Shown here piece by piece: positions 1-64,000 of a DNA stretch of 64,000 nt. The stretch is from Bryoerythrophyllum caledonicum. Taxonomy: Eukaryota > Streptophyta > Bryopsida > Pottiales > Pottiaceae. The first letter of the stretch is position 1, and each line of letters starts with the position of its first letter. A model generated the notes under the pieces. It did no database searches. It was given only the letters and a program-made list of their open reading frames with translations, and had not been told where the DNA came from. Where the stretch lies: the NCBI GenBank assembly GCA_963971425.1, contig OZ020519.1, positions 1,318,028-1,382,027 on the forward strand, given 5' to 3'. The position numbers and the translations under genes are program-made.

Positions 1-79
1 ATAGTGCATGTTTATAGGAGTTGACAAGTATCAAATATGTGCCTATATGTACAATTTCCGATTGACTTTTAAGGATTAA
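1..79 (+). repeat. Right end of a TTAA MITE (type T)
   Basis: The first 79 bases match the right ends of repeats at about 11600-11702 and 14295-14345. They share a stretch like caaatatgtgcctatatgta and a terminal TTTAAGGATTAA. The left part lies outside the window. The element abuts the next MITE and shares its TTAA at 76-79. Confidence 0.55.
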
Positions 80-343
80 CCCCTAAAAGACATGGTGTTC
101 CTTAGAGAAAAAAATTTCAAACATCTTTCAATCTATATGGTCAAAACTTTGACAGGAAAATAAGACATCCTCCTATATGAGTTGTTCAGAAGATCCTATG
201 GTTCCATTCTCAATAAGTTCATTTTGGCACTTTTATGGAAATGGAGTAGGGATCACAAACTCCTACTACTTCTAGGAGGAGACATAAAAACCAACCCGGG
301 ACCCATGCCTAATATATTAAAAAGACGCCCTACATCACATTAA

Positions 344-2410
344 AAAAATGCCAAAATATACTTCATACCTAACACCATAAAATTACAACCGGAATATGGA
401 CACATTGCAAAATCCTTCGCACCTTTCCTAAAAAACACACATACATTACACCACACACATAACAATACACACCCCAACATTGCTCAATACATACAACAAA
501 TAAATACACATCCACCACCCCACATTCTATATGCCCTAGTAGTCACTACTCATCCACACATAGATGAGTGTAACCATCTCCTAAATCCGCAAAATTTGAA
601 CACAACTACATGGACCAATACACTTTTACAAGCTTTAGTGAACTTACAAAATTCACCAGAACGACACATTCACACTCCGCATCCTTATATAAAGTTTCTT
701 GAAGACAACCAAAATATTATAAACCATGAAAGCTCAATACATGAAGAACTATATGACTTTCTACACAGTCAAACCACACCTCCCTCAAGTGAAACAATAA
801 AACTAAAATTCCCTTACCTCCCTAACAATCTCATCAATGAATCACTAAAATGTTTTGACCCCATACCAGAATACACACACCCTCCTCCACCACTTCACTA
901 CATCCCTCCACAAAATCAAAACATTAGATCAAATCAAGAAAATACATACATAATCACCTGGAATGCCTCCTCGCTAAACACTGCCCTCCCTAGCTTACAA
1001 ACTTTGGTAATGCACACAGACACACCGCCAGCCCTCATAGTTATACAAGAAACAAAAGTTTCCGCTACAAAATCCACAAAATATATACAAAATACATTTC
1101 CAGATTATAAACTCATCTTTAATAATACACATGCACTTACAAGATGCATTCAACAACGGAGACCATATACACCTGGCCGAGGTGGCCTCCTTATACTAAT
1201 ACACCAAAAATATGCCTTCCCGGGCAATATCAACAAAATTCCTACCCCAATGCACATATCACCTTACATCCAAATAATCAAAATTACTAATCATCCACTA
1301 CAACCATGGTTAGTATTTCACATGTACATGCCATCCCACCCCGAAGATACTAGATTTATCATAGACATACAAAACACTATTACTTCTCAAATTAACAATA
1401 ACCCCAATCACACATACCTATTATGCAGAGATTTCAACAGAGACATAGCATTAATTGGTCGCCAAAATGGAAATCATAACACCCCTCCTCAAACCATGGA
1501 TTACCAATGGCGCCACTTCACAGAAAATTTAAACTTCACTTACATCAATACCGATACACAATTCTCTAGACAAGGCGGCTATTATTATAGTGATTGGAGT
1601 CAAATAGATGGATTCTATATAAATACAAACAACAATACACAATACACCTCTACAACAAACAAGGATGTAATTCTCAACTCAGACCACGCACCTATACAAT
1701 TGCACATCCCAAATAACACATTAATTAATAGAAATCCCACAATCCTAAGCAATGACACTATACGTATACTCAACCCCATTCCAAAAGACAATATAGAAAA
1801 ATTCAACACAAAATTCTTTGAAGAAAACTCCATACAAATAGAGTTCCTCATAAACACTGTTGAAAATAATAGTCAACTATCACAAGAACAATGGCAAGAA
1901 ACATGCCACACCCTAGACAAAATCATTAATGAAATCTCTGACACACTAGAACAAACTTATAGAGCCCCCCCAATACCTCAAATGACAAACAGAACTTCTC
2001 AACAAGGCGGGTATTTACCCCGCAAACTCTCTAAAACTTGGAAACAACACCTAACCACATACCATGTTATACGAAAAACCATTAGAACTGTAAAAAACAA
2101 CCCCCAATGGCGTAACCACCCCATATGCAATGAACTACTAACCCTACAACACACCCAAATCCCTACCCCGCCGCCTCCGGATCTACCCTACAATACATGG
2201 ATAAAAGATATAACACTAATTGCAAAAAATGCCAACATACAAGCCCGGAAAATAACCACAAAATACGCCAAAGATAACATTAAAAAAGCCATCTCAAAAT
2301 ATAGACAACTACACGAAATCAGCCCCAAAAAAAACTTAATAGAATTTTTTTTAAAAACCTTGAATCCCCGCCGATGGACTGTATCACAGATCAATATAAC
2401 AATATTCTAA
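344..2410 (+). pseudogene. LINE A segment: AP endonuclease domain
   Basis: Open frame from 344 to 2410 without an obvious in-frame ATG at its start. After an N-terminal region rich in Thr, His, Pro and Asn, the exonuclease/endonuclease/phosphatase fold is recognised by TWNASSL, then IQETK, GGLLILI and MYMPS. CRDFNRD follows near 1420-1445, where GDFN is usual. SQIDG lies at 1598-1612 and SDHAP near 1679. In APE-type LINEs this domain nicks the target DNA. The G-to-R change before DFN is the one visible departure at the core motif. The frame is lost near 2400, before the reverse transcriptase, by a shift into another frame. Confidence 0.85.
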
Positions 2411-2589
2411 CTAGCCCCGAAGACATAGCGAATGAAATATTCAACCAACAAACAAAAAGCAATAGACCAACAGTACCAACATGTAATTACCAACCACAAC
2501 ATCCAATTGAATGTACATGTGCAGTACGCCAATACCTATGGCATGACCTTGATGGATTTACCCTTGACAAACGAGGCAAGCCATAAATT

Positions 2590-4047
2590 CCACTACATAA
2601 ATACTTTAACAGAGCCACATACGACACATGCCTTCGAAATCTTGGTAACAACAAAGCCCCAGGCCCAGATCGCATACCAAACTCAATACTAAAAAACATG
2701 CCCCCAAGATTTCATAAATTATCATTCATATTCTTCTCTCACTGCTATAAACAAAAACAAATACCAACCTCATGGAAATCCAGTGCAACAATCTTACTAT
2801 ACAAGAAAGGAGACCCGTCTATACTACCCAACCATAGGCCAATCGCACTAGCTAAAACAATATATAAACTCTTCACTAGTACACTCACCTTTATATTATC
2901 CTCATACGGTGAAAAATTCAAAATCCTACATGACAGTCAAGAAGGATTTAGAGCAGAGAGAAGTACTGCCCGACAAATACAAACTATAATAGCCGCACTA
3001 GAAGATGCTAGATTTACAAACCAAGATATGTACATATTATACGTTGACTTTAAAAATGTCTTTGGCTCAATAGACCATGCTTGACTACTAGCGATAATGA
3101 TTGACCTTGGCTACCCAAAAGATGCAACTACACTTGTTGGAAACAACTACTCCCAATCATCCACTTACTATATCTGTGAACACTTTGGAAAAACGAAACC
3201 TATACCCATTCAAAGGGGAACTATACAAGGGGACACCCTTAGCCCATACCTATTCATTATATTCTTAGAACCACTACTCAAATGGCTAGAACGAGGCCAC
3301 AATGGATACACTTTTGGCACATCACAATTCACAATAAACTCTGCCACATATGCGGATGACCTCACCGCCATAACTAACAAAATTAAATCTATCCAAATAC
3401 AACTCAATAAAATTGATAGATATTGCAAATGGACCGGTATGGACGTAGGTGTCCCAAAATGTGCCGCTAACGGATGCCCAAACAAATCCAAATTGAACCC
3501 CACTACTTTCAAAGCCCTAATGCAAGCCTCTAACATCAATTACCGCAATCAACCAACCCCTATACTACACCAAAATAAACCATACATATACCTAGGTACA
3601 AATCTTGTTCCCTCACTAAAATGGAAAATCCAAATTCACACTACGACCACAAAACTCACCAAACAATGCAAAGAACTAACAACATGCCCGGCCACCATGA
3701 AACAAAAAATAAAAATGGTTGATACCGTACTACGCCCAGGGGTGGCATACAATTTCTACGGTGTACCATACTCTATGCCAGCTATCAAAAAACTTGATCA
3801 AAAAATAATAGCCATACAAAAAACCATATGTGAATTACCAAAATGTACGTCAAATGCAATAACCCAACTCCCACATAACTTATTTGGACTTGAAGCTTTC
3901 TCCCTCAAAAACGCATATCTCCAATGTATAGGCGAACAATTACAAAATGCTTTAAACGATAAAGGTAGGCTTGGAAAAATATATAATGGATTAACTCACT
4001 ATGTCCTTGCCCAATACAGCGGCGCCGAAAACATACCCAGAATTTAA
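2590..4047 (+). pseudogene. LINE A segment: reverse transcriptase
   Basis: The non-LTR reverse transcriptase shows NNKAPGPDRIPN (about 2650-2690), LLYKKGDPS, the NHRPIAL block, GFRAERST, YVDFKNVFGSIDH and RGTIQGDTLSPYLF. The catalytic YADD lies at 3349-3360. A thumb-like region follows, ending in GLEAFSLKNAYL, which is also where copy B meets the window edge. A TGA at 3082-3084 interrupts an otherwise continuous frame straight after the first catalytic block. The domain copies element RNA at a nicked target in the family. Assignment is certain; activity of this copy is unlikely. Confidence 0.9.
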
Positions 4048-4982
4048 AAAAGTTTCTGCATAAGATCACCAATAACACGAACATTTTTCTTATTAAAACA
4101 TATAGCTAAAGCCCACCTTAAAAGTACGCTTCCAAACTTCCTCATTAATCCTACATCACTAGAAATACTATGGCGCCAAGAAACACTAAATCACAACACA
4201 ATCAATGCCCAACTCTCCCAAAAACTCCTCTCAAAAAATATCTTTGAACTAAACCAAATTACTTTACCTAACGGCACACACATCATGAACAATGCGGACT
4301 TTAAAACCTACCACTACACCCCATCAAAATTAGTAAAAAGTGCTCTAAACGTTGCTAAACAACTATTTTGCCATCCAACATGCCCCACCACGTGTCATAC
4401 CCCTTGTAACACACACCCATACTCCTATATACTCCAAGATCCGTTCATCACCATCAACACTAACATCACCCCAAGAAATATCCCCCCCCATCAATCAATC
4501 CCCTTAACCCCCCACATCCATACCACCCCCGTCCCCCAACATACATCCCCAAAAACCCCACCACATATCCTATTAATAATATCATACACCATAAACATAT
4601 CCAACACATAGACATAAATAATATACAAAATATCTACATAAAATATTTATGCCAATGGCAACAAAATGATAACACATACAATAAATGGCTTCCCCAAAGA
4701 GACCTCTTTCCACGACACGACACTAATACTTCCACACACAACACAGAAAAATTAAAACAATACTACCAAAAAATTCAAAACAAAATTTACTCGGACATCA
4801 TCCTAGCCCACCACCCTCAAAAACAATTCACAGACTCAAGATCCGTAACACCACCCATAATTATCCCACTCTTAAACATCTATACAACTGAATGCAACCC
4901 CAAAAACGATATCCTTACATTCTCAAACACAATTAGAATAGATAACAATCAAGCACATCTATATGAAGAAAATGGCCGTCAC
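4048..4982 (+). pseudogene. LINE A segment: linker with Cys/His patch
   Basis: This stretch links the reverse transcriptase to the methyltransferase-like domain. The open piece 4285-4611 contains FCHPTCPTTCHTPCNTH, a run of cysteines spaced three residues apart with flanking histidines. The same run occurs in copy B. It may bind zinc, but the spacing matches no finger I can name. A Pro/His/Thr-rich low-complexity segment follows. Dualen was reported to encode a cysteine protease; I could not recognise one here. Confidence 0.5.
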
Positions 4983-5732
4983 TTGCACACTATCCCCGTT
5001 ACTCGACTCCAATGGCTATGGAATCAATACAATACGAAACTACAAACTCCTACAAACATTGAACCAACAACCCAACCTTTTGAAACCGAACTAACCTGGC
5101 TCTACCAAAGGTATAAATACCGAGTACCTAAAAATGACCCCCTAAAAAATGCGCAATACACAATACCCACACCCATATTAGACTCACTAATTTCATCCTT
5201 TAACATCGAACAATCATATTTTTCCTCCCCGGTCAATTGCTCTACCAAACTAAAAAAAATCTACTCACCTTATGAAAGAGACAAAATATTCGGATCCCTA
5301 GGAAAGGCCTTTGACTACAAATGGACCGGTAAAGGGATAGCTCACCCCCACGATGATAGGGAAATGGAACAAGCAATACACTGGGCTCGACTTGCCGCCA
5401 AACACGACCCAAATAACACAAGCACAATCATCATCACACCAAACAACAATTGGTACCAAAACAACAGTCAACACTCAAACCCATTCCTAGACTCCCATAT
5501 CATTGCAATATTTGAGGCAAATTCAATACCATACGAAGAACCTACGATTCCACCCGAGCTAAAAAAACCCCGAATCGAGCCATCTACATTACAAATACTA
5601 TGTGTCCATCATCAAAATCAAACCCTTGGCACCCTAGAGCAACTTGTCAAACTTACCGCCATATCAGACAATTTAAACATACACAGATTATACACAAAAC
5701 CAGCCCCCCAACACCTATACAGACCCCCGTAA
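4983..5732 (+). pseudogene. LINE A segment: PCIF1-like methyltransferase-fold domain
   Basis: An ordered series of motifs follows the pattern of PCIF1-type adenine methyltransferases. FSSPVN (about 5220-5237) corresponds to the F-x-SPLN motif. YSPYERDKIFGSLGKAFDY corresponds to the YCSAF...FGS-G segment. GKGIAHPHDD then lies where the family has a catalytic NPPF. STIIITPNNNW, SHIIAIFEANSIPY and TLQILCVHHQN follow at the places of later beta strands. The N-P-P-F signature is replaced by A-H-P-H at 5340-5351, and copy B has the same change, so the domain may have lost catalysis or serve binding. The assignment rests on motif order recalled by eye, not on a profile search. Confidence 0.55.
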
Positions 5733-5759
5733 ACCGTAGTAAAAACTGGTCAAAACTAA

Positions 5760-6340
5760 ACTATATCAATAATACATTAAACTACTTCGTCACACCGCCC
5801 CCTCTTCCAAATTATCAACTCATACCACACCAAAATTTAACCCCGCACACAGTTATTTCACCGACGGCTCCTTTAAACCACCAGAACAAATTAGCCCGGG
5901 CTCTTGGCGCAGAGAAAAAGCTGGCTATGGCATATATAATTCTACCAAAGAAATTAAACTAGCCAAAAGACTTCATGGACTACAAAATATCCTTAGAACA
6001 GAACTCATGGCCATTCAAAAAACACTACAAATCATCACAACAAAATACAACAATGAACCCGCACATATATTCACCGATTGTATAAATGCACTCTACCTAC
6101 TAAACACCCAAATAACACACTCTACCCTTCACAATAGCCACCCTGACCAAACCATATTAACGTCAATGGTCCAAATGTTACAAAACCGAACACAAATCAC
6201 AACCCTCCACAAAGTGAGAGCCCATGTCAACATTGATGGTAATGTACAAGCAGACAAATTAGCAAAAGAAGGCAGAGAAAAACACACAAAAATGCCAAAG
6301 ATCCACACGAACATGCCCATGCCACCCCATACTACTTCCA
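5760..6340 (+). pseudogene. LINE A segment: RNase H
   Basis: This is an RNase H domain of the type found in I-group and Dualen LINEs. The acidic residues appear in order: FTDGS (Asp at 5863-5865), RTELMAI (Glu at 6001-6003), FTDCINALYLL (Asp at 6076-6078) and VQADKLAKEGR (Asp at 6253-6255). KVRAH precedes the last motif, as in active RNase H enzymes. It would remove RNA from the RNA/DNA hybrid. All four acidic positions are kept here, while copy B has Asn at the first. The domain is in a different frame from its neighbours on both sides. Confidence 0.85.
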
Positions 6341-6395
6341 AAAAGAAGATTGGCCTTCCAAAGAAGAGACCCCCGACAAAGGCCCAATTAGATTC

Positions 6396-7335
6396 TTGGG
6401 CAAATATCTCAAAAAACAAGACCTCTACAACAACCTTGACACAATCTTAGAAAATATTCCTAACATAGGAAAATGGACTAACAATAACAACATAGACAAT
6501 GAACTCTCTACAAATTTTTGGAAAAACCCCATCATCTCAGACTCACAAATAACATGCCTCATCAAATTCCGTACTGGTCAATATATGGGAAACGCCGGCA
6601 AACAACTCTTCTTAGGAATAGAAATATTCCCATCCATAACATGCCCCATATGCCCCTCAACGGACCCCGATACATGGCTTCATGTTTTACTCAAATGCCA
6701 AAACCACCACATACACTCTCTAATTGTTAAAAGACATAATAAAGCGGTTTGGGAAGTCCGAAAACTAATCACCTCCTACAACAAATCGAGATGTTTCATA
6801 TTAATGAACGCCGGCACCTTTAATAACAATCCACAAGAAAATACGGTCCCTCCTTAGCTACTCCCATGCTCATGTGTAACCCAAAGATGTCATTGCAATG
6901 CTCGGCTAAAACCGGACATCCTTTGTGTTAAAGGTTTACCATACAATGGTCCACCACCCGACCACATTAACCAAGACTACACCATTCAATTTATTGAATT
7001 CACATATTGCAACGACAGATTTTCCCCGGAAACAATCTAAAATAAAATAGATAAACACCAACCTCTTATTGACGACATCATTGCCCTCGGATGGAATGTG
7101 GACCCCCTTATTGTAATCACATCTGGCGCTCGTGCCACCACCTTTATCCCATCTATGAAAACTTTTGAAGATGCCTTTAAAATACCCAATTGAAACAATT
7201 AAAATCACCTTTAAAAACATTAACACCATCGCTACTCAATATGCCATGTCCATTTTACTACATAAACGCAAAATTGAAAACAACCAAGCCCTTCCCGAAA
7301 CACAAGTCCCCCCCAAATTTCTTCCCTCGCCTTGA
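6396..7335 (+). pseudogene. LINE A segment: zinc knuckle and restriction-like endonuclease
   Basis: A CCHC knuckle (CPIC, then H and C, about 6642-6700) has spacing C-x2-C-x9-H-x4-C. A second Cys-rich piece (CSCVTQRCHC) comes next. The PD-(D/E)xK-like endonuclease follows: KPDI at 6909-6920, then IEFTYCNDRF and NKIDKHQPL. This knuckle plus KPD arrangement is that of R2-type and Dualen LINEs. Stops at 6855-6857 and near 7038 break this copy. The equivalent region in copy B is one uninterrupted frame. Confidence 0.75.
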
Positions 7336-7622
7336 CTTATCTTGATTGGTTAGTTTTTGTGGTTTTGGCTACTTGTTTGGTTGGTTTTGTGATTTTTGGT
7401 TACTTGCTTGGTTGGTTTGTGGTTTTGGCTACTCGCTTGGTTAATTAGTTGGTTAATTGATTGATTGTTTGCTTAGGGAGTTTCTGGCTACCCGTTACAT
7501 AGTGTCTACCCTCAAAAGGGGGAAGTAGTTCCAGCTTTCTAATTCCCTGTTCGGTGGGCATGGTCTTAGTAGGGGAACGAACAGACACTTTATTCACGCC
7601 GGTTCAGTTCTTCTTCTTCTTC
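7336..7622 (+). repeat. LINE A 3' UTR with short tandem repeat and TTC tail
   Basis: From 7336 to about 7470 there are imperfect repeats of a unit like tggttttggctacttgcttg. From 7495 to 7622 lies the conserved tail: a stem-like CCTCAAAAGGGGGAAGTAG, then GAACGAACAGACACTTTATT, then five TTC triplets. The last part recurs in the SINE at 45290-45649 and in the LINE copies at 59885 and 60308. Confidence 0.75.
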
Positions 7623-7661
7623 AGGGATGGTTTCAATATGCCTTGATCATGTAAGACTTAA

Positions 7662-8290
7662 GATTGGGGTGATGTTTCTTACAATGGGCACTTAATAATC
7701 ACGTAGAATGATCAGTCACTCTCTCAAGTAGAGTGCATCCCACCTCACACAAGCAATAATTATGTATATTTTATTAGAAGAACCAGGACCAAGAGTAGGA
7801 AATACCAAACACAATGGCCAATCTAGGCATTAATGAACAATGACAATAATGTACAAGAATTAATGAACCTAGGTAGACCTACGCCCATCAACCATCATCG
7901 TACAACACCAGCATGTCGTCCTTCTAGTCACCACCTGATGTCGCATGGCTACAGCCAAAGTTGCACCAGCCAGACATTTGTCCCATATTGTTTGGTACGC
8001 TCTCCAAGCCCCGTTTATATTAGTGCTTGCCAGCAGTCACCTCTGAACATTTGGACTAAGGTTCACCCACAACTAACATCTAACATGGTAGGAGTAGTGA
8101 GCCATACTTTACCTCTCACACGACCTACTATACCATGCGTAGTTGATATAGATGTCTACTTGTTGTAGAACACAATTTATAACATTTTTTGATGCCTTGA
8201 CAACCCAAGTGACTTCATATTATTTTGTTGACGAAAATTGAATGAGTTATGAATTTTCAAAGTATATAGTCATGTTTAGTGGGTGGCCAC
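7662..8290 (+). repeat. Dispersed repeat R, copy 1
   Basis: This non-coding stretch aligns by eye with 12876-13350. Shared runs include gtatattttattagaa and a segment around the bases accta/gcccat. In both places it directly follows an S-type MITE, so T, S and R appear to form one ancestral repeated unit. The open frame at 7833-8168 lies inside it and has no recognisable domain. Confidence 0.55.
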
Positions 8291-8559
8291 CAATAACTAC
8301 CCCCCATGAGCATCAACCAAAAGTAAAAGCATTTGGAGTTGAATGGAAGGCGATGGAATGAAAGTTGGTTGGATATACCTCAATATTGTAGGCGTTGGTT
8401 ACAAGATTCGGTTGGCTACGGAGAGTCTTACATTAATACTTAATTTAAAGAACCTTCAACAATTGATTGAATAAATTATAGTGTTTAGTGTATATTACTA
8501 TATATCATTGACCGTAGCAACTGCTTTCATCTATGTACCATAAATTTTTTATACCACTT

Positions 8560-8645
8560 ATACTATCTAAAATATATACAAAAAATACTATTTATCCTAT
8601 GTGCTAATTATATTATTCATACTAGGTATGTACTAATTAAATCCT
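8560..8645. repeat. TATA-rich satellite patch
   Basis: Degenerate units resembling actatttatcctatgtgcta form a short patch in the opposite orientation to the arrays at 9816 and 14550. From 8291 to 8559 I see no gene or repeat structure. Confidence 0.5.
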
Positions 8646-9815
8646 TTAATCCCTAGATTTCCTTGACAATAGCACACCAAAAACACTTCAAAGTTGTTGA
8701 TTCTATTGCAATGAGTAAGGAAGGAAACAAAACCTTTAATCTCCATTTCTAACCTTAGGATCTCAATTAAGACTTATTAACTAACATACTCACAATATTT
8801 TATAAATTTTGATGGCACGGATTGAAAGATGAAAATTTATGAAGAAGATAAATTGATTCATTTTCTTCCATGCGTTGATTGGATAAGCAGACTTTGACTT
8901 CACTTGGTGTCACTACTTAACCCTTAAACGACAAATCTTTCTAAACAAATTTTACAAAATCTTTGAATTTGAACACCCATATTTAGCTACCATTTACATT
9001 CTAATTATATCACATGATTTTTATTATTCATTCAAGGAATTTTGAAAAAGAAAAATCATTAATATGAATATCCATCATTAGAAAATCATGGTCAAAGTGA
9101 GTTGAAAAATGAAAAAACCAAGCCCCTCGGGCTGACAAATCCGTTTAAGGGTTAAGGTCTAAATTCATTACCATCATGTTAAGCGTGATGTTAGCTCCTT
9201 GTACACCAATTTTTAGAGATAGAGAATGAGTGTGGCATATTCAAAAAAATTGTACAAGGAGTAGAGATTCAAAAAGTGCCAATTTTTGTTTTATTTTATT
9301 ATAGACTAAATATGTCTCACAATGAGAATAATATGGTCAATAATAAAGTTTACAACACATTTTGTAGTACAAAAAAGAAAAAGTAAAGAATAAGAAGATA
9401 TTTAAGTTTTAATGTGGAAAAGGAGAAGTTTTTATTGGTACCTTGCCCGACAATGTGTTACAATGTGTGGAAATATTTGACAATGGATTTAAATTTTAAA
9501 TTTCAATAAAGATAAGAGATTTTTCTGGACAATATGAAAGGAAATAAATGGAACTTGTTAGTTTTGAATACCTCACATTTAAAGAGTCTCCTAAAATTTT
9601 TTTTGGAGTTGCACCAAGTGCCCGCACTGGAGGAGTCTTTCTTTAATATGGCATATTTCTTTTACTGTAAGTCCGATGAGAACAAAAAGTATCCTCCCAT
9701 GAACCTTTTGTCTTCTTGCATCTCCATACAAAATTTCATGAATTGCAAATTTAAATTGCAACCATAAGAACGTGCCGAAGATTCGCAAAAGCCCACCTCG
9801 GGACTTTTTTCATTT
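8646..9815 (-). mobile_element. TTAA element, type F1, diverged minus-strand copy
   Basis: It starts at TTAA 8646-8649 and carries the inverted F1 landmarks: a sequence like ccaaaaacacttcaaagttg, then ggcacggattgaaaga, then the tract with gtgcccgcact near 9620. The right end is eroded near 9815. A younger small element (8917-9155) sits inside it. Confidence 0.6.
8917..9155. mobile_element. Nested 239-bp TTAA MITE
   Basis: The element runs from TTAACCCTTAAACGACAAAT to the inverse of TTAACCCTTAAACGGATTTG, giving inverted ends of about 14 bp plus further partial match. TTAA stands at both borders (8917-8920 and 9152-9155). The host F1 sequence resumes on both sides. No coding capacity. Confidence 0.75.
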
Positions 9816-10560
9816 AGGAGTTCAGCTATATACCAATTATACTATTAATACTATGCACTAATTAAACATAGGTTAAATAGTATAATTTGTATCTGGTATA
9901 AATAGTGTAATTGATATAGTTCAAAAGGCTTCATTAGAGTATAGTGTAACAAATATAATTGGTATATAGTTTAAAATGATTTATTGATTGATACATAGTA
10001 TATATAATATAATTAGTACACAAAATAAATGGTATAATTTTTATATTTTATAAAATGGTATAAGTGGTACATAGTACAAATGGTACAATTGATATATTGT
10101 ATAAATGATATAATTGCTACATAGTATAAATAGTGTAACTAGGACATATTATAAATAGTGTACAACTCTTATAATAAAACTCTTATTATAAAATTACAAA
10201 GGAATATACCGGATGATATCTAGGGACCCCATGAAGTGACATGTGGCAATACCCTCCTCTACTTTAATACTTTTATTTTACATACCTATGCAATTTAGGT
10301 ATATAATGGGTATCTAAAGTAATCATTGAGGCACACGTTTACATAGTTCAAAATTGCCCTTTGACAATATGTAATTTACTAGTAAAATTATCATATGGTT
10401 TAACTAGTACATTGTTTGAATAGTATAATTGGTACATTGTTTAAATAATAATAGTAAATATAATAAAAATAATATCACGATACTATTTGAATAATCATGT
10501 AACTACACTAAAAGTAATGTTGCCATACTATATTCAAGATAATCATATAACAGGCAGCTT
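9816..10560. repeat. TATA-rich satellite arrays with spacer
   Basis: From 9816 to about 10190 and again near 10375-10470, degenerate units like tagtataaatagtacaattg repeat. The spacer 10190-10375 and the part to 10560 show no gene. The same units form 14550-15200. The units are too diverged to fix a period by eye; about 20-27 bp seems likely. Confidence 0.6.
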
Positions 10561-10923
10561 GGATTAGACTCCAATCTTCTCTCTTAATTACAACAATACT
10601 TGGTCTTCACTCATTTACAACATACCTAAGCGGGGCTCAAGCTTGGCGTTGGGCCCGCTGAGTACACATGTTTACGCAGCCCATAGCAAGCGGAGCTCGC
10701 CCAAGCCGGTCAGGAGACTATGATTGGCCCTCTTTTTCAAAAGTGATTGCGTGATGTGTCACTAATATTTATGATTGCATAACATGTGAGGACCAATAAT
10801 TACAGAATGGTGGGATGCATGCACTGTGAGTTTGATAAACAACTATTATTATGGGTTCATTTTATTCATATTTTAAAAATTATGATTTAAACAAGTATTG
10901 ATAACTTCTGTGATTTTATCTCT
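10561..10923. other. Stretch without recognised features
   Basis: There is no open frame of note. A GC-richer patch at 10620-10720 contains two similar runs (aagcggggctcaagcttggc and a diverged partner around aagcggagctc), perhaps a small old duplication. Confidence 0.3.
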
Positions 10924-11052
10924 TCTAATCCTTAAATGTCATAAGGTGCCATTGATGGCCATAGTATTCTGCACATATGGTGCCATATTTGAACATGATA
11001 AAGTTTAGATATTGAAGTGACCTCTAGATGAAAGACATTAGTTGAAGAATCA

Positions 11053-11600
11053 TTAACCCCTATAGTCGAAATCGACCAGAATGTGGTCGATCTGACTCTG
11101 GTCAGGCTCTCAGTTACTAAATTTAGATCGTATGAAGTTACAACTTTTTTCAGGTTGTAGAGTTTTCCCATACCTTTAAAATGACACCATTCATGCTTCA
11201 AAATTCCTCATGCTTTAGGAGATATTCACGGTCAAAGTGTGAAAACACTGTTAGGGCATGCTGAAATCTGCCCAAAACTGCAGTGTATGCTCATTTATTC
11301 TCAAAATCTGCCCAAAATCAATTAGATCGCAGTAACTTCAAAAATTCACCAAAAATTGAGATTTTACTTTTTTTCGAATTTTGTTTTTCGTACATGTTAA
11401 AGAGGTAGTAAAGCATGATCTCCATGGTGAGGAATTTGAATCTAAGATTCGGTATGCATGTACATGTACAAGTTAGGTACTAGATCTTACGGTTACATAC
11501 TCGAAAATTTGTCAAAAGTTAAAAATTTTCACCTTGCATTGAAAGAGGGCAGTTTTGAGGGTTTTTGGCAGTTTTGAGGGCTTTCGACTCTAGGGGTTAA
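11053..11600 (+). mobile_element. 548-bp TTAA element with TCGA-bearing ends
   Basis: TTAA stands at 11053-11056 and 11597-11600. The inverted ends are ACCCCTATAGTCGAAA on the left and TTTCGACTCTAGGGGT on the right. Near 11080 a gaccagaatgtggtcgatct run forms a small internal inverted repeat. No coding capacity. Confidence 0.75.
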
Positions 11601-11698
11601 TGCAAATGAGTAACTTTTGTTGTGACTTTGATATTTTATTTTTTTGTATCCATCAAAGTAAAATACGTCCCAATATGTACAGTTTCAGAAATTTGATG

Positions 11699-12654
11699 TT
11701 TAACCCCTAAAGGACCAAGTGTCCAAAACGGGCTTTTTGAAAATTCGGTCAGGTTCCTATGCTGTCAATTTCAAACATTCATCTTTGAAATTCTTACCAT
11801 AGAAGGGCATTACCAAGACCTTAGTGGGAAAACAATTTTTTCCTAAATTGGACATTTGATGAAAAAGTTATAGGGTTTTTAATTTCAAATGGGGAGGGCG
11901 GGCACCTCGGGCACCTCCAAAAACTTTTGATAGGACACTCTATTGAAAGTGAGATTTTCAGTACTCGCAAGTAATATTATTTCCCTTCATGTTGTCAAAA
12001 AAAAGTTCTTGTCTTTAGTGAAAAATAGCATACCAACCCAAGTCAAACATTTTCACACACTGTCACTCATTGTCGGGCAAGGTACCAAAAAAACTTCTTC
12101 TTTTCCACATAAAACCTAGAGATCTTCATATTTTTCACTTTTTATTTTTTCCACAACAATATGTAATGTAAACCTTCTTATTAACCATTCGGATTATCAA
12201 TCGAAAACATTTAAAGTTAAAAAAAATAAAAAATGTGAATTAACAAATTTCGATCCTCCACTCCTTGCACACTTGTTTTGAATATGCTACACCCTGTCTC
12301 TACCTCTAAAAATTGGTGTGTAAGGAGCTAACATCATGTTTAACAAGATGGTAATAGATTTAGACCTTGTGTAGTGAATTTTTTTGACACCAACTGCTGA
12401 TCCACTAAACGCTGATCCACTAAACGCAGGGAAGAAAATGAACCATTTGCTTGACTTCAAACACTATAATCTTTCAATCCGTGCGGTCAAAGTTTATGAA
12501 ATTTTGTACATGTATTACTTAATAAGCCTTTATTGAGATCCTACGGTCAGAACTAAAAATCAAAGTTTTTGTTACCTTCTTTATTCATTGCACTAGAATC
12601 CATTAATTTTGAAGTGTTTTTGGTGTAAAACTGCCTTGGTACCTTAGGGGTTAA
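11699..12654 (+). mobile_element. TTAA element type F1, full-length copy (956 bp)
   Basis: TTAA borders lie at 11699-11702 and 12651-12654. The left end reads CCCCTAAAGGACCAAGTG and the right end is its imperfect inverse, CCTTGGTACCTTAGGGG. It matches 47796-48751, which is also exactly 956 bp but inverted. A CCC start with TTAA duplication is the signature of piggyBac-type elements. It carries no transposase, so it would be a non-autonomous MITE-like family. Confidence 0.82.
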
Positions 12655-12656
12655 GG

Positions 12657-12875
12657 GTTATCCTCTAAAAGAGTAAGTGTTCTTTTGAAGAACAATTTTC
12701 AAACATCTTTCAATCTATACAGTCAAAACTCACAAAAAATTGGACATCCTCATATATCTGTTGTTTGGAAGAAGGTTGTATTGTTACATTCTCAAAAAAT
12801 TCATTTTGGCAATTTTTAAACTATAGAATAGCGATGGTTTCAAATTTCAATAGGCCTTGGTCTTGTAAGGGTTAA
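12657..12875 (+). mobile_element. TTAA MITE type S, uninterrupted copy
   Basis: This is the reference copy for the element split by LINE A. It starts in TTATCCTCTAAAAGAGTAAG (left TTAA mutated) and ends with CCTTGGTCTTGTAAGGGTTA, with TTAA at 12872-12875. About 220 bp, no coding capacity. Confidence 0.7.
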
Positions 12876-13350
12876 AATTGTGCTAGTGTTGACGTCTATG
12901 CACCTTATAATCACATATTGAATGACCAGTCAATCTCCTGAGCAGAGGTACACTCCACCTCACAGAAGCGGTAATTATCTATATTTTATTAGAAAAACCA
13001 AATCACTCAAAGTCATGATGTTCTTGACGCGTAGGTATAGGGTGAGGGATAATGTACAAAAGCTGCACCTAGGCCCATGAGCCATCGTGGTACTGTACCT
13101 GTACGTAGATGTCCTAACTCCAGTCACCAGCAGCTGCTGCATGATTTGATCCGAAGTCGCAAGATGTCTATCTCATATTAAGGTTGGATGACCTATAACC
13201 ACCAACTTAAGCTTGCTGACCTATTTATAGCGTTTGTATATGTGGTAAGACATATTTTGGGAATTCAAATAGGATTTCATGAATATTGCAATTGTCGTGA
13301 CCATTTATTTCTTCATATTGAAATTGTTACAAATTTTCAAAGTGGATAGT
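12876..13350 (+). repeat. Dispersed repeat R, copy 2
   Basis: It aligns with 7662-8290 over most of its length, for example atctatattttattagaaaa against the equivalent run near 7765. Its position directly after an S element repeats the order seen at the first copy. Confidence 0.55.
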
Positions 13351-13557
13351 AAGCCGTGACCCATTCCTCGACATACAAAACTCTCTATTTCCACACTAAG
13401 TTGAACTAATAACCACTTCTGCATTGACTAAAAACCGGCACCTTTGAACCAATCATGAACTAACACCCAATCAAATTTGACTTCCTAAAATTTCGGAAAT
13501 GGGGTGGGTCTGTGGTGGTTTTGGTCCACTTTTGCTTATCCGTTATGGGGTTCGTGG

Positions 13558-14010
13558 TGGTTATAGGTCATCCAACCATAGGCTCACGCACATGGTGCTA
13601 ATGAGTCCCAATTGGGGCCCCAACAATTGGTGGTGGGCTCCACCAAACAAAAAGTGAATTCCGATAAAATTTGGAAAAACATTTTGGTTGTTGTTGAAAT
13701 GCATTGGGAATGCACGCGGAACACACAATAAGAATTTATTGTGAACATGAGTCAATGATGGAAAGGTTTTGGGAACTCAATGAAAACACAATAGGAACAA
13801 ATTGGGAACTTTTGAGGAACTTTTGGGAACTTTTGGAAAACATATTGGGAACAAGTGGTGAAGTAAAAAAATGGTTGGGACCTTGGGTGGGATAAACAAG
13901 TGGTGTGGAGGGGGCAAGCATGTAAGGTCTCCAGCCGCCCAACCTATAGTTTTAGGAGCCGGATTAACAGCTAACATGCCCAATTAGGCTCCGTGTGCGT
14001 GGAACTATTG
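13558..14010 (+). repeat. Repeat with GGGAAC minisatellite
   Basis: At 13765-13853 a degenerate unit TTGGGAAC(T/A)TTTTGAGG repeats about seven times. Flanks contain gtcccaattggggcccc (left) and cccaattaggctccgtgtgc (right). Related arrays lie at 30398-30505 and 58310-58400, so this looks like a dispersed non-coding element with an internal array. The open frames across it are by-products of the repeat. Confidence 0.5.
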
Positions 14011-14549
14011 TTTGCTACGGCCTCTAGGTCTCGTCTACAGTGGCGCTTATGCACGTAGAGCTTCAAAATATTTGATGTGTGTGTCTTACTTGGTTGTGTT
14101 GACGTGGCGGCCCTTGCAGTAATATTCCGGACAGAAGCTTCCTAGACAACCTATTGTATCACAACCCTTTGTACAGGTAGCACTCTAAACGTTTCTAATT
14201 TCTTCTTTTGTGCTTTTTCCAAGGATCTCCACTAATGAATTCCTTCAATCCAGAGGTATAAGTTTTGCAATTCTATAATACATTTATTGTATTCTACAAA
14301 GTAAAATATGTGCCTGTATATACGATCTCTGACTAATGTTTAAGGATTAAGGTTCTTTTTTTAGCACTTCAATATGATACTGAAAGTCTGTTATTTATCA
14401 TGATCTATAAGGACTTAGATTTGAGTCTAACGATTTCAACTTTGCGGTTCTAAATTTAGAGTTTAAATTTAAATTTATTTCTATTGGATTTAAGTTGATT
14501 TTTATTTTTATAATAACTTTGATTTGTTTTTAATGTTAACAATTGCCTA
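14011..14549. other. Spacer with a T-type MITE end
   Basis: At about 14295-14345 there is another right end of the T element (ending TTTAAGGATTAA). The rest of the stretch shows no gene. Confidence 0.4.
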
Positions 14550-15200
14550 TGATACATTTTTGTATATAGTATAAACAGTACATAGCATAAATAGATACCA
14601 GAAAGGAAATGGAAATTTGTACCTAGTACATAGTTTAATTTGTATCAAATAGAATTAGTACATAGTATAAATAGTTCATAGAGTAAAGGATTTAATTAGT
14701 ATATAATATAAATAATATTATTGGTTTGTGATACAATTAATATAATCCATATATCTTATAAATAATACATAATATACATAGTATAAAAGGTCTTGATATA
14801 AATAATATATAGTATATTGAGTAATGATAGTAGTACCTAGTATGAGTATTATATATAGTAAATTGTTTTGATTACTATATAACATACCTAGTATAATTGG
14901 TATGTAGTGCAAATAATTTGATTTGTATATAGGATAAATAGTATGATTGATACATTGTATAGGATAGTATAATTGACATATTGTATAAATAGTATAGTTA
15001 GTATCTAGTATAAATATTTAATAGAGTAAATGGTTTAATTGGTACATATTATAAATAATATGATTGGTATATTTTATAAATGGTATAACTAGTACATAGT
15101 ATAATTAACACCTAGTATAAATAATATATAGAGTAAATTCTTTTATTACAACAAAATATGAATAGTGTTATTCATATTTTGTACAAATAGTATTACTGGA
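14550..15200. repeat. TATA-rich satellite array
   Basis: This is the longest array of units like tagtataaatagtataatt, interspersed with ttggtacatagtat. It runs about 650 bp with much decay. Short open frames here are low-complexity and not genes. Confidence 0.65.
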
Positions 15201-15900
15201 ATATAGGATAAACTCATAACTCATAACTAATTCACTTTGAAAGTTCATAACTAATTCACTTCTCATCAGAAAATTATGGAATCACTCGGGTTGAGATTGC
15301 AATTCGATCGCCTATCACTGATAAATAAATTACATATTATTATTTGGGCTTTCCTTATGTACACATTGTTCAATATGCCAGTCATGGGGCGGGTTACCTT
15401 AAGTAGTTCCTAAGTTCCAATGATTCATCATTGAATGGTGGTTCCAGTGATTCTTTACAAACTTGGCTCTCATGCTCTATTTTAAATTGCTTCATTATGC
15501 GGGCCTGTGACTTAGCAATGAGTCCGCATCCCTAAATCGTTTATCACACTTCAAACCTTTAATGTATCACAAGCAAATTTGGAACTTAGAATGATTGTTT
15601 AAATACAATGTCATGAGGTCCTTAAAAGGTCATGTTGGAATTAATTACAATCATTAGAAACTTAGACCTTTAAGGACTGTCAACCAAGCTTGCCCTACTA
15701 AATGTACCACTCCCTAACAACGTCACTGATTCAACATCTTTGCTTGAGCGCCATTGTTGCTTCAACTTTGTCCAACTTTAGTTTCACCTTCTAGTCTCCT
15801 CACGTTCCAGCACACTGTTTACACTTGCTTCATTTACACTGTGCCTTGCCATCTTTCTTGAAGTGTTTATGCCGTGTCCAGTGCTGATCTAACTATTCTT
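15201..15900. other. Stretch without recognised features
   Basis: I see no gene, tandem array or inverted ends in this stretch. Confidence 0.3.
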
Positions 15901-15921
15901 GTAATAAACTAATATTTTTTT

Positions 15922-17500
15922 GTGCCGTGGACAATGACGTCAAGAAAGAAGACTCGACCTGGTTCAAGCTCAACGGTAGCAAAGGAGCAGAAGTGGGTCG
16001 CAACCAGTTTCAGTGAGGAGCAACGTGAAAGCAACGTGGAGAGTGATCTTCATCTATCTTCTCATGAGCCCGACGCATCCAAGTGGGCCGGGGAGTTTGA
16101 CGACGCCGTAGACCTCACAAGGATCTAGGCCGACGTTGCTGCGCATGTGGTTGCAGCAGCGCCCATGCTGTTGGGACGCGCTGCTGTGTACGGTCATAAC
16201 TTCTTCAAGATGTACGTTGGACTCTGCAATAAGGGTCCTCTCTTAGCAGATGTCTTCAAAGTATATCCACACATCACCGACAATGCTATCAAGGCGGTGC
16301 GGAGAGTGGGCGGCTAGCCGAACCAATACAAAATTGTAAATTGTTCAAGTGCGGAGTAAGTCCAGCAGTTTCGTATGCAGTATTACAGAGTGTATGGTAA
16401 CCGTCGCGATTATGGTTATTTCTCTTTGCATTTTCTCAAAGCATGTTATAATACATTTGTGTATAAGCAACCCGTTAATTGGGTGGTGGAAGCGCGGTCG
16501 CGGCTGAAGATACGCACGCGACGGAAACACCGCAACCCTCAGAAACTTTGGCCCATCGCGATGCGCGCCCAAGTGGAGGGTTTGTGTAATATCATCAAAC
16601 ACCTCGCTACGCTGCTTGCTACTGGAAATAGCAGCCATGTGGCCACGCCGTCTACTACTGGAAACAATAGAAATGTCGGCGTTGCGAAGGCTACGGTGAC
16701 ATTATATTTGGCTGGAGTGGAGGCTGCTGCAAAAAATGTGGACGAGGCGTCCCGCCAACTTGAACTCTCCTATGCACTTTCAATCGCAAATGATCAGGAT
16801 GTGGAGGCGGAAGGCTGGAAGCTGCATACGCTGCTGCCTCAAAGGAGGCATGACGCTTGGCTCGAGAAGCGTCCTCCAATAACGAGTATCTTGCTAAAGC
16901 CGCTGAAGCCATAAGTTTTCATGAAAAACTCACATATGACCGCGAAAAAGAAGACGCTGCATGTTGGGAGCGGTGCGAGCTGAAGTCAACGTTATTGGAG
17001 CAGCGTAGGAAGCACGACGAGGCACTTGCATCACTGCGGGATGCTGAAGCAAGCTCATTGAGAAGCAGTATGACAAGATCTTATCCTACAACCCAAGCAC
17101 GTGTTTAATTATCCTGCTTCCGAATCTATTCCCTCCTTAGGCAAGCATGGTATCTAAATGTGTGCTTATTGTAACCTTGGATTTGTTGCAAAAGCAATTG
17201 TCTTCTGCACTTGTGGTTGCTTTCTTCATTGTGCTTGTGTTGCAGAATTACTTGCAAGCAAGAATTATCGTTGCAAGCGATGCAAGGATATTCTCCTTGC
17301 TTCATCACCAATTCACCTTGCTCCAACGTGGGTGGCGCAATTTGGTGGCAACTTGGACGACCGTGATCTTTGGGAGTGTGGCTTCTTTGCCACCATTCTC
17401 AAGAATATTGAAGAAGACAACATTGATCGTCTCCTTCAAGCCGTCATTGCAGGCGATCACTCGGAGAAACTTATGGTAGCTGTTCGGCCGAGTTGAAGTT
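15922..17500 (+). pseudogene. Degraded coding-like region with a C-terminal Cys/His finger
   Basis: Base composition rises and several adjacent frames look coding: Ala-rich helical stretches, a probable coiled coil (about 16890-17070, rich in Glu, Lys, Arg and Ala) and, at 17158-17290, a finger-like pattern. That pattern is CAYC, then CTCGCFLHCAC, then CKRC, which resembles a RING or PHD cross-brace. I do not recognise the family. It could be a decayed host gene or part of an old retroelement, since a PHD-bearing LTR fossil lies at 43742. It looks broken. Confidence 0.4.
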
Positions 17501-18274
17501 GGAGGTTTCTGTAGTTGCAGATGAAGATGTCGTTCTTGTGTGTTTGTATATAGGTTCTGCAATCGCAAGGTAGTTAAAGCAGTTGTGAAGTCTAATTTTT
17601 TTTTGAGTAACTCACAACACTGCACCTTCAAAGTCATGTGAAGCTGTGAAGACTGAATTTTTATAGTAAACAATTATGACTCAGTTGTGGTTAAGTGACC
17701 ATGCTTTTGGATTTTTTGTTCCAAAATTTTGAAGCATTGAAGGTGTTGAAAATTGTAGGTGTCTATTTTGCAAATGATGTTGGAAGAGGTGCTATAGCAC
17801 ACTCCTTTACTAATGAGAACTTCGTCATCCAACCTTCTCCACGCTTTTTTTAATTATTGTGTTGTGAAGATTTGAATTCTTGTGTGTCTTTTGTGCAAAT
17901 GTGTTTGAATCATATCTAAAATGAATTTGCCCTATATAGTTGGCTGAATTGGGGGTCTATCACTTGTAGTCATATTAGTACGTATTCATCTTTCACCTGA
18001 ACTTGACAAATGCTGGGATAACTTGGGATTGATAACATGGGCCTCGTGATACTTGGCTTCTAGGCCGGCTAGGGATGGACCTTGACACTATTATGGAAGG
18101 CTCCATTGTGTCCCAAACCCAAGTTTCAACTAATGTCATTTATCCCATATGCTTTGCTATACCTTCCAGGTTCTGTATATAATGGTGGCATTGCAACTTC
18201 GACTTCGAATATTCAAGCTTTCATATGCCTGGCATGCATAGGCTACATGGTTGAATTGACGTGGTGGTTGGATG
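17501..18274. other. Stretch without recognised features
   Basis: I see no gene with domain support and no structured repeat here. Confidence 0.3.
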
Positions 18275-19420
18275 GGCTGCGTGCCAGTATTTTATCGTTG
18301 AAGGACCAACTGTCAAAAGTGGGTTTTTTGAAAGTTTGGACAAGTTCTTATGGTGTCAATTTCTAACATTTATCTTTGGAATTTTTATTGTAGAAGGGCA
18401 TTACTAAGATATGGGTGGGCTGCGTGCCAGTATTTTATCGTTGAAGGACCAACTGTCAAAAGTGGGTTTTTTGAAAGTTTGGACAAGTTCTTATGGTGTC
18501 AATTTCTAACATTTATCTTTGGAATTTTTATTGTAGAAGGGCATTATTAAGATATCAGCGGGAATTTTTTTTTTCTCATATGTGACATTCAGAGTTAATT
18601 TTTTTTCCCCGAATGTGACATTTAGAGTTAAAAGCAATAGGGTTTTGAATTTAAAATAGGCAGAGCAGGCACGTTGGGCATCTCCAAAAACTTTTTCTCT
18701 TACACTATTGAATGTGAGATTTTCAATTATAGAAAGTAATATTACTTCCTTTCAAACTTAGGTAAAAAAAACTTCTTGTCTATAGTAAAAAATAGCATAT
18801 TAACCCAAGTCAAACATTTTCACACATTGTCACACCTTTTCAGGCAAGGTACCAAAAAAACTTCTTCCTTTCCACATAACCCTAAGAGATCTTCATATTT
18901 TTTATATTTTATATTTTCTACAATAATATGTGGTATAAACCTTCTTATCAACCATGTGGATTCTCAATCTAAAACTCATTTAGTTCACAAAAAAATAAAA
19001 CTTGAATCGGCAATTTTTGAACCTCCATTCATTGTACAAGTGTTTTGAATATGCTACACCCCTCCTCTACTTCTAAAAATTGGTGTATAGGGAACTTACA
19101 TCATGCTGAATAGAGTGGTAATGGATTAAGACCTTATGTAGTTCAAAAAATTGACACCAAGTGAAGCCAAATTCTGTTGATCCATTGAATGTAGGGATGA
19201 ATATGAACCATTTGCTTGACTTTGTATAATATAATCTTTAAATCCGTGCGGTCAAAGTTTATGAAAGTTTGTGAGCATGTTATTTTGTGAGGCTTAATTG
19301 AGATCCTACGGTCAAAACTAGAAATAAAAGTTTTTCGTTTGCTTCTTTATACATTGCTTTAGAATCCAACAGATTTGAAGTGTTTTTGGTGTGAAACTGT
19401 CATGGTACCTTGGAGATTAA
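18275..19420 (+). mobile_element. TTAA element type F1 with a 140-bp tandem duplication
   Basis: F1 landmarks run from aaggaccaactgtcaaaagt at 18301 to a decayed right end with TTAA at 19417-19420. Its left part is duplicated in tandem: about 18276-18413 and 18416-18553 are almost identical, including gggctgcgtgccagtatttt. High identity implies that the duplication is much younger than the element. Confidence 0.7.
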
Positions 19421-20331
19421 TCCCTCTACACGGCCTACCATACCACACCTATACTACACTAAAACACTAAATATAATGTGGACCATTACTATTTGCAAAA
19501 ACCTACACTAATTGGAAATTTATATGCAATCGTTGATTGACAGTGTGACACACTTGCTTGAGAAAAAAATACTCAATTAGAACATGACATGAACATGTTT
19601 TCATGAAAATTAGTGTGGGTGATCCACATCAACAATGAATCTACACTATATTTAGTGTTCAGTTTAGTGGACCTCCTTGTAAGTTGTCCCAACGGACAAA
19701 GGGACAATCCCCAATCACTATTAATGTAAGCCCATTAATTACTTTAGATACTTGTTATGTGCAACATATGAATTAATCTTACTTTTATGTTTACAATTAC
19801 TTTTACTTTTACCTTACTTTTATTTAATTTTATTGTTTTATTTTACTCTTGATTTTTATTTTGCTTTTACTTTTATTATGTTGAGTGATTTACCTAAGGC
19901 TGTACAGACTTTCCAATACTATTCTTGAACATGCCATAAGGTTGAGACATTGAAATGAACTCCAAATCAAAGATGTTGGTTTAATATATTGTTTTTGTAT
20001 TCTAGTATAGAAAAAATTACATGCATGCATATACAATTCATAAATGGTTGAAATGCTTAAGTAATGCAATGAATGTAGACATTGAATTAAACCAGTAGGC
20101 ATGCAATTTTAAAACCTCTTAATTTCATAGTGAAGAACCGGCTCTAACGATTCCACATCCAAAATTTTGCTAGCAGCTTGTAGTATAATATACTAATTGA
20201 TTCAAGTAGAGTAAGTAATTTAAAACTTCTACACTCCATTGTGAGCTACATCAGATACATTGCCAATTGCTCAATCCATGTGATGCAAAAGCATTAGGAT
20301 AGAACCATCTTCAATCTACTGGACTTCCCAA
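19421..20331. other. Spacer with a T-like MITE remnant
   Basis: Around 19920-19980 the sequence resembles the T element (ccataaggttgagacattga). Nothing else is recognised; the AT-rich tract 19790-19880 is low complexity. Confidence 0.35.
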
Positions 20332-20808
20332 TCAAGAGTGCATCCAATCTCTATGCACGCGACTCATTTGCAGTGGCCGTTGGGTCGAGTTGCAACTGTC
20401 GGCGCTGATATGCATGTCGCACCTTGATAGCATCAAGCTAAAGCACATCCTTTCCCCGTGCGTGATTACTTTGAATTGAAACTCCAGGATCTGAGCCTTC
20501 GAGACACCTGAAAGGAGTCCACACTGTGAACACGGGCATCCCGCGCCCATGGACCCATGTTTGACGCTTTCAATGTCATCCATGATCCTATCTCTACGCG
20601 CAGTGGGATCCACCCCCCTTGGGCATCTACATTGTTGTAAAGCACTACACTTTGAACTTCCTCGATGGGCTTTGATTGAGACATGCTCCGTGCAACAGCA
20701 AACCGTGTTAAAACAACAAAAGTGGTAAAAAATTGTTGCTACAACAAAACGAGGAAATCGAAACCCTCTTTGTGACGATGGCCGAGTGTATTGCCTTTGG
20801 CTCACCAA
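20332..20808 (-). pseudogene. Coding-like fragment, unassigned
   Basis: A 158-codon minus-strand frame with higher GC than its surroundings includes GVDPTARRDRIMDDIESVKH and a CPCSQC motif. I cannot assign it to a family. It lies downstream of the WRC-like exon on the same strand and might be part of the same decayed gene, but splice links are not evident. It may also be chance. Confidence 0.2.
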
Positions 20809-20901
20809 TATTCCTGCTAGAATTATATTCTAATTTAAAGACCCACTCAGCACTACAGTTCGCATGAGCATACATAGTTGATTTGATGGTGAAGGACGAG
20901 G

Positions 20902-21245
20902 TCAACATATTTTTATTCCCCTACAACGGACGAGGCCAAAACATTTTACAAATTTTATAGAAAGGACAAAATCGTGACCATGCCTTGTCACGCACGCAAC
21001 TGGCCTCTGACTAGTCCTCAGCATGGATACATCCACCATGGCATGCCCCAAATCATACATGGCACCATTGGTGACTGCGTCACCGGCTCCTAAGTGGAGT
21101 GTACTTTGAGAGGCGAGCAAGTGCCCATTGGGGGCCTTCTGGAGACCCCAAAACTTCTCTAATGACTTCATTCCTTTTAAATTTCCTTCTAGGAAGACCC
21201 TTCAATCCTGCATCCATTCCTCCATAATAATCCCAATTATTGTTA
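20902..21245 (-). pseudogene. Partial duplicate of the WRC-like exon start
   Basis: The minus strand near 21180-21240 encodes DYYGGMDAGLKGLPRRKF, almost the same as the peptide at 21800-21855. After KFKRN the two copies diverge. The following minus-strand frames (20902-21171) have no domain I recognise. Duplication of one short exon piece within about 600 bp suggests a local rearrangement. Confidence 0.45.
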
Positions 21246-21501
21246 TAGTATCTTTCTTGATGCCTAAATTTGACTTAAAAACTTAAAACGCTAAACAAGA
21301 AGACTTTCTAAGACCTTCTTTTGTTATCTGCATGTCCTTATCCTCCACTACATTTCAATCAAATTATCAAAACAACAAGCTCCAAATTCAATGAACCTCA
21401 ACTTTACTTTCCTGTAAATTTGAAAAATAACCATAGGTCTAGAAATAACTAGACTTCCTCCATTTTGAAGTCTATCAATCTTAATAAACCTTCGCTTCCA
21501 A

Positions 21502-21855
21502 TCAGACTAATAAATTTCTTTTCATGCTGGCAACTTTTGCCTGCATCCTTTTGGCTTCCGCATTCTTGTAGTGATGGTGACAAAGTTTTTCGTCCTCCAT
21601 TGCCATAAGAGGACATTGCCATGACGTCAAGTTCCGACCTGTAGGGGCTGATGTTAGAGCACATTGACTTGCTCCTTTGGGTATCCCCTGCTCCTCTTCA
21701 ATCTTCTCTTGCAGGGCCTTTAAAGTTCCACGCTTTCCAAGACCATGGCCTATCATATTGCTCGTGGGTACCCCGCCTTGAACTACATTCCTTGTAAATT
21801 TTCTTCTAGGAAGTCCCTTCAATCCTGCATCCATTCGTCCATAATAATCCGGGAT
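21502..21855 (-). CDS. Exon with WRC-like zinc-binding motif (partial gene or pseudogene)
   Basis: The minus-strand frame reads YYGRMDAGLKGLPRRKFTRN, a basic segment, GKRGTLKALQEKIEEEQ and then a Cys/His module: QC, SWQC, KLCHHH, followed by a basic tail. The spacing is C-x15-C-x10-C-x2-H. WRC domains of plant growth-regulating factors and some JmjC proteins have C-x9-C-x10-C-x2-H with a conserved W before the second Cys, so this is WRC-like with a longer first loop. It would act in DNA or RNA contact. Upstream and downstream exons were not found. The start at the first ATG (21834) is uncertain because YYGR continues upstream in frame. Confidence 0.4.
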   Translation of the reverse strand: MPDYYGRMDAGLKGLPRRKFTRNVVQGGVPTSNMIGHGLGKRGTLKALQEKIEEEQGIPKGASQCALTSAPTGRNLTSWQCPLMAMEDEKLCHHHYKNAEAKRMQAKVASMKRNLLV

Positions 21856-23017
21856 TAGAATTTTAAAATTTTAAATGTCCATGAAGATAAAAACATTCAC
21901 TGTCAGGACAAGTTAGGGAATCTGTCCCAATTAGATCCTAACTGCCATGATGACAAAATGTCCATTGCCACAAATCACTAAATCCATAGAAGCATCTATA
22001 TGGAAGGCCAAATTACATATAAATGGAAAAATAAAGCTTTCTAAACTTTGAAGTATAGTAAGCTCCATTTACAACAAAATCTGTTACAACAATGAGCTTC
22101 CTCTACAACAACTAGATACTCTCTTTACTAACTAGTCAGTTTCTACAACAGGGTTGTTGAAAGAGATGATGTTTCAACAAACATGGCTATTGTAGAGGAA
22201 CTCCATATTTGTTACATTGGAAGATAATCAGTCTCCCAAATTAATATGTGTATCTCACTTGGGCTACAATGGACATCTAAATTGTACCCACAATTTAGAT
22301 GTGGCAAACGATTTAGGTTGGGTCGAGCTAAATGAACACCTTCAAAATCATGAAATTTTCCCAATATTACAAATGTGATGTTGTGAGAGCATACTGTAAC
22401 TTGAACACAATAAATTAGCCAGAACTTTTAGTTTTTGTTTCTATCTAGAAATACTAAAAAGCCTCATTCCTTGATTTCCAATTCTATCCACGGAGTAATA
22501 CTCAAACATATCCCTGAAACATTTACAAAAATGCCAATTTGTATATTCAAATGAATGGACAAAAGAAAATCTACCTTCTAACATGGGGTGATTGCATGCA
22601 GTGAAACATGTACATTACTAGGTGACTTCATATCCTCAAACTTTCAAAGAGTGTGATTTCTACTGTATAAAAAAAGTAAACATATCCTCCAAGTTCCAAC
22701 ATGCCGTAATGAGCATACCCTCCAAGTTCATGCCTAAATGCCATATTCATTAAACTGAGACATTTCAGAGACTTCCATTCCTACTACTGTCGATATATTG
22801 ATATATCCTACAACAATCAATTTTCCAAACAACTTTATATTTAAAACAAAGTCCAATGAAAGGTCTTTTCATTCAGCATCTTAAATAGGTTACGGATTTT
22901 TAATCCCAAAAAGAGCAATTTTGTCATATTATATGTGAAAGTACGTTTTGAAATACAATCAAATATAGATATCACAAAAGGTACTCTAACATGACAAAAT
23001 TACACTTCAAGACTTAT
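21856..23017. other. Non-coding stretch with a repeat fragment
   Basis: At about 22060-22210 the sequence (ctgttacaacaatgagcttc, ctattgtagaggaact) resembles 54590-54720, so a diverged dispersed repeat is likely. Otherwise nothing recognised. Confidence 0.35.
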
Positions 23018-24463
23018 CTATCTCTTCCTCAACCTAGGTTTTACCGAAATACACATGTAAATCTCTTTGTGATACTTCACATTGGGGGGGTTAGAATGCT
23101 TCAAATAGAGGATGTGATCTTGAGTAGAATTACCTGATTTTTCACGAGAGTGTGAGCTTGGTTCCTTTCCCTTGGAAGAACTGGGAGCATGGTTTTGGCT
23201 GGAGTGCGTTCGGAGGACGTAGTGGCCGTGCACTTGCGCAAACAAACGGCTCTTGAGGTATTGCTTTGTGTCCGCTTCCCAGTCCGTGTGTGCGAGCAAG
23301 GCAGGCGGCAGTTGTTCGTGCAGGCTGACGAGGACGTCCTCCTGCGAGATGCCGTCTCCCCCGCCCACCAGCACCATGCAATGCACGGCGTGCTCCAGCC
23401 TGGACAGTTCTTCCGGAGCCTCCTTGCCCTCGATACTCACGGTGCTGGATCGAAGATAATGCCCACTTGAACCTGCACCTGGTGCGGACCGCTGCACCGA
23501 AGAAATTTTAGTTAATAGAATTATACTAAAGACCAATATTTGCTGATCGAATGAACCTTGGTGCTTATGAGTCCTGAACAAAGGACTAATTTGGGTTAAG
23601 GGATGATATTAATATTTCAGCGTGCTTTATACAGTATGTTCAACTTCAGATTCTAAGCTACGAGCTGAACTGTATCTGATCAAGACTGTAAGTTGAGCGT
23701 CCATGACAGCATGCGTAATTTCTGATTTTTTTTTGCTTACCTCGACGTTTTGGACGCTCCGGGTGTTGTACTTCTTACTGCTGTCCACCACCTGACATTC
23801 TGGCAATGCTATCGATTTCCCACGCTTGCCAGCAGCTCGTCCAGCTCGACGTCGAGAGCTGACGGATGGTGACTTGCGCCTGTCGACGTAACGCGCTTCC
23901 AGGAAGCGGTCGCTCGTCTCCTCGCTCGACATGACCTCGGGAGCATCGCCCTCCTCGCTCCTCACCGAGTTATCAAACCCTTTGACCTCATTCTTATGAG
24001 GAATAGCATCACGTGCTCCGTGCCTCTGTATTGCTGGCAACGCCGCGATGGAGTGTCCACCAAGCCCGACTTGCAACTGCGAGTCCATGTGCAACTGCGA
24101 GTCCATGCTTACGTAATTGCTAGGCTTCTGATTCAGGTCCAGGCAGACCCACACCTCGGCTGGGCTGGAACGCGCTAGAATCGACGATAAGGTCATCACT
24201 CGCGGCTCCACGTGATCGATCGGCGTTCTGCGCATCGATTCTGAAACTGAAATGGCTGGTGCGACGAGATCCTCCGATCGACGTCCATTGTTCTTCTCAG
24301 ATGCATGGTCAAGAGAGGACTGTCCCAGTGATCGATCCGATCTAACTTGATCTTTGCTATTTCGAACCATCATCGGCTCCAGCTCGGGGATGCGAGCATC
24401 GGTGCCATCGCTGGCGGCCGGTGGGGTCGGCTTTCGGAGAAGTCGCTTCCGTAACGACACCAT
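23018..24463 (-). CDS. Unrecognised host protein, two exons seen
   Basis: Exon 1 is 24463-23741, starting at an ATG with 241 codons, and ends at GAG|GTAAGC. Exon 2 starts at 23491 after TTCGGTGCAG and keeps phase 0. It either splices at 23134 (AAATCAG|GTAATT) or reads on to a stop at 23018. Exon 1 is basic and Ser-rich (MVSLRKRLLRKP) with a repeated pair MDSQLHMDSQLQ and a basic patch (SRRRAGRAAGKRGK) that could be a nuclear signal. Exon 2 has a helical block (GISQEDVLVSLHEQLP) ending KSRLFAQVHGHYVLR, faintly like a winged-helix H15 domain. I do not recognise the family. A 5' leader exon ending GCTG|GTGAGT near 24700 is likely. Confidence 0.55.
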
Positions 24464-25300
24464 CTTGGAAGGTCAAGTCCCTGCACGACATACTCAAATC
24501 TAAGTAAGCAATATACTACAAAATACAGTCAATAATATGTATTGCAAAAGCCTTAAAAGCTGACGCGCATGAGCCCTCAGGTGTCCATGTATATAAGCTA
24601 ATTGTCTGTAGCTAACAACTTGTTCGTAACTGCCAAACGAAATTTGTTCTTCATGGTTAAGTGCAAAGTATCCCATCAAAGCCAGACTCACCAGCAAGAG
24701 AAGAAGGAGACTTTCGGCCCAAATCGCCGTTGCCACGAACCGGAGAAGTGGCGCCAACCGTAAGAAGCAACGCACACAAAGCAGGACAAACGCAGAGAAT
24801 GGAAAATAGCAACGTCGGGAACCAGAGGACAAATTCGGCCGCCTTCACCGGCTCCCCAGCTGAGTTACGTCTGTCCCAGATGTTTGTAGGAATAGTATCT
24901 CAATAAGAAGGGAACCTTTACGACGATGGCTGCCGCCTTAATCTCGCCACAGGTGATAGTACTCGCCGTCGAGGCGCGTGAAAACCTAGACTTGAAAACA
25001 AAGACGTTAGTGCAATGAAATGAAAAACAGGCGTTCGAGCACACAAAAAGCAACTATTCACACAGGGAGCTCTCTTCGCAGACAACTCTCTCTAGACCTG
25101 CAGAATCTGGAAGCTGAGACTCAACTCGACCTAATGCACATGAAAGCAGTTCCGCAGTTGCAAAATATATCTCACAAGAGGCAGATTGGTTTAATGGCTT
25201 CACCGAGACCGACTTCGTCCCGCCCACCGAAGCGGCAATTGAAGGTGTCGTACAGTACGTCTGTGGTGGATGAATGCCGCTCAGTAACCATGCTTTAGAC
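24464..25300. promoter_or_regulatory. Leader and upstream region of the 23-24.5 kb gene
   Basis: On the minus strand a probable leader exon ends with a good donor (GTGAGT near 24700), and an acceptor (GTCGTGCAG) lies just upstream of the ATG. The plus strand has two open frames, 24661-24906 and 25020-25298, the second Ser/Arg-rich (SSRPPKRQLK). They could be part of a divergent gene or by-products of GC-richer leader DNA. No core promoter motif can be fixed. Confidence 0.3.
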
Positions 25301-26403
25301 GAAACTCATCACTGAACGTTCGAGTGACGGACTGTGATGAATCCCAGATTCGAACTTACAACGATTGCAGCCGAGTTCCCTGTTAAAACAGGAACCGCGG
25401 AGAATTTGGAAATATGATCAATAGTCCAAGTTGCACATTTTTTCATTCACAACTTACTCTGTACCCTCTGCAAGTCTGCAAGTCTGTCAAAGTATAGTCT
25501 GCTTTCACTACTTGCCACCCTCTCACTATTGGAATGGTGGCATGAAAATGACCAAAGTGTGACTAACTAATTTGCCGTTATTTGGTATACTCAATGGTCA
25601 TATCTCTTACCGCCTTTCTAGTAGTGGTCGTTTTTCATTTCAAACACTAGTCTCGTATTTCACTGTTTGAATGTGCGAAAATGGTTATTTTTCCTAGATT
25701 GTAACTTCTTGTGATCAAACTGACTCACCTCCATAGCAAGCAAATGCTCGATATAGCAAGTGAGAATGACATGAAGTTTACTAGTGATTAGAAGACGGAC
25801 AGTTGGTTGATGAACACAAAAACGGGTTCACTCTGTGAATCTAAACAGCATGCATAATTAGTGAATTGCATATAAACTGTTAGAACCAGACTAGGGTTGG
25901 TACCCGTCGTCCCAACGGGAGGAGCAGAGGGTGGTGTGTTAGATTTACGTTTGTATGTTTTGTATTTTAAAACCTATAAGCTCAAATCGAATCTAAATGG
26001 GAAAGTGTCCCCCATTGTCATCAACTAGCCGGGGCAATCCCAAGTTAAATAAACGTATGTAAATGCAAAAATCAAACTTACCTATTATATACGCATTATG
26101 TACTACATACACCTATTATTCACTTTTAATATCCATTATTTATATCATGTACATGTTATTGTCTTTAGATAACTATCATTTATTTTATGTACCCGAGGTA
26201 GTATATTGTGTAGTTTCAATATGTTGGAAATTATGGTATTATTTTTCTATTTTTGATACATAATACAATTTTAAAACTCAATAAGCCAAATTTGGATAAA
26301 AGGGCACTATAAAGGATTCCTCCAAAGGGCACATATGGAGGATTCTTTCAAAGTTCACATTCAATTCAAAGGGCACATTTGATTCAAATGGCAAATCCAA
26401 AGG
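25301..26403. other. Non-coding AT-rich stretch
   Basis: Nothing gene-like. At 26060-26260 the composition (tatatacgcattatgtacta) recalls the TATA-rich satellite. Confidence 0.3.
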
Positions 26404-27477
26404 TCACGTGACCAAGAGCAGCGGACGGATAGACTGACGCCTTTTATATAGGTAGAAATCACTTGGCTTTTGAAAAGGCGTGAAGCTTCCACCACAATTA
26501 ACTGATGGAAACCATCCCTCAAAGCCACTCAACCGACTGAAAACGGACCATGTTCTGGAACCATGAATCACAATGCCCAGTGGTCTTAGGGTTATACGTA
26601 TGGCCCATGGGTCCATGTAAAAGCTTGAGATCTTATGACCGTTTAATGAGCGTCCAAACTCATGGTTGAAGGTCACCGAAACGATTCATTGACAGGCTCA
26701 AGAGGATCAGGAGGAGGGAGGTCGCCCTTGGCAAGAAGGTCAGCATATTCATCAACGTCGCGTTGTCATAATCCACTGCAGCTATCGCCAGTTTGCTTGC
26801 TGAACTGGTCCGGAGCAAACTTATAACCTATTTGCAGAAACGCATCCTCCTGCATCCATCAAATTCCGAGTCTCCATTTCTTCCAGTAAATGCTTAAGGT
26901 AGTACATGTCATCTTATGCTGCTGATGTGAAATTTTGCTTATTACATCTTGATGTCATTAACCTGCTCATGACATGATCTGCTCGAGTCACTGTCCCGCA
27001 GTAATGAAGTGATCGTGGTGCCATAATCGTCAAGTGAGTTGGTGGATGAGTGCAATATTTGGGGTTGGTGAAGCATTTGGGGCAGGATGTGGATGCTTGC
27101 CGCCCGGTTCTGAGAAAGTATCATGCGTGGACTGTGAATACGCTGAATATACCTTGGAAAAAGTATTGGACTGTAGATCATGATGGGCTGTATTTGCACT
27201 GTTGCAGATTGATGCATGTTAGGTCAGGTGTCTTGGCCATGTGGTTGTGGTGCCGAACATTGTGGAATCCGGGGACTGAATGATTCGATGTCAAAATAGA
27301 ATCTTTAATATTGGACTGCATTTGTGTTGCCCTCCTCTACTACAGAACTATGCATGATTGGGCACTTTTAGTCCTGCACAGAAAGCTTGGGCAATGTCGA
27401 TGATGAACTGAGATTTCCCTCTGAAACTCAAAGTGCAGCTGTGGAAGCCGAGTATCATGGATGTCTCTTTATGGTGA
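26404..27477 (-). other. Possible minus-strand exon remnants
   Basis: The minus strand near 26675-26760 reads RDVDEYADLLAKGDLPPPDP and ends in a stop, which looks coding. An acceptor-like AG lies just upstream, but the same frame meets a stop between them. The frame 26404-26676 has no domain. This could be a decayed 3' exon of a neighbouring gene. Evidence is weak. Confidence 0.2.
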
Positions 27478-29202
27478 TTAAGCCGATTTTGGTCTTGTGC
27501 CAGGAGGGAATGACCTCATTTGTATGACGATTTCTACGGTAGAGTCGCCGCTTTGGACGATGAGTTTGTCTTGGTCTTTCACTGCAATGGGGGTTTCTTG
27601 TCCTCCGGCAGTACCTGGGTGCACTCTTGACTCCTTGGGGCTTGTAGACGGGCTTTTTCCTAACCAGGCGAAGACCACGTCTTGGTGCTCTTCCTTGGAG
27701 CTTGTTGAGCTGCTTGGTGACGTAGGGTCTACTGCATGCCACTGAGACATTCTCATTGCGTGTAGAGCAAGGCACACCACTGGTGTAGATTGCCATGTTA
27801 ATACCTTTATGGACATGAAAGACTTCGATGGTCAACAGAACATGCTACACACGTACCAGGTCTCTTCTTCCCACATGAGGAGCAATACTTGGAATCTAAG
27901 CGATCGCGTGTCCCACAACAAGCACAAGGATCATCCGGCTTTGACTTTGAGGATTGACCCTGTGAGCAGGTGAATGATCCTGCGAGCATAAGTCTCAATT
28001 TGTGGCAGAGTCAACGACACACAGGTGCCTTACCGCACCGGTAATGAATAAACTGAAAATACGAGAAGAACAGATTTTAGTCTTACAAGGTCCTCTCTTG
28101 CCGCTCTTCGGTCACTTAGAGTCTTCCAATCAGTGAATAGACCAATCTCTTTGGATAGTTTTGGCTGCGCACCTGCACCACCGTGGAATCAGTTCACTAG
28201 GCAACCGAACCTGACTCCACACACAGTAGACTAGCAATAACTTGAGGCATGTCAACCATGAAACAACTGGTGAAGAAGCAGGTGCGATTACCCACTTGCA
28301 CGACCATGCTGCGATCCGGCAATTTTACCCGGAACCAGCCTGTTGGTGAGCGCCATGGAGTTGAGTCCGGTGCCAGCCGCCTTGAAAAAAGGCCTGGCCT
28401 CAGTGCAGGCGATTGAGTGATGCTGTAAGGCCTTGGGAACAAACTGCCGTTGGCAATGAGGGCACTTCGCTAAACTTGCTTCAAAAGCGGATTTCGCCCT
28501 GCATCAAACTAGTTAATTCCACCCTGCTCTCCTTCACACTGCACATCTTCACAGAGCTAAAACAATAGTTCATTCATTGCCCTGACCTAGTAGCAATGTA
28601 GCTCACCCATTGGATATAGAAAGAAGAGCATGATGGAGCTTACTCGCCACCAAAATCGTCGTCTTGTGGAGGATCACCAACCTCGATGGGCTCCTCGTCA
28701 TAAGGAGGCGGTGGAAGACGCCGGCGTTCATTCATAGGCTTCTTAGCTTCTTCGAGCAGCCACTTCTTCTGGCACTGTGGGATATGGATAGGATAACTGG
28801 CCCACTTCCCACAACCCATTGATTTGCCTGATATCTCTCTTATTATTCAATACCTCTTTAACATGCGAGAGTGAATTAGCAGGATACTCACCTCTGGCTG
28901 CCAAACTCCCGTTTACAAAGGTAACACACACGAAAGTGAGGCCGCTCCCCCGGTTGCCTTTCCGGCAGCTCGGGCTGAATAGACTTCCTTTCAAATCTCG
29001 GCTTTATTCCACCTGATGGCTCCCCTTCTGCAACTTCCTCACGTGATTTCCTTCCTGGTGATCTTTCACTGGGCTTTCTTTCTGGCACCTTCTCATCACT
29101 GGGCTTGGCTCCGTCCTTTGGATTTTTCTCTGCCGAACTCGCCACCTTCTCATCACTGGGCTTTGCTTCCTCCTCAGGCTTATTCTCTGGCGAGGTCGCC
29201 AT
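27478..29202 (-). CDS. ZNF474/ZC2HC1-like zinc-finger protein, five exons, 339 aa
   Basis: Exons by hand: 29202-28892, 28796-28644, 28474-28296, 27979-27857 and 27731-27478. Every junction has GT/AG and keeps phase; the exon 3 donor (GTGGGT) is the weakest call. Residues 1-90 are charged and repetitive (KPSDEKV twice). Finger 1 is CYLC...SYPIHIPQC (C93, C96, H108, C112). Finger 2 is CPHC...QHHSIAC (C159, C162, H174, C178). Both are C-x2-C-x11-H-x3-C, the C2HC type of ZNF474 and ZC2HC1 proteins. KKW, with a proline-rich basic stretch ahead, after finger 1 also fits that family. Residues 233-250 form a zinc ribbon (CACC...CSSC). The C-terminus is Ser/Pro-rich. Molecular function in this family is poorly known. 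The start is the first ATG in a frame open further upstream. Confidence 0.82.
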
Positions 29203-30397
29203 TATTTTCCAGGCTTGTCTCTCAGGCTTAGTTCTCCTGAGCTGTTTCAAACTGGAGCTTTGAGAACATCATGGCTGGGAATAGTGCACGCACCACTTTG
29301 CTTGCGAAATGGGTCGCAACCATGGATTGTTCCAGAAGCTCAATTCCAGATCTGATTCTTGTTAGTCTTTCATGATAGGAGACATCAGTAGATTGTCTCC
29401 TCTGGCTTTGATCTGCATAGAAGACGGCACGGTGGCGCAAGAGACACGGGTTATTTCCCTGTCTCCACCACGCACTCAGTCGGAACACACGTTCCATAAT
29501 GCTCAGTTACCCAATGAAACACTTCCAGTTTCAGACGTCAAACAAGCCTGGACCCTAACCAGCAACGCTTTTGCGTCATTGCACTTTCAAAAAAACTGAG
29601 TGCAAGATAAAACTCATCACCGTCATCTCAACAGAATGAAGCACATTCAGGAAATTCAAGGAGAAAACCCCAAACACTTCAGCATCAAGGCATGACACGA
29701 ACATGCAACAGGCTGAGACCAAAGAGGACACATTGACCTGCCTGCATTTCGGAGAATTTCTGATAAACCAAGTGCACAGGGACTGTTACTCGAAAAGCGG
29801 TAGCACTGGTACCTCCGCTCTACTTGAAGGTGATACATTTTTCTAGGCAACCTGCACGCATCACCATAAACTCAAGATCTCATCTCAAAGAGGTCACCGT
29901 TTAAAAAGGTTTTGAAAGAAGATGATTCCCAAGAACCAGAGACTTTCGCATTGCTCCTGAGTACATCCTAACGTATAATTCATATGATTACTGAAACTCA
30001 TTTAATATTGAATCAACTCAACGTGAGGAACTGATTTACAAATGAGAAGGAAAGACGGTCCAAAGTTCTGTCCTCTGCTGCTTCCCGGTTTCTATCGGCC
30101 AGCATATCACACTCACATCCTCTTCCAGCCAACTCCTCGCACTCAACGGAAACGATGCGTTGGTGGACGATCCAAAAAGGTTTCCGGAAGTGCACCGCTT
30201 CATGCCCAACACAAAGCTCCATCTGTCCGTCTGTAAGCATACGCACATAAGCACCGTATGGTGCTGTGAGGTACCATACAAATCCAGCTCCTACGGGGCC
30301 AGGTTTGGTGTCTCATATCGGGTAGAGGTGGAAAACTGGTTTGGTTACAAACTGAACCATTTGTTTACCTGAGTCTTACCATATTTGTAACTTATCC
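29203..30397. other. Upstream region of the zinc-finger gene
   Basis: GC-moderate DNA that could hold the leader and promoter of the 27.5-29.2 kb gene. Several short frames exist on both strands (for example 30160-30372) without recognisable domains. No core promoter motif is convincing. Confidence 0.3.
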
Positions 30398-30505
30398 ATT
30401 CCTAGTGCATTCCCACATCATTCTCATGTGTTCCCCAATCTTCCCAAGTGTGTTCCCAAGCGAGTTCCCACGTGGGCATGGTCGTTCCCTAGTGTTCCCA
30501 ATGAG
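30398..30505 (-). repeat. GGGAAC minisatellite (inverted)
   Basis: On the plus strand ATTCCCACAT, GTTCCCCAAT, GTTCCCAAG, GTTCCCACG and GTTCCCTAGT follow one another, the inverse of the TTGGGAAC units at 13765 and 58315. The period is degenerate, about 10-18 bp. Confidence 0.5.
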
Positions 30506-30539
30506 TAACTTAAAAATATCAGAAAACAAAAGTTCACAT

Positions 30540-30960
30540 CAAGTGGGGCCCACCATCTGAGGTTGGGGTCTAGATAGGAGCTCCGTCTGGTCGCATGTGC
30601 GTTTGCTTTGTGTCCCTAATCCAAGACCCAAACCATCACACCAAGGTTGTGGTGCTTTGTCGTCACCAATCCAAGATACAAGGCTCCACTATCACATGTG
30701 CATTCCATAGGTGAACCTTTGGTATGGCACCTCCATGCCGAATAATTATTCGAAGTGGAGAAAGGTTGTTTTGCATCCAAAACAACAATAAAGTAACTTT
30801 TAGCAAGTTATCACACGTTCCTATATTAGCACATATTGACAACCCCGGGGCTTGAATCCAAGACCTTAGGGCTCCACATCCAAGTCTTTATGCATATGCA
30901 ACCCAAGACAAAGGCTTTTTAAAGCCCCGCTCCCCTTTGATGACTCTCCAAGTCAAAAAA
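30540..30960 (-). repeat. SINE-related fragments
   Basis: The run ccaaaccatcacaccaagg at about 30630 is the inverse of the 5' head of the SINE at 45290-45649 (cttggtgtagtagtttggg). At 30845, ggggcttgaatccaagacc would be a B-box-like run on the minus strand. The pieces are diverged and may belong to more than one copy. Confidence 0.4.
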
Positions 30961-31208
30961 ATTGTAAATGAATAGAATCTTCAATTTCGGCATTATCACT
31001 TAATAATTTTCCAATTAATTTGGCATGCATTTTCTAATTAATAAAAGCCGAACTAGAGGTTCACCTATAAGGTATTGAGAAGATGTTATGAATTAAGGGC
31101 CAAATTTGAACCAATGTAGAATATTTGTGACCTTTTTTCAAAATCACAACTATGAGGATATGTTTTGGATCTCTAATTAAAGGTTGATGATATAATAGAA
31201 GGTGACAT

Positions 31209-33555
31209 CTAACCCCTACAGGACGAAGTGTCAAAAATGGGCTTTAAAAATTTTGGTCACGTTTGTATGGTGTAAATTTATTAAATTGCTCTTTGAAATT
31301 TTTACTGCAGATGGGCAATACTAAAACCTTTGTGGGCAAACAATAGTTTTTCAAAATCCAACATTTATTGAAAAAATTATTGGGTTTTGAATTTCAAACG
31401 AGGAGAGCGGGCACGTCAAGCACTTTCCAAAAACTTTTGTTATGACACTCTATTGAATATGAGAGTTTCAATACAAGCAAGTAATATCATCTCTTTTTAT
31501 ACTGTCAAAAAGAGTTCTTATCCTTAGTGGAAAATATCATGTTAACCGGTGTCAAACATTTTCCCACATTGTTAGGTCAGATACCAAAAATACTTGTTCC
31601 TTTCCTCATAAAACTTAAAGATCTTCATACTTTTACAAGTTCTATTTTTCCGCAAAATGGTCATGGCCGACTAGGCTCATAGAGGGTGTATGTCACAAGC
31701 ATTTTTTTGTTGCCTAATACCAACTTGACTTCAATCTTGAATTTCTGACGATTGAATGTGATTGTTGACTTCTTCAACATTACAAGGCTCTTAAATTTTC
31801 ATTCAAATTTGTGTACAATTTGTGTCATGAAAGCATCAGCTGATGATGAAACTTGCTTAATTGAGGTAGTCATGTTCTATCTAAAGAAAAAAATGTTTGT
31901 AACATGGATCTCAATGAAGTGAATTTGAGAAACTTCTAACTTTAGCTCTATATCTCAATCCGAGCCAATAAGATGATATTTTTTGAATTTGAGTCCAACT
32001 AATGAAATGAATTTTATGATGTCTAGTTTCCATTCCAAATAGAAAATTTGATAAATACATAAAATTGAATAAGTTATTGCAATTTGAACTTTGGACCTAT
32101 TACCATGATTCATATATTTTTTAAATTTAGCTCAAAACGGAAGTTTCATTTACACCACAAGTTTTTGGCACTATAATGTACCACTTTGGTGAAATTTTCG
32201 GATTTTTTTTCCATAATTTGTATTTAATATGAATTTTCGTAACGTTTTCTTTAGAAAATCACAATAATACCAAATTTTTACCAAAAATTTGAGATTTTTG
32301 TGACATAAATAAGACATGTGATCTCATCTAAAAAACAATGAAATAAAAAAAAATTCACTGATATTTAATGAAAAATCAAAGCACACAATAGAATGGAAAC
32401 AAGGGTTGATGCCATTGTCATAGGCTCCGTTGTTTAACCCCTAAAGGACCAATGTCCCCTCGGGGGACATTTTGAGTTTGGGTAAGGTACCACGTTCTCA
32501 ATTCTAGGCATTATTTTCTGAGATTTTTTATTGAATGGACAACTTTTGATTAGCTTTGCGTAGACACAAATTTTGTAGAATTCCGACTTACAGTTCAAAA
32601 GTTACAATTTATTTTCACTTACATATACAAATAGTGCAGCAGTTTAGTGTGACATATCACAAATACTGTCACCAAACTTTAATAACTTCTAAATTCAATA
32701 GAAATTCGAGTTTTTGTCCATTAAAAGAAAGAAAATGTCCTCTTGGAAAGGAAATTGAGATCTTTGCATCTACTATACGGATTTGTGAATTTCAAATATT
32801 TGAGAAGGATATGATATATGCAAAATATAAAGTGTATTGTTGATTCTCGGCACATAGTTGCATTGCAGGATTTTTTAGGACATCTTCTATACCTCTTCTA
32901 CTTCTAAAATTTGGTGCACATGTGCCTAACATGATCCTTTTCAAGTTAACACAGTAAATTCACCGCCCGTAGTGCAAAAATTTTCCATAGAAGGTGGTCA
33001 AAGTTTGTTGAAGGTGTATAGTATGACCCGAAAAAGATATTATGTCGCTCTTCAAAGGCTAATATCTTTCAATCCGTGCGGTCAAACTTACCAAAACTTC
33101 TACCACACACTCTCGTATAAGTCTAGTACAAGATCCTACGGTTAAATTTCCAAAAAAATGATTTTGTATCATTTTGTGTTGAATGTGCTGAAAATGGCAG
33201 TTTTGGAGTGTTTTTGAGGAAAAATTGCCTTGGTCCTTTAGGGGTTAACATGATGGTAATGTTCTCAGACCTTGTGTAGTGCAAAAATTTGACATCTAGT
33301 GAAGTCAAAGTCTGCTGATCCACTCAATGTAGGGAAGAAAAAGAACGGTTTTCTCTACTTCAAACACTACAATCTTTCAATCCGTGCGGTCAAAGTGTAT
33401 GAAATTTTCTGAGGATGTTAAAAAACAAGTGTTACTTAGATCCTACAGTTAGATGGTGAAATAAAACATTTTGATTACCTCATTACTCATTGCACTAGAA
33501 CGAGCAGTTTCGAAGTATTTTTGGTGTGAAAATGCCTTGGGCCTTTAGGGGTTAA
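31209..33555 (+). mobile_element. TTAA element type F1, interrupted
   Basis: Left part 31209 to about 31660 (start taacccctacaggacgaagt), right part 33249-33555 with terminal TTAA at 33552-33555. Between them lie about 770 bp of unknown origin (31661-32433) and a second TTAA element (32434-33248) that landed at the internal TTAA of F1, seen elsewhere as tgtttaacaagatgg. Non-coding. Confidence 0.65.
32434..33248 (+). mobile_element. 815-bp TTAA element, type F2
   Basis: TTAA borders at 32434-32437 and 33245-33248. The ends are CCCCTAAAGGACCAATGTCC and the inverse CCTTGGTCCTTTAGGGG, a near-perfect terminal inverted repeat. The interior is F1-related only in parts, such as tcaatccgtgcggtcaaa. 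The frame 32556-32843 has no domain. Confidence 0.8.
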
Positions 33556-33831
33556 ACACCAGTGTCACTAAATTATGCACAAATTTCAGCAAGTAAACAA
33601 ATCAAGGATCAAAAACATGGACCAAAGTCTCAGTTCTCTCCTTTCATGGTTGCAACGAGACCTCTGTTACAACAAAAACAAACATCCTCAACAAATGTGC
33701 ACGAATTTCAGCACAAAAATAAATCAAGGATCAAAAACCACATCAATATGCCACCACCTTTCCAAACTTCTATAGACAAAACAAAATGATTGATATTAGG
33801 TAATGTAAAAATGTGATGTTGATGCAATTTC
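33556..33831. repeat. Spacer with a 45-bp direct repeat
   Basis: Two similar runs, at about 33578-33622 and 33700-33745, share atttcagca and aaatcaaggatcaaaaac. No gene. Confidence 0.45.
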
Positions 33832-35628
33832 CAGGGTTGTCATAACGGACGAAACAAGACCATTGAGCGGACGAATCGGACCGGACGGGCGGACGAACTA
33901 AACGGTTTGTCCATTGCATACATAGTAATTTGTTCAAGGGTGAAATAGTTGGTTGTACATGACACGTCAGTAAGTGACATATTGATCCACGGTGAACTGA
34001 AGCCCACTGTAGACGCCTCCAACCAGGCGCAGACGTTAGCGTCGGGGCTCGAACATTATAGTTAGGGCACAGACGTACCCGGCCAAGGCGTGGACATTTT
34101 CGTCGGGGCGCGGACATCCCCGTCCAGGGCGGGGACGTCACCTGACAGGGCCGAGATGTAGGGCGGGGACTTTACCATTGAAGGGAGTCCCTTCTTCAAC
34201 GCTTGCAAAGCTTGGGAATGGCCTTGCTAAGGCCATTCTTCTCTCCCAAAGATTGTGGGAACCATCAATGGCAACTGATTATTATTTATAAGCCCGACAA
34301 GATCTTGATATTCTCCATTAATGACAACAATTCTGTCTTTGCCAATATGTGGGAAGGAACTCTATATTTGAGGTTTGACTTTGGAGGTCATACTCCCAAG
34401 TCCCTTTTTCCTCCCCATTAAATTTGATTATTTTGTTCTCTCCCACCACCACTTCCCCCTTCACTTTACCTCCAAACCTTAATCATATACCACTTCCCCT
34501 TCATTCTATCTCCATACTATACTTATTTAAATAATTGTCCTTATTTATACATTACTTATTTCGTTTCCCCCCCATTAGATTTAAGGGTATCACCTTGGAC
34601 AAAATATATGTTTTCCCAAAAATTTGGACACCTTCCATAATGTACCCCATGGTCTAGTTCTATAGTCTTGTGTCGAAGTAATGATTTTTTCCTCGCATTG
34701 AGGTTAAGACACAATGGGTATCACCTAGATATTACACAAGTATCACAAAGATATTACATGAGTATGACCTTGGCATCACATAGGTATCACCTTAGACAAA
34801 TAATAGAGATTTTATGGGAAATTTGAACACCCTCCATTTTGAATTAATTATGTACAAAGTAGACCTCCACGTAAGGGAATTTTTCCAAAAATTAATTATT
34901 GAGTTTTCTCAAAAATCCGTTGAACATGATGGTGAAATTGGATAGCCTCCAAAAATAAGATGTGCAAAATAGGACCTTTGTGACTGAGGTCCTAGATTTT
35001 TTGACAAAATCTCCCTACGGTTGGACCTTGCCGTCATGTTGTTATGTACATAGGTTTTTATTTTTTGTTTTTTGTAATCCAGTTCTATTTTTTGACCTCT
35101 AGCATCTAGAGCTTATCTGGAAGGTAAATCATTCTTAAAACGGAGTACGTGTGCTTGACAATGCCATTCATTTCCTTATATAAATAAACCGACGTATACA
35201 ATAGTCAATACACTAATACACATCATCTCCTATTTCCCCTAGTCATGGCAATTGTATGTGATATAAATTGTGTGTAAGATGTAAATTGTATGTAAGATGC
35301 AATTGTATATGTGTAAATTGTATGAAAGATGCTCTGCACAAGTAACATTAGCGCCATAATCACTTAACGTCTCCGCCCTCATCACTTAACATCTCCACCC
35401 TGCATCTTCCGTAGCAACCAAGTGGCACCAACGTGGCAGGGAGGTGGTGCCAACGTGGCAGACAGGTAAACGTAGGGTAAGCCACGTATGACGCAGTCGC
35501 TTATTTTTTTTACCTTTCAAGAAAGCCAACTATGTTTGACCCTATCGAGTAAGTGGGAACTTCTATTGAACGAGGCGGGTCAGCGGGCAGACGGGAAAAT
35601 CGGACGTCCGTCTAGTATGACAACCTTG
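33832..35628. mobile_element. hAT-like non-autonomous element, 1797 bp
   Basis: The left end is CAGGGTTGTCATAACGGACG and the right end is its imperfect inverse, finishing TATGACAACCTTG. The flanking 8 bp are gcaatttc (33824-33831) and ataatttc (35629-35636), matching at six positions, as expected for an aged 8-bp hAT duplication. Inside are a GC-rich array of about 25-30 bp units (34000-34170, around gcgcggacatccccgtc) and an AT-rich array at 35252-35332 (tgtaaattgtatgtaagatg). No transposase is seen. Confidence 0.7.
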
Positions 35629-36130
35629 ATAATTTCTAAAAAGCACCGGAGGCGGCATTGCTGGCCGTTGTTGGCTAGGCCCCAACATCGTGTCACGTTT
35701 GTTCCCAGCAAACTCCAGCGTCTCTTAATTCTCTCGGCTGCGGTTTCTAATCATGAGCTGCAAGTTTTTCCTGGAAGGACATACTCGGGCCCGCTCCATC
35801 CGGGCATCCCCTAGTCCACCGTGGCCAGGTTGGAGTCAAGGATAGAGTTGCTCTAAGTTACAGATATAGATGCCCATTTGAAGAATCCATAGAAACATCT
35901 CACCTCATTAAAAAGTACTAACAAATTTGAACAACACTCTGAAAATTTTGTCTATAGATTTTTATGATTTATGGAAATCATTATGTATGGCTTAGAGCAT
36001 CGCCACCCTTTACGACAACCCGACCACGTTAGGCCCGGTGACACACAAGTTGAGTAGAGGCAACAGAGTGCCCACCATGTACAAGACGCAAATTGCCTCC
36101 CAAAAGAAACGCGGTCTGAGCACCTTCATA
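35629..36130. other. Stretch without recognised features
   Basis: No gene or clear repeat; the short frame 36038-36283 overlaps the next element and is not convincing. Confidence 0.3.
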
Positions 36131-36500
36131 CAGGATTGTCATAAGGGATGGACATGGCCTAAATCTGGCAGACCAGACGGACCGACAAGTAGACGGACTA
36201 GCCAGGTCCCAGGAAATAACGGACATAGCGGGGAGCAGAAAAAAATACTAAGTACATTTTTTTTCACAATTTACCAAAAGTAAGAATGATATGATGGCAT
36301 GGAAAAGCGCTTCATGACATGGAAATCTACATGTTCAAGGGGGCGCGAACGTTTGTGGGGAGGTGAACGTCTGGAGGGCACGTGCGTGCAAGGGGAGGCA
36401 CACACGCCCGGGAGGGGGGCGTGCACATCTGCGAGGGGAGGCGCCCACGTCTAGAATGCAGGCGAACGCGTCTAAGAAAGGAGGCGGCGCGTGTGCTCTC
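36131..36500 (+). mobile_element. Left-end fragment of the hAT-like family
   Basis: CAGGATTGTCATAAGGGATG matches the left end at 33832, followed by gcagaccagacggaccgac. At 36340-36490 a GC-rich degenerate array (units like ggaggcgcccacgtctag) parallels the array at 34000. No right end was found, so it is truncated or interrupted. Confidence 0.5.
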
Positions 36501-36509
36501 TCAAGTTTT

Positions 36510-39500
36510 TTTCTGGTTGGTGTCGTAGTCTAGTGGTTCATAATTCTCAAAATTAACCAAAATTAACCTTAAGCAAGCCCACCTTACCAGATCGTTTCCA
36601 GGGATTTTTATCGTGCATCAAACTCTTTAAATCTTAACAACAAATCACACATAGTACCTCAGCACATCCCGGAGGATGGCTTCCCCGGTACCTTAGTAAC
36701 CGGTAACAAGTAACCACATGTGTTTCAATTAAACTTTGTTGAGCGTCAGAGTAGATTTCTAGTAAGTTTTTACAATGCCCGGAAAGTCACTGCCCTCCGT
36801 TCTCCCAGTCCAGAGGCCACAATATCCACAATCTAACCCTACACCTTGAAAGAGTTGTAAAGGTCGCAGCCGATTTACCGGTCTTCACAATCTACCAGGA
36901 ACTTGTCTCGGTAAACCGGTCACGCAAGCCCGGGTTCCAACTACAACCACACCCAATGAATCAAAGCAAGAAGATACAAGACTCACAACAAGTTAGTACT
37001 AAGCAAATCATATGAGCAAAACAACCTTCCACGGGGATCGTCGGAACTCATCCACTACAAGGATAATAATCCCGGTATTTTCCGAACTCAGGCTTAGCCG
37101 GGATGTCTCCCGGTGTACCAAGAGAAGGGGGATGTCACCCCCTACTCCCCACCAATCCGAACACTTCCCACTTAAAAGAGGCTATCATAAATAGTCGTGG
37201 GCTTTCCGGATCCCGTCCGGTAAAGCAACTCTTCCCGGTCCCATCGTTGAAAAGTCTAGAGCACAAGTCCCGGACCTCACTCTACCTATCTAACCCGGAT
37301 ATCCTAGCCCCTCGGGATGTCTCTACTCACACTCAATCACTTAACACACAACAAGTCACAACCTTGCACACCTAGCAAAGACACACTAGGTGGACTCAAC
37401 TCTCTCCCGGTCCACTCACACAAGCTCAACAAAGACTCTAGACACAAGCAATGTAGGCAAGACACGAGGAGAGCAACAAAGAGAAGAGTACATAACACAA
37501 GGGCCCAAGGCCCTTAAGTACACAAAAGCCACTAGCTACCCTCCAAAACTAGATCCCCAAAAGGTGGAAATGGCATCTAAAGAGTGCATTAAAGTCAATA
37601 GCTACGCTCCAAAACTAGACCGCAAAAGGACAAAACGGCATCTAGAAGGTGCACTAAAGCCAATAGCCACCCTCCAAAAGTAGCTCCACTAAAAGACAAA
37701 ACGGCATCTAGATCCTAAAATCAAGGGTAGCCTAGTCACCAGCGGATTACCGGTAGACCGGTAAACTGGAAGACTCCCGGTCCGGCGGTCCCAGGACCGG
37801 TGAACCTTTTTCCAACAAAAATAAGTAGCCGGAGAAACCACTCAAGTGGTAGTGATCGGGTGCGCAATGGGGCCCCATCGACATCACTACTCTCACCCTA
37901 GTGTGTAATTCTAGCAACTTAAAACAACATCTCACCAACCGGTGAGGTAAATCAACACATAACATATAACAAAGACTCAACCGGAAGACTCTTCCGCTTG
38001 AGATGTATAGAGATTGTCACCATGTCTGGAAGTACCAACATGGTCAAGAGAATCCCCCCCCGGGAGGTCGGATGTCTCAACCGGGAGGTCTACCGATGGA
38101 CTGGCAATATCCACTGGAAGGTTGGGTGTATCTTTAGATACATGCGGAGTCTCTTTAAGCTCGATTAGTATAGCCGCGTAGGACTCCACCAAAGACTCTG
38201 GGGTTGAGGAAGGGAGGTCTACCGGTTCCTTCCCAGTAGAAGTTACCGGGAGGCTTCTTTTTTCTCTCATAGACCTTCAAGCCCCAGTCCTTGGAGGATG
38301 GGGAATCCACCCGACTCACCGGAGAGCCATGTTGTCCCGGGTAGACAAAATTCTCAAAATGCATGTACTTCTACCAATCTCCCTATTAACTTGTCACAAA
38401 CTCCGGTCCGGCCCGGAAACACAAGTCTACTGGTCAACCGGTAAACAACTCCGGAACACTATGCTATAATATGTGGATATGGGTGTCTCACACATCTAGC
38501 AACATACTAACAACACAAGGTCACATATAATCGTAACGACGAGAGGACTTTGGAGACAAGGACTTAGAAAGAGGTTCTTCCCGGTTGACCGGGAAGACCG
38601 GGAAAAAGATAGGAATTGGGGGCAAGACCTAAAATGATAGGAGGAGGGCGACAACTCAAAATAACAACTTGCCACAAGGCTAGGACAATCGACAACAACT
38701 ACACATGTAAACAATAAGGTCTAGATGAAGTCCCCTGAGGGACTTTTTCTCTAGACCAGGGAGGATGTTACCGGGGAGTCACCCCGGTAGACAAGAGAGG
38801 AAAAGACTCACAAACAAGAAATTCTCACAAACAAAAGAAATCCAACATGGGCAAGAGTCACCTTTGTTGTTGCACCCGCAACCTCTTTCCCTTTGTCTCT
38901 TTTATCTTCTCGCTTCGGCCACAAATCTCCTCCACTTCCGCAAACCCTAGAATCTCCACCAAACCCTAGCTCGCGCACCTCTTCCACCAAACCCTAGCTT
39001 GCGCACCTCTTCCACCCAACCCTAGCGCTACCTCCTCTTGAAACCTCCTCTTCTTGAAACCCTAGTTGCATCTCCTTCTTTGCACTTTCTCAACTACTTC
39101 TTCAAACCCCAACTCCAAATAAAGACTAAATAGGGAGAGAGGGAGAACCTATGAGAGAGAGAGAACTAGAGAGGGAGATAGAGGAGAAAATTTGAGGGGG
39201 GTAGAAGTGTTCTGGTGGGGAGGAAGAAAAGTTTCTGGAGAGAAGAAGAAAATTTCGGGGAGAGGGGGTCGGCCAAGATGGCTGGAGATACCCGGGCTGT
39301 TGCCCGGGTGATACCCGGGTACCCGAGTATCAGCCCATACCCGGTTGGTACCCGGGCTAGTTCATACCCGGGTTGATACCCGAGTATGTATTTTTTAATT
39401 TCTTTATTTTTTATTTTTTATTTTTTTGGAATTCTTTTCTTTTCTTTTCTTTTTCTATTTTCTTTTTCTTTTTTTGTCTTTTCTTTTCTTTTCTCTACCA

Positions 39501-39850
39501 CTACTACTAATTCAAACAAGAATTAGTATCTAGAACTCAACTACTTCTAACTACCTTCTAAACTTAACTAGTTAATTTAGATATAAGTGGTGATTTTAGA
39601 CTTACATCTTGGGATATCTCCCGGGACTCTTTTGAAATTGTTTCCCGGGACTTAAATTATTGATTTTAAGACCCGGTTTTATCACCACTATAAACCTAAT
39701 TAACTACTTAAGCATTTCCCTATTTTCTCTATTCGCTATTTAATCTAATTTCACACAATACTAAGTACATTTCTAATTAACTAATACTAAAAACCCTATT
39801 TTAACTAATTTTTTTAGTAAGGGCTACCACGTGGGAGTTTTAGACTCCCA
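36510..39850 (-). repeat. CCGG-rich repeat island, non-coding
   Basis: Three kilobases are studded with ccggt, cccggt and accggt. A 65-bp unit repeats three times at 37533-37727 (tagctaccctccaaaactag). At 38945-39030 the run aaaccctagctcgcgcacct repeats in tandem. At 39295-39390 a palindrome-rich array of acccgggt motifs occurs. An LTR-like, non-coding long element is possible, with the sense on the minus strand, but paired ends were not found. If it is an LTR element it is broken and non-coding. No open frame has a recognisable domain. Confidence 0.4.
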
Positions 39851-39851
39851 C

Positions 39852-41833
39852 AGTTGGCTCTCTTGATTTTCTTATAGTATTGGCGTTCTTGTTTTCCTAT
39901 TTTTTTGCACTATTCTCAAAACGTCCAATTTTTCCATGTAATGTTGGAACTCAAACCATTAAGGTTCACTCTAATTCATTGAAATATGTTTAAGCATCGT
40001 GTTTCCCTAAAGCTTTTTTCCTTTGTTGTCTTCTTTTGAGTGGCCAAAAACTGCATTTTTTCTGTAGGAATTTGATGAATTTTAATATATTTTTAGTATT
40101 TTTTCCTTGCCCCTACATTCCTCCCGGGGAGACTTTTCAATCAAAAAGTTCTTTATCATGAAACATGACATTTCTCCTTGAACTTTATCATACATACACC
40201 TTAAAAATATATATTCCTTAAAAATATTTTTATTATTTTCTTAGTATATTAAAAAAACTCAATTTTTGACTATATTGTGTTTAACTGACCATCGTATTGA
40301 ACTCAATTAAACTCAAGGTATACAATAAATAAATTGATAATCATTAATGGTAATAAAAATATAGTGGGACTTATGGTCTCACAATGGTGTTTTACATTCT
40401 CGTCAGTAAATGCTATTTTATTTGAAAACATTGAATATTTAAACTACCAACGATGAAAAAGAAGGCAAAACTTTTATACTAAAACCATGTGATTGTCCAA
40501 TCTATTCAATCTATGAGTCTAAATGTTGTTCACATCATTTATAACAATTTACAAATGTATTACAAATACACAATTTATTGCAGTTTCCAAATTATAATAA
40601 TAACGGAACAAGAAAAAACATAGACTTTGTTTATTACAATTTATGATTCAAAAAACATAAGAGAAATAAGATTGTCCATTGTAGTCCAAATGTCTTATAT
40701 AGGTTAACTAACCCATTTTATAATTATAGAGACAACAATATATAATTGTAAAACTTTTAGTTAAGTTTCAGATTGCATTATCAAATTCATAAAGAAGTTG
40801 GATTTCAAATTGAAAGTTGGCTTTAAAATTGTAATTTATAACACTTTAGAGTCTACAAGAATAACAAAACAAAGGAATTAGATTTGTTGTAATTTATAAC
40901 AATTATCCCAGAAATTAAAATTTGGGTTTTTTTGGTGAAACATGGTCATAGAACTTTAGGGGTTAATCTAGAAAATTGTAGAACATTGGAGTTATTTGAA
41001 AGGACAACTAAAGATTTAGGAGATATTGGTCTTTACATTTATACTATAAATATTTTATCACTCTTAATAGGTATTTTATATGAGTAGAACTTGGTGGTCT
41101 ATATTAGTTAATCCATTAAAAGGTGAACTATTTTTCATATAATCACATGTTTGGGTTGTGAGCACATACTTTGAATTATATCACCTACACAACAAGTTTA
41201 GTTATTATGAAATATATTGTATACATTGATGTAGTACGTGGTGAAGCCAACCTTAATCCTTTGAATACATTTTCCCATTCGTATTTAATTCAGCAAAGAA
41301 GTTCAAATACACATATCCCACCCTCTAAATGCTCATAATTTATGAAGGCCAAATTGGAACTTACATGTGAGTTTATTTTAGTTTTTCACCATCCACGACT
41401 TGTGCGTACCAAATGTACTTGCTCGCATATCCGTTGATACCGGTTCACGCCCCCCTTGATACTCGTTTGTGCCTCGCCTAGACCCATGTGTGCCCTCCTC
41501 AATACCCATTCGCACCCTGTAATGTTTGTTAAAGTCTCGCTGAGGGGAATGTAAGGGCAAGGAAAAAATTACTAAAACTATATCAAAACTCATCATATCC
41601 CTAAAGAAAAAATGCAATCTTTGGTCACTCAAAAAAAGACAACAAAGGACAAAAACTTTAGGGAAACACGATGTTAGAACATATTTCAATGAATTAGAGC
41701 AAACCTTAATGGTTTGAGCTTCTACATTAATTGGTGAAATTGGACATTTTAAGAAAAATTATCCTCTTTCTTTAACCGTGAAAAAACAAGGAGGATAAGA
41801 ATGCCAATCGAAAGAAAAGCAAGAGAGCCAACT
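39852..41833. mobile_element. Element with long terminal inverted repeats (about 285 bp)
   Basis: 39852-40136 and 41548-41833 are inverse copies at roughly 80 percent identity. Both start AGTTGGCTCTCTTG and share caaaccattaaggtt, taattcattgaaatatgtt, catcgtgtttccctaaag and tttttccttgccc. The 1.4-kb interior is AT-rich and non-coding. Long inverted ends suggest a Mutator-like or foldback-type DNA element. Flanking 9-mers (gactcccac and aaagaaaaa) do not match, so the family is unproven. Confidence 0.65.
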
Positions 41834-42023
41834 AAAGAAAAAAAACGTGAGAGGGCGCGCACTCGCACCCACTCCAAACGCGTGCCTCCCCCTTGCAAAC
41901 GTGCGCGCCCCCCTCCCACATTATCCTGTCCCCCAGCCGCTCGCGACCCTCCATGTCAGCTTTATTCCTTGGAATATCCAGTGACATGTTAGATGCGTAG
42001 CATCCTAGGTGGGCAAGGCAACT
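41834..42023. repeat. GC-rich degenerate array
   Basis: At 41850-41960 units rich in gcgcgc and gtgcctccc resemble the GC-rich arrays at 36340 and 42190. It may be the internal array of a hAT-like copy. Confidence 0.35.
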
Positions 42024-42440
42024 CCATTTTAACTAGGGTTGTTTTGGCGTCCGTTCGTTTGATAGTGTCCGCCCGTCCAACTGCTTGTCTAATAGAGCTT
42101 GTTGTCCATCCGATAAGGGTCAACGTTGGTTTGACCATGATTGTAGGTACATCAATTTATTCTCTACCACGAAGGCAACTACGTGGCTGACACGTAGACT
42201 AGAGGGTCGCATGCATGTAGTGAGAGGCAGGCTCATGAAGGGGGCGGGTGCATACTATCCAGGTTGGGCACGTATTAAAAAGGATCGGGCGCATACTGAG
42301 AGGAGCCAGGCGCGTCCCTATCAGGTTGCGCGCGTGCTGGGGGTTGGGCGCGTTTACTAAAGGGGGCTCGGTGCGAGCTTGGGGCCACGTTTGCGCGCTT
42401 TGGACAGCTAGACACGTGCAGCTAGTTTGGAGGTGGAGTT
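42024..42440 (+). mobile_element. Left-end fragment of the hAT-like family with GC array
   Basis: TAGGGTTGTTTTGGCGTCCG begins a run like the left end at 33832. It is followed by a segment with tggctgacacgtagac (compare tgacacgtcagtaagtgac at 33960), then a GC array of about 25-30 bp units at 42190-42430 (gggcgcgtttactaaagggg). No right end was found. Confidence 0.5.
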
Positions 42441-42837
42441 GTGGGGTTCTTAGCATGCACAAACTTCACACCACCAAGACCATGAAATGTTAAACATTTA
42501 ATTCATTACGAGATGGGCATAGGACAACATTACATCACAATGCTAGTCCATATTGCAAGAAGATCAAAAATCTACTTTGACTAGCAGAACACTAAGCCAA
42601 AATTGCTATATCTCATAGCGGAATCAAGCGTCCGGAACTTCAAACTCGTCAATCACTTTGGAGACTGACCACCGATTGATTGGGTCTCGCTCCGATAACT
42701 TGTCAATCTTTCCTTGGAAAGCAGCATATTTGACGGTTGATTTGAAAAATGCCGATAAAAGTAGCATATCTGACGGTTGATTTGAAGAATGCCTAGTCAG
42801 ATTATTTTGCCCATTCAAACCCGTCTTCAAAGTTTAA
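42441..42837. repeat. Spacer with a short tandem duplication
   Basis: At about 42722-42795 the run atttgacggttgatttgaa occurs twice, about 46 bp apart. The overlapping minus-strand frame (42624-42830) includes KLSERDPINRWSVSKVIDEF, which looks coding, but no family is recognised. Confidence 0.35.
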
Positions 42838-43741
42838 GCAGGTTCCTATGGTGTCAATTCAAAACATTCATCATTGAAATTTCTACTATAGATGGACATT
42901 ACTAAAAGCTTTGTGTGAGTCCAATTTTTTTCCTAAATCCAACATTCAATGAAAAGTTATAGGGTTTTGAATTTCAAATGGAGTGAGCGGGCACTTTAGG
43001 CAACTCCAAAAACTTTTGCTAGGCCACTCTATCAAATGTGAGATTTTCAATATTAGCAAGTAATATTATTTTCTTTCATATTGTCAAAAAATAACATTTC
43101 TTGTCTTTAGTGAAAAATAGCCCATTAACCCAAGTCAAACATTTTCATACATTGTCACACTTTGTCAGGCAAGGTACCAAAAAAACTTTTTCTTTTCTGC
43201 ATAAAACTTAGAGATCTTTGTATTTTTCTAACTTTATTTTTTCTACTACAAGATGTGGTGTAAAACGTCTTATAAACCATTTGGATTCTCATTCTCAACT
43301 ATATTTTGTCCACAAATTATTAAACAGAAATTGGCAATTTTTGAACCCCCACTCCTTGCACAATTGTTTTGAATATGCTACATTCCTTCTCGACTTCCAA
43401 AAATTGGTGTACAAGGTAATAACATCAAAATTAACATGATGGTAATGTTTTTATACCTTGTGTAGTGCAAAAACTTGACACCAAGTGAAGTCAAAGTCTG
43501 CTTATCCATTCAATGCAAGGAAGAAAATGAACAATTTTTCTACTTCAAATACTATAATCTTTCAATCCGTGCGGTCAAAGTTTATGAAATTTTGAGAGGA
43601 CATTAGTAAACAAGTACTTATTAAGATCCTATGCTTAGATGTAGAAATAAAAGTTATTAATTCCCTCTTTACTCATTACACTAGAACAAGCAGTTTTGAA
43701 GTGTTTCCAGTTTGAAAATGCCTTGGGCTATTAGGGGTTAA
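42838..43741 (+). mobile_element. TTAA element type F1, left-truncated
   Basis: It follows the F1 order from aggttcctatggtgtcaatt to the right end CCTTGGGCTATTAGGGG with TTAA at 43738-43741. The first 30 or so bases of F1 are missing. Confidence 0.75.
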
Positions 43742-44600
43742 GCAGATGCTAACACCATGTTGGCTAATATGGACAACCCGGACAAGTGGGCTCAAGTATT
43801 TGAGCAAAGAGCAGAATTGTACAAGTGGGTGATGCCAATAGCATTGGAGAATCTCTCCATTACTCAATATTGAGATACGTTCCGCTATGCTACAATACGA
43901 GGAGGAGGCTATTGACCGCAAGTGTGGCATTTTACTCCAAAGACTATATGTATTTGTAACAAGCAGCGCCCACCACCTTGGATGTGACAGCCGGACAGGT
44001 CATCTTGCGAGTTCGTAAAGTGAAGGATTTGGATGTGTTACTGTTGGAGGGTCATGATAGTAAGTTGTGGAAGGGTCATATGCGTAACTATGCACCTTAC
44101 CACTTGCCACACATTGATAGAATGGAACTTTCTTATATTTCTGCTGGATTAAGGTGTTGTTTGTGTGGTAGTGCCAAACGGGCAGCCACAATTGTCATTT
44201 GTGACCTGTGTTCAATAGGGTGGCATCTAGAATGCCTAACTCCACTTCTTTTAGCAGTACTAGTGGGTCAGTGGTCATGTCCACGATGTTTAGCACGTTG
44301 AAAGCCTACGTGGACAAGGTCTAGCCATTAAAAAAAATTTGGAGACGATTGACGATGGGGCTCCCCTTGCATCCAACCTATCTTTTGTCTATACTGTCTT
44401 TTAGTGTCTTTTCTGTAGATCGAGTTGATTTCTCTGGACTTGAGAGGTTTTCATTGTTAGTTGTTCCTCCAGTTTACTATAATTGTTTGGTTTGTTGGTG
44501 TGAAAGGGGCTTTAGCACCGGCAAAGGGGTCCTTGAAGACCAATTATTATACTTTGTAGTCTGGGTATTTATTTCTTTCCCCTTAAACTAAGTTGTAAAG
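43742..44600 (+). mobile_element. Fossil LTR retrotransposon fragment: integrase tail plus PHD finger
   Basis: The region holds the C-terminal tail of a retrotransposon integrase (about 43760-44100), including the GHDSKLWKGHMRNYAPYHLP stretch typical of post-core integrase. A PHD finger follows directly (about 44150-44295): CCLC, CDLC, GWHLEC, SCPRC, a C4-H-C3 order. Ty3/gypsy-like elements of green plants and algae can carry such a finger after integrase, where it may read histone marks. Only the 3' part is present, no LTR was identified, and the copy is old and broken. Confidence 0.55.
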
Positions 44601-45280
44601 TGGTTGATAGTTTATCTGTAAATTATTATATTTGTTGTTTGCGAAGACAATGGTGATTGGTTAGTCACTCTTGCTCCGGGTTTGACTCTAATTTTGCGCT
44701 CACGTGTTGGCACGATGTTATCTTTGCACAATGTGTTTGTGCACAACAATATTGACCACGTAATGTTTACATCCTAGTTGAAGTATACCCAAAAACTCGC
44801 ATGATTCCAAAGAACAATCAAATTACACCCACAACAAACCTTGCAACAGCAAACGCGATGGACACTTGACCATACAGACCTGTTCAATTTTATCAAAGAA
44901 TCTCTTGATGGAAGATCATCGTGTAAGAGATCTTGTAGGTGTTTTTTTTTAAGAATTGTGCAAGTGTTGTGAAGTAATATAAATAGATGCATCTATATAA
45001 TCAGTTTTGACAAATTTAGTAATGTCTACTCTAAAATGTTACACAACTGATGTAATATATGTTTTGTTCTCCATGATACCAAATTTTGATCACATGGTGC
45101 AAGCCACATCATTCTCTTCAATTTGGTTTGCAAGTTTTATAAGGCTTTAATTCCAAATGTCTTCCAGTTTTATGTATATTATTATTTCACAGCATCAAAG
45201 GATCCTCCCACCTTTATTCAAAAAACATATTGTAAGATCCCTTGACATGTGTTCTTGATTCAAAAACCATTAGTAGACAT
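44601..45280. other. Stretch without recognised features
   Basis: No gene or structured repeat is seen. Confidence 0.3.
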
Positions 45281-45289
45281 AGTGAAATA

Positions 45290-45649
45290 AAGAAGAAGAA
45301 GAAGAACTCCAGTTTCCGAAGGAGACCAGCGTGAATATAGTGTTTGTTCATTCTCTTCACTAAACATATGGCCATGGGACATAGGCTAGTGTAATAGAAC
45401 TACTCCCCCTCTAGAGGATAAACACTTTTCTACACTAAGTGCTTCCCTACACTAATTGCCTTAGAGACAATCGACATGTCATCTCCCCCAAGGGCTTTGT
45501 GGGTCCCCATACAACAAGGCCTTGGGACCCCCCACCATAATTGGGTGGACTATGGTGGTAGGCACCATGCTGGTAATAGGACTTGAACTCACAACCACCT
45601 CACCGATGTGTCATGACCCAAACTACTACACCAAGGCCGTGGTGCCCAG
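45290..45649 (-). mobile_element. tRNA-derived SINE with a LINE-like 3' tail
   Basis: A 360-bp element flanked by a 9-bp duplication, AGTGAAATA (45281-45289 and 45650-45658). Read on the minus strand, the head has a pol III A-box-like run (TAGTAGTTTGGG, 45617-45628) and a B box (GAGTTCAAGTCC within 45579-45596). The tail carries CTCTAGAGGGGGAGTAGTTC, then GAACAAACACTATATTCACG, and ends in a TTC run at 45292-45306. The tail matches the 3' end of the LINE copies. Fragments of its head occur near 30630. Confidence 0.82.
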
Positions 45650-45659
45650 AGTGAAATAC

Positions 45660-46160
45660 TAGCCCTCTCGAGGCATTGTCATTGTTGTAATCTATTCTTA
45701 TTGAATGCTATTTGAACACATAATTTTCAACTCAACTTCATTCTTGATCATCAAATATTTTTTATGACATGTTTTACATAGTCGCAAAGGTATCAAATTC
45801 AAATATAACTTTACTATAAATTCACTAGTGTATGACTCCTTAACTCCTAATTTTTAAAGTTATGAATCTTGATTTTGGAACAAAACATCATCAAAATAGT
45901 GGAAATAAATTGGTGGATGATGTGTATAAACTAGTCAATTGACAAATATAGGAATCAACAAGGATTCAATTTAATAAATGGTATAAAAATAATAATAAAC
46001 AATTTTATACATTAAAAATGAAGCTTGAGCTTGTCACTCAAAGTTCTACCTAAGGACACTTCTTGTTTTATGAGAAAATAATCTCACAAGATGCAACATG
46101 ACTTAAACTAATGGAGGAAAGAAGGTTCCAAACTTGGTTTCACGTCATGATATTTTATAA
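45660..46160. other. Stretch without recognised features
   Basis: AT-rich; nothing identified. Confidence 0.3.
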
Positions 46161-46165
46161 TAAAC

Positions 46166-46910
46166 TAGCAGTTGGCGCTTGCTTTGCAACGCATTAGTTC
46201 AACCATTTTAATATAATTTTTGTATCACAAAATACTTAAAATAAAGGTAACAACAATCTCCATAAAATATAAATATGTCCTTGAGACCTATGCATGGATT
46301 TTAATAATGTAATAGAATAGAATAGAAAAAAAATTAGGTTTTAGATTTTTTGCATTTTAACATGGAATTTCAAAAATGTTTTGAACGTCAAATTTGTAAT
46401 AAAACAGTTTCAAATTTGTTTTGGATAAGCACAAATTGCAACACACAAATGCAAATTTCACACACCCACAAACTCAACTTGCAATTACAATCTCAATTTC
46501 ACACACCCACAAACTCAATTTGCAATTACAATCTCAAAACTTGCAAGCTCACCTCAAAACTTGTAATTTCAATCTCCACAACTCAAATATGCAATTTTAC
46601 AACTCCAGCTTTGTATGCCAACCTCCAAGATCACAACTCCAACTTCACACCTTTTGTACTCCAAGTTTACAATTCATAATTTACAATTCAATCTTTAAGT
46701 GTTTAACTCAAAAAATATTTTGAACGTCAAATTTGTAATCAAGAGCACAAATTGCAACACACAAATGCAAATTTGACACACCAAGAAACTCAAGACCTTA
46801 AATTTCAAAACCGCGCAATAAACCACACAATAATTAGCAATTGGCGCTTGCTTTGCAACGCAATAGTTCAACCATTTCAATGTAGTTTTTTTTATTTTTA
46901 TTTTTTAAAA
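46166..46910. repeat. Unit bounded by direct repeats, with a 52-bp tandem repeat
   Basis: The run ttggcgcttgctttgcaacg occurs at 46173 and again at 46844 with about 50 bp of shared flank. Inside, a 52-bp unit (aatttcacacacccacaaac) is repeated at 46455-46545, and ttttgaacgtcaaatttgta occurs at 46380 and 46719. The open frames here are products of the tandem repeat. Confidence 0.6.
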
Positions 46911-46917
46911 ACATGAT

Positions 46918-47047
46918 TCACTGCACGGTTGACTGTGCAAATAAACTCCGCGGTTGATTGCAGCGTTTCTATAGTTCACTGCACGGTTCACTGCGTGGTT
47001 GATTGTTGCATGGTTCACTGCGTGGTTGATCGTTGCATGGTTCACTG
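46918..47047 (+). repeat. About 26-bp tandem repeat
   Basis: Units of ttcactgcgtggttgattgt with gcatgg repeat four to five times; the first units are more diverged (cactgcacggttgactgtgc). Confidence 0.65.
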
Positions 47048-47795
47048 CGTAGATTATGATTTTAATAGTATGATTGGACATTTAGAAGTCCAAGTATAGT
47101 TAAATTTTGCAATAATTCTTATAATTTTAAAAGAAAAATCATAATCTTTAATTTTAAAATGTATATTCCTTCGGAATTCTTTCTAAATCATTTTCAACTT
47201 CTCAAAGAATTTTGTGGATTGCAATTAATGGACTAGATTCATTATCCAATTTAATCACATTTATTTATTTCCTCTCCGATTAAATTTTTTAGGAATATAC
47301 AATATACTAGAGCCATTGTTGAAATATCCTGAAAATTTTGTATTGTTTAAATTCATATGCTGTAAAATTTGAAAGTTCATTTAGAAAATCTTGGAAGCAT
47401 TATCAATTTCAATTCTACAAGCTCTCTACTTTTTTAATCTAATATCATACATTTTTGTGAAATTATAATGTTTCATCAATCCATTACATAAAAAATTACA
47501 TGTCATCACCAAATAAATGTGGTTGAATTTTTTATCATTTACTTTGTTAAGTTGATTATGAAATAGTTTGTCATCTTGAAGCATTTTTCTTAACAATGAC
47601 AATTCAAGGTATGACAACCTCTCGGGAACTTATACACATTTATAAAATTGTTGCCTATAATTACAAACACTTTGTAACCATATTGATTGACATTTCAAAC
47701 AATAAAAAGATCCTATGGGAACTTGTTGCGTGATTGATTTCTTGGTAAAATAGTGTATACATCTTCCATCAATTGCTCCCCAAATGCAAAACATT
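47048..47795. other. Stretch without recognised features
   Basis: AT-rich DNA with no gene or structured repeat visible. Confidence 0.3.
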
Positions 47796-48751
47796 TTAAC
47801 CCCTAAGGTACCGTGACAGTTTCACACCAAAAACACTTTCAAACTTGTTGGATTCTAGTGCAATGAATAAAGAAGGGAAAAAAAAAATTATTTATATTTT
47901 TGACCGTAGGGTCTCAATTAAGACTTATTCAGTAACATACTCACAAAATTTCATAAACTTTAACCGCACGGATTGAAAGATATCAGTGTTTGAAGTCAAG
48001 CTAATGGTTCATTTTATTCCTTGCGTTTAGTGGATCAACAGACTTTGACTTCACTTGGTGTCAAGTGTTAGCACTACACAAGGTCTATATCCACTACCAT
48101 CTTCTTAAGCATGATGTTAGTTCCTTGTACACCAATTTGTAGAGGTAGAGGACCGGTGTAGCATATTCAAAACAATTGTGCAAGAAGTGAAGGTTCAAAA
48201 ATTGCCAATTTAGGCTTTAATCTTTTGTGAACTTAATAGAGTTTTCCTGAAAGTCACCAAAATACACTGGATAGGTACCCCAAATCTCAAGGAATATGAT
48301 GCCAGACAGTATGAGATGTATAAACGGCAAAATAGAGAGTTTTATGTGGAAAAGAAGAAGGTTTTTTGGTACCTTGCTCAACAATGAGTGACAATGTGAG
48401 AAAATGTTTGACTTGGGCTAGTATGTTTTTTTTCACTAAAAACAAGAACTATTTTCTAACAATGTGAATGGAAAAATATTACTTGCAAGTATTGAAAACC
48501 TTACATTCAATAGAGTGTCCAAGCAAAAGTTTTTTAGGTGCCCGAGGTGCCCGCTCTCCCCATTTAATATTCAAAATCCTATAATTTTTCAATCAAATGT
48601 CTGATTTAGGAAAAAATTGTTCTCCCACTAAGGTCATAGTAATGCCCTTCTATAGTAAAAACCTCAAAGAGGAATGTTGGAAATTGACACCATAGGAACG
48701 TGACCAAACTTTCATAAAGCCCATTTTTTAACTTGGTTCTTTAGGGGTTAA
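47796..48751 (-). mobile_element. TTAA element type F1, full-length copy (956 bp), inverted
   Basis: TTAA at 47796-47799 and 48748-48751. The left end CCCCTAAGGTACCGTGACAG and the right end CTTGGTTCTTTAGGGG are the inverse of the copy at 11699-12654, and the length is identical. The surroundings differ, which confirms a mobile unit. Confidence 0.82.
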
Positions 48752-48915
48752 TTATTATTTTTTAATTCAACACAATGTCTTGTAATTCATCACCTTTAGG
48801 AATTCAAATACAAGGATAGTAGAAAAGTGTTATATAAACGTGACAAATTTTGTGGGTAAATTTGGATGTGATAATAGTTGATACACTTAAGTTACAACCA
48901 CCATTGTACACTAAA

Positions 48916-49800
48916 TCAATCCCTAAAGGACCATGACTATGTAAATTCACCAAACCACTTCAAAACACTCATTTTAGTGCAAAGAGTTGAAATGAAAAAT
49001 AAAGTTCTTACTTCCATCTCCAATGATGAGATTGTAAATTTATACTCATAAAACACATGCTCATATATTTTCATGACCTTTGAACATATAATTGAAGGAT
49101 TATAGAGTTTGAAATGAAGAAAGAGGTTTTTCCTCTTCCCTATGTTTTAAAGATCAATAGACTTTGACTTCACTTTGTTTTTAATTTATGTAATACATTA
49201 GTTCTAAGTTTAGGCCATTACAATGTTCGTAGCGTAGGTCCTCATGCACCAATTTCTAGAAGTGTTAAAAAAGAAAAGCATTTTCAAAAAAATCAAGCAA
49301 TGAAGAGAGGTTCAAAAACCAACAAACCACATTTTGATTTAATTTATCATTCTTGTGTGAATTGAAATCCAAACAATCAAACTACTAACTTTCATGTTTC
49401 CTCCTAAATTAAAAAAAATGGAATCAGATTTAAAAAAGAATTAAAAAAGGAATATTTGATTTTCATGAAGAATGATTTTCTTTTTTCTCCACCTTGCTCA
49501 AAAATGGTGAAGAAACTTTGACTTGTCTTGCAGTGAAAGTTTCAAAAATCTCATATTTAATAGAAGGTCGTAGCAAAAGTTTTTGAAGTTGCCCAAAGTG
49601 CCTGCCTTTGGCAATTTTTTTTAAAGACAAGATAAATATTTTCTATAGGTCCAATGAAAATAATGATTATATTCCCACATTGGTCTTATCTCCTTGCATC
49701 TTTGAACAAAATTTAAAGTATTGGAAATACAAATTGCAATCATGGGAACATGCCCAGTACTTGCAAAAGCCTATCTCAAGACATTTGGTCTTTAGGGATG
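48916..49800 (-). mobile_element. Diverged TTAA-type element
   Basis: It starts near atccctaaaggaccatgac and ends near ggtctttagggatgaac, and the interior follows the F1 order loosely (ccaaagtgcctgcc at 49590). Its right part also resembles 9540-9800. The borders have decayed. Confidence 0.5.
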
Positions 49801-50013
49801 AACATACCCTATTTGCCTTTGTAACACAAAGGCTAAGATCATTTTTTTTAGGAATTGGTCTTTCATAAATATTTTGATCAATGCTAAATGAAGACAACGT
49901 TTCCACTGTATATAAAATTTTCTATATATCATCTTAAATTTTGTTATCAAAGAACTTTACAGAATGTTAGATTATAAAATAGGTTGATTGACTCATAGAA
50001 GTAATAAAGGTCA

Positions 50014-50167
50014 TTAATCCTTTAGTGCCGAAAAGCCGATTCTGGTCAATTCTCCAATTTTGGGGTGTAGCCAACAGAAAGATTTTAACGCCAAAATCTT
50101 TCTACTGGCTACATCTTGGAATTGGAGGGATTGACCAGAATCGGCCTTCTTGGGACTAAATAGTTAA
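50014..50167. mobile_element. Palindromic 154-bp TTAA foldback MITE
   Basis: The whole unit is one inverted repeat around a centre near 50090. GCCGATTCTGGTCAATTCTC is met by its inverse GGGATTGACCAGAATCGGCC, and aaagattttaac lies at the turn. TTAA stands at both borders (50014-50017 and 50164-50167). Confidence 0.82.
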
Positions 50168-50287
50168 TGGTTACAACTACCTTCACTGAAATCTAAATGC
50201 CACAAATATTCGTTAAAAATATGTTCTACATGGTCACAAAAGTCAAATGCAAATCCGATACACAAGATCTTAGAAAGTTCAAGATCC

Positions 50288-50519
50288 TTAACCCTTAAAC
50301 GTCAATTAGGAATAGAATATACGGGCATGTATTTTAATCTATACAATATTTAAAAATGCAAAAGTTTAGCAAGATTGCACCTTTGGATTGAAGATTCTTC
50401 AACTATCATCTTTCATTTGGAGGTCATTTCAATATTTGAACCTTATCATGTTTAAATACAACACCATACACATAGAATATTGTAGCCACCAATCGCACCT
50501 TTTCATGTTTTAGGGTTAA
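50288..50519 (-). mobile_element. TTAA MITE type T, uninterrupted copy
   Basis: It runs from TTAACCCTTAAACGTCAATT to catgttttagggttaa, with TTAA at 50288-50291 and 50516-50519. The interior matches the interrupted plus-strand copy at 10924-11702. Confidence 0.7.
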
Positions 50520-50686
50520 AGAATATAATTTCAATAGAAAAATGTAATTGATATATATTCATAATAATATGCCCTGATCAAAGCCCCTTCTTTTCTACTT
50601 TCACTTTGGCTTTTTCACTTATTTTTGTATAGGTTCATTAAATATAAGCAAGACAAGGATAACTTGTGTAAATTTATTTTGTACTA

Positions 50687-53600
50687 CAAGCTAACCTTGA
50701 TAATATCACATTCTCCATTTCACCAAAAAGTGTGATATTATCAAGGTGTGACAATTTTGATAATATCACATTTGAAATAGAATGTGATATTATCAAAAAA
50801 TGCAATTTTAATTTATTAAAAAGACATAAAATAACAATAAAATAACAATGCCTCACATGCAAGATTTTGCAACCGGATCAATCACCATCACTCACAAAAA
50901 CTCAAATGACATGACCAAGAACACTTTAGCAAAGTACATACCATGACCAAAGAATGACTAGATTATGTACCAACACATGATTAAAGATGATAATCTTTGA
51001 TTTATGGCATGATACTAGAGTACAATCCATCAATGTGAGATGGTAGTCGTGATTTATCACATGACCATCTCAATATTGAACACATCACATGACTAGCAAC
51101 GGCTACTAACAATAACTACAAGCAATGACATATACAAGGAACAACTCAATGGCTTACAAAAATAAAACAATTAAAAAAGCTTGAGTAACAAACAAGAGAC
51201 TTGGATGATTTGAAAGAGAAAAATGCAAATGCTTAAATAAAAAATTAAAACATCATAATGATTCATTGAGGTCAAATGAAGACCTCTCACTAGGCACTAA
51301 AAAACCTCTAATGTCACATTGCTTTTTTGATGTTGATGTTAAATGTGCGACTCCAATTTTAATGAGTTTGGTGTCGATTCTTTCCATAGCTAACAATTCT
51401 CCGGTATTGAAAAATTTAGAACCTTGACTAGTCATAAAATTTAAAACATCTTTTGCACACATTTGTGCATCTATCAATTTTACAACTCTAGGCTCAACAT
51501 CATTAATCTCATCAACAATATCTTCTTCTATTACATCATTTAAGACTTCCTGTTCATTTTGTACCAATTGAATAAGTTGTTGAGTACAATATTCCACCTC
51601 AAATTCATCTTCTCCTTCCATATTGACATATTCTGTTGGACAAAGTTTCTTCAACAATTTGCCATGAATGTCGAAGCCCAGATTTAACACTCCAATTAGA
51701 GTTCCCAACTCTAAAACCGCCTCCTCCATCCCCATCTTCACGCATTCATCAAGGTTTTGAATATCTACATTCCAGTCTGTAGGTAGTCTGTAGATAGTAT
51801 AGCGGATTTTCTCCAACAATTTCTGATAGTCTGATTATCTAACCCATGCCATGCTGCTACACACCATAGCATAGCTTCATAAAGATTAACATTTAATTTC
51901 CCTAAATCCTCAATCAAACCTCTATCAAATTGTTGCAATGTCCAGCTAACAAGTTTTCGCTTGTAGCACACCTTAAAAGCAACAATCACCTCCTCATCTA
52001 AAGGTTGAACAATAGAAGTGGCAAGATAGTAATATAGGAAAGCACAAATGCATTAAAACCATCGATCACTTTCTTTACCTCCCCATGAATAATATCGTAG
52101 CTTCCTCCATTATCCATAATAATGCAGATCTTCCTCTCCTTCAACGCCATCTTCCGATTTTCACCCTTCATCCAAGAAGTGAAAATATAATTGTTCATCC
52201 ATGTTGTACTATTAGAGTAATTGTGCACAACACTCTTTGGATCAAATTGACGAGGAAAACACCTTGGACGCATTGACTTGTGAGTAAAGACAATCTTCAA
52301 CCACTCCTTGCTTGAGATATTAGTACAAAGCTCCAAAGTGACGCGGTTCTTCTTCTTCTTACTTCCTTTAACTTTCCCAATATTCACTGTCTTGCAAGGA
52401 GGAGCTCTGTAGTACAAACCTGTCTCATCAAAATTGAAGACATCCTCGGGTTATAATTTTTCAAAATTGAAGACATCTTTGCAATAGTGAGCACTACTCC
52501 TCCTGCATCCGCATCTCCAACTTCGCCATGGAAATAATGACATGCAATTCGGTGCTGCACTTTATAGTTTTGCAACCACCCGTGCAAAATTTTAAAGTTG
52601 GAATCAGAAATGCCAAATGATTCTATCAACTCATCAGCCTTATGCACAAGCACGTCATTTGTAACTACTCCCCTCCGCGCTCTTACTTGTCCAAACCATA
52701 ACACCAAGGCCTTCTCAAGTTGCAGCCATTTCCCATCTCAAGCGCGCCGCACATTGCCTTCACACACACTTGTCCCTACATTGAGCCACTTCTCCTTTGC
52801 ACCTACAATCTTAGAAATTGTGGTGCAATCCATAAGCTTCAATCCATGTTGACTCACCATGTACTGCGGAAGTTCTTCATGCTTCAAAAATGGTTGAGCT
52901 CTATAAACTTCACAAATTTTCTTCTTGTCAGAGGCAAATAAATCCACACGTTGACGCTTATGTGTGGAATTACTTGCCATTGAAAACACCTCCTCCTACC
53001 AAACCATTTCACCAAGTTATCATTAAAAAAAACCCAACAAATTCTCACAAAAATTGAGGTGAATTTCACAAAAAACAAGTCACAGGAGAACATTTACAAC
53101 AACCATGGTTGAAAGCACACTACGCTTGTACGAATTTCTGTCCCAGGCACAATTCATGGCAGGGTGCAAGTTGGACTCAATTTTAGACTAGATTATTTTA
53201 TATTTTGGTGGAAAAACTAGTAGGTATAGCCCTACATCTTGCATATATTGAAGATTAAGAATCAAAATATTTATTGCATTAAAAAAAACCTTATAACGAA
53301 TACAAATAAAAAATGAGTATTGTCCCATTGCAAAATTCACATGTTTGTACTCATTATGTGAACTTATTGATAGCAATTTTACGTTTTAAAGAGCTATATA
53401 TGATCCTCTACTCTTTGGCTACTATATTTCACTATTTAAATATGTTAATTGATAGCCAATTGACCAAAAATGTAACAAATGTGATTTTTTTGAAAAGTTT
53501 CATAACATGAGTTTAAAGTTTTTTTTTCTAATTTGTTTTTGGAACTAGATACAAGGACTATTGGTGCAGATGGGCCAACAATTGAATTTTGAAAAAAACA

Positions 53601-54425
53601 AATTCTTTCTCCTCATTTCTTGCATTGAAGATTACACTCCCTATTTTGCCATAGTTTTTTTAAAATTCTCAATGTGTGAATTGTAATTGGATGTCAATAG
53701 GTACGACAAATCCACCATGTGCATGATAGGAAAGATACCCATATACCCGCCGGGAATTTGGAGACTCCAAATATTCTACAATTTGTACCTGTTGTACAAT
53801 TTGTACAATGGCTAGGGGGTCAACCGTAGTGTGCAATCAAACGTATTTGGATACCTTCTGAACCAAACACAAAGCTGAAGAATAATAGTGAGAGAAGCAA
53901 CTAATGCCTAAACCTAGCATTGCTAAGGTAGGGTTCTATGAAGTGTAGTAGAGAAACTTGATGTTTACTCCTACGGCGATGAGAGGCGAATTCTCATGGC
54001 TATGGAGGGCGGAAAATGGCAATGGGGGGCGGGGAATGGTGATGGGGGGATGGTGATTGCGGGCGAGGAATTGCAACAGATAGGCTGCGATAGGTAGCAC
54101 CTGTGACAGGCTACGACAGGTAACGTCTGCGACAGGCTGCGATAGGTAGCACCTACAATAGGTTGTAAAAGATAGCGCCTGCGACAAGCTGCGGCTGTGT
54201 CTGACAATGCATGCGTTGGTTTTTTAATTTTTTTAATTTTTTTTAACTTAAAATAAAATTTTAAAAAATCCAATTTTGATAATGTCACTATTACAAGTGG
54301 ATTTTGAAAAAAAAATATAGTGATACTAACAAGGGAGATTTACACTAAGAAAATCAATTGTGAGGTTTTAGGTGACAATATCAAGGTGTTCTATTAACAA
54401 GTGTGATATTATCAAGGTTAGCTTG
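50687..54425 (-). mobile_element. Pogo/Tigger-type DNA transposon, 3.74 kb
   Basis: The ends are inverted repeats of at least 24 bp: CAAGCTAACCTTGATAATAT at the left and its exact inverse at the right, flanked by TA on both sides (50685-50686, 54426-54427). A 14-bp motif TTGATAATATCACA recurs in both orientations inside the left end (about 50698, 50730, 50755, 50782) and at the right, as expected for transposase binding sites. The transposase gene lies inside on the minus strand. A minisatellite (gcgataggtagcacctg and variants) fills 54070-54200. Confidence 0.85.
51253..52989 (-). pseudogene. Pogo/Tigger-like transposase
   Basis: An N-terminal CENP-B/HTH-like region (KKKICEVYRAQPFLKHEELP, 52989-52738) is followed by a second DNA-binding region (VVTNDVLVHKADELIESFG) and the DDE catalytic domain. 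The first catalytic Asp is in FNFDETGLYYRAPP (near 52410). The second is in IIMDNGGSYD (near 52110). The third is in QPLDEEVIVAF (codon 51996-51998). Thus the DDD triad is present in order. The gene changes frame between segments 52738-52989, 52384-52707, 51998-52417 and 51765-51989. It is therefore inactive unless introns explain the shifts. The tail (51253-51819) is acidic. Confidence 0.8.
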
Positions 54426-54901
54426 TATTTAAATTAGTTGTTTGTTACTATTCTCACATCATGCAATATTTGGAAATTCCAAATTATCAATATTTTCCTC
54501 AAGATTGGAATCTTATTACACCAATACCAAGTGCTTTGTTTCAAGGGCTTTCCAAAAATACCTCCTATGCTACAATGCAAACTTGTGGCAATATACTAAT
54601 TGGCAATATTGCCACAAAACAACTCCCATTACAAGAGCAATTGTTACAACAGCCAACTCCCTCTAGAAACAAATGTTGTTTTAACAAACAGGGCTATTGT
54701 AGAGAAAGCTCACCAACAAACTCTTCCAATAATCTAAGGGCTATTTAGAGCGAAGAAAGAGTACAATTACAAACCAAAAATAAGAGTACTTTACACATAC
54801 TTTGGGTGACTTTACAAATAACTCAAATATATGCAATAATGTACAAGTGACAACAAGAGTAACACAAAAAGGCTTGCTTGTGATTACTAGCCAGAAACTT
54901 G
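54426..54901. repeat. Flank with a dispersed repeat fragment
   Basis: 54590-54720 (ctattgtagagaaagctcac) resembles 22060-22210. The remainder, up to the stop codon of the RNF170-like gene, is likely its 3' UTR. Confidence 0.35.
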
Positions 54902-56839
54902 TTATTGGGGTTGGCCACCGTGGTGGAGAATAAGAGTAGACCGGTAGAGCATCGCCAAGTAGAAAAGTACCATAATTATCACCAACAAGTCATCCAATAA
55001 TCCCACCAATCCAAGCACCCCTGTCCAGCCATCCCTCACAAGTCAAGCCTCATCCGTCCACAAGAAAAAAAATTAAAATTAAAAAAAAAGGAAGAATAAA
55101 AAAAAATCCCTTTACTCTATACAGAAATATACAGAAAATCTAGGTGTCTTAAACCTATGTCCCTTATGAATATACCCCTTATCTACCAGTGCAAATGGTA
55201 GTCATCGAACATACACTCATCGAACATACCTTCAGGTATCACATCTAGAGGCGAGAATACGTACACCGCTAGCAATACCAACTGCACACAGGAACACACA
55301 CAATATTTGAAAGTGAGGCCAAGAAACCATAAGATTTGACCTTTTGTCTCATCATAAAATCAGCCTCAAACAGCTCTTAATTAACCTAGAATCAGCTGAA
55401 AGGGAAAAAAGACGACTAAGATTCATGACCACTCCTCCTTCTCAAAGGCGGCTAAAACTACTTGTAACTTGAGTTGAGAGACCACCAGGCTCTTTCATTG
55501 ATCTGATAGCCAGTAATAGTGGATCAAATAGATATTAGATCAATGTTATTAGACAAATAGCTATTATCTATTAGATCAAACGTAAATAAAAAGAGGAGGT
55601 GTCTTATTCAAACATTAGAGAGTACTCTAATCAAGTCATACAGCACAATAAGGGGGATGAAACGTACAAAGAAGAGTATCCGAGTTCGATGAACCAGAGG
55701 AATTGCGCGCTGTGGGTCCATTAATTCCCCAACCATGCGCCGTAACAGGAGTGGCATATCGCGAACTCTCTACAAAAACAAAATGTAGGTTCAAAGAAAG
55801 AACAGCTGATGCGTTTGTCTTTATGAGAACACGTAAAAAACCTGAAGCAGTCAGGTTCCACAATCTACACACATTGCAGTAAAAGCTCCCTTGGGACCCT
55901 GGATTCAAGACAGACAAACCTAAGCCCCCACTGATGACATATATTTGATGATTTTTCAACTAATAGAGTTATTTGTAAAGTGAGGCATGAGCTTTGACTT
56001 CTTTCTATCAAAATCAGCTCTACATAGCTCTCGATTTAATAATCAGCTAAAAGAGGAAAACGCGGCCTAGATCCATAGTACAACATGACCTCTCCTTCTT
56101 CAATCTAAAAATACATCTAACTTGAGTTTAGAGACCACCAAGCTCCTCCATAAGGATTCACGACCAAGCTCTTCCATTCATCCAACAGCTATTAATATAT
56201 TAAGAGTGAGAGAGTAGCATAATAAATTGGAACAAGGAGTATGTTATTGAAACTTTGGGTGACTCAAGTACCTGCATAAAACTGACAGGACCACCCCCAA
56301 AAATGCGGTTATACTTTGCAACGTCACGCATGATGCGCTCCACCTCCGGATCCTGTTGCTGCGCTTCGGAGATTTCACTTGGGATGAGCAGTGTGATAGC
56401 TCGCCTGCAAATGGGGCATTTACAAGGTTGCAGCACCGAGCTATGTTGCCATACTCGCAAAATGCATTCTCCTGCCACAGGAATATCAATCACGTCAGAA
56501 CTGAAATGAACGTGTTGACAGGAGTACACTACATGCAATTCACAGCCTAACGGAGTAGAATGAAGGTGCAGTGGACGCAACAAAAGAAGCTTTCTGAGGC
56601 AAGGCGCACAGTATGATAAATCAAAAGAAGGAGTCATATAGACAATTTGTTAGAGATTTACCACAAAACCAGTGGGCACAATTGGCCTGACACGGCAACG
56701 TGAAGGAGTCATGGCACACAGAGCAGCAGTCATTCTCTGGGGGTGAGTTCATGTGCGCCGCGAAGCTGTTGCTGCTTGTTGTGCGCGCCAGCACTGGCGG
56801 AGCGACATCAACACCACCACCACCATCTTCCTCCCTCAT
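54902..56839 (-). CDS. RNF170-like E3 ubiquitin ligase, five coding exons, 216 aa
   Basis: Exons by hand: 56839-56662, 56471-56272, 55769-55668, 55281-55230 and 55020-54902. All junctions have GT/AG and keep frame, giving 216 residues. A RING-HC finger has C39, C42, C54, H56, C59, C62, C78 and C81 (C-x2-C-x11-C-x-H-x2-C-x2-C-x15-C-x2-C). MPLLLRRMVGELMDPQR follows, then hydrophobic segments at about 137-157 and 168-187. These carry the DUF1232 signature VFSPLDVIPEGVLG and LLDDL. In animals RNF170 is an ER-membrane ubiquitin ligase acting on the IP3 receptor; the plant substrate is not known. The start is the first ATG of exon 1 (MREEDGGGGV). The gene appears intact. Confidence 0.9.
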
Positions 56840-58200
56840 CGCTACAGTGCTGCCCCACAGGCTGCCCACCCAAAGTCGCACCAAGTACGCGCCTTGCCTC
56901 AGAAAGCTCAGCGACTGCCTGCATCAGCATTCGGCTCGAGTTAACTCTCATGAAACTTCGAGATCTATGAGAACAAGATTTCAACCAAATCCCAAACCCT
57001 CACCTCAATGCCATTCAAACAATCCACCTAACATATCGCCCCATGTTCATAAAAGTGCTCACACTCTCGGCTCTATAAAAACCAGAATCCACAATATCTC
57101 AAACCCTCAGCTTCCATTCCGACAATCCAAGACATTGGCCTCACAACTCTCCATGTGCATGAAACTGCCCACTCTGAGCTCTACACGGACCAGCATTCAA
57201 CCAATATCCCTAATCTAAATGCCATTCAAACCATCCACCTAACATCTTCCCATGCCCACAATTCGAGCCAAAATTCAACCAAGTTTTACAATATCCCAAA
57301 CCCTGATCCAAATGCCATTCAAACAATCCAACTGACATCGACCTAACATCTCCCTAAAATTTTCATAAAACTGCCCATAATGTTCCCAAAATATCCTAAT
57401 CCGACCACCCAAAAAAAAAACGCTTAATAACTCCTCAACAGTCATTCATAATTCCTGTCCGTTACAGGCAGAAAAAAAACCTAAAGAAACGCCTCAATAA
57501 CGAAATTAGGGATCGCTTCAAATCATACTGAATCATTGGCTAGATCAAATGCAAGATGCAACCAGAATTCAACTATATAAGTGCCAAAATTGCACCGAGC
57601 TTCCCCATATCCCAAACCCTAATTCAAATCCCATAGAATCAATCCAAACAACAAAACCGTTCCCAAAAAACCCTAAACAACAACAACCAAAATCAAAAGA
57701 AAGAGCGCCATAACTCCTCACGATTTCCCGTCCGTGACTTACTTACTTCACGATTTCCCATCCACTACGTATCCTAATAAACTCGATTTCACAAAAATTA
57801 GGGCTAGCTCCAAATTCCAGCAACCAAATCACCAACCTCGAGAAAGTGAAATGGTGTGGTAATTACCCCAGGGACGAACAGCACAGGACGACAACAGGGG
57901 CAGCCACCAGCGCCGAGTACAGCAACTCATCGCCCACCCCCTCGATAATGGGCATCCTCCTCTTTCGAAACCACAAGCTCCACAATAATCCCTGCAACTC
58001 AACGCGAAAACTGGACGCGTAATATACAGACTCTGGATGCTGTGCTCTTGTTCATGTCACGCCTGGCGATGTGCGAGCGATCCAACTTCTGGCGATGATG
58101 ATGTCAATGGCCACCGTCATCTAATGCAAGCAACGATGCAAGCAACGATGATCTGTTGCATGAGTTGGAATGACTGAGTGACAGACGCCAAGTTGCTGCT
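56840..58200 (-). promoter_or_regulatory. Leader, leader intron and promoter region of the RNF170-like gene
   Basis: A donor-like cctggg|gtaatt near 57870 and candidate acceptors (ctgaggcaag, near 56895) upstream of the ATG suggest a leader intron of about 1 kb. The intron holds diverged tandem repeats at 56980-57360, with a unit containing aatgccattcaaacaatcc, and a further relative at 57590-57650. The plus-strand frames across it (56700-57346) are by-products. The transcription start cannot be fixed. Confidence 0.45.
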
Positions 58201-58206
58201 GCTGCT

Positions 58207-58686
58207 GTGACACTGAGCTTCTCGGAACACGCCCAATTAGGATGCTATTCCCGTGAAACTTGGGTGATAGGATCTGCAACCCTGGTGGGACCCCTATGCC
58301 CGTGTACAGACTCAGGAACGCGTTGGGAACGGGGGGGAAACGCTAGGGAACACGTTGGGGAACTCTGGGGAACAACCTGGGAACTTATTGGGAACGTTGT
58401 GGTAATAATATGGTTAAAAAGGTAAATAAAAAAGGGTAACCATGTGGTTTGGTTTGGAACCACATCGGATTTTTCCGTGGAACTCGTGTGGGCATGAGGA
58501 GCCCGACCCGGACTTTTTGGGACCATATCTCGGAGATGAAGCCCCATATGGTCATCATGTGCATTTACTTAGTGCATCCTCAATGCATCCCCTAGACTCA
58601 ACCTTGACCCTCAACTTTCCAGGGACTATACAGAACTCCACCTCAACCCACCCTCTATCTAGCCTTTATTTATTGAAGGCTATGTA
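58207..58686 (+). repeat. Repeat with GGGAAC minisatellite
   Basis: At 58315-58400 units such as cgttgggaacg, cgctagggaac and acctgggaac repeat. The left flank has cgcccaattaggatgc, close to cccaattaggctccg at 13980. Thus the array and at least one flank are shared with the 13.6-14.0 kb repeat, in the opposite relative order. Confidence 0.5.
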
Positions 58687-59196
58687 ATCCCTGAAGGCTC
58701 AAGGCATTTTCACAACAAAAGCACTTCAAAATTGTTTGTTCTAGTGCAATGCGTAAGGAGGAAAACAAAGACTTTTATTTCTATATCTAACTCTGTGATC
58801 TCAATTAAGACTTATTAATTCACATCCTCATTAAACTTTGACCGCACCGATTGAAAGATTATAGTGTTTGAAGTAGAGGAAATTATTCTTTTTCTTCCTT
58901 GCGTTAAATGGATCAACAAACTTTGATTGTACTTGGTGTCAAAAAATTTGCACTACAAGAGGTCTAAATCCATAAACCCTATAACTTTTTCATCAAACCC
59001 TATAACTTTATCATTAAACCCTATAACTTTTTCATTGAATGTCAGATTTAAGAAAAAAGATTGTTTTCACACCGAGGCTTTAGTAATGCCTATCTACAGT
59101 AAAAAATTCAAAGAGGAAAGTTAGAAATTGAAACCATAGAAACCTGACCAAACCTTCAAAATGCCATTTTATAACACTTGGTTCTTTAGGGGTTAA
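58687..59196 (-). mobile_element. TTAA element type F1, internally deleted, with a tandem triplet
   Basis: It starts near taatccctgaaggctcaagg and ends CTTGGTTCTTTAGGGG with TTAA at 59193-59196. About half of F1 is missing. At 58973-59035 the run aaaccctataactttttcat is present three times in tandem, while other copies have it once. Confidence 0.7.
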
Positions 59197-59884
59197 ATCA
59201 TGGCTCCTACCCTTCAGATTTGTAAAGTATATTAGAGAGCCCTGAAAATGTCCCTTGAAAGCTTTAATGAGGAGCTTCTAGCTCACGATTCAATGATTAT
59301 TTTTGGTCTTAGTACCATGAAATGAGGAGGTGTTGCCACATAGTGCAATAAAAGGTTTGGAGAGCGTGGGAGAGGGCCTATTTAGAGGGTAGGGTTGAGG
59401 TGCAACACCCTTCAAGCGGCCACCTATCTTGGTAGACTCTTTAATTGTCCCTTGATGTTGATGTTTGAGGGCCTAATTTACAATAAATGTACCGAGGATG
59501 TCCTATGGGAGCAAGGCATTTTAGAGGAATCTCTACCCCATTAGTTAACCATTTAACAACAAAGGGACCAAAAAGTAGTTGATGAGACCGGTTTGTAGGG
59601 AGCCATTGATGATTGAGCTATTTGATTGATTTGTACTAGTCGGAGCAGCGATGCGCTTAAATTTCCTCCATCTAATAAAGTATGCTTTAAAAAATTGATT
59701 CTTTTTTACTGAAGGCGTACATTAAAGTGCCAAAACTTGTAATGTAAACAAAAAATATATATTTAGCTAAAATAAGAATATTTGCCAACCATGATTGTAG
59801 GCCCAAAGCTCAATTTGTAATAACTTATAAAGATTTATATATTTTAGAATTTTAAAATAAAATGGAAACTATACTTTTAAAGCT
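59197..59884. other. Stretch with weak coding-like remnants
   Basis: On the plus strand near 59210-59450 short fragments such as SLESFNEELLAHDSMIIFGL look coding but are interrupted. No family is recognised. The remainder is AT-rich and empty. Confidence 0.25.
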
Positions 59885-60305
59885 TTAAGGAAGAGGAGGA
59901 ACTTGAGTTCGCAGTAGGGGGCCGGCATGAATGAAGTGTCTATTCGTTCCACCACTAAGTCAATGCTCAACGGACAAAGTATAATGGTATGGAACTACTT
60001 CTCCCTTTTGAGGGTAGACACTTTGTAACTAGAAAGAAGGAACTACAAGCACACGGGCTTGGAATACAAATTTTAAAGTTATTGTAGCAATATTTTACTT
60101 TTATGGAGGATCATGCATGTCTTGGTAAGGGTTGGTTGTTTTCGAGTTTTTGTTAATGGACAAGGATAGTCATGGCATACTAGATGGCAAAGGTGTTGAT
60201 ATTTGAAGGCGCTGCTGATAGAGGCAATTGGAATTTTGAATGCTTTTTCAATTGATTTTATAAAAGGGGTATATGTTGCGGCTCAAGGGTTGGCCGTGAT
60301 TACAA
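59885..60305 (-). mobile_element. 5'-truncated LINE fragment, copy C
   Basis: It matches the last part of the LINE coding region and its 3' tail at lower identity than copies A and B. On the minus strand it runs from about gtaatcacggccaaccctt to the tail with GAACGAATAGACACTTCATT and a decayed TTC/TCC run near 59885. Copy B ends directly at its 5' border. Confidence 0.75.
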
Positions 60306-60556
60306 TTAGCGGGTCAAGAACAAGAAGAACGTGTGAATAAAGTGTCTGTTCGTTCCACCACTAAGACCATGCCCACTGGACAAGGAATCAGTGGTATGGA
60401 ACTACTTCCCCCTCTCGAGGGTAGACACTATGTAACCAGTAGCAAGAACACATAAGTAACAAGTAGCAAGAACATAAAAGTAACCTACCGGCAGTTTGAA
60501 AGTGTCGTTCAAAGTTTGAGAGAGAGAGAGATGTTTGAAGGTGCGTGAGAGTAGTT

Positions 60557-61969
60557 CTATGGAGGGTCGTGTGTGTTGGGGAGAGGTTGGTTGTTTTTAA
60601 TTTTGCGTTTATGTAGCAAAATGGACATGGCATATTGAGTAGCGATGGTGTTGATTTTTTTAAAGGTGGTTTTAATTGTTTCGATGGGTATTTTGAAGGT
60701 TTCTTCAAAAGTTTTCATAGATGGAATAAACGTGGTGGCAGGAGCGCCAAATGTGATTACTACAAGGGGATCCACGTTCCATCCAAGGGCCATAATTTCT
60801 TCTATGAGGGGTTGGTATTTATCTATTTTGTTTTGGATTGTTTCTGGGAAAAATCTATCATTGCAATATGTGAATTCAATGAATTGAATGGTGTAGTCTT
60901 GGTTTATGTGGTCGGGTGGTGGGTCATTATATGGTAAACCTCGGACACATAGTATGTCCGGTTTGAGCCTAGCATTACAATCGCATCGTTGAGTCTCGCA
61001 TGAACATGGGAGTAGCCAAGAGGGAACCGTATTTTCTTGTGGATTGTTGTTGAAGGTGCCGGCATTCATTAGGATAAAGCATCTCGATTTGATGTGGGAG
61101 GTGATTAGGTTTCGAATTTCCCATACGGCTTTATTATGTCTTTTAACAATTAAGGAGTGTATGTGGTGGTTTTGGCATTTGAGTAGGACATGGAGCCATG
61201 TGTCGGGGTCCGTTGAGGGGCATATGGGGCATGTTATGGATGGGAATCTTTCTAATCCAAAGAAAAGTTGTTTACGAGCGTTTCCCATATATTGGCTGGT
61301 ATGGAATTTAATGAGGCATGTTATTTGTGAGTCGGAAATGGTGGGGTTTTTCCAAAAATTTGTAGAGAGTTCATTGTCTATGTTATTGTTGTTAGTCCAT
61401 TTTTCAATGTTAGGGATGTTTTCTGTTATTGTGTCAAGATTATTGGAGTAGTCTTGTTTTTGGAGATATTTGTCCAAAAATCTAATTGGTCCTTTATCGG
61501 GAGTATCTTCTTTGGAAGGCCATTCTTCTCTTTGGAAGTAGTACGGAGTAGCATGGGCATGTTCGTGTGGGTCTTTGGCCTTTTTGTGTGTTTTTTCTCG
61601 ACCTTCTTTTGCTAATTTATCCGCTTGTTCATTGCCATCAATATTGGAATGGGCTCTTACTTTGTGGAGGGTTATGGTGTGTGCTCGGTTCTGTAACATT
61701 TGGATCATTGGCATTAGTATGGTTTGGTCGGGGTGGCTATTGTGAAGGGTAGGGTGTGTTATTTGAGTGTTTAGTAGGTAAAGTGCATTCATGCAATCGG
61801 TGAATATATGAGCGGGTTCATTGTTGTATTTTGTTGTAATGAGTTGTAAAGTTTTGTGGATGGCCATAAGTTCTGCTCTAAGGATATTTTGTAATCCATG
61901 GAGTCTTTTGGCTAATTTAATTTCTTTGGTCGAATTGTATATGCCATATCTTGCTTTTCTCTTCGCCAA
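60557..61969 (-). CDS. LINE B frame: RNase H (part), zinc knuckle, restriction-like endonuclease
   Basis: The 470-codon frame carries the later RNase H motifs (AELMAIHKTL, FTDCMNALYLL, EQADKLAKEGR), then CPICPSTDPDTWLHVLLKC. This is a CCHC knuckle with C-x2-C-x9-H-x4-C. CSCETQRCDC follows, then the PD-(D/E)xK-like core: KPDI (60953-60964), IEFTYCNDRFF and NKIDKYQPL. A helical tail ends at the stop at 60557. The first RNase H Asp lies upstream in another frame and reads Asn (YTNGS, near 62010), so RNase H activity here is doubtful. The endonuclease core looks intact. Confidence 0.85.
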   Translation of the reverse strand: MAKRKARYGIYNSTKEIKLAKRLHGLQNILRAELMAIHKTLQLITTKYNNEPAHIFTDCMNALYLLNTQITHPTLHNSHPDQTILMPMIQMLQNRAHTITLHKVRAHSNIDGNEQADKLAKEGREKTHKKAKDPHEHAHATPYYFQREEWPSKEDTPDKGPIRFLDKYLQKQDYSNNLDTITENIPNIEKWTNNNNIDNELSTNFWKNPTISDSQITCLIKFHTSQYMGNARKQLFFGLERFPSITCPICPSTDPDTWLHVLLKCQNHHIHSLIVKRHNKAVWEIRNLITSHIKSRCFILMNAGTFNNNPQENTVPSWLLPCSCETQRCDCNARLKPDILCVRGLPYNDPPPDHINQDYTIQFIEFTYCNDRFFPETIQNKIDKYQPLIEEIMALGWNVDPLVVITFGAPATTFIPSMKTFEETFKIPIETIKTTFKKINTIATQYAMSILLHKRKIKNNQPLPNTHDPP

Positions 61970-62490
61970 TTTCGTGGGCTAATTTGTTCTCGTGGTTTAA
62001 AGGATCCATTGGTATAATAACTATGTGCGCGATTAAATTTTGGGGTAGTATGAGTTGGATAGTTTGGGAGGGGGGGCGGTGTAAAAAGGTAGTTCAATGT
62101 ATTGTTGATGTAGTTTAGTTTTGACCATTTTTTACTTCGGTTAACGGGGGTTTGTATAGGTGTAGGTGGGATCAGCCGTGTATATAATCGGTGTATATTT
62201 AAGTTGTGTGTTATGTTGGTGAGTTCTGCTAGATGTTCTATAGTGCCGATGGTTTGATTTTGATGATGTACACATATTATTTGTAATGTGGATGGTTCAA
62301 TTCGGGGTTTTTTTAACTCGGGTGGGATAGTAGGTTCTTCGTATGGTATTGAGTCTGCTTCAAATAATGCAAGGATATGGGAATCTGGGAATGGGTTTAA
62401 GTGTTGGTTGTTGTTTTGGTACCAGTTGTGGTTTGGTGCAATGATGATTGTATTTGTGTTGTTTGGGTCATGTTTGGCGGCAAGTCGAGC

Positions 62491-63666
62491 CTAGTGTATT
62501 GCTTGTTCCATTTCCTTCTCATTGTGGGGGTGGGCTATACAATTACCTATCCATTTGTAGTCAAAGGCTTTTCCCAATGATCCGAATATTTTGTCTCTTT
62601 CAAAAGGTGAGTGGAATTTTTTTAGTTTGGTAGAGCATGTGACCGGTGAAGAAAAGTATGATTGTTCAATGTTAAAGGATGATATTAGTGAGTCTAAAAT
62701 GGGTGTGGGTATTGTGTATTGCATATTTTTGAGAGGGTCATTTTTTAGGATTCGGTATTTATATCTTTGGTATAGCCAAATTAGTTCGGTTTCAAAGGGT
62801 TGGGTTGATGGTTCTATGTTTGTTGGCGTTTGTAGTTTTGTATTGTATTGATTCCATAACCATTGGAGTCGAGTGGTGGGAATAGTGTGCAGATGTCGGC
62901 CATTTTCTTCACATAGATGTGCTTGATCGTTATCTAATTTCATTGTGTTTGAGACTGTAAGGATATCATTTTTTGGATTACATTCTGTTGTATAAATGTT
63001 TAAGAGTGGAATAACTATGGGTAGTATTACGGATCTTGGGTCTAAGAATTGTTCTTGAGGGTGGTGGGCTAGGATGATTTCCGAGTAAATTTTGTTTTGA
63101 ATTTTTTGGTAGTATTGTTTTAATTTTTCTGTGTTGTGTGTGGAGGTATTGGTGTCGTGACGTGGAAAGAGGTCTCTTTGGGGAAGCCATTTATTGTATG
63201 TATTATTATTGTGTTGCCATTGGCATAAATATTTTGTGTGGGTATTTAATATGTTATTTGTGTCTGTGTGTTGGATATGTTTATGGTGTGTGATGTTGTT
63301 AATGGGATATGTGGTAGGGTTTTTGGGGATGTGTGTTGGGAGGCGGGGATGGTGTGGATGTGGAGGGTTAGGGGGTTTGATTGGTGGAGGGATATTTCTT
63401 GGGATAATGTTATTGTTGATGGTAATGAATGACTCTTGAAGTATATAGGAGTATGAGTGTATGTTACAAGGGGTATGACATGTAATGGGGCATGTGGGGT
63501 GGCAAAATAGTTGTTCAGCAACATTTAGAGGACTTTTTAATAATTTGGATGGGGTGAAGTGGTAGTTTTTGAAGTCCACATTGTTCATAATGTGTGTGCC
63601 ATTAGGTAAAGTAATTTGTTTTAGTTGATAGGAGTTTTTGTAGAAGCTTTTGGGAGAGTTGGGCAT
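62491..63666 (-). CDS. LINE B frame: Cys patch and start of PCIF1-like domain
   Basis: The frame carries FCHPTCPITCHTPCNIH, a His/Pro-rich linker, a long helical region and YFSSPVTCSTKLKKFHSPFE. FGSLGKAFDYKW and IAHPHNEKEM come next, with A-H-P-H again in place of NPPF (near 62526-62537). It ends at a TAG (62491-62493) where copy A has TGG. Beyond the stop the frame stays open and reads ARLAAKHDPNN and onward, so this is a single substitution. Confidence 0.75.
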   Translation of the reverse strand: MPNSPKSFYKNSYQLKQITLPNGTHIMNNVDFKNYHFTPSKLLKSPLNVAEQLFCHPTCPITCHTPCNIHSYSYILQESFITINNNIIPRNIPPPIKPPNPPHPHHPRLPTHIPKNPTTYPINNITHHKHIQHTDTNNILNTHTKYLCQWQHNNNTYNKWLPQRDLFPRHDTNTSTHNTEKLKQYYQKIQNKIYSEIILAHHPQEQFLDPRSVILPIVIPLLNIYTTECNPKNDILTVSNTMKLDNDQAHLCEENGRHLHTIPTTRLQWLWNQYNTKLQTPTNIEPSTQPFETELIWLYQRYKYRILKNDPLKNMQYTIPTPILDSLISSFNIEQSYFSSPVTCSTKLKKFHSPFERDKIFGSLGKAFDYKWIGNCIAHPHNEKEMEQAIH

Positions 63667-64000
63667 TGAGTGTGTTGTGGTTTAGTGTTTCTTGGCGCCA
63701 TATTATTTCTAGTGGTGTAGGGTCAATGAGGAAATTTGGGAATGTGCTTTTAAGGTGGGCTTTAGCTATGTGTTTTAATAGGAAGAATGTTCGTGTGATT
63801 GGTGATCTTATACAATCACTTTTTTTAAATTCTAGGCATGTTTTCGGCACCACCGTATTGGGCAAGGACATAATGAGTTAATCCATTATATATTTTCCCA
63901 AGTCTACCTTTATCATTTAGAGCATTTTGTAGTTGTTCACCTATATATCGGAGATATGCGTTTTTAAGAGAGAAGGCTTCAAGCCCAAATAGATTATGTG

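Follow-up and report, generated by a model that had tools for sequence, protein, structure and literature searches.

Proteins of LINE retrotransposons are usually read as a reverse transcriptase (RT) with an endonuclease and an RNase H, and how a LINE chooses its own full-length RNA and handles the 5' end is poorly understood. Among other retroelements, DIRS retrotransposons, which use a tyrosine recombinase, carry a Dam-type (adenine) methyltransferase that belongs to another family than PCIF1. The Dualen/RandI group of LINEs has been described as combining an APE-type endonuclease with a restriction-like endonuclease (PMC3636483, PMC4640811). For the cap-specific m6Am methyltransferase PCIF1/CAPAM, the changes N553A and F556G are reported to lower activity (PMC11550742), double changes at N553 and F556 serve as inactive mutants (PMC10544176), and related phage enzymes have been reported for the PCIF1 clade (PMC7824862). 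In METTL16, the Asn of the NPPF motif contacts both SAM/SAH and the acceptor adenosine; changes to the motif abolish methylation, and a change of its Phe abolishes RNA binding as well (PMC7927073). The methyltransferase domain of METTL14 is catalytically inactive, and METTL3/METTL14 catalysis draws on RNA-binding elements from each of the two subunits (PMC7927073).

Here we describe a PCIF1-like domain within the polyprotein of a plant LINE, found in a 64-kb window (the whole stretch of DNA that was analysed). Among the titles and abstract openings listed by searches of open-licence papers there was no description of such a domain in a LINE, and a prior mention elsewhere is possible.

LINE copies in the window and the domain order of the element

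A single LINE family has a copy at each end of the window. Copy 1 (254-7314, forward strand) corresponds in tblastn to codons ~731-3087 of a 3087-codon open frame in the same genome (the native frame, G000:C1, with codons counted from the upstream stop); its 5' part is missing and its frame is broken in places. Copy 2 (60560-63998, reverse strand) corresponds to codons ~1937-3087, is cut by the window end, and has frame breaks and an in-frame TAG within the PCIF1-like domain. Piecewise identity to the native frame is 80-96% across both copies; for copy 1 it is 87-90% in pieces of more than 100 residues and 80-88% in two short pieces. A small additional LINE fragment (60318-60202) is 51% identical to the same frame. 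In a search of the genome (437,360,962 bases in 894 contigs), 42 of 150 scored places, out of 5,360 candidates, have one identical score, and in 33 of these 42 the frame is open over exactly 3087 codons. Young copies of the family thus seem to be numerous in the genome, and the three of these places that were read (L039, L044, and L045) have an identical domain sequence. The genome carries rbcL in three contigs; the piece read resembles the land-plant gene and marks the host as a plant.

The first ATG of the 3087-codon frame is at codon 477, with none in codons 1-476, and the leader is of low complexity with the short repeats PCDLPN and TNTNTYTN (both read in L051/L039). A conserved LINE 3' end (GTGTCTACCC...GGGGGAAGTAGTTCC...ACAGACACTTTATTCACGCC) recurs in the window at 7403-7605, 60436-60333, 60029-59918, and 45426-45285, and at positions 628-766 of L051; its places include one upstream of the open frame of the long-frame element, and TTC repeats follow it in several of them. 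The arrangement looks as if LINEs had inserted into older 3' ends or beside them. The 64-kb window had no match in scans for Rfam families and tRNAs.

The order of parts in the element is a 2A-like site, an APE-type endonuclease, the RT, a chromodomain-like segment, the PCIF1-like domain, RNase H, and a C-terminus with Cys/His and KPD..EFT motifs. The full 2A string G-G-D-I-E-T-N-P-G-P occupies codons 738-747 of the long-frame copy and fits the reported StopGo core motif, (D/G/C/N)(V/I)ExNPGP (PMC12846837); copy 1, as read in sequence, has G-G-D-I-K-T-N-P-G-P (275-304, forward strand), with K in place of E. A decayed 2A-like string is present at codons 640-648, ~100 codons upstream of the full motif (L051/L039). 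Almost no StopGo motifs were found in the plant viruses covered by PMC12846837, in contrast to the presence of the motif in this plant LINE.

The APE-type region of copy 1 (911-1723, forward strand) was mapped by tblastn from the long-frame copy, where PF03372 matches with an E-value of 7.7e-7 and 29.5 bits (cut-off 24.5); window positions 596-2410 themselves match PF14529 alone, below the cut-off of that family. The RT (2626-4035, forward strand, ends approximate) is of the non-LTR type expected of a LINE, with an RVT_1 match of 8.6e-13 at window positions 3097-4047 and of E 1e-26 in the long-frame copy, whose closest PDB entries are R2 (1.1e-30) and L1 (~1e-20). A His/Pro-rich low-complexity spacer follows the RT in copy 1 (~4400-4600, forward strand). 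RNase H lies at 5800-6282 in copy 1 (forward strand, tblastn mapping) and at 61598-61960 in copy 2 (reverse strand; PF00075, 49.6 bits, 6e-13). At the C-terminus the native frame reads C-x2-C...H-x4-C, R-H-N, and K-P-D...E-F-T. By eye, the corresponding motifs in the window, CPIC..H..C, RHN, and KPD..EFT, lie at 6633-7314 in copy 1 (forward strand) and at 60560-61300 in copy 2 (reverse strand). These motifs resemble the restriction-like endonuclease of R2-type LINEs; Pfam and PDB searches with the C-terminal region gave no nuclease match.

Relationship of the domain to PCIF1/CAPAM

The original prediction, made from the letters of the sequence, placed a PCIF1-type methyltransferase domain between RT and RNase H in both copies. 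Its position is the same in the two window copies and in the native frame (~codons 2320-2550), and the proposed link to PCIF1 was borne out by profile search. The PF12237 model matches copy 1 at 5043-5459 (forward strand; residues 21-159 of P0001, the product of 4983-5732) with 49.6 bits and an E-value of 4.6e-13, and copy 2 at 62509-62832 (reverse strand, before the TAG; residues 279-386 of P0002, the product of 62491-63666) with 44.9 bits and an E-value of 1.3e-11, both above the curated cut-off of 31.1 bits. All 150 scored places of a genome search (2,614 candidates) pass this cut-off, including the domain of copy 2 (L031, 52.5 bits, with one TAG inside). In alignment A1, 12 of 12 members match the model (best E 2.7e-14). 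The matches span mostly positions 7-146 of the 176 in the profile. In copy 1 the frame of the domain stretch 4983-5732 is already open well upstream (from 4464 in our scan), and the TTG at 4983 is no meaningful start. The name of the Pfam model, PCIF1_WW, has been reported to be a misannotation of a CAPAM-like methyltransferase model (PMC7641849), and a real WW domain was rejected on this ground. Scans of pieces of the frame outside codons ~752-844, at thresholds of E ≤ 1 or 10, matched no N-terminal WW domain.

Retroelement proteins in the Pfam seed, if there are any, would keep the PF12237 score alone from proving a link to PCIF1; direct comparisons with zebrafish and human PCIF1 are independent of the seed. 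PCIF1 ranks first among 177,635 PDB sequences (zebrafish, E 0.043; human, E 0.12), with an alignment that covers the motifs and the site. Such pairwise E-values are not convincing alone in a blind search, and PCIF1 had been named in the original prediction before the homology tests. A profile of A1 gave no better E-values for PCIF1 (0.10 and 0.79), and its zebrafish alignment stops before the site. With hhalign, A1 and the zebrafish PCIF1 fragment were paired with a probability of 83 and an E-value of 8.5e-6, aligned as far as F-G-S-x-G and leaving the place of A-H-P-H uncovered. Scored against the LINE-domain profile, the same fragment reached 18.0 bits, compared with 8.3 for the best shuffled sequence (20,000 made, 12,834 with a reported score). 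These comparisons show that the stretch, part of a plant LINE polyprotein, is at the level of sequence truly homologous, though diverged, to the methyltransferase domain of PCIF1/CAPAM.

The motif order of PCIF1-type methyltransferases that had been predicted is present in copy 1, which reads Y-F-S-S-P-V-N-C, S-P-Y-E-R-D-K-I-F-G-S-L-G, F-D-Y-K-W, A-H-P-H, and I-I-I-T-P. Copy 2 has the same motifs up to A-H-P-H, save for V-T-C in place of V-N-C; its product ends at the in-frame TAG (62493-62491), and I-I-I-A-P follows beyond this stop in the unchanged frame. A later L-Q-I-L-C-V-H-H-Q stretch with a C-x-H-H pattern (5589-5621, forward strand) may be a late strand. The residues H250, H299, C334, H336, and H337, the last three of which form the C-x-H-H pattern, are invariant in all 12 rows of A1, one of which is only 49% identical to the window copy. 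AlphaFold, run on window sequences only (376 and 244 residues, 3 rows each), gave no usable model (pLDDT 33.9 and 36.6), so that the Rossmann fold of the domain is predicted from homology.

Searches for relatives outside the family were made in several collections. The A1 and A3 patterns matched 12 and 136 stretches of viral contigs, and the A3 pattern 77 stretches of genome contigs, none of which was confirmed; the patterns are short and LINE-like, and distant PCIF1 relatives could escape them. The domain had no match in PHROGs (best E 0.55). Searched against the LINE's own genome, the zebrafish PCIF1 fragment scored at best 26.7 bits (150 scored places, 642 candidates). Of these places 44 were read: 42 have the LINE motif region, L087 runs into other LINE sequence, and L081 missed the site. 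No host PCIF1 gene was seen among the 44, and a gene split by introns could escape such a search.

Motif replacement and selection

The alignment places A-H-P-H-(N/D/T) under the A-N-P-P-F of PCIF1. In copy 1 the A-H-P-H motif lies at 5340-5351 (forward strand) and in copy 2 at 62524-62535 (reverse strand). An untrimmed alignment with zebrafish PCIF1 sets A-N-P over A-H-P and shifts P-F-C-E-E-L-M into the LINE tail, and the trimmed rows agree with the PDB alignment. To survey the motif across the family, we compared both window copies with 98 loci, 100 sequences in all, of which 95 scored at least 14 and five loci (L051, L081, L097, L098, and L099) had no score. Removal of five same-place duplicates and the truncated L087 left 89 unique loci (84 distinct DNA haplotypes). 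The loci are the best-scoring places of three genome searches (150 scored each), and old or distant families may be missing from them.

A-H-P-H is present in 69 of the 89 unique readable loci and in all 11 of the long-frame copies examined. Variants are A-H-P-Y (four loci), A-H-L-H (three), S-H-P-H and V-H-P-H (two each), and A-R-P-H, A-D-P-H, A-P-P-H, A-H-P-P (L052), A-N-P-H, G-H-P-H (L059), A-H-P-L, P-H-R-H, and A-H-S-H (one each). In 85 of the 89 loci, His stands at the Asn position. The original prediction had proposed a family-wide check for N-P-P-F; N-P-P occurs in 0 of 89. Both His are kept through synonymous changes (CAC in 71 and CAT in 14 loci at the former position, CAC in 78 and CAT in 5 at the latter). 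The motif is also found in diverged subfamilies (L012, which is 49% identical in A1, L009, L013, L017, and L018). In the copies sampled, H-P-H has taken the place of the N6-adenine catalytic motif. The description of the domain as lacking its catalytic motif is correct as far as the absence of N-P-P-F is concerned; the domain may have a changed activity.

Pooled dN/dS of the PCIF1-like domain is 0.145 (6 long-frame copies, 15 pairs). Among the same six copies, values are 0.062 for the RT, 0.120 for APE, 0.106 for RNase H, and 0.102 for the C-terminus. The APE-RT linker has 0.139, the post-RT region 0.171, and the linker after RNase H 0.082. The conserved stretch before the domain, at 0.083, has no detected similarity to the helical cap-binding domain of PCIF1. 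The low-complexity spacer has the highest value of the ten regions compared (0.545). In a larger set of 34 rows, in which two places occur twice and a few copies are damaged, dN/dS ranges from 0.07 to 0.27 by dS bin (556 of 561 pairs), with 0.174 at dS 0.2-0.4 and 0.152 at dS 0.4-1. The domain is under clear purifying selection, less strict than that on the RT, RNase H, and both nuclease regions, and this level of constraint argues against decay. Together with the family-wide survey it led us to reject local decay as the source of the motif change, which is inherited, as the original prediction had held.

Possible roles of the domain and comparison with known systems

Given the family-wide change at the NPPF positions, the LINE domain most likely makes no N6-methyladenine any longer. 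Since the domain is selected, we propose a pseudo-methyltransferase role in nucleic-acid binding beside the RT. Lying between the RT and the RNase H, the domain would bind nucleic acid as a Rossmann-type module, and its likeliest ligand would be the element's own (template) RNA, perhaps at a capped 5' end or a flipped-out base, held during RNP formation or target-primed reverse transcription. The proposal draws on two parallels, the catalytically inactive METTL14 and the cap binding of PCIF1. We see an even chance that this selected PCIF1 homologue with a replaced N6-adenine motif serves as a pseudo-methyltransferase holding the element's own RNA. Several observations count against it: the domain is less constrained than the RT, RNase H, APE, and C-terminus (0.062-0.120), the PDB E-values were not improved by a profile, Pfam coverage is partial, and the PCIF1 helical domain was not detected upstream. 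Further, the loss of RNA binding on changing the METTL16 Phe (PMC7927073) means that the H-P-H loop need not hold adenine. On the whole the data suggest that the LINE has taken up an altered RNA-methylase fold and put it to a new use.

Other readings are enzymatic. The domain could still be a SAM-dependent methyltransferase that uses H-P-H for N-P-P-F and modifies a different atom or a different substrate, be it an RNA cap, cDNA, or protein. In favour of this are the purifying selection and the near invariance of the remaining residues that it has in common with PCIF1 (F-x-S-P, D, F-G-S-x-G, G, A, and P); we know of no active methyltransferase family with H-P-H. We consider this rather unlikely, as the Asn reported to contact SAM and adenosine in METTL16 (PMC7927073) is His at nearly all loci and PCIF1 activity drops when its Asn is changed (PMC11550742, PMC10544176). 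The old pocket might instead have become a His-lined metal or other active site, built from H-P-H, D-(S/T)-H, and C-x-H-H, with a new activity. The five invariant Cys and His residues of A1 are consistent with such a site; that they meet in space is an assumption, and His is common along the whole polyprotein. We hold this reading very improbable. A bolder proposal is that a PCIF1-type cap methyltransferase captured by a LINE lineage now has a rebuilt His-based site, which would recognize the capped 5' end of the element's RNA or catalyse some new reaction there. We hold this unlikely; if true, such a site would provide built-in recognition of the full-length capped template. We know of no earlier case of a cap-reading domain within the polyprotein of a reverse transcriptase.

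The segment directly before the PCIF1-like domain (4578-4712, forward strand; ~codons 2175-2219 of the native frame) is a candidate chromodomain with the pattern I..H....YLCQWQ...T.NKWLPQ..L, and raises the possibility that it and the inert fold form a protein-protein or chromatin-targeting module, which guides integration or recruits host factors. In every one of the 11 copies scanned (alignment A6), Pfam Chromo matches the segment with an E-value of 1 or less (best E 3.3e-4), adjoining the domain in each, and dN/dS is low in the stretch before the domain. However, the Chromo scores given (13.2, 16.4, and 16.7 bits, the last for member 1) all fall under the 25.1-bit cut-off, and 12 Pfam families match at E ≤ 1 across the 11 copies, the 11 besides Chromo weakly and in some copies. 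In the PDB, the CBX4 chromodomain (E 0.45) comes second to an unrelated match (E 0.19). The binding partner is hypothetical, and we regard the module as distinctly unlikely, while a LINE with a chromodomain would be of interest in its own right. Chance resemblance or a decaying passenger, to which the modest pairwise PDB E-values (0.04-0.8) and the altered motif in 20 of 89 loci might point, is scarcely credible in view of the Pfam score well above cut-off, the shuffle control, the dN/dS of the domain, and the long open frames. The Pfam score and shuffle control also led us to reject a chance origin of the motif order.

Returning to the proposed pseudo-methyltransferase, a selected, disarmed relative of a cap methyltransferase, lodged at this place in the polyprotein between RT and RNase H, suggests a function in RNA-end recognition and hints that a retroelement captured an enzyme of mRNA modification. 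The element resembles the Dualen/RandI group in having APE, a non-LTR RT, RNase H, and a Cys/His and KPD..E C-terminus within a single element. By domain order its plan is like a dual-endonuclease (Dualen-like) one, with the C-terminal nuclease a candidate recognized by eye. The descriptions of the group that we consulted (PMC3636483, PMC4640811) mention no PCIF1-like domain. PCIF1/CAPAM and the LINE domain share F-(A/S)-S-P, D, F-G-S-x-G, and A-x-P at matching places. They differ in that the LINE domain has A-H-P-H, not N-P-P-F, and sits in a retrotransposon polyprotein, with no WW domain in the pieces scanned and no helical domain detected. As in METTL14 (PMC7927073), a methyltransferase domain would be retained without activity. 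METTL14, unlike the LINE domain, belongs to another methyltransferase branch and is a separate host subunit with an active partner, METTL3, where none is known for the LINE. The family would then offer a natural example, shared by its copies at large, of a pseudo-methyltransferase from a branch other than METTL3/METTL14.
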